Assembly: GCA_004294265.1 (NCBI GenBank)
Contig: REAG01000122.1
Coordinates: 1-33,971, forward strand
Reading direction: 5' to 3'
Source of the DNA: Cytophagales bacterium
GTDB lineage: Bacteria; Bacteroidota; Bacteroidia; Cytophagales; UBA9547
DNA length: 33,971 bases
How positions within the stretch are numbered: the first letter of the stretch is position 1; each line of letters opens with the position of its first letter. Shown one piece after another: positions 1-33,971 of the stretch. The notes beneath the pieces are model-generated. The model made no database searches, was not told the origin of the DNA, and saw only the letters and a program-made list of their open reading frames with translations. Both the position numbers and the translations under genes were made by a program.

Positions 1-214
1 AAAGTGGCTCAGGTCTTTTATTTACCCACCATAAATCTAAATCTGAATCATATTTAATATGCCACTCGTGCTGATTTACAAGAATAGTACCAAAATAAAT
101 TCCATTATTAAAGTTGATTGGTTCAACAACTTCAACCAATTTTAAACTTGTTGGAATGAGTGGTAATTCCATTCTTAAAAGTACATTATTTTCTATAATA
201 TTACTTGAAATCAT
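1..214 (-). CDS. Partial hypothetical protein (C-terminus beyond window edge)
   Basis: Reverse-strand ATG at 214-212 opens a frame to the window edge (MISSNIIENNVLLRMELPLIPTSLKLVEVVEPINFNNGIYFGTILVNQHEWHIKYDSDLDLWWVNKRPEPL...). Its start overlaps the stop of the upstream gene as ATGA. Confidence 0.7.
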   Translation of the reverse strand, partial: MISSNIIENNVLLRMELPLIPTSLKLVEVVEPINFNNGIYFGTILVNQHEWHIKYDSDLDLWWVNKRPEPL

Positions 215-606
215 TTTTTAAATACAAAATAAACCGCTAAAATTATACATACAAATGCAGCTAAATAATTCCAATTCCATTTGTCTGTTTTAAAAACCAA
301 AATTGTCATGAATGTAAAAATAATTAAAGTAATAACTTCTTGAATTATTTTTAATTGAAAAAGGTTAAAAGGACCTCCATTTTCAGAATATCCTATTTTA
401 TTGGCTGGCACCATAAAAATATATTCAAAAAATGCTATAAACCAACTTATCAAAATTAAAGTAAGAATAGTAGCATTTGTAAACCATCCCCATTTCTTAA
501 ATTGTAAGTGTCCGTACCAAGCAAAGGTCATACATAAATTTGAAACCACAAGCAATAAAATGGTTATAATTCCTTTATTCATTTGGTTTAATAAGGTCAA
601 ATTCAA
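211..606 (-). CDS. Small DMT-family (DUF486-like) integral membrane protein
   Basis: 131 aa, four hydrophobic segments, contains NLCMTFAWYGHL and FFEYIFMVPANKIGY motifs typical of the DUF486 family. Confidence 0.8.
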   Translation of the reverse strand: MNLTLLNQMNKGIITILLLVVSNLCMTFAWYGHLQFKKWGWFTNATILTLILISWFIAFFEYIFMVPANKIGYSENGGPFNLFQLKIIQEVITLIIFTFMTILVFKTDKWNWNYLAAFVCIILAVYFVFKK

Positions 607-2728
607 CCCTTCTATTTATTTTTTTATCTTCATTAGTAATTTCCATTCTTAAAGGACGTAAAGCACCATATCCGATTGCTTCAATCCGATTATCATTGAT
701 TTTTCCTTTTGATTCAATATATTCTTTAATAGCTTCTGCTCTTTTTTGAGATAATTTTTTGTTAGAATCTGCACCGCCTTCTGAATTTGTATGTCCAGAA
801 ATTTTGAGTTTATACATAGGGTTATCAAGCATAAATTTCATTACCAAATCTAATGATTTGTACATTTCAGGTAAGATTGCCCAACTATCATGTTCAAATT
901 CTATTCTATCTAAAACCAAAGGTTTTCTGTTATCAATCATTTTTGTAACGATCCGAATAAGGGTATCATTTTTCAAATTCAACTCTTCTTCAATGCTAAA
1001 AAAATCATCACCTTGAATAACCACCATATATCTATTGTTATTTATTAAGTCGAATTCAAAAGAACCATCTTCTCTCAAAAATTTAGGAGCAACTTCAATT
1101 CCATGATCTAAATCAATAATTGAAATCATACCTTTTGCAGGTTTGTATTTAGATTCCTCTTTGTTGAGAATAGATTTGATTTCGGGTTCAATTTTGTTTT
1201 GAGGTAAGGGATCTTTGACTAAATCCTGCGAAAAAACAGGGTCAATTTGACTATCAATTTGAGCAGTAACTGTGTCTTGTTGTGTAAGCGAATCGGCAGA
1301 TATTTGTGTTATTTTTGCTTCCTCTTCCGTTTTTAAAACTTTTAATGTACCCGTAAGTTTGGTATAAGAGTTTGGTTGGGCTTCCATTGGCAAAGGAAAT
1401 GAATACAAATCAAGATTTTTTATGTCATTTTCTTCAGATTTAGCATAATACAAATCTTTTGAAGAGGCATCAATCGTAAAGTAATATTCAGTTCCTTTTC
1501 CGTTTACAAGTGGTCCTATATTTCGAGGTTCATCCCATTTTCCATTAATCTGACGCACTTTATAAATATCATAATCTCCAAAACTGTTAGGATGTCCGTT
1601 TGAACTATAATATAAAACTTGAAATTTAGGATGAAAAAATGGACTTACTTCGCTTCCTCTTGTATTCAAAATTGGACCCATATTTTGAGGTGAAGACCAA
1701 TTATCATCCGCATTTTTTATACAAAACCATATATCTGAAAGTCCAAAACCGCCTAATCTATCTGAAGCAAAATAAAGGGTATCTTCGGTGTGTGAAAGCG
1801 ATGGCTGCGAATCCCAAGCCCGACTATTGACATTAGAACCTAAATTTTTAACATTTTTCCAAACCACTTCACCTGAATATTCATCAACATCTTTGTCTGC
1901 TGAGTAAATATCGCAATTACCGTAGCCATCTCTAGCATTGCAACGTACAAAATAAAGCCTTCCCCCGTCTTTTGTTAAACAGGGCGACCCCTCATTAAGT
2001 TCTGTATTAATACCCTTAAATTCCTCTGCATTGTTCCAATATCCGTCTTTTCCTGTACAATAAAACAAATCTTCATTGGATAAATAATCCATTCCTTTTT
2101 TATTTCTTTTGGAGGTAATTAGTAATAAAGTTCTATCTTGATTGACAGCTGGTCCATAATCTGCATCACGACTATTGACCTCAGGACCCATATTTAGTAG
2201 TACGCTATGTGGCGGACGCAAAGTATCAATATCTTTTCGGAAATCTACCATTTTGTAGTAATAATCTATCGGAACAAAATAGTCTTTATCGAGTTGCATA
2301 ACAGAGTCGTAATGCACCCAAACACGCTTTAAATCTTGCCTGTGATGCTTTAATACAAGTTTGTAAAGCGATTTTGTTTTACTTATATTTCCAAATTTTT
2401 CATATAGTTGTCCTAATCGCCAAAGCATATAAGTATCCATATAAAAATTACGAATTCCAAATTTGCTTACATATTTTTCTATTAAAAAAAGGCATTTTTT
2501 TAAATCTTTTTGTTTTTCAGATTTTAAGATTTCTGCTTTTAATTTTGGATCTTCAAAATAATCTAAAGTATTTATATTTTTAAAATACATTTGATAATCT
2601 CCTGAAGGAACTCTGTGAGCAACATTACTATCTTTTAATGACTCAATATTACCTTTCCATTTCTTTTGAGAATAAGAAACAGATAGACAAGAAATAAAAA
2701 TAATATAAAAAAAATGTATATTTTTCAA
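575..2728 (-). CDS. PorE-like envelope protein: TPR-like N-terminus, PD40/WD40-like beta-propeller repeats, C-terminal OmpA-like domain
   Basis: Signal peptide; repeated [LV]N...[DE]xxPSLSxxxDTLYFASDRxGGxGxxDIW blades; C-terminal ISGHTNSEGGADSNKKLSQKRAEAIKEYIESKGKINDNRIEAIGYGALRPL OmpA peptidoglycan-binding motif. Confidence 0.85.
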   Translation of the reverse strand: MKNIHFFYIIFISCLSVSYSQKKWKGNIESLKDSNVAHRVPSGDYQMYFKNINTLDYFEDPKLKAEILKSEKQKDLKKCLFLIEKYVSKFGIRNFYMDTYMLWRLGQLYEKFGNISKTKSLYKLVLKHHRQDLKRVWVHYDSVMQLDKDYFVPIDYYYKMVDFRKDIDTLRPPHSVLLNMGPEVNSRDADYGPAVNQDRTLLLITSKRNKKGMDYLSNEDLFYCTGKDGYWNNAEEFKGINTELNEGSPCLTKDGGRLYFVRCNARDGYGNCDIYSADKDVDEYSGEVVWKNVKNLGSNVNSRAWDSQPSLSHTEDTLYFASDRLGGFGLSDIWFCIKNADDNWSSPQNMGPILNTRGSEVSPFFHPKFQVLYYSSNGHPNSFGDYDIYKVRQINGKWDEPRNIGPLVNGKGTEYYFTIDASSKDLYYAKSEENDIKNLDLYSFPLPMEAQPNSYTKLTGTLKVLKTEEEAKITQISADSLTQQDTVTAQIDSQIDPVFSQDLVKDPLPQNKIEPEIKSILNKEESKYKPAKGMISIIDLDHGIEVAPKFLREDGSFEFDLINNNRYMVVIQGDDFFSIEEELNLKNDTLIRIVTKMIDNRKPLVLDRIEFEHDSWAILPEMYKSLDLVMKFMLDNPMYKLKISGHTNSEGGADSNKKLSQKRAEAIKEYIESKGKINDNRIEAIGYGALRPLRMEITNEDKKINRRVEFDLIKPNE

Positions 2729-2766
2729 TTAAAAAGGTTTGAATTAATTTTGCAATTTTACGATAA

Positions 2767-2826
2767 TTTGCCAATTTATTAAAATAAAAGCTTATTTATA
2801 AATTTTTATTTTAATAAATTGGCAAA
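2767..2826. terminator. 23-bp perfect-stem hairpin downstream of the GH78 gene (candidate terminator or 5'-UTR structure of the next gene)
   Basis: TTTGCCAATTTATTAAAATAAAA (2767-2789) is the exact reverse complement of 2804-2826, with a 14-nt loop. Confidence 0.6.
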
Positions 2827-2921
2827 GTAAATAAATAGTTAAAATATATATTAAAAAAAAGTAAACATTATTTTAATAATATTTCTATAATTATTACTTT
2901 ATAAAAAACATTTCAAAAAAT

Positions 2922-2985
2922 ACCCCACCCTTAACCCAATTTCTGCTACGAAACAGCAGAATCTAAAGGATGGAAACTTCCCAAT
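2922..2985. repeat. Dispersed intergenic repeat, copy A (core TTCTGCTACGAAACAGCAGAA hairpin)
   Basis: ACCCCACCC...AATTTCTGCTACGAAACAGCAGAATC is nearly repeated at 30822-30862. Confidence 0.65.
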
Positions 2986-3052
2986 TTAATGAAATATTAC
3001 TTATATATTAATTAAGGTTAAAATACATAATGGTCTTTTATAAAGTTTTTTT

Positions 3053-6000
3053 TTATTTTATAAACAACACAGACGTTGGCACAACTTTTATACTTTCGTC
3101 TTTAAACTGATATTTTAATTCTAAGTTTTCGCCATAATTACCTTCAAAATATTGGATTTCAATTGGATATTTTCCTTTGGTTAAAAATATTTTTCCAGTG
3201 CTGGTTTCTATGCCGTGCACTCCATCTTTTTCAGAAATTATTTTATTATTAATAAGCAATCTGCTACCATCATCGGAGCTTGTATAAAAGGTATATTCAC
3301 CTTCTTTTTCAATCATTAAATTTGATGTAAATTTCATTGCCCAAAAGTCTTCTCGATGTTTTAGGTTTGCCAAATTAAGGTTAGGAGTTATGCTAACATA
3401 TATTAATTTTTCTTTACTAAAATCAGGAATTTTGCTGTAATTACCTTCAAAATATTGAAAATTCCAACCATTTGTAGTTGGTGATATTTCTATATTGGAA
3501 GACTTAATTACACTTTCTTCTCCGTTCTCGGCTATTGCTTTTGCCAAAATTAGAGTTGGCTTTTTTATTGTAAAAGGTTTTGTATATTTAAAAGATTTTA
3601 GGGTGGGGTCTGTACCATCTAATGTGTAATAAATTGAGGCATTTTCGGTTCTATTTTTGATTTTTATTTCTAAATTATTAGCAATTATTGAAGTGTCTCC
3701 AATCGAAATTTGAGGCGAATAAATAGTTTTTTGATAAACTGGAAAATCAAAAGTTGATTTGATTTGATATTTTCCTGATTGAAATTCTATGATTGATTTT
3801 CCATTTTCTTGTTTTAAAAATTTGCATAATGGTTGATTTTTTATATTTAATTCGTTGATTTTCAGGTTGTTAATATCATTATTTGGAATATAAACAATAG
3901 CGTTAGTATTAACAGGAATTTCTATTTTCCAATCCATTTTATTTCCCTCTGTTTTCCAATCACTTACAATATTTCCATAATAAGATTTGTGTGAGGCTTT
4001 TGCCCAAGTTACACTTTTATCTAACTTTGGATTCATAATAATCGTTTTGAAACCCATATTTCCAGAATCGGAAGCTATGCCTGCAACATCTTCAAACATC
4101 CATGTTAGAACATCTCCTAAAAGCATAACATGATTTCCAGAGTTCATGTCTGGACGGGCTTTATCGCCATTCCAAAGTTCCCAAATAGTAGTAGCACCCT
4201 TATTTATCATATATCCCCAGCTTGGATAGTCGGTATTGGTGGCTAGTGAGTAAGCTAAGTCTGCTCTTCCGTTGTCTGTTAAGGCTTTCATTTGCCACTG
4301 TCCACCAATTAATCCAGTAGCAATTTTAGTATCTAATTCTACAATTAAATTGTCAACTAAATTTTCAAATACTCCATTTTTATCTTTTAAATCCGTAATA
4401 TTCATTCCTAAAGGAAGAAAATTTGAAGTCATAGAATTATTACCATAAACTTTTTTAATTTTATCAAATAATATAATATTTATATTTTCTTTTATTTTTT
4501 GGGCTTTAGTTTCAAAAAAAAGTTGGTCGTCATTTTTTTTAAGTTTTTTGGCATAATCTGCTGCCAATTTTAAATCATAATATAAGTAACAAGAACTTAA
4601 AAGCGTACCTGACGTTTGTCTTTTGAGGTCTTCGCTAAAAATCAAAAATGATTTTTCGGGTGGCATACACCAATCTCCGTAAGTATTTTTGTTTATTAAT
4701 CCATTTTCTAATTTTGATAAAATGAATTTTAAAAATAATTTAATAGATTCGTAATTTTTTTCGATTACTTGTTTATCACCTGTTTGCTGATTAAAAACAT
4801 AAGGTAAAATCACAAAACATGAGGGCCAAACCACTCCATCATTATAAGTTTTGATAAGTCCGCTGTGTGTAGGAACAACATCAGGAATTGATCCAGTTTC
4901 CAATTGTGAATCGTTTATATCTTGTAACCATTTGGCATAAAAACTTACATTTCTAAAAATAAAACTTTCACCTTTGGCAGCCAAAGAACGGTCTCCAAGC
5001 CATCCAAAACGCTCATCTCTTTGCGGACAATCGGTTGGCATACTTCTGTAATTTCCTTTGATTCCCCAAACGGCATTTTCAAAAATTTTGGTCATAATAG
5101 GGTTTGAGCAAGCAAAATCGCCAACTTTTTCAACTGCATCATAAATTACTTTTCCTTCAATATTTTCGGATTTCAAATTCTCAATTCCGTTTACTAAAAT
5201 ATACCTAAAGCCATGATAGGTAAATTTTGGTTCCCAAGTTTCGCCATTTTCATCGCCTTTGCAGATATAAGTATCAGTAACTTCAGCGGTTCTCATATTA
5301 TCCAAATACAATGTTCCCGTTGGATTTAATAATTCTGCAAAAGTCATTTTTATTTCATCTCCTTTATTTCCTTTAAAATTTATTTTAGCCCATCCAACCA
5401 TGTTTTGTCCCATATCAACGATATAAGATTTATCAAACAATTTGTTTATTTTAATAGGTTTAATCGTTTGCATGACTTTAATTGGTTCTTTATTTTCAAA
5501 AGAAATGGTAGGCGAAGGAGCAGCAACCAAATCTGCATTTTGCCATTTAGAATCATCAAAATCGGGTTTGTTCCAGTTTATGATTTCTTTATTGGCATCG
5601 TATTTTTCGCCATCATATTCATTTGAAGTAATAATTGGTCCATTTGCAGTTAATTTCCAAGTGGCATCTGTACCAATCATTTCTTTTGTGCCATCCACAT
5701 ATTCAATATGAATTTGAGCGATTAATTTTGGAAAACGAGGCTTATAACCCACCAAAGTATCTGTAGATTTTAATTTTGTTGTCCATTCACCAGTAGCATC
5801 TTGTAAAGGTCGCATAGCAGTCCATCTGCCAGGTCCAATAACGGCTGCAAAGCAATTTTTTCCTTTTATTATGTTTTCAGTAATATTATAAGAATTGGCA
5901 TACATTCTTTTTTCGGTTTGCGAAAGTGCAGGAGCAAGCACTGCATCGCCAATTTTATTGCCATTGATATAAAATTCGTACAACCCTGCAGTTGAAAGAT

Positions 6001-6526
6001 GTAGGATTGCTTGTTTTATTTTTTTTGTAATTTTAGCGTTTTTTCTTAAATAACGAGCTGATAATGTGGCTTTTATGGCATTAGGTTTTTCCCAAGCAAA
6101 AGCTTTATCTATACCAATCCATTGAGCTTTCCATTCTGAAAAATCCATTAAAGCAGTAGTAAAACTATTTATTTCGCTCCATTCGGATTCAAGATTATTT
6201 TTGTCCCAAACTTTTACTTTCCAATAATAAATAGTGTTTGAAGCTAATTTTTGTCCGTTATATACAATATTTACAGATTGGTCAGAATCTGTCATGCCCG
6301 AACTCCAAATGGCTTTAAATAAATTTCCAGGTAAAGTTGAAATTGCAATGGTATAAGCTGTTTGTTTTTGTCCATTTTGATTCGATATATTAAGCCAACT
6401 AAACCGAGGATTAGTGCTTGTAATTCCAACTGGATTAGTTAAATATTCGCATTTTAAATCTTTTGGATGTATTACATCTTGTGCAAATGCAAGAAATGAA
6501 GCAAAAATTAAAAAATATTTTTTCAT
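3053..6526 (-). CDS. Family GH78 alpha-L-rhamnosidase with C-terminal Fn3-associated/CHB_HEX_C-like and PA14-like regions
   Basis: 1157 aa, signal peptide, PRFSWL N-terminus, DCPQRDERFGWLGDRSLAA active-site region; C-terminal ASIYYTLDGTDPT..., then EGEYTFYTSSDDGSRLLINNKII PA14 signature. Confidence 0.88.
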   Translation of the reverse strand: MKKYFLIFASFLAFAQDVIHPKDLKCEYLTNPVGITSTNPRFSWLNISNQNGQKQTAYTIAISTLPGNLFKAIWSSGMTDSDQSVNIVYNGQKLASNTIYYWKVKVWDKNNLESEWSEINSFTTALMDFSEWKAQWIGIDKAFAWEKPNAIKATLSARYLRKNAKITKKIKQAILHLSTAGLYEFYINGNKIGDAVLAPALSQTEKRMYANSYNITENIIKGKNCFAAVIGPGRWTAMRPLQDATGEWTTKLKSTDTLVGYKPRFPKLIAQIHIEYVDGTKEMIGTDATWKLTANGPIITSNEYDGEKYDANKEIINWNKPDFDDSKWQNADLVAAPSPTISFENKEPIKVMQTIKPIKINKLFDKSYIVDMGQNMVGWAKINFKGNKGDEIKMTFAELLNPTGTLYLDNMRTAEVTDTYICKGDENGETWEPKFTYHGFRYILVNGIENLKSENIEGKVIYDAVEKVGDFACSNPIMTKIFENAVWGIKGNYRSMPTDCPQRDERFGWLGDRSLAAKGESFIFRNVSFYAKWLQDINDSQLETGSIPDVVPTHSGLIKTYNDGVVWPSCFVILPYVFNQQTGDKQVIEKNYESIKLFLKFILSKLENGLINKNTYGDWCMPPEKSFLIFSEDLKRQTSGTLLSSCYLYYDLKLAADYAKKLKKNDDQLFFETKAQKIKENINIILFDKIKKVYGNNSMTSNFLPLGMNITDLKDKNGVFENLVDNLIVELDTKIATGLIGGQWQMKALTDNGRADLAYSLATNTDYPSWGYMINKGATTIWELWNGDKARPDMNSGNHVMLLGDVLTWMFEDVAGIASDSGNMGFKTIIMNPKLDKSVTWAKASHKSYYGNIVSDWKTEGNKMDWKIEIPVNTNAIVYIPNNDINNLKINELNIKNQPLCKFLKQENGKSIIEFQSGKYQIKSTFDFPVYQKTIYSPQISIGDTSIIANNLEIKIKNRTENASIYYTLDGTDPTLKSFKYTKPFTIKKPTLILAKAIAENGEESVIKSSNIEISPTTNGWNFQYFEGNYSKIPDFSKEKLIYVSITPNLNLANLKHREDFWAMKFTSNLMIEKEGEYTFYTSSDDGSRLLINNKIISEKDGVHGIETSTGKIFLTKGKYPIEIQYFEGNYGENLELKYQFKDESIKVVPTSVLFIK

Positions 6527-6725
6527 GTTTCTATTGTTTATTAAAATCTATAGTTTAAAAAACAAAAGTATAAAAATTTTATTAAAAGTATAAAGTAATT
6601 TAAAAGCAATATAAATTAAAAGTTAAAACATTTATTTTTACCATTTATTTTAATTTTGTGCTAAACATCCTATAATCTATGTCGTATAAACAATAATGAA
6701 ATAATAAAAATAATTTAACATAAAA

Positions 6726-8792
6726 ATGAAATTTAAGATTTGGAAAAAAGCATTAATTTACATTTTTTTAATTTTTAACATTAATAGTTTTGCTCAAAAA
6801 AATGAAAGTGCAATAGTAGCTAAAGGTAAAGAATTTTTTGATAACGGAGATTTTTCAGATGCTAATACTTATTTTAAAGGTTTAGTAAGGCGAGATTCTA
6901 CAAATGCTGATTATCATTTTTGGTTGGCACGTTCTTACGAAGAAACTTCTTTTAATGAATTAGCATTATATCATTATAGGAAATCTTACCAATTTAATCC
7001 TAAAATATCTACCCAAATTTTATATTTAATTGCAAGAGCATATCAAGAAAATTTATTTTTTTCTGATGCAATCATACACTACAAATTATATAGTAAAGCA
7101 CTAGATAAAATGCAAAATGTGGATGTAATGCAAGAAAGCATGAAAGTGGCTAAACGGTTAAATGAATGTGAAAATGGTAAAATTATTGTTGCTCATCCTT
7201 ACGAACATAAAATTTATCATCTTTCAAAAGTATTAAATTCCGAGTATGCAGAATATACACCCTCGGTTTCGGCAGATAATAAAAAAATGATTTTTACTTC
7301 ACGCAGACCCAACGGAATTTCCGAAAAAAAAGACATAGATAATGCTTATTTTGAAGATGTTTGGATGTCCACTAAAAATACAAAAGGCGAATGGACAGAG
7401 CCTGTAAACATGGGTGCACCGATTAATTCTGAATTTCATGATGCTTGTATTTCTATGAATGCAGCAGGAGATGAGATGTTCTTATATAAATCTATTAATG
7501 GAGGAGATTTATTTGAATCCGATTTAGTAAATGGGAAATGGACAAAACCTGCTCCGCTAAAGCACATAAACACAAAATTTAAAGAGCCTTCAATTTGCAT
7601 TTCGGCAGATAACAAAACGATTTATTTTTCGAGTGACCGACCTGGAGGGCATGGTGGATTGGATATTTACAAATGCGAAAAGGGTAAAGATAATGAATGG
7701 AGCAAGCCTATAAATATGGGTTCTTTGATAAATTCAGAATATGACGAAGATAGTCCTTTTCTTTCTCCCGATGGAAAAGCTTTGTTTTTTAGTTCAAACG
7801 GTCATAGTAGCATGGGGGGATATGATATTTTTAGTATTAATTATGATGCTAGAAAAAAACAATGGAGCAAGCCACACAACATGGGATTTCCTATAAACTC
7901 AGCCGAAAATGATATTTATTTTAACATTTCAGGCGACCACAAAACGGCTTATTACTCTTCTTCAAAAAAAGATGGTTTTGGCGAAAAAGATATTTATATG
8001 ATTTTGATTGATAGCACTTATATTGACAAACCTTTGCAAACCGTTGAATTAGGAATTGAAGCCCCTAAACATATTGCAGCAGTACATCCTAATTCGCTAA
8101 AAATGCACGAAGGACATAAAGTAAATTTTATCAATCCTCAAAACATAGTTGAATATACAGGAAAAGTATTAGATGAAGACCAAAATCCGATTGAGTCTGA
8201 TATTTTAGTAAAAAAAGAAAACTCAGCAGAAGAACCAAAATCTTACCATACTTCCGCAAATGGAGAATTTAATGTACTACTAGAAAAAGGATTTCAATAT
8301 GGAATTGATATTCAAAAAGATGGTTATGTTTTTGCATCAAATAATATAGATTTAACTCCAACATCTCGAACGTTTGCAACAACTACAACTACCACAGTTG
8401 TATTTCCAAAGTTTATTTCTGAAAAAGTCGTTTTAAGAAAACCAAAAGTAGGAGCTAAAATCGAACTTAAAAATGTTTTTTATAAAACAGGAAGTTCCGC
8501 TTTAACCGAAGATTCTTACGCTGAAATTCAGGTATTAATTAATTTTTTAAAAAGAAATCCTACGATAAAAATCATAGTTTCTGGGCATACAGACAATCGA
8601 GGTTCGGTAGAATTAAACAAAAAAATATCCACAAGTAGAGCCAAAGCCATACAATCTTTGCTTGAAACCAAAGGTATTGATGCAAAAAGAATAAGTTCGA
8701 TTGGTTATGGACCAGAAAAACCAATTGCAGATAATGCAACCGAACTAGGAAGAAGTAAGAACCGAAGAACTGAATTTGAAATTGCTTTTTAA
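6726..8792 (+). CDS. PorE-like envelope protein: TPR, PD40 beta-propeller, carboxypeptidase-regulatory-like segment, OmpA domain
   Basis: 688 aa, signal peptide; blades such as ADNKTIYFSSDRPGGHGGLDIY; C-terminal VSGHTDNRGSVELNKKISTSRAKAIQSLLETKGIDAKRISSIGYG. Confidence 0.88.
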   Translation: MKFKIWKKALIYIFLIFNINSFAQKNESAIVAKGKEFFDNGDFSDANTYFKGLVRRDSTNADYHFWLARSYEETSFNELALYHYRKSYQFNPKISTQILYLIARAYQENLFFSDAIIHYKLYSKALDKMQNVDVMQESMKVAKRLNECENGKIIVAHPYEHKIYHLSKVLNSEYAEYTPSVSADNKKMIFTSRRPNGISEKKDIDNAYFEDVWMSTKNTKGEWTEPVNMGAPINSEFHDACISMNAAGDEMFLYKSINGGDLFESDLVNGKWTKPAPLKHINTKFKEPSICISADNKTIYFSSDRPGGHGGLDIYKCEKGKDNEWSKPINMGSLINSEYDEDSPFLSPDGKALFFSSNGHSSMGGYDIFSINYDARKKQWSKPHNMGFPINSAENDIYFNISGDHKTAYYSSSKKDGFGEKDIYMILIDSTYIDKPLQTVELGIEAPKHIAAVHPNSLKMHEGHKVNFINPQNIVEYTGKVLDEDQNPIESDILVKKENSAEEPKSYHTSANGEFNVLLEKGFQYGIDIQKDGYVFASNNIDLTPTSRTFATTTTTTVVFPKFISEKVVLRKPKVGAKIELKNVFYKTGSSALTEDSYAEIQVLINFLKRNPTIKIIVSGHTDNRGSVELNKKISTSRAKAIQSLLETKGIDAKRISSIGYGPEKPIADNATELGRSKNRRTEFEIAF

Positions 8793-8808
8793 ATTTAATA
8801 ACTAATAA

Positions 8809-9765
8809 CTATTTTCCAAATATACTTTCTACAAAAGTTTCTTTGTTAAATAATTGTAAATCAGTAGGTTTTTCACCAACGCCAATATATTTAACAGGTA
8901 TTTTAAATTGGTCTGAAATTCCAATTACAACTCCACCTTTTGCTGTTCCATCTAATTTAGTGATTGCAAGAGCAGTTACATCAGTAGCTTTGCTAAATTC
9001 TCGGGCTTGGTTGATAGCATTTTGCCCTGTACTTCCATCTAAAACTAACAATATTTCGTGTGGAGCTTCAGGATGAACTTTTTTCATTACATTTTTAATT
9101 TTAGAAAGTTCGTTCATCAAATTAATTTTGTTGTGCAATCGTCCTGCAGTATCCACAATCACAACATCGGCTTTTTGTTCAACACCTTGCTTAACGGCAT
9201 CGTATGCAACTGCAGCAGGATCAGTATTCATTCCGTGCGAAACCACAACAACCCCTGCCCTATCGCCCCAAGTTTTGAGTTGATCAACAGCCGCAGCCCT
9301 AAAAGTATCGCCAGCTCCTAAAACAACTTTCTTGCCATCTTTTTGAAATTGATGGGCAAGTTTTCCAATCGTGGTGGTTTTTCCAGCTCCATTTACTCCC
9401 ACAACCATAATCACATAAGGCGGATTTTTTATTTCAACATCTTTAAAATCAGATGAATTATTTTCAGCTAAAAGCGATGCAATTTCATTTTTTAATATTT
9501 TGTCTAGCTCGCTCGTATTCAGGTATTTATCTTTAGATACACGTGCTTCAATTCGTTCGATAATTTTTAAAGTTGTATCAACGCCCACATCAGCTTTTAT
9601 CAACATTTCCTCCAAACCATCCAAAACCGAAGCATCCACAGTTGATTTGCCCAAAACCAATTTTGCTAAACCACCCAAAAATCCTGTTTTGGTTTTTTCT
9701 AATCCAACCTCTAAAGATTGCTTATTTTCAGAACTGTTTTTTTTGAAGAAATCGAATAAACCCAT
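8809..9765 (-). CDS. ftsY: Signal recognition particle receptor FtsY
   Basis: GVNGAGKTTTIGKLAHQ G1, DTFRAAAVDQL, DTAGRLHNK G3, TKLDGTAKGG motifs. The probable start is the internal MGLFDFFKK rather than the ORF-track start at 9786. Confidence 0.96.
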   Translation of the reverse strand: MGLFDFFKKNSSENKQSLEVGLEKTKTGFLGGLAKLVLGKSTVDASVLDGLEEMLIKADVGVDTTLKIIERIEARVSKDKYLNTSELDKILKNEIASLLAENNSSDFKDVEIKNPPYVIMVVGVNGAGKTTTIGKLAHQFQKDGKKVVLGAGDTFRAAAVDQLKTWGDRAGVVVVSHGMNTDPAAVAYDAVKQGVEQKADVVIVDTAGRLHNKINLMNELSKIKNVMKKVHPEAPHEILLVLDGSTGQNAINQAREFSKATDVTALAITKLDGTAKGGVVIGISDQFKIPVKYIGVGEKPTDLQLFNKETFVESIFGK

Positions 9766-9843
9766 GTAAATTATGTTGAAATACAAAAATAATGATTATT
9801 TATTAAAAAAATTATTTTAAAATACATAAAAATTATTAAAATA

Positions 9844-10347
9844 TTATTTTGAAAAATATTTTAATATAATATTTATTTTAATAGTCATCCAAAAAAATAT
9901 AATTCCTAAAATTGCACCAACAATATCCTTTAAAACATCCCAAAAACTAAACTGACGGTCAGGCACAAAAGATTGATGAATTTCATCAAAAAGACCTAAA
10001 ATTAAAATAAAAAGTAAAGTAATGTAGATAATGTGTATTTTCTGTAATTGTAATAAATATAAAAAATGAATCAAAAATATGGATTGTATGAAAAATATAA
10101 AAACATGAGCTAAAATTCGTGCTGAACTATTTAAAACCATAATGATTGAATAATTTACTTTACTATTAAAATCTTTTTTAAAAATTGGAGAAATCGTTTT
10201 TTCAATTTGATAGTAAGTGCCATAACGAGAAAAACTCGGATTTGAAGTCATGTAAAAAATAAAAAAATACCAAATAGTTGATATTAAAAAGAAAAAAATT
10301 CTACCATTGTTTATCTTATTTTTTATAATCATAATACTATATAACAA
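9844..10347 (-). CDS. VanZ-like family membrane protein
   Basis: 167 aa, hydrophobic helices plus FDEIHQSFVPDRQFSFWDVLKDIVGAILG, typical of VanZ-like proteins. Confidence 0.85.
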   Translation of the reverse strand: MLYSIMIIKNKINNGRIFFFLISTIWYFFIFYMTSNPSFSRYGTYYQIEKTISPIFKKDFNSKVNYSIIMVLNSSARILAHVFIFFIQSIFLIHFLYLLQLQKIHIIYITLLFILILGLFDEIHQSFVPDRQFSFWDVLKDIVGAILGIIFFWMTIKINIILKYFSK

Positions 10348-10595
10348 ATATAGTATTAAAAAAGTTATTTGTGATTTGAAATATAAGATTATGGTGAGTT
10401 TTTTTAGAATTCCGATTAATAATATTAAAACTATAAATTATATTAATTAATCAGAATGAAAATCCAATAAAGTCAAAACAAGATTTTGATTTCAAAATTT
10501 TTGCAATGATTTAAAAAACATATTGAAAATTATTAAAATTTTCGTTTGTTTTGCACTAAGTTTTATACACTCAAATAAAATTAAAACAAATTAAA

Positions 10596-11156
10596 ATGAC
10601 GCTTGATGATTTCATCATTGAGGTAGCCAATCCTAAGCACTATATTTTTTCTCAAACCATCACTAATGAGATGGAAGAAAGTGCCAAAGCTAGAGGAACG
10701 GGTATAGCCCAAAGATCCCCTGACTACATAAGTAAGAAAATTGAAGAGGGTAAAGCCGTTATCGCACTTCATAAAGATGGTACTTGGGCTGGTTTTTGCT
10801 ATATAGAAACTTGGGGACACGGAAAATTTGTCGCAAATTCAGGACTTATAGTAAATCCTATTTTCAGAAAAGTAGGTTTAGCAAAAGCCATTAAGTACAA
10901 AGTTTTTGAACTATCGAGAACTAAATTTCCAGATTCTAAAATTTTTGGACTGACAACTGGCTCCGCTGTAATGAAAATCAACTCTGAATTAGGCTATGAA
11001 CCTGTCGTATATTCTGACCTAACAGATGATGAGGATTTTTGGAAAGGATGTCAAAGCTGTGTAAACTATCCAATTTTGATGATGAAGGAACGAAAGAATT
11101 GTATGTGTACTGCAATGCTTTACGATCCCTCTGAAAAACAAAAAAAAATAACTTAA
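10596..11156 (+). CDS. GNAT-family N-acetyltransferase with C-terminal cysteine cluster
   Basis: 186 aa; GNAT core (SGLIVNPIFRKVGLAKAIKYKVFELS) and tail GCQSCVNYPILMMKERKNCMCTAM. Confidence 0.8.
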   Translation: MTLDDFIIEVANPKHYIFSQTITNEMEESAKARGTGIAQRSPDYISKKIEEGKAVIALHKDGTWAGFCYIETWGHGKFVANSGLIVNPIFRKVGLAKAIKYKVFELSRTKFPDSKIFGLTTGSAVMKINSELGYEPVVYSDLTDDEDFWKGCQSCVNYPILMMKERKNCMCTAMLYDPSEKQKKIT

Positions 11157-11193
11157 ATATTACATATTTCATTAATACTTTGGAATATTTCAA

Positions 11194-11241
11194 ATATTAT
11201 ATTATATTATATTATATTATATTATATTATATTATATTATA
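11194..11241. repeat. Pentanucleotide microsatellite (ATATT)n, about 9.6 copies
   Basis: Uninterrupted ATATTATATTATATT... across 48 bp. Confidence 0.95.
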
Positions 11242-11483
11242 GAATAGCCCTGTAGATACATTATAAAGCTAAAACACAAATATTTCATTCAAATCCTTAA
11301 AACTAACCTTTTCTTTTAGGAAAAGGAACTCAAAAAACAGTTTTTTTAGCGTTAGGTAATTAAATGGGCTTTTGCATTAAATTTATAATATTTAAAAAAA
11401 AATGAATTTAGTTATAGGCTTAAAGACTCTATTAAATATTACAAATTTTTAATAAATTTGCAAAAAAAAAATTTATTATAAAT

Positions 11484-12443
11484 ATGACTGAAGGAAAATA
11501 TGCCGTACTAGATTTGGGTACAAACACTTTTAACCTTTTAATCATGGAAATTAAGGGTGGAAAAACCCATATTTTAGAACATTTGCGGTCTTCTATAAAA
11601 ATTGGTGCTGGTGGCATTCAAAATAATATTATTACAGAAGCTGCATTCGAAAGAGCTATTGATACTATTTTAGAGTTTAAAAATGTAATAAATTCTTTTA
11701 AAATTTCCGAATTAAATATTACCGCTATTGCAACAAGTGCATTCCGAAACGCCAAAAATGGAGAGCATCTTGCTAAATCTATTCTTGAAACTTCTGGCAT
11801 TCATGTTAAAATCATTCAAGGCGAAAAAGAAGCCGAACTTATTTATTATGGCGTAAAAGCTGCCATGGATATAGGTTTTGAACCAACTTTAATCATGGAT
11901 ATTGGTGGCGGAAGTGTGGAATTTATCATTTGTAATCATGTTCAAATTTTTTGGAAACAAAGTTTTGAAATAGGTGCACAAAGAATGTTTGATAAATATC
12001 ATACTTCTGATCCTATATTACAATCGAGTATTGATGAAATGCAAAATTTACTTTCTGTGGCTTTAAGTCCATTGAGTGAAGCAATGGCAACTTTTCATCC
12101 TAAAATTTTGGTGGGCTCTTCAGGTTCTTTCGATACACTTTGCGAAATTTATTTGGAGGAACATAGTATTAAGCACAATTTATATGAAGGTACTGAATAT
12201 GATTTGCCCATTCATTATTTTGGAGAATTATATTATACAATTATCTCTAAAAATGTGGACGAACGCAGAAAAATCAAAGGAATGTCGCCTATGCGGGTCG
12301 ATATGATTGTAGTGGCGATGGCTATGATTGATTATGTTTTAAAAACTTTTTTTATGCAACGCATTCGGGTTTCTTTTTATTCATTAAAAGAGGGAGTCAT
12401 GTATTTGATGGCAAATGATAAAATAGAAACTTTAAAAATGTAA
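11484..12443 (+). CDS. ppx: Ppx/GppA-family exopolyphosphatase
   Basis: AVLDLGTNTFNLLI, IATSAFRNAKNG, QGEKEAELIYYG, MDIGGGSVEFI motifs. Confidence 0.9.
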   Translation: MTEGKYAVLDLGTNTFNLLIMEIKGGKTHILEHLRSSIKIGAGGIQNNIITEAAFERAIDTILEFKNVINSFKISELNITAIATSAFRNAKNGEHLAKSILETSGIHVKIIQGEKEAELIYYGVKAAMDIGFEPTLIMDIGGGSVEFIICNHVQIFWKQSFEIGAQRMFDKYHTSDPILQSSIDEMQNLLSVALSPLSEAMATFHPKILVGSSGSFDTLCEIYLEEHSIKHNLYEGTEYDLPIHYFGELYYTIISKNVDERRKIKGMSPMRVDMIVVAMAMIDYVLKTFFMQRIRVSFYSLKEGVMYLMANDKIETLKM

Positions 12444-12511
12444 TTATTATTGTATTAAACGATTATTTAGTATAATTTTGTTAAATTTTAAATCAAAATT
12501 CTTTAATTTCA

Positions 12512-13588
12512 ATGAAATACTTACTTCTTTTTTGTCGAATATTTGTTGGTTGTCTTTTTATTTTTTCAGGAATTATTAAATTAAACGATCCTGTTGGCAC
12601 TCAAATTAAATTAGAAGAATATTTTGAGGTTTTTGGCACACATTTTATGATTCCTTTTGCCTTATTTCTTTCCGTTTTAATGTGTGTGGCAGAAGTTGCA
12701 TTAGGTTTTGCTTTGCTATTTTATTACCGAATGAAATGGACAACAACCCTACTTTTATTACTTATTTTATTTTTTACATTTCTTACTTTTTATTCTGCAT
12801 TCTTCAATAAAGTTACAGATTGCGGTTGTTTTGGCGATTTTCTAAAACTCAAACCTTGGACTTCTTTTACTAAAGATATTGTTTTACTTATATTTATTCT
12901 ACCTTTATTTTATTTTAGAAAACAACTTTCGGCTGGCTTTGACAACATAAAAGGCGATATCATAGTTGGTAGTTTTACATTTATGTCTTTGGCTTTTGCT
13001 CTTTATTGCATAGCTTATTTGAATGTTTGGGATTTTAGAGCTTATAAAATTGGCAATAATATTCCAACTTTAATGAAACCTACTGCTGCTCCAATTTATC
13101 AGTATATCATGACAAAAGATGGAAAAGATGAGTTTTTTGATAAATACCCTACCGATACAACTTATATTTTTAAAGAAATGAAACTTACAAACCCCGAATT
13201 AGCAACGCCAAAAATTACAGATTACAATCTTTGGAGCGATGAAGGCGATTTTACACAAAAAAGTTTTGAAGGAAATAAGCTTTTGATAGTTGTTTTAAAT
13301 ACTCAAAAGTCAAATACTTCACATATTGGACAAATAAATTCACTTTTAAAAACATTAGAAAATTCAAATATTGAACCTGTTGCCATTACCTCAAGCGATA
13401 GAGAAAGTTTTGAAAATTTTAGACATGATTATAATCTTGCAATTCCATATTACTATGCGGATGGGGTGGTTATAAAAACCATGATTCGCTCAATTCCTGG
13501 TTTAATTTTAATGAAAAATGGTACAGTTGTTGGCAAATGGAGTCATAATGCTATACCATCTAAGGAAGAATTGCAAAAATTATTATAA
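12512..13588 (+). CDS. DoxX/MauE-like membrane protein with C-terminal thioredoxin-like region (BT_3928-type)
   Basis: 358 aa; FCRIFVGCLFIFSGIIKLNDPVGTQIKLEEYF N-terminus, FNKVTDCGCFGDFLKLKPW Cys motif, C-terminal redoxin-like fold. Confidence 0.8.
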   Translation: MKYLLLFCRIFVGCLFIFSGIIKLNDPVGTQIKLEEYFEVFGTHFMIPFALFLSVLMCVAEVALGFALLFYYRMKWTTTLLLLLILFFTFLTFYSAFFNKVTDCGCFGDFLKLKPWTSFTKDIVLLIFILPLFYFRKQLSAGFDNIKGDIIVGSFTFMSLAFALYCIAYLNVWDFRAYKIGNNIPTLMKPTAAPIYQYIMTKDGKDEFFDKYPTDTTYIFKEMKLTNPELATPKITDYNLWSDEGDFTQKSFEGNKLLIVVLNTQKSNTSHIGQINSLLKTLENSNIEPVAITSSDRESFENFRHDYNLAIPYYYADGVVIKTMIRSIPGLILMKNGTVVGKWSHNAIPSKEELQKLL

Positions 13589-14035
13589 TTCAAATGGAAT
13601 ATAATTAGTAATATCTGCTTCAAATTTATGTAATTCTCTAATTATTGTAGAACTTATGTTTGAAAATTCGGGTGCAGTAATTAAGAAAATCGTTTCTAAA
13701 TCGGGATTTAGATTTTTGTTAAAACTAGCAATGCTTTTTTCGTATTCAAAATCAGTAATATTTCGTAAACCACGAAGCAAATAATTTGCTTCATTTTCTT
13801 TAGCATAATGAGCTGTTATTTGATTATATGTTTTTACGGAAACTTTATTATTATTACTAAAAATATTTTCAATTTTGGATTTCATTAATTCAATTTCAAA
13901 ATGTCTTTTTTTGGTTGTGTTATGCCCTATTGCAATAATAATTTCATCAAATAATGATAATCCACGATTAACAATATCCAAATGTCCGTTTGTAAAAGGG
14001 TCAAAACTTCCTGGGAAAATAGCTCTTTTCATCAT
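13583..14035 (-). CDS. coaD: Phosphopantetheine adenylyltransferase
   Basis: RAIFPGSFDPFTNGHLDIVNRG, LLRGLRNITDFEYE, ISSTIIREL motifs. Confidence 0.96.
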   Translation of the reverse strand: MMKRAIFPGSFDPFTNGHLDIVNRGLSLFDEIIIAIGHNTTKKRHFEIELMKSKIENIFSNNNKVSVKTYNQITAHYAKENEANYLLRGLRNITDFEYEKSIASFNKNLNPDLETIFLITAPEFSNISSTIIRELHKFEADITNYIPFEL

Positions 14036-15186
14036 TTATAGTAGTTTTTTAAAAATAAGATAGCCTCTAAAATAATACCATTTTCTAAATAATTTGTTTC
14101 AATACCTAAACCAATTTCTTTCAACAAAGTTATGGTTAATTTTCCTCCAAGATGTTCTCTAAATTCTTGAAGTCCATTAATAATTAAATAACTATTTTTT
14201 TCATCTTTTAATTCTAATAAAGGTGAAAAAATATCAAAACCCACAGCAATTAAAGTATTTAAAATAGTTTGCAAATTTTCTAAAGAAATATTTTGAATGA
14301 GGTAAGAATATACACAATCAAGAGCTATTCCGATGGCAACAGCTTCTCCGTGTCGGAGTTCAAAGTCAGACAAATATTCTAGTTTATGAGCAGCCCAATG
14401 ACCAAAATCAAGCGGTCGAGCCGAGCCTTGCTCAAATGCATCACCACCTGCAATATGTTGCAAATGTAAATCAGCACAGCGAATAATTAATTTTTGCATT
14501 GATTCCATATTTCGATTGGCAAGATATACGGAATCATTTTTAATGTTATAATAAAATAATTTATCTTTAATTAGAGCTACTTTAATGGCTTCAGCAATAC
14601 CACAACGCCAATCTCGGTCGTTCAAAGTAGTAAGAAAATTAAAATCATTGATAACTGCAAAAGGAGGAGCAAAAGTGCCTGTAAAATTCTTTTTTCCAAA
14701 TGTATTAACTCCATTTTTCACACCAATAGCGGCATCGTTTTGAGCTAAAGTTGTTGTGGGTATTCTTACTAATCTTATACCCCGATGTGCAATAGCAGCA
14801 GCAAAACCAACGGTATCAATTACGCTTCCTCCGCCAAGTACAAAAATAAATGAATGTCTGTCTATGGCGTTTAAATGAACACTTTCAATGATTGTATTTA
14901 CTATTTCAGCATTATTTTTAGATTTTTCTCCACCTTCAATTTCTATGTATTTATCAATTATTTTAATATCTTTAAAATAAAATAAAAAGTAATTTTTTAA
15001 GTCTTGAAAAATATATTTATGAAAATTTAAAAAAGTGAAGTCAATAGCAACTAAAATTTTTGAATTAGAAGTTATATAATTTTCAAAACAAGTTTTTAAG
15101 TCTAGATTTTCGATAGAAAATATATTTTCAGAAAAAATAACAGGATAAGAATAACTTACTTGAAAAGATTGTTGAATTTTTTGCAT
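14032..15186 (-). CDS. 3-dehydroquinate-synthase-like protein (sugar phosphate cyclase superfamily, divergent, resembling the ebo-cluster type)
   Basis: 384 aa; FVLGGGSVIDTVGFAAAIAHRGIRLVRIPTTTLAQNDAAIGVKNGVNTFGKKNF, AEAIKVALIKD, LDFGHWAAHKLE, RHGEAVAIG. Candidate metal ligands are retained but motifs differ from canonical AroB. Confidence 0.85.
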   Translation of the reverse strand: MQKIQQSFQVSYSYPVIFSENIFSIENLDLKTCFENYITSNSKILVAIDFTFLNFHKYIFQDLKNYFLFYFKDIKIIDKYIEIEGGEKSKNNAEIVNTIIESVHLNAIDRHSFIFVLGGGSVIDTVGFAAAIAHRGIRLVRIPTTTLAQNDAAIGVKNGVNTFGKKNFTGTFAPPFAVINDFNFLTTLNDRDWRCGIAEAIKVALIKDKLFYYNIKNDSVYLANRNMESMQKLIIRCADLHLQHIAGGDAFEQGSARPLDFGHWAAHKLEYLSDFELRHGEAVAIGIALDCVYSYLIQNISLENLQTILNTLIAVGFDIFSPLLELKDEKNSYLIINGLQEFREHLGGKLTITLLKEIGLGIETNYLENGIILEAILFLKNYYK

Positions 15187-15195
15187 TTATTTTAA

Positions 15196-15687
15196 TTATT
15201 TACGAATATAATTCACAAAAGCATGTGGAATTGTATTTTTTTCATCAAGAACTCCTAAAATTGATTCTATAATTTCCCATTGATTTTCTAAAATGATTGG
15301 AAAAAAGGTATCACCTTCATAAAATTTATCAATTTTAGTTACATATAATTTATCAAATTTCTGAAAATTTTGGTCATAAATTTGACCACCACCAATCACA
15401 AAAGCTTCGCTTTCATTATTTTGTTTGGCAATTTCGAGTGCCTCTTCAAAATTAGAAACAGAAATAACACCCTCAAATTTCCAGTTTTTATCACGAGTTA
15501 TTACAATGTTCGTTCGGTTTGGCAATGCTTTTCCGATTGAATCAAAAGTTTTTCTACCCATAATAATTGTATGATTTGTAGTAAGATTTTTAAATCTTTT
15601 TAAATCAGCTGGTAAATGCCATAAAAGTTTATTATTTGCACCAATCACATAGTTTTCAGAAAAAGCAACAATGGCTGATACTATCAT
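15196..15687 (-). CDS. folA: Dihydrofolate reductase
   Basis: VIGANNKLLWHLPADLKRFKNLT, IMGRKTFDSIGKALPNRTNIVITR, AFVIGGGQIY. Confidence 0.96.
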   Translation of the reverse strand: MIVSAIVAFSENYVIGANNKLLWHLPADLKRFKNLTTNHTIIMGRKTFDSIGKALPNRTNIVITRDKNWKFEGVISVSNFEEALEIAKQNNESEAFVIGGGQIYDQNFQKFDKLYVTKIDKFYEGDTFFPIILENQWEIIESILGVLDEKNTIPHAFVNYIRK

Positions 15688-15735
15688 TCAATATATGTTT
15701 AAAATTAATTTTATAAATTTTTTCAAGAAAATATC

Positions 15736-16755
15736 TTAACCCAAACTTTGATTTTCCTCGGCTGCAATTTTGATTAATTCTTCGTATTCAGATGGATTTA
15801 AGTCATTAAAAAAGTAATGAACAGGATCTACCGTGTGTCCGTTTTTATGAACTTCATAGTGCAAATGAGGTGAAGTTGCTGTCCCAGTTGATCCGACAAA
15901 TCCTATAATTTCTCCCCTATTTACTTTTTGCCCATCTCTTACTTTTACTTTATCGCAGTGTCCATAACGGGTCATAAATCCAAATCCATGATTAATTTCT
16001 ATGCAGTTTCCATAACCTTCAAAATCTTTTTTTACCTTCGCTATTCCGTCCCCAGTTGCATAAATGGGCGTTCCACGAACTGCCGAAAAATCACAACCTG
16101 CATGAAAACGCAAAACCTTATAAATAGGGTGCATTCTCATTCCGTAGCCTGATGCAAAATTACGTAATTGTTTGCTCGAAACAGGCAAAATGGCGGGAAT
16201 ACTTGCTAACATTTCACTTTTTTTGTTAGCTAAAACTAATAATTCATCATACGATTTATTTTCCTTTATTACTAATTTAGATAACTTCTCGATTTTTTGA
16301 TTTGTAAGTTCAAAAAGTTCAGAACTAGACAACGATAACAACGAGGTTTCAACAAAATTATTTTCATTTTTTTCAATTTCTGTTGAAATATCTTTTTGTT
16401 TATTTTCAAATATTATTCTGTAAACATTATTATCTTTTTCTGTAAGTTTTTTTAATAAAAAATTAATTTTGAGAATTTCCTGATTTAATGTAATAAAGTT
16501 TGATTTTAATTTATTATTTTCTTGCTTCAATAGTTTTTCTTTTGGGGAATCAAAAAAACTAAAATACGCAAACATCATACATCCTGACAAAAGGATGCTC
16601 AAAACAGAAAAACCAGAAAAATTGATAACAATATCTTGCCACGTTGTTATGATTCGCTCGTATTTACAAGTATTTGTATTGTAATAATATTTAATTTTAG
16701 CCAAAACAGAATTTGCTATTTTACAAATAGTAAACAAAAATAATAAATTTGGCAA
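15736..16755 (-). CDS. M23-family metallopeptidase, membrane-anchored with coiled-coil
   Basis: N-terminal TM and coiled coil; FHAGCDFSAVRGTPIYATGDG, GHCDKVKVRDGQKV, SPHLHYEVHKNG. Confidence 0.92.
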   Translation of the reverse strand: MPNLLFLFTICKIANSVLAKIKYYYNTNTCKYERIITTWQDIVINFSGFSVLSILLSGCMMFAYFSFFDSPKEKLLKQENNKLKSNFITLNQEILKINFLLKKLTEKDNNVYRIIFENKQKDISTEIEKNENNFVETSLLSLSSSELFELTNQKIEKLSKLVIKENKSYDELLVLANKKSEMLASIPAILPVSSKQLRNFASGYGMRMHPIYKVLRFHAGCDFSAVRGTPIYATGDGIAKVKKDFEGYGNCIEINHGFGFMTRYGHCDKVKVRDGQKVNRGEIIGFVGSTGTATSPHLHYEVHKNGHTVDPVHYFFNDLNPSEYEELIKIAAEENQSLG

Positions 16756-16779
16756 ATATTAAAATAATTAAATTAGATT

Positions 16780-18447
16780 TTAATTTTTAATTACATTTTC
16801 TAAAACCAAACTATTCATGGCATCAGCTTCTAAATTTGATATATTTTTTTGTAATAATCTTATTACCTCATCATAGAAAAGTACAATAACTGGTGATTGT
16901 TCCATTACAAGACTATCCATTTTATAATAGTTATTAAATCTTTTATTTTCATCATTTTCTATTAAAGTATTTTCATATAATTTATCAAAAATTGGATTAA
17001 AATAACGAGTTTTATTTGGACCGTGAGGCGTAAAATTCTTACTATAAAACAAAGCCATATAATTTTCAGGATCAGAGTAATCACCTTGCCAAGAAGCTCT
17101 AAAAAATTTTATATTTCCTTTAGCAATATTTTCTAATAAAGTAGGATAGTCCAAAGTTTCTATATTGACTTTTATACCAATTTTAGACCATTCTCTTTGA
17201 GCAAATTCACATATTTCCTTATATGGAAAACGAGTTAAAGTACTGAGAGTCAATGTAGGTAATCCTTTAGAATTAGGATAGCCAGCTTCAGCCAATAACT
17301 TTTGTGCTTTTTCAACATTATAATTATAACCTTTCACTGATTTTTTGGACAATAAAAAAGAGGGAATCATACCATTTTGTCCTGCTTTTCCAATATTACT
17401 TAGTAAGTATTGAACCATTTGTTCTCGGTTTAAAGAATAGTTTAAAGCTTGTCGAACTTTCAAATTAAGAATGGGATTTTTGGAGTCTTGATAGGTAGAT
17501 TTATCAAGTTGAAAACCTAAATATTCGGTATTCAAATAAGGTATTTTTTGAACATTAAATTCGCTCGAAAACTTTTTTCCGATTGAGCCATCTGAATTAA
17601 ATACAATATCCCTGGAACTTTCATCAAGCCCCGAAATAAAATCAATTTTTTTCTGTTTGAATAACATAAAAACAATATTTCTATCTCCAATAAAAGAAAT
17701 ATGTACGCCATCAAGATAAGGTAATCTTACGCCTAAAGTATCATATTTCCAATAATTTTTATTTTTTTCAAACACTAATGTGGTTTTCTCTTCCCACATT
17801 TTAAATTTAAAAGCTCCTGTACCCACCGGATGCGTCCTAAAATCCTTTTGCCATTTTTCAACTACTTCTTTAGGAACAACATAAGCATAAGGAATTGTCA
17901 AAATTTGCAAAAAAGGGGAATAGGGTTTTTGTAGTTGAATTTTAAAAATACTATCATTTAACGCATAAAAACAAGTATCTGAATACGTAGAATCGTTAAT
18001 TTTAAGCACTTTATCATTAAAAATCCAAGCCCCAGGACTTGCAGTTTTAGCATCAATAATTCTTTTAAAACTATACACAAAATCATGTGCTGTTAGTTTT
18101 CTGCCTTTTCCATCCGCAAACTCAGGAGAATCATGAAAATAAACATCGTTTCTTATTTTAAAAGTATAAGTTTTTCCATCCTTTGAAATTGTCCAATTCT
18201 TAGCTAAAGCAGGTTCTATTCCTAATTTTTTATTCAAAGAAACTAATCCATTAAATAATTGATTTACTGCCCAAATATTACCTTGTTTGATTGCAAAAGC
18301 AGGGTCTAAGGAAGCAATATCTGAATCTTGATTATAATTAAAAATTTTATAATTTGATATTTTATTGTCTTTTTTACAAGAAATAAATAAAAAAAAATAA
18401 AAAAATATCACTAACAATGATTTGTAATATATATTAATTTTATGCAT
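16780..18447 (-). CDS. ABC-transporter oligopeptide-type substrate-binding lipoprotein (SBP_bac_5)
   Basis: Lipobox-like LFISCKK; FNYNQDSDIASLDPAFAIKQGNIWAVNQLFNGLV, YTFKIRNDVYFHDSPEFADGKGRKLTAHDFVYSFKR. Confidence 0.9.
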   Translation of the reverse strand: MHKINIYYKSLLVIFFYFFLFISCKKDNKISNYKIFNYNQDSDIASLDPAFAIKQGNIWAVNQLFNGLVSLNKKLGIEPALAKNWTISKDGKTYTFKIRNDVYFHDSPEFADGKGRKLTAHDFVYSFKRIIDAKTASPGAWIFNDKVLKINDSTYSDTCFYALNDSIFKIQLQKPYSPFLQILTIPYAYVVPKEVVEKWQKDFRTHPVGTGAFKFKMWEEKTTLVFEKNKNYWKYDTLGVRLPYLDGVHISFIGDRNIVFMLFKQKKIDFISGLDESSRDIVFNSDGSIGKKFSSEFNVQKIPYLNTEYLGFQLDKSTYQDSKNPILNLKVRQALNYSLNREQMVQYLLSNIGKAGQNGMIPSFLLSKKSVKGYNYNVEKAQKLLAEAGYPNSKGLPTLTLSTLTRFPYKEICEFAQREWSKIGIKVNIETLDYPTLLENIAKGNIKFFRASWQGDYSDPENYMALFYSKNFTPHGPNKTRYFNPIFDKLYENTLIENDENKRFNNYYKMDSLVMEQSPVIVLFYDEVIRLLQKNISNLEADAMNSLVLENVIKN

Positions 18448-18457
18448 CTAATAAGCC

Positions 18458-19672
18458 TTAAAATAGTTCAATTTTTCGAGATTCACCTATATCTTTTTTA
18501 ATAAATCTAGCGTTGCCAGAAAATAGAATTGAAATCAAAAAAGTGTTATCATAAAACCCATTTTGGGTAGAATAAGGAGGGAAATAATTAAGTTTAAAAC
18601 GAATGTTAAAGTCATTTTTATATGGAATTCCTCTTGTAAAAATATATTTATTTCTCAATTTTAAATCATAACTTAATCCTATAAAATAACCTAAAGAATT
18701 TTTATTTACTTTTGGGAAATCAACTATTGGATTTTTTTGATTTGAAATCGGTCCATAACCCGTAAAACAAACACCAATATATGGCAAAATCCGGCTTCTT
18801 TTGGTATCTAAAATGTTGTATCCTGTATAAATTCCAAAAAATCCACCAATTAATTTATTATTTATCTGACCATTTTGAAGTGTATAAAAAGTGTTTTTAT
18901 ATTCTGATGATAATAAATTCATTTCAAAACAAAATTCCAACTTTTTATACAAAGCCGAGAAGTACCATCCTATTCCAAAATTACTGTTTTTTATGTCATT
19001 ATTTGAATTACCAATTAATTGATGAGTCAAACCAACGCCATAAGCTACACCAAAATTTCTATTTTTATTTTTTGGAAGTGCAATTACTGGAGTTTCATAA
19101 ATAACCTTTAAAATAGAATCCTTAATAAAAATCAATTTTGAGTCTTCTAATTCGGAAATTCGTATTTTGAATTTTTTTATATCTTGCTGAACACGTTGAA
19201 TTTCAAAATTCATGAAATCATTCAAATAAAATTGATTATCAAAAATTTTCTCGTCAACTTCTTTTTGAAAATAACGAGTTTTTAATTCTATATAATCAAA
19301 TAAAACTTGAAAATAAAAAATTGTTGTTTGTACGTTAGTATCTTGAGCATTTAAGTAAGATTTTTTAGTATCTATATAAGAATAAATAATTGGTTTTACA
19401 AAAATATTATTTTCGTTTTTAACTTTTAAAGTTTGAAAATTAATAACATAAGAAAGCTCACCTGGTTGATAGGGATTTGTATTTTCAGAATTACCTTTAA
19501 AATCACTTTTTTCTAAGTTTCCCTCTTTCCAAAGTTTACTATTGATAGGTACATCAATTTTTTTTGAAGCATTTTCATAAAAACCCATATTCATTAAATA
19601 TGGATTATACATTTGGCAAAAGGAATTAAGAAAAGATGAAAAAATAAGTAATGTTCCAAATATATACTTCAT
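18458..19672 (-). CDS. Hypothetical secreted protein, possibly outer-membrane associated, with central coiled coil
   Basis: Signal peptide from MKYIFGTLLIFSSFLNSFCQ (internal start; the ORF-track start at 19756 would overlap rlmN); beta-rich C-terminal half with aromatic strands. Confidence 0.65.
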   Translation of the reverse strand: MKYIFGTLLIFSSFLNSFCQMYNPYLMNMGFYENASKKIDVPINSKLWKEGNLEKSDFKGNSENTNPYQPGELSYVINFQTLKVKNENNIFVKPIIYSYIDTKKSYLNAQDTNVQTTIFYFQVLFDYIELKTRYFQKEVDEKIFDNQFYLNDFMNFEIQRVQQDIKKFKIRISELEDSKLIFIKDSILKVIYETPVIALPKNKNRNFGVAYGVGLTHQLIGNSNNDIKNSNFGIGWYFSALYKKLEFCFEMNLLSSEYKNTFYTLQNGQINNKLIGGFFGIYTGYNILDTKRSRILPYIGVCFTGYGPISNQKNPIVDFPKVNKNSLGYFIGLSYDLKLRNKYIFTRGIPYKNDFNIRFKLNYFPPYSTQNGFYDNTFLISILFSGNARFIKKDIGESRKIELF

Positions 19673-19748
19673 TGAAATTTTTTCAACAAAATTAGAATTT
19701 AAAGATTTATAAACAAATTTAATTAAAACTATACTTACATTTGTTATT

Positions 19749-20798
19749 ATGAACAACGCAAATCAAAAAATTGACATTAGGAAAACTAATAAAGAAGATA
19801 TAGAACTTTTTTTGCTATCAATTCAAGAAAAACCATTTCGTATAAAACAAATAATGGAATGGATTTGGGAAAAATCGGTTTCTAATTTTGATGAAATGAC
19901 CAATATTTCGCAAAAAACTCGTGATTTATTGAATGAAAAATATGTTTTTAACACTTTAAGTTTACATAATTTACAAATTAGCGAAGACAAAACCATAAAA
20001 TCGGCTTTTAAATTATTTGATGGAAATATTATTGAAACAGTTTTAATTCCAAAAGATGATCGCATGACGGTTTGTGTTAGCTCGCAGGTGGGTTGTTCAT
20101 TAACTTGCAAATTTTGTGCTACTGGCTATATGGATAGAGTAAGAAATCTTGAACCTGCCGAAATTTATGATCAAATAGTTGAAGTAAGAAAACAATGTAT
20201 TGAAAACTATCAAACACCTCTTACTAACATAGTTTTTATGGGGATGGGCGAACCGCTTTTAAACTACGCCAATGTACTTAAAGCAATAGATAAACTAACT
20301 TCGCCTAATGGATTAAATATAAGCTATAAAAGAATCACAGTTTCAACTGCTGGTGTAGCTAAAATGATTGTAAAATTAGCTGATGATGAAGTTAAATTTA
20401 GGCTCGCACTTTCACTTCATGCTGCCAATGATGATAAAAGAAATCAAATAATGCCTATAAACGAAACCAATAGTTTGGAAGCATTGAAAGAGGCTTTAAA
20501 ATATTTTTATAAAAAAACAGGTACAAAATTAACGTATGAATATATTGCTTTTGAAAACTTTAATGATAACCTTAAAGATGCTGAAGAATTGTATCAATTT
20601 TCAAAAGTAGTGCCATGTAAAATTAATATAATTGAATATAACCCTATTGACAATGCCCTTTTTAAAAATACTAAAGTTGAAAAATTAATTGCTTTTAAAG
20701 AATATTTAGAAAAAAAAGGCGTTAGTGTTACAATAAGGATGAGTAGAGGTAAAGATATTGATGCAGCATGCGGACAACTAGCAGGAAAATCTGCTTAA
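19749..20798 (+). CDS. rlmN: 23S rRNA (adenine2503-C2)/tRNA methyltransferase RlmN
   Basis: Radical SAM CSLTCKFCATG, NIVFMGMGEPLLNY, GLNISYKRITVSTAG. Confidence 0.96.
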   Translation: MNNANQKIDIRKTNKEDIELFLLSIQEKPFRIKQIMEWIWEKSVSNFDEMTNISQKTRDLLNEKYVFNTLSLHNLQISEDKTIKSAFKLFDGNIIETVLIPKDDRMTVCVSSQVGCSLTCKFCATGYMDRVRNLEPAEIYDQIVEVRKQCIENYQTPLTNIVFMGMGEPLLNYANVLKAIDKLTSPNGLNISYKRITVSTAGVAKMIVKLADDEVKFRLALSLHAANDDKRNQIMPINETNSLEALKEALKYFYKKTGTKLTYEYIAFENFNDNLKDAEELYQFSKVVPCKINIIEYNPIDNALFKNTKVEKLIAFKEYLEKKGVSVTIRMSRGKDIDAACGQLAGKSA

Positions 20799-20950
20799 TA
20801 TTAAATGAATTATTACTTTAGTTTTGTATTAAAACGTATTTATTGACAGTAAATTTTAATTAAATTAATATTTTATTGCATTGTAATTTGAATTTGTCAA
20901 ATTATATCTATTATTTTACAACAATATTAATTTTCAAAATTAAAATACGA

Positions 20951-22876
20951 ATGAACAAACAATCAAAAGCAATTTCTACAAAACCAATAGTCGAAAAAAA
21001 AGCTCAAGCCTATACTTCTAAACCGCTCACTACAAGTAAACCCTTGTTTGAAAAATTAACACCTTATCTTATTTTAACAGCATTGTGTTTAATAGTGTAT
21101 GGACAAACATTTTGGTTTGAATTTACTGGTCTTGACGATAGCTTTTTCTTAGTTGTTTATGCCCAATATTTTGCTGAATTAAAAAACTTTTGGCGTGGAT
21201 TTAAAGAGTCGGGTGTTTTAGATTATTATCGTCCAGTTCTATTCGGATCAATGATAGTTGATTATCAATTCGCAAAAACTGACCCTGGCTTTTATCATGT
21301 TACAAACGTAATTTACCACTTAGGAGCTTGCTTGGTTTTATACAGATTATTGATTAAACTGGGATATGAAAAGAATTTTGCATTAATTACAACAGGTATT
21401 TTTACAGTTCATCCATTACTCTCTCAAGCGGTTTCTTGGGTGCCTGGTCGAAATGATTCGATGATTGCTTTAATGATGGTTGCTTCTTTAAATTTCTTTT
21501 TAAATTATGTAGAAAAAAGAAAATTGATAGATGCCATTTTGCATTGGTTTTTCTTCGCAATGGCACTCTACACCAAAGAAACATCAGCTTTTTTACCGTT
21601 TTTATGTATTGCTTATGTATTATTATTCAAAAAGATTTCCGACAATATATCCTTAGGAATGGTTATTGGAACAGGTTATGCCATTATTGGTTTGGTTTGG
21701 TATGCCATCCGTGCAGAAGCTTTGGAATTAGCAAACAAAAATGGAACTCGATTTACATCTATTATATATGGTGATTCTTGGATTGGAAATTTACCTGTTT
21801 TACCAGAACAAATTGGTAAAATGCTTATTCCGTTTAATCAGCAAAATTTCGCAAAATTTTCTGGCGTTTCAACAGGATTGGGAATTGGCGTAATTGCCTT
21901 ATTTATTTTGATAACTGTTTTATTGAAAAAAGTTGATAAAAGAGTGGTTGCTTGGTGTGGTATTTGGTTTGCCATGTTTTTTATACCTACAATCATTTTT
22001 ATTTTTGCAGATTCGGGCAGATATGATTACTTAGAGCATCGTATATATGTGCCATTTTTGGCAGTAGTAATTCTATGGAACGAATGGATTAGAGCTTATT
22101 TTGCTGGAGATGAGGCACGTGAAAGCCAGAAAAAAATGTTTGAATATGGATTAATTGGTGTTTTAATTGTCTTTTTAGGCGTTAATTTAATTTATAGTTT
22201 AAACTTTAAAAACCCTGAAAATTTTTGGAAAAAAGCAATAGAAGGAGCACCTTTATCATCTCAAGTTTATAGAGGAATGGGGAAAGTATATTACGATGCT
22301 GGAGAACTAGAAAAAGCAGAAGTAAACTTTATGAAAGGCGTTGATTTAAACCCTGCCGAAGTAAATACCATTTCAGATTTAGGAAAAATGTATGAAAATA
22401 AAGGCGGATTAGCCGGTTCGAGAGGAAACGCAGATTCAGCCAATATCAATTATAATTCAGCTAAAAGATGCTATACAAGATGCTTAAAAGTAGATTCACT
22501 CGGACCAATGAGTGCTATGTTTATGTCAGATATGGCTCGCATTTATGAGAAAAAACGACAGTTAGATTCAGCCGAAATTTGGTATCAAAAAGTAATTTTG
22601 AAAGACCCAAACAACTGGCAAGCCAAATTTGGTTTAGGAGTTTTATCGTATCAAAAAGGGAATGTGGCAGCTTGCGAACAATATTGGCTAGATGTGGCTC
22701 GTATTAATCCTGCTTACAACGACACTTATATTAATTTGGCGGTTTTGTATTATTTTACTAAAAACTACGATCAAGCCAATAATTGGTTAGATAAATTAAA
22801 AGCAAAAGGCGTAGATCCTGCAAGTTTAAATCCTGGATTAGTAAATTCGTTAGCACCCTACCGTAAAAAATCTTAA
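20951..22876 (+). CDS. TMTC-like GT-C membrane protein with C-terminal TPR repeats
   Basis: Multiple TM helices, FEFTGLDDSFFLV acidic loop, YRPVLFGSMIVDYQ, HVTNVIYHLGACLVLYRLL, VHPLLSQAVSWVPGRND; C-terminal TPRs (AEVNFMKGVDLNPAEVNTISDLGKMYENKG). Likely start MNKQSKA at 20951. Confidence 0.82.
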   Translation: MNKQSKAISTKPIVEKKAQAYTSKPLTTSKPLFEKLTPYLILTALCLIVYGQTFWFEFTGLDDSFFLVVYAQYFAELKNFWRGFKESGVLDYYRPVLFGSMIVDYQFAKTDPGFYHVTNVIYHLGACLVLYRLLIKLGYEKNFALITTGIFTVHPLLSQAVSWVPGRNDSMIALMMVASLNFFLNYVEKRKLIDAILHWFFFAMALYTKETSAFLPFLCIAYVLLFKKISDNISLGMVIGTGYAIIGLVWYAIRAEALELANKNGTRFTSIIYGDSWIGNLPVLPEQIGKMLIPFNQQNFAKFSGVSTGLGIGVIALFILITVLLKKVDKRVVAWCGIWFAMFFIPTIIFIFADSGRYDYLEHRIYVPFLAVVILWNEWIRAYFAGDEARESQKKMFEYGLIGVLIVFLGVNLIYSLNFKNPENFWKKAIEGAPLSSQVYRGMGKVYYDAGELEKAEVNFMKGVDLNPAEVNTISDLGKMYENKGGLAGSRGNADSANINYNSAKRCYTRCLKVDSLGPMSAMFMSDMARIYEKKRQLDSAEIWYQKVILKDPNNWQAKFGLGVLSYQKGNVAACEQYWLDVARINPAYNDTYINLAVLYYFTKNYDQANNWLDKLKAKGVDPASLNPGLVNSLAPYRKKS

Positions 22877-22902
22877 AATAAAAAAATAATATAAAATAAA
22901 TT

Positions 22903-22937
22903 TTGCCATATTGAAACTCATAATTTTAATATGGCAA
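22903..22937. terminator. 10-bp hairpin immediately upstream of a second stronger hairpin
   Basis: TTGCCATATT (22903-22912) / AATATGGCAA (22928-22937), perfect inverted repeat. Confidence 0.5.
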
Positions 22938-22938
22938 T

Positions 22939-22987
22939 TAAACAACATTTCAACATTTTAGTTAAAAAAATGTTGAAATGTTGTTTA
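22939..22987. terminator. 21-bp perfect hairpin, probable terminator between the TMTC-like gene and dnaN
   Basis: TAAACAACATTTCAACATTTT (22939-22959) / AAAATGTTGAAATGTTGTTTA (22967-22987), 7-nt loop. Confidence 0.7.
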
Positions 22988-23002
22988 TAAATTAAATTTA
23001 TA

Positions 23003-23036
23003 TTGCTTTTAAAGTCCATATTTATTCCTATTTTTG
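23003..23036 (+). promoter_or_regulatory. Candidate Bacteroidota-type promoter for dnaN (TTG-N23-TATTTTTG)
   Basis: TTG at 23003-23005 and TATTTTTG at 23029-23036, matching the TTG / TAnnTTTG pattern at the long end of reported spacing. Confidence 0.45.
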
Positions 23037-23120
23037 CAACTTGATAAAACAAAGTTTTGATTTTAAACCTATTTAGGTTATCAAACTAAAAAAAATTTTA
23101 AGACATAAATTTATTCTCAA

Positions 23121-24245
23121 ATGAAATTTGTAATTTCCTCGACATCATTATTAAAACAATTAAATTCGGTAAGTGGCGTAATTGCTCCTAATCCTTTGGT
23201 ACCCATTTTAGAAAACTTTTTATTTGAAATAGAGAAAGAAAAATTAACAATAACTGCTTCAGATTTACAAACAACCATCATAACTCAACTTTCGGTAGAA
23301 AGCAAAGAAAATGGAAGTATTTGTATTCCAGCTAAAATATTACAAGATACGCTCAAAAATTTGCCTGAACAGCCAGTTACATTTAGTATTGATGAAAATA
23401 CTTATGTAATCACTATTCGTTCAAACAATGGAAATTATAAATTATCGGGAGAAAATGCTACAGATTTTCCTAAAATACCTGCTATTAAAAATGCTTCAAA
23501 GGTTGATATTTCTTCAGAAGTATTAACTAAAGCATTAGCAAATACTATTTTTGCAACAAGTACTGAAGATTTAAGACCAGCTATGACTGGGGTTTATTTT
23601 CAATTAAATGAAACTAATCTTACTTTTGTATCAACAGACGGACATCGTTTGGTAAGATACAGAAGAGTAGATGTAGCTTCTGAAAGTCCTGCCTCTATTA
23701 TTGTACCTCGAAAAGCTCTTACTTTATTAAAAAATTCACTTCCAAATGAAAATTCTCCTGTTTCGATGGAGTTTAATCAATCAAATGCTTTCTTTTCTTT
23801 TAATTCTACCAAATTAATTTGTAGATTGATTGATGAACGCTATCCAGATTACGAAAACGTAATTCCTTTAGATAATCCTAATATTTTATCTATTTCAAGG
23901 TCTGACTTACTTAATTGTTTAAAACGTATATCTATTTATGCAAATAAAACAACGCATCAAGTAAGATTGAAAATGAGCGGTAGTGAGTTGCAAGTTTCTG
24001 CAGAAGATTTAGATTTTTCAAACGAAGCAAACGAAAGATTGGTTTGTGAGTTTACTGGAGAGGATATGGAAATTGGTTTTAATGCAAAATTCTTACTTGA
24101 AATGTTAAATAACCTTGATTCTGAAACTATTGCGATAAATATGTCGGTACCTAGCAAAGCTGGTTTGATTAATCCTGTTGAGGCAAATCAAAACGAGGAT
24201 ATTTTAATGCTTGTTATGCCTGTAATGTTGAATAATTATATTTAA
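23121..24245 (+). CDS. dnaN: DNA polymerase III beta sliding clamp
   Basis: 374 aa; MKFVISSTSLLKQLNSVSGVI, PILENFLFEIE, FVSTDGHRLVRY, C-terminal LMLVMPVML. Confidence 0.96.
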   Translation: MKFVISSTSLLKQLNSVSGVIAPNPLVPILENFLFEIEKEKLTITASDLQTTIITQLSVESKENGSICIPAKILQDTLKNLPEQPVTFSIDENTYVITIRSNNGNYKLSGENATDFPKIPAIKNASKVDISSEVLTKALANTIFATSTEDLRPAMTGVYFQLNETNLTFVSTDGHRLVRYRRVDVASESPASIIVPRKALTLLKNSLPNENSPVSMEFNQSNAFFSFNSTKLICRLIDERYPDYENVIPLDNPNILSISRSDLLNCLKRISIYANKTTHQVRLKMSGSELQVSAEDLDFSNEANERLVCEFTGEDMEIGFNAKFLLEMLNNLDSETIAINMSVPSKAGLINPVEANQNEDILMLVMPVMLNNYI

Positions 24246-24258
24246 TATTCATAAATTT

Positions 24259-24304
24259 AACAAAAAAACTTACTAAATTATTATTTGGTAAGTTTTTTTT
24301 GTTA
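24259..24304 (+). terminator. Rho-independent-like terminator after dnaN
   Basis: AACAAAAAAACTTAC ... GTAAGTTTTTTTTGTT stem with T-rich 3' arm just after the stop codon. Confidence 0.65.
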
Positions 24305-24591
24305 AATGGATTTCCAATTTAACTCAAAGAACAATAAAAGGTTGATTTTATAAATTAATATATATATAAATGAAGTAAATAAGCATTACATTAAACCGAT
24401 AAATTACTATTACATAATTTATAATAATAGTTCATATTTTGATTCTATATTATAAAATTGAAAAATAGAATGTCATATTAAATAATTGGTTTAATATAAT
24501 ATCAAAAAAAATAATTTTAATGAATTCGATATCATTTTAATTCGTTTGGAATTAAAATTTGAAAAAAAATGTTAAAAAATAAAATAAAAAA

Positions 24592-25539
24592 ATGGCAGAA
24601 CAAGTAAATATTTTAATCATAGGATCGGGACCAGCAGGTTATACAGCAGCGATATATGCTGCAAGGGCAGGATTAAAACCTGTTTTATATCAAGGAATGC
24701 AACCAGGAGGTCAATTGACTACCACAAATGATGTTGAAAATTATCCCGGTTACCCTAAAGGCGTTACAGGTCCTGAAATGATGGAAGAGTTTAAAGAACA
24801 AGCGGAGCGTTTTGGAACAGAAATTCGATATGGTTTTGTGTCTTCGGTTCAGTTAAATAATGGAGGATTACATAAAGTTTGGGTTGACGAAACACACGAA
24901 ATAGAAACTGAAGCCATTGTAATTTGTACGGGAGCATCCGCCAAATGGTTGGGTTTAGAGTCAGAAACAAGATTGAACGGCAGTGGCGTTTCGGCTTGCG
25001 CAGTTTGTGATGGATTTTTTTATAGAGGTTTAGATGTGGCGGTAGTTGGTGCTGGAGATACTGCAGCTGAAGAAGCTACTTACTTAGCAAAATTATGTAA
25101 AAAAGTGCATTTAATAGTAAGAAAAGATGAAATGAGAGCATCTTTAATTATGCAAAATAGAGTAAAAAATACGCCCAATATAGAAATACATTGGAACAGC
25201 GTTACAGATGATATTTTGGGTAAAACTGAAGTAGAATGTGTTAGAATTAAAAATACTATTACAAATGAATTTAAAGAAATTTCTGTGAAAGGTTTTTTTG
25301 TTGCTATCGGACATAAACCAAACACTGATATTTTTAAAGGTCAATTAACTTTGGATAATGCAGGCTACATTATTACTGAAAAAGGAACTACGAAAACAAA
25401 TATTGAAGGTGTTTTTGCCGCAGGTGATGCTCAAGATAATGTTTATAGACAAGCTGTAACTTCAGCTGGAACAGGTTGTATGGCAGCCTTGGATGCTGAA
25501 AGATATTTGGCTGCAAAAGAAGTTCATGTTCTTTCTTAA
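24592..25539 (+). CDS. trxB: Thioredoxin-disulfide reductase
   Basis: IIGSGPAGYTAAIYAARAG, GGQLTTTNDVENYPGYP, ACAVCDGFFYRG, GVFAAGDAQDNVYRQAVTSAGTGCMAA. Confidence 0.96.
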   Translation: MAEQVNILIIGSGPAGYTAAIYAARAGLKPVLYQGMQPGGQLTTTNDVENYPGYPKGVTGPEMMEEFKEQAERFGTEIRYGFVSSVQLNNGGLHKVWVDETHEIETEAIVICTGASAKWLGLESETRLNGSGVSACAVCDGFFYRGLDVAVVGAGDTAAEEATYLAKLCKKVHLIVRKDEMRASLIMQNRVKNTPNIEIHWNSVTDDILGKTEVECVRIKNTITNEFKEISVKGFFVAIGHKPNTDIFKGQLTLDNAGYIITEKGTTKTNIEGVFAAGDAQDNVYRQAVTSAGTGCMAALDAERYLAAKEVHVLS

Positions 25540-25565
25540 AAAAGTAATATTATTATTTTAATAAC

Positions 25566-25612
25566 AAATATTAGCTTTTAAAATTAAAGATTTAAAAAGC
25601 TAATATTTTTTC
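25566..25612 (+). terminator. Rho-independent-like terminator after trxB
   Basis: AAATATTAGCTTTT (25566-25579) / AAAAGCTAATATTT (25595-25608) followed by T-rich sequence. Confidence 0.65.
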
Positions 25613-25680
25613 GTTTTTACGAAAATCATTGTAAAGAACAATTAAAATTATACTTTAAAAAGTATTTATATTTTAAATTG

Positions 25681-25780
25681 AGTCTAATAAATTTTACAAT
25701 TAAATTTTCATAAAACCCCTTTCTTATTTCCCCAATGGGGAAAAGTTTTCAAGGAATTTGTAATTATTTATTAGACTTTA
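25681..25780. repeat. Dispersed palindromic intergenic repeat, copy 1
   Basis: AGTCTAATAAA (25681-25691) / TTTATTAGACT (25767-25777) ends; core TAAAACCCCTTTCTTATTTCCCCAATGGGGAAAAGTTTTCAAGGAATTTGTAA recurs at 30992-31066. Confidence 0.8.
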
Positions 25781-25799
25781 TCTAAATTAAAATTAAAAA

Positions 25800-26504
25800 T
25801 TGAGCTTATTCTATACACCTAATCCTGTTTTTTTATCTTTAGAAGAAACTAATCATGCAAAAAATGTGCTTAGATTAAAAGAATTAGATATAATTGAAAC
25901 GCTGGATGGAAAAGGAAATTATTACAAATCTAAAATCATTACATTTTCTAAAATTGGTTCTGTTTTAGAAATAATTTCTCAAGAATCAAAAGAAAACGAC
26001 TTAAATTATAAGTTGCATATTGCAATAGCTCCTACCAAAAATTCGGATAGATTAGAATGGTTTGTTGAAAAGGCGGTTGAAATTGGCATCTCTGAAATTA
26101 CTTTTTTGCAATGTAAACATAGTGAAAGAAAGCAAATTAATATAGAAAGAATTGAAAAAGTGGTCGTTTCGGCAATGAAACAATCAAAAAAATATTATGC
26201 TCCCAAAATAAATAATTTATTTCCTTTTTCTGATTTTGTAAAAAAATCAAATCAAACTGTTTCTAAATTTATTGCTTACCTTGAGGACGATGATAGGTTT
26301 TCGTTAAAAGAAAAAATTAAGGCAAATTTAACAAACGATTATTTAATTTTAATTGGTCCTGAAGGCGATTTTTCGTCACAAGAAATTGAAACAGCAAAAA
26401 AAAATAATTATATTCCTGTTTCTTTAGGAAATTCTAGGCTTAGAACCGAAACCGCTGGTATTTATGTAACTTCAGTTGTATCGATATTGAATGGAGAAAA
26501 TTGA
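25800..26504 (+). CDS. rsmE: 16S rRNA (uracil1498-N3)-methyltransferase RsmE, TTG start
   Basis: HAKNVLRLKELD, EWFVEKAVEIGISEITFLQCKHSER, IGPEGDFSSQEIE, LGNSRLRTETAGIY. The ORF starts at TTG, 25800. Confidence 0.94.
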   Translation: MSLFYTPNPVFLSLEETNHAKNVLRLKELDIIETLDGKGNYYKSKIITFSKIGSVLEIISQESKENDLNYKLHIAIAPTKNSDRLEWFVEKAVEIGISEITFLQCKHSERKQINIERIEKVVVSAMKQSKKYYAPKINNLFPFSDFVKKSNQTVSKFIAYLEDDDRFSLKEKIKANLTNDYLILIGPEGDFSSQEIETAKKNNYIPVSLGNSRLRTETAGIYVTSVVSILNGEN

Positions 26505-26550
26505 TTTTTAAATTAAATTTATTTAAAAAATTAACTTAAAAACTACGCAG

Positions 26551-27657
26551 CTATTTTGGCAATGAAAATTTCATAGTAGTTCCTTTTCCGATTTCGCTTT
26601 CAATTTGGAAATTTCCATTTAATTTTTGAATGTATTCACGGCATAAAAGCAAACCTAAACCAGTTCCTTTTTCTCCATGGGTGCCATCAGTGGTATAAAA
26701 ACCAGCACCAAGAATTTTTTCAATGGCAGGTTTAGGAATTCCAACACCCGTATCGATGATTGAAAATTGAATCATTTTTGAGTCAATATTTTCATCTACA
26801 TTAATCTTGATAGAACCATTTTCAGGCGTAAATTTAATGGCATTTTTAACTATATTTCTAATTACCATCATCACTGATTGAGCATCCGTTTTCATAGTAA
26901 GATTTGGAGAAACATTTGCAAATAATGTTATATTTTTTTCTCCTGCATAAAAACGTAAATTTTTGATTTTTTCTTCAATTAGATCATTTACGTTTATTTC
27001 TTTCAGTTGTAATTGACTGTTGCTAATTTGAGAAGCCGACCAATTTAATAAATTATTTAAAAGTTCGCTTGTATTTGAAACGCTTGTTTTTAAACTTTCA
27101 AAACATTCTTTTATGCCATTTTCATCTAATACTTTCATATCTACCAATTGCATAAGCCCAAAAATGGAGTTTAAAGGGGCTTTTAAATCATGACCAATGA
27201 TAGAAAATAGTTTTGTTTTGGTAAGATTTAACTTTTCTAATTCTTCTTTTTGATCCAAAAGTTGATCTCGAGCAATTTTTAAAGCTGAATGAACATTCAC
27301 TCTCGAAAGTAATTCTTTGCTATTAAAAGGTTTTGTAACATAATCAACCGCACCTACTTCAAAACCTTTAATCATGGCATCTGATTCGGTTTTGGCAGTA
27401 AGGAAAATGACTGGAATGTGTTGAATTAAATCATCGTCTTTTAGGTGCTTACAAGTTTCATAACCGTCCATTTCAGGCATCATTATGTCTAATAATATGA
27501 CATCAGGATTGAATTTTTTGGCTAATTCAAGGGCTTGTTTTCCATTGGTAGCCATCGAAATTTCAAATCCATTTTTGACTAAAATGCTTCCTAAAACTTT
27601 CAAGTTTTCGGGTAAATCATCAACAGCAAGTACTCTAATTTTTTTTTTAATTTCCAT
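26551..27657 (-). CDS. Hybrid protein: N-terminal receiver (REC) plus C-terminal HisKA/HATPase histidine kinase
   Basis: VLAVDDLPENLKVLG...DVILLDIMMPEMDGYE (REC); SIIGHDLKAPLNSIFG (HisKA); NAIKFTPENGSIKI, GTGLGLLLCREYI (HATPase). Confidence 0.93.
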   Translation of the reverse strand: MEIKKKIRVLAVDDLPENLKVLGSILVKNGFEISMATNGKQALELAKKFNPDVILLDIMMPEMDGYETCKHLKDDDLIQHIPVIFLTAKTESDAMIKGFEVGAVDYVTKPFNSKELLSRVNVHSALKIARDQLLDQKEELEKLNLTKTKLFSIIGHDLKAPLNSIFGLMQLVDMKVLDENGIKECFESLKTSVSNTSELLNNLLNWSASQISNSQLQLKEINVNDLIEEKIKNLRFYAGEKNITLFANVSPNLTMKTDAQSVMMVIRNIVKNAIKFTPENGSIKINVDENIDSKMIQFSIIDTGVGIPKPAIEKILGAGFYTTDGTHGEKGTGLGLLLCREYIQKLNGNFQIESEIGKGTTMKFSLPK

Positions 27658-27672
27658 TATAGGCAGTAATAA

Positions 27673-27719
27673 TATATTAATTTAATTTAATTTAATTTGG
27701 TTTAAATTAAATTAATATA
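27673..27719 (-). other. All-A/T 18-bp stem hairpin at the junction of two kinase genes
   Basis: TATATTAATTTAATTTAA (27673-27690) / TTAAATTAAATTAATATA (27702-27719), 11-nt loop. Confidence 0.6.
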
Positions 27720-30708
27720 GTTTTTTTAATAATTTTGGTATCTCTATTAAATCAAAAGATTGAATTGAAAAAGATAAATCATTCACTAAAATATGTAATA
27801 ATTTGTTTGATTCATATTCAGGTTGTTGTTTTATTTCTTCCAATAAAGTTATTAAATCTTCGTTGTTAAAACCACCTGCCGAAAGTTCATTATTCAAAAG
27901 TTTAGCTTTGTTTACTATGGCATCAGAAAGCACAAATTTATCATTGATTATTTGTTTAGAATCAATTTTAACACTTTCAATATTAGATATAGATATATTT
28001 GAAGGAATTATTCCTACCTCTGATTTCAAAAATTTAGCTAAACAAGAAAGTAAAGCTTGTTTGCTTACTGGTTTGGTAAGATAATCATTGAATTTTAGTT
28101 CTTTTATTCTATCTTGATCATCTTTCATAGCTTGAGCCGTGAGGGCAATAATCGGAATATGAGCGAGTTCTGGAATTCTATCAATAGTTGCTTTTGCCTC
28201 ATATCCATCCATAACGGGCATTTTTATATCCATAAACACAAACTCAAAAGGCTGTGATTTAAGTTTTTCTATGGCAATTTTTCCATTTTCAGCTTCCGTA
28301 ATATTTAAGCCATAAGGACGCAAAAATCCTTTGACCACTTCCCTATTCATCGCAATATCGTCCACCAAAAGAATAGAAGCATTATTGAAATGAATATCTT
28401 CATTAACGGTTTCAGTTACCATCTTTTGTTGTAAAGTTGCTACCGAAATGTTATATAAACATACCCTAAAAGTACTTCCTTTGCCCAATTCACTTTCCAC
28501 TTCGAGCTTTCCCCCCATCAATTCGACCAAACGTTTTGTGATGGTTAAGCCCAATCCTGTTCCACCAAATTTTCTATTTTCTTGCCCTTCTTGCTGGGTA
28601 AATGCTTCAAATATTTTGTTAATATCTTTTTGAGGAATACCAATGCCAGTGTCTATAATTTCAAATTTAATGTCCACCAAGCTATCCATTTTCTCTTTGT
28701 AGCTGCTCACAACTCTTAAAGTTACAGAGCCTTCACTTGTAAATTTAATGGCATTACCTACTAAATTAAAAATTACTTGACGCAATCTTAACTCATCTAA
28801 AAGTAAAGATTCTGGTAAAGATTTATCAATATCTAATTTAAGTTCAAGATTTTTTTCAGCTGTTTTGACCGTAAACACACTTATTATTTCTTCAAACATT
28901 CCTTTCGGATGGGTTGGTGCTAACTGTATTTCAAATTTCCCAGACTCAATTTTTGATAAATCCAGAATATCATTTATCAATCCTAATAAGTTTTTACCAC
29001 TCGAAAGTATATTTTTAATATACACTTTTTGCATCGGATCATCCACCATGTCGTTCAATAATTCAGCAAAACCAAGCACTGCATTCATAGGCGTACGAAT
29101 TTCGTGGCTCATATTTGCTAAAAATTCCGATTTTACTTTTGTGGCACTTTCGGCTTGATTTTTGGCATCTAAAACCGCTTCTTGCTGCGTAATCATCTCT
29201 TCTTGGTTTTGTTTCAGTTCCTCGTTTTGAGTTCCGATTTCTTCTACCATTTCTTGCAACTGAATTTGCTTATCTTTGATACTAAAAACCATGCCATTAA
29301 ATGCATTTACAAGATTTTTAACTTCAATCGGGCTTTCTACTTCGTTTGCTTTTGCCTCCAAATCACCTGCCTCAACCATGAGTGCTTTTTGAGATAAATC
29401 TAAAATGGGATTGGCGATATAATTTGCAACTTTAAAACTCAACCATATTACCAGCATAAAAATAAAAAGCAACATTACAATAATGATATTTCGCAATAAA
29501 ATAACACTTTCAAAGGTTTCTTGTTCTTCAATTTCACATACCAAATTCCAATTCAAACCCTCAATTTCTAAAGGAGAGAATGAAGTTAAAACTGATTTAC
29601 CAAGATAATTAGTGCTAATTTCTGTACTAGAAATTCCTTTATTTGCTTTCTCAGTTATGGGAGAATTTACATCATTAAATAAAATAGAAGAATTAGAGAA
29701 TTTCATTTCATCAATAATCGATTTATCTAAGTTTTTGATCGTTTCAAGTTCATAAAAGAATTTTGTTCTATTGTCTTTTAAAGCCCTAGCATCGCTTCTC
29801 ATTTTACCATCATTGCCCACCATAAAACTTTCCCCCGTCATCCCCAGTCCATCCTTAAGCCAATTTGATTGATTGGTCATTACTTCATTTAAAACATCAA
29901 TCGAAACTTGCATTAACAAAATGGCTATCCTTTTATTGCCATCGTAAATTGGTTTTGCTACAAACATAGAAGGGATGCCACGAGAAGGGTAATATATTTC
30001 AAAATCTGAAATAACTGAATTTACATTATTATCTATTTTTAATGCTTTATCAAATATTTTTCCTGAAATAAAATCCTTAAAAGGAGCTTCTTTCATACTT
30101 ACCGCTTCATCTGCCTCATGATTGGTATTGTAAAAACACTCTCCAGTGGCATCATCCAAAATCATGACATCGTAATATTTGAATGTTTTTGTAAATTCTT
30201 TAATCAATAAATCAGCTTTGGTGTGAGCCACATAATAAGGATGTAGGGACGAAATTAAATTACCTTTATAAGCCACAAAATGGTATTGATAAAATTTTCT
30301 TCGATCGTTTTTAGGAAATAAATTTTCTATGGGAAGTGTTTTTTGATTGCTTGAACTTATAGATTCAAAAAAATCTTTTCTATAAAATTCATTCATTTTA
30401 AATCCATAGTAATCACTATTTTTAGAGTCAATTTCGCTTTCAAAATAGGATTTTTTTAAATCATTTGCCGAATTTATAAACCAAGGACGTGTAGAAAGAT
30501 AGTATAAATCAGAGCGAACTTGCTTAAAATAATTTTCAATTTGTCGTTTTTTAATTTCTCGAATGGCAGTTAATTTATTAAAAGATTCTTCTTGGATGAC
30601 AATTTTGGCTCTTGTAAAAGATAAATAAGCAATAATCACGACAGGAATCATGACCAACATTAGAAAAAGTATAACTAAGCGACTTTTAAGACTTTGGAAT
30701 TTAAGCAT
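27712..30708 (-). CDS. Membrane hybrid sensor histidine kinase: periplasmic Cache-like sensor, HAMP, HisKA, HATPase, REC
   Basis: 998 aa; TM near residues 12-34 and 405-430; [65 protein letters not shown]...[16 protein letters not shown]. Confidence 0.92.
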
Positions 30709-30792
30709 TGAATTAGAGCGTATTTTTATTACAAATATAAGTAGAAATAACTATAAATTTGAGATTTTGAAATATTAAGGATATAAGGGAAT

Positions 30793-30900
30793 CTCTAAAA
30801 ACCCCAATATTATTTTTAAAAACCCCACCCAAACTAATTTCTGCTACGAAACCGCAGAATCCAAGTTGGAGGGCTTCAACGGAATTGAGGTTTTTAGGAG
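30793..30900. repeat. Dispersed intergenic repeat, copy B, with imperfect terminal inverted repeats
   Basis: CTAAAAACCCCAAT / ATTGAGGTTTTTAG ends (13/14) enclosing CCCCACCC...AATTTCTGCTACGAAACCGCAGAATC, which matches copy A at 2922-2985. Confidence 0.7.
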
Positions 30901-30969
30901 TTATTATATATCTAACTTTCATTTATAAAAAAATAGAAAAGTTGAAATTAAATTATTGTTATAGTGAAA

Positions 30970-31066
30970 CTAATAAATATTTATTATTATATTTTTATAA
31001 AACCCCTTTCTTATTTCCCAATGGGGAAAAGTTATCAAGGAATTTGTAACTATTTATTAGACTTTA
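30970..31066. repeat. Dispersed palindromic intergenic repeat, copy 2
   Basis: CTAATAAATA (30970-30979) / TATTTATTAG (31051-31060); by-eye alignment of 30992-31066 to 25705-25780 shows 3 substitutions and 1 indel. Confidence 0.8.
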
Positions 31067-31514
31067 TAAAATAACATTTAAACGTGTAAAACAAATGAAA
31101 AACAAAGATTTCAGAAATTTCTTTTGTAAAATTAGTTATTAATATTCAGCTTTTTTATTATAATTTATTAATATTTTTAACAAATTAGTATCAAATCCAA
31201 TTTCAATTATTATAAATTCTTGATATTGAATTATTTTTGATACATTTTAATCATAAAGAAACAATTTTAATGCTACTTTGTGTCAAATTACTTCCAAATA
31301 ATAAAAATGTTTAAATTCCTTTAAAATAGGATATAAAGTAAACTGAAAGCATATAATTATTAATTTTAAAAACTTGTTTGTTTAAAAAAATGATGATTAA
31401 ATAACACTATAAAAGTTTATTTTAAAATAAAAATAATATTTTAACATCAATGTTTCATTTTTTATTACTTTTATAATGTCAAATTGATGAAATAAATGAA
31501 TTTAACTTATAATA

Positions 31515-31548
31515 TTGAAACATATATTTATTTTATTATGTATATTTG
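31515..31548 (+). promoter_or_regulatory. Candidate Bacteroidota-type promoter (TTG-N23-TATATTTG) for the repeat-bearing PorE-like gene
   Basis: TTG 31515-31517, TATATTTG 31541-31548, about 36 bp upstream of the ATG at 31585. Confidence 0.45.
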
Positions 31549-31584
31549 CCTGTAAGTAAATATTACGCAAATCATTTAATTAAC

Positions 31585-33971
31585 ATGAGGTTTTTTTATA
31601 CATTTATATATATACTTTTTATTTTAACATTTCCTTCATTTTCACAACAAAAGTCGCCCGATGTTGAACTTGTGAATTTGGCAAACGAAATGTTTAATTT
31701 TGGTGATAAAAAAGATGCTCTTGCCGTTTATTTGCAAGCTGTTGAATTAAATCCAGATAATATTTCAGCTAATTTAATGGCTGGAAGGTGCTATATCGAA
31801 ACAATTAGCAAAGAACTTTCAGTAACATATTTAATAAAAGCCTATGAATTAGATAAAAATGTTTTACCAGATATATTATTTAAAATAGGTCAAGGTTATC
31901 AATTTGGTTCTCGTTTTGATGATGCAATCAAATATTATGAACTTTATAAACAAAACCTTACCGATGAGAAAACCGCTAAAATGTCGAGTAATGTTATGAA
32001 CGAAGTAATTCGTTCGGATAGAAAAATATTTGAATGTCAAAATGGAAAAAAATATCTTGCAGCTCCAAAAAATTATATTATTGAAAATTTAAAAGACGTT
32101 ATTAATTCCGAATATCCCGATTATGTTCCTTCGGTTACTGCCGATCAAAAAACGCTAATTTTTACTTCAAGACGTTCGGGCGGGGTTGGAAAAAATAAAG
32201 ATACCGATAACGAGTTTTTTGAAGATATTTGGATAGCAAAGAAAAAAGACAACGGTGAATGGGGCTATCCTACCAATGTGGGTCCGCCAATAAACACCAT
32301 TTCTCATGATGCAAACGTAAGTATTTCACCTGATGGTAAAAGAATTTTTATTTTTAAGCCCGAAAACGAAGGAGATTTGTTTGAATGTGAAATAAAACCA
32401 GACGGAAAATGGACTCAACCCAAAAGTTTGGGTTCAAATATAAACACTAAATACAGAGAATTATCAGTAACGATTTCTCAAGATGGGAAATCACTTTATT
32501 TTTCTAGCAATAGAGAAGGCGGCTTCGGTGGCTTGGATTTATATAGAAGTAGATTGGATGAAAATCAAAAATGGGGAACACCAGAAAATTTGGGTTCTGC
32601 CGTCAATACCGAATACGATGAGGATGCCCCATTCATAGATTCAGATGGAAAAACTTTGTATTTTTCTTCGCAAGGACACAAAGGAATTGGTGGTTATGAT
32701 ATTTATAAATCCGTTTGGGATCAGCCAAAAAGAAGTTGGACACTACCCGAAAATATGGGCTTTCCTCTCAATTCTCCTGATCATGATATTTATTTTGTGC
32801 TTTCAGGAGACAGGAAAACAGGATATTATGCCTCTGCAAAAGGCGATGGATTTGGGGACAAAGATATATACAAAATTTACCTTTCGCCTGATGAAAACGA
32901 TATATCTAAATTGCAAAAAGATGCAATTGCAACCATTGAAAAAAAACAAATTGAAGATATTGCTTTGCCAACTTTAAGCCTTGCTAATAAGAAAAAAATT
33001 ACTGCTTCCACAAAAACTGATGCTAATTCTAGGGTTGGTTCTATCGAAAAAACAATTTTAGATAAGAATTTAATGCCACAAAAAATAGCCAATACCACAT
33101 CAACTTCAGAGGTTTCAGCTTCAGTTTTGAATTTACCTAATTTAGAACAGAAAAACACAAATAGAACTTCTAAAGATGCTGGAAATGAACATAATGATAC
33201 TCCAAATACATCTAATACAAGTTTAAAAGACAAAACAAATAAATCACTTATAGCTCAAAATAGTATTTCTGGAACAAATTTTAATACTAAAACCAATGTT
33301 TTAAAATCTGAAAAAACTGAAACTATTTCTGCCAATTCAACCAATTTGAAAGATGCGAATACAACTGCAAAAACTGATGCAAATTCAGCAATTTCTGGCA
33401 ATTCAACTAATTTGAAAAATGCGAATTCATCTGCAAAAACTGAAACAAATTCAGCAATTTCTGCCAATTCAACCAATTTAAAAGATGCGAATACAACTGC
33501 AAAAACTGATGCAAATTCAGCAATTTCTGCCAATACAACCAATTTGAAAGATGCGAATACAACTGCAAAAACTGAAACAAATTCAGCAATTTCTGCCAAT
33601 TCAACCAATTTGAAAGATGCGAATACAACTGCAAAAACTGATGCAAATTCAACAATTTCTGCCAATTCAACCAATTTGAAAGATGCGAATACAACTGCAA
33701 AAACTGATGCAAATTCAGCAATTTCTGCCAATTCAACCAATTTGAAAGATGCGAATACAACTGCAAAAACTGAAACAAATTCTGCAATTTCTGCCAATTC
33801 AACCAATTTTAAAGATGCGAATTCAACTGCAAAAACTGATGCAAATTCAGCAATTTCTGCCAATTCAACCAATTTGAAAGATGCGAATTCAACTGCAAAA
33901 ACTGATGCAAATTCAGCAATTTCTGCCAATTCAACCAATTTGAAAGATGCGAATACAACTGCAAAAACTGA
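31585..33971 (+). CDS. PorE-like TPR + PD40 propeller protein with long C-terminal 22-aa tandem repeat array (partial, runs off window)
   Basis: Translated by hand: MRFFYTFIYILFILTFPSFSQQKSPDVELVNLANEMFNFGDKKDALAVYLQAVELNPDN... TPR; INSEYPDYVPSVTADQKTLIFTSRRSGGVG... propeller; then (ANSTNLKDANTTAKTDANSAIS)n. Frame is continuous to the window end. Close paralog of 6726..8792. Confidence 0.93.
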   Translation, partial: MRFFYTFIYILFILTFPSFSQQKSPDVELVNLANEMFNFGDKKDALAVYLQAVELNPDNISANLMAGRCYIETISKELSVTYLIKAYELDKNVLPDILFKIGQGYQFGSRFDDAIKYYELYKQNLTDEKTAKMSSNVMNEVIRSDRKIFECQNGKKYLAAPKNYIIENLKDVINSEYPDYVPSVTADQKTLIFTSRRSGGVGKNKDTDNEFFEDIWIAKKKDNGEWGYPTNVGPPINTISHDANVSISPDGKRIFIFKPENEGDLFECEIKPDGKWTQPKSLGSNINTKYRELSVTISQDGKSLYFSSNREGGFGGLDLYRSRLDENQKWGTPENLGSAVNTEYDEDAPFIDSDGKTLYFSSQGHKGIGGYDIYKSVWDQPKRSWTLPENMGFPLNSPDHDIYFVLSGDRKTGYYASAKGDGFGDKDIYKIYLSPDENDISKLQKDAIATIEKKQIEDIALPTLSLANKKKITASTKTDANSRVGSIEKTILDKNLMPQKIANTTSTSEVSASVLNLPNLEQKNTNRTSKDAGNEHNDTPNTSNTSLKDKTNKSLIAQNSISGTNFNTKTNVLKSEKTETISANSTNLKDANTTAKTDANSAISGNSTNLKNANSSAKTETNSAISANSTNLKDANTTAKTDANSAISANTTNLKDANTTAKTETNSAISANSTNLKDANTTAKTDANSTISANSTNLKDANTTAKTDANSAISANSTNLKDANTTAKTETNSAISANSTNFKDANSTAKTDANSAISANSTNLKDANSTAKTDANSAISANSTNLKDANTTAKT
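33331..33971 (+). repeat. 66-bp in-frame tandem repeat, nine complete units plus a partial tenth
   Basis: Unit GCCAATTCAACCAATTTGAAAGATGCGAATACAACTGCAAAAACTGATGCAAATTCAGCAATTTCT begins at 33331, 33397, 33463, 33529, 33595, 33661, 33727, 33793, 33859 and 33925. Confidence 0.98.

Follow-up and report, generated by a model that had tools for sequence, protein, structure and literature searches.

The 22-residue tandem array at the end of the analysed DNA is probably a long, repeat-built spacer within a secreted periplasmic protein, where it would connect a TPR-propeller scaffold to a peptidoglycan-binding OmpA domain and be selected for its length. We infer the periplasmic location, the peptidoglycan binding, the helical rod and the function as a length-selected tether. 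The window, that is, the whole stretch of DNA analysed, is an entire assembly contig of 33,971 nt (REAG01000122.1, contig C72 of genome G000), which ends within the array.

A predicted envelope protein with a repeat array in its linker

The array gene is read from the forward strand (31585..33969) and is still open at the contig end, so that the 795 amino acids given in the list of open reading frames represent the N-terminal part of a TPR, PD40 propeller, linker and repeat-array protein. Its product starts with a signal-peptide-like stretch, MRFFYTFIYILFILTFPSFSQQ. A TPR repeat follows at residues 30-59 (31672..31761, forward strand; Pfam PF13181, E=3e-6), and the helical TPR-like region extends to approximately residue 150, as seen from the helices in the model of an ortholog. 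The PD40 beta-propeller comprises four PD40 stretches whose coordinates are approximate (32062..32883, forward strand; PF07676, E=1e-29). Propeller beta strands were also drawn in the ortholog model, and the best Foldseek match was TolB. Between the propeller and the array lies a pre-array linker of 149 amino acids rich in N, T, S, and K (32884..33330, forward strand), predicted to be disordered by the low pLDDT of an AlphaFold2 model.

Inspected by eye, the first 30 residues of the G000 protein and of its ortholog in G002 lack a lipobox cysteine, and the cysteine present in the ortholog of G001 (LFLCS) does not match the lipobox pattern. A previous reading of this DNA, made from the sequence only, had suggested that the propeller may lie on the side of the outer membrane. 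The N-terminus, which looks like an ordinary signal peptide, gives no sign of an anchor in that membrane.

The array occupies 33331..33971 of the forward strand and is made of 66-bp (22-aa) units. Nine full units start at 33331, 33397, 33463, 33529, 33595, 33661, 33727, 33793, and 33859 and span 33331 to 33924, all in the frame of the ORF that begins at 31585, while 47 of the 66 bp of a tenth unit fill 33925-33971. Tandem repeat detection (TRF) returned a period of 66, 9.8 copies, 94% matches, and a score of 1168, far above that of every other array in the window. Elsewhere in the window, a perfect intergenic microsatellite, (ATATT)9.6, is found at 11194-11241. The unit count, frame, and start proposed by the sequence-only reading were thus confirmed; its end at 33971, however, is the end of the contig and not of the array, which continues on contig C1 (L004 1-41). 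A minus-strand open frame of 238 amino acids (33255-33971) was discarded as a by-product, since the stop-free 66-bp unit keeps this frame open; the other remaining reading frames across the array contain stops.

Comparison of the units showed, as the same reading had stated, no difference between units 1 and 6 and a single synonymous change between units 1 and 3. Unit 2 diverges most, carrying 7 changes. The ANxxxxxD-like internal periodicity that had been described could also be recovered: the unit displays an 8+8+6 pattern with 33 sub-block matches, and only 19 of 5000 codon-shuffled units reach as many.

The gene continues on a second contig

A search of the array DNA against its own genome matched, outside the window, only the first 41 bp of C1. 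Read in frame from the array, C1 encodes a non-repeat linker of about 41 amino acids, a CarboxypepD_reg-like domain (CRD), and an OmpA domain, with a stop at position 808. The OmpA domain matched PF00691 with an E-value of 7e-20 and 71.6 bits, against a gathering score of 27.2 bits. While the TPR, PD40, and OmpA matches were at or over the Pfam cut-offs, that of CarboxypepD_reg was below it (E=3e-5). As the repeat is found at a single locus, the frames match, and the same order of domains occurs in the uninterrupted ORF of a sister species, there are strong grounds to consider C72 and C1 as adjoining. The last unit on C1 differs from unit 10 (AATACAAACGAA versus AATACAACTGCA), hence the true array of G000 has at least 10 full units and a partial last one.

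These data bear out two predictions made from the window, namely that an OmpA domain would follow the array and that the array lies in the linker from propeller to OmpA. An OmpA domain was found on C1 and also within the single ORF of the sister species (G002), and domains lie on both sides of the array, across the two joined contigs and, in G002, within one ORF. An early stop without any further domain, which had been named as contrary evidence, was looked for past the array and is absent; the CRD-like and OmpA domains follow instead. In G000 (C72/C1) as in G001 (C66/C139), the gene is cut in the array, and annotation would turn its halves into two separate truncated proteins.

Unrelated arrays at the same site in three species

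The genus was sampled through three species with one genome each (G000, G001, and G002); the two besides G000 are MAGs, one entered as Cytophagales bacterium (JAAFIH010000002.1) and the other as Bacteroidetes bacterium (RDZG01000067.1). The array genes of all three group into a single clade (support 100/100), and the TPR-propeller part of the two congeneric orthologs is 86% and 78% identical. The ortholog of G002 (L025 3174-6431, 1085 aa) runs uninterrupted from propeller through arrays and CRD to OmpA, and over the C-terminal part it shares 66% identity with the counterpart on C1. In its linker, a 15-bp unit (EKLAN) is repeated 32.7 times and, after it, a 54-bp, 18-aa unit (KLESQKLAKEEAARVAAE) 6.1 times, all assembled through in one 211-kb contig. 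Meanwhile, the linker of G001 displays a K/A/E-rich unit of about 40 amino acids on both broken ends; C66 ends and C139 (L059) begins inside it, from which we infer their join.

The arrays of the three species are mutually unrelated, although they occupy the same site of the linker. Judging by these sequences, what differs between species goes beyond a change in copy number: the whole array is swapped for unrelated repeats. The pre-array linker is loosely conserved, and the block (L/I)NLP...TSKD(A/G)G(N/D), which reads VLNLPNLEQKNTNRTSKDAGN in G000, is common to all three congeners and is possibly a short binding motif.

Among 343 order-level genomes, the 22-aa unit was detected in its own genome only, being absent from both congeners and from 340 others. 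A Pfam search of the array fragment gave no match, nor did a PDB sequence search up to E=10. With neither database matching and no copy in the 342 other genomes, membership in a known repeat family was rejected, in agreement with the initial remark that no named family has this unit. A viral or mobile origin was also discarded, as no relative was found among viral contigs.

A hybrid histidine kinase gene is found upstream of the array gene in both G000 (window 27712-30708, minus strand) and G002 (L025 2-1312, minus strand); in the latter, two genes lie between the kinase and the array gene, one of them kdsA-like. The window encodes two more PD40-OmpA proteins, at 6726-8792 and 575-2728. Across the genus, a propeller query retrieved 21-24 matches per genome, indicating a large paralogous set, and PorP-family matches numbered 13-21.

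Linker length and predicted structure

The linker from propeller to CRD measures at least 422 amino acids in G000, 437 in G002, and at least 259 in G001, whereas in the sampled homologs of other genera it measures about 17-75. Array size per species of the genus ranges from more than 160 to more than 270 residues. Open frames with strong matches rarely exceeded 850 amino acids among 81 order-level and 41 class-level genomes. Homologs of 800-915 amino acids from other genera were considered as array carriers and rejected, since the five that were read owe their length to additional C-terminal regions or to a second region resembling a CRD.

The best AlphaFold2 model of the G000 linker fragment shows about 100 disordered residues followed by a helix of 222 residues (residues 101-322) with pLDDT mostly of 70-92; the mean pLDDT of the five models, obtained from single-sequence input, went from 71.6 down to 38.9. 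For the G002 protein, AlphaFold2 drew the TPR helices, the propeller strands, the CRD, and the OmpA domain, with residues 445-564 disordered and array helices at 568-720 (153 residues), 739-839 (101), and 847-866, the pLDDT of the arrays being roughly 45-75. Both modelled arrays may therefore be long helices, a prediction that deserves low to moderate trust. At 0.15 nm per residue, the modelled helices would give rods of about 33-41 nm, which is longer than the usual distance between outer membrane and wall and counts against the spacer reading.

Measures based on composition were less clear on helicity. All arrays fall on the disordered side of the charge-hydropathy plot, and the mean helix propensity of the G000 unit is only 0.99, while the arrays of G001 and G002 have higher values. 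A coiled coil was considered for the 22-aa unit, whose length is twice 11 and whose hydrophobic residues follow a hendecad roughly; it was rejected because 24% of shuffled units match the helical moment of the real one.

A proposed spacer selected for length and its alternatives

Based on these findings, we postulate that the array serves as a spacer between two functional ends. The N-terminal head of TPR and PD40 propeller would bind a partner, the C-terminal CRD and OmpA domains would form the wall-binding end, and the spacer would set the reach and stiffness between the two, much as domain II of TolA. The ancestor of the genus would have had an expandable linker at this site, whose array is continually rewritten by slippage or recombination. 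The feature conserved would then be a long spacer at this site, perhaps with a rod-like helical character, and not the sequence of the unit. Thus, the length or stiffness of the spacer may matter more than its sequence. A stronger version holds that close species independently rebuilt a linker of about 420-440 amino acids, as an alpha-helical rod, out of unrelated repeats, under selection for a length or stiffness matched to the spacing of the envelope; we put this forward tentatively, as a possibility with the chances rather against it.

The main rival is the neutral expansion of a minisatellite, in which the linker tolerates any sequence that is in frame, free of stops, and soluble, so that its length and composition would carry no function and slippage would fill it with whichever local sequence was duplicated first. 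Several traits of the array are what such a process would leave behind. The G000 unit seems to have been seeded from the linker just upstream, as its local alignment to this linker (KTDANS...ANTTS) was equalled by 16 of 2000 shuffles. At residue 16, the unit types run D-E-D-E-D-D-E-D-D, a pattern suggestive of units being duplicated two at a time, by multi-unit slippage. The distinct changes among units comprise 9 nonsynonymous and 3 synonymous, out of 143 and 48 possible, respectively; small as these numbers are, this fits the ratio expected without selection on residues, which is compatible with a spacer and also with junk. The arrays of G002 lean towards synonymous changes, at nonsynonymous to synonymous counts of 3:3 (33:8 possible) and 6:6 (114:37 possible), again small numbers. 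That each congener has unrelated units is also expected under neutral expansion. On the other hand, a neutral process would not readily account for the occurrence of long arrays in all three sampled species of the genus and in none of the homologs inspected outside it, nor for the similar lengths of the best-resolved linkers (at least 422 and 437 amino acids) built from unrelated units, nor for the maintenance of the frame and the absence of stops. On this evidence, we consider neutral expansion less likely than a spacer selected for length.

Two further explanations are improbable to different degrees. The repeats could form a binding platform, each contacting a ligand or partner (a metal, an attached glycan, or a protein), with copy number tuning valency. 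Bacteroidota place O-glycans on periplasmic and surface proteins, and near-identical units, some of them homogenised, would suit such a platform. Nevertheless, the O-glycosylation motif of Bacteroidetes, D(S/T)(A/I/L/V/M/T), is absent from the 22-aa unit, and the unit is not kept in the nearest species, so that any specific ligand would need to differ from one species to the next; we regard a platform as improbable. The least probable explanation is that the repeats or the C72-C1 junction were misassembled. Contigs do break within the array in 2 of the 3 genomes, hence the number and order of units on C72 may be collapsed or shuffled. Yet the units carry individual differences, the arrays of G002 were assembled in a 211-kb contig with the same order of domains, and frame and domain order are consistent across the break between C72 and C1, by which an artefact or chimera is largely refuted.

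A spacer selected for length remains our preferred reading. For variable repeat spacers in the periplasm, the main known case is TolA, in which copy number tunes stress tolerance. Unrelated arrays attached to front parts that are 78-86% identical offer a natural experiment for asking which property of the spacer (length, stiffness, or sequence) is under selection in the tethers between envelope and wall of Bacteroidota. Since fragmented assemblies halved 2 of the 3 genes, the trait is probably undercounted.

Comparison with PorE, CHU_0125 and TolA

The array protein was initially described as PorE-like, which applies to its architecture and not to its family. Pfam matches and alignment recover the order TPR, PD40 propeller, CRD, and OmpA known from PorE (PMC5053529, PMC7192894), and its OmpA domain is close to that of PorE (6TOP) in sequence and fold. 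Meanwhile, the family model NF052230 (T9SS_PorE), with a cut-off of 600 bits, gave 178 bits for the N-terminal part, 109.6 for the C-terminal part, and 272 for the full-length ortholog, and no protein in the three genomes of the genus reached this cut-off. PorE is an outer-membrane lipoprotein required for T9SS secretion, while the array protein does not appear to be a lipoprotein by its sequence. In PorE of P. gingivalis, the propeller ends at residue 435 and the CRD starts at 441 (PMC7192894), leaving about 5 residues between them, as opposed to at least 422 in the G000 protein. G000 does possess a type IX secretion system, as indicated by GldM and 13 PorP-family matches; no porP gene was seen beside the array gene.

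CHU_0125, an OmpA-like protein of outer-membrane integrity, belongs to the same fold family as the array protein. Its family model (NF053607, cut-off 620 bits) gave 177 and 134 bits for the two parts and 308 for the ortholog, and the true CHU_0125 family member of G000 is a separate gene on C49 (641 bits). By these curated cut-offs, the array protein is neither a PorE nor a CHU_0125 equivalog. Loss of CHU_0125 leads to outer-membrane leakage and vesiculation (PMC5891637), which by analogy suggests the kind of role that such proteins might play. A fold match to chain H of the P. gingivalis BAM complex was dropped, as no description of a peptidoglycan-binding TPR-propeller protein was found in the BAM papers.

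The closest precedent for the proposed spacer is TolA, despite it being a protein of another family and phylum. The tolA gene of E. coli contains an in-frame repeat tract whose copy number varies among strains and alters deoxycholate, SDS, osmotic, and phage phenotypes (Zhou, Michiels and Aertsen 2012, PMC3477136). Domain II of TolA ranges from helical to proline-rich forms and in gamma-proteobacteria typically exceeds the width of the periplasm, and the domain II spacers of TolA and TonB vary widely between species in sequence and secondary structure (PMC12204202). TolA has its anchor in the inner membrane and exerts a pull on Pal, whereas the array protein would be secreted and carries a TPR-propeller on one flank and OmpA on the other, and its units are unrelated even between congeners whose folded parts are 78-86% identical. 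What the two have in common are in-frame repeats within a spacer between two functional ends.
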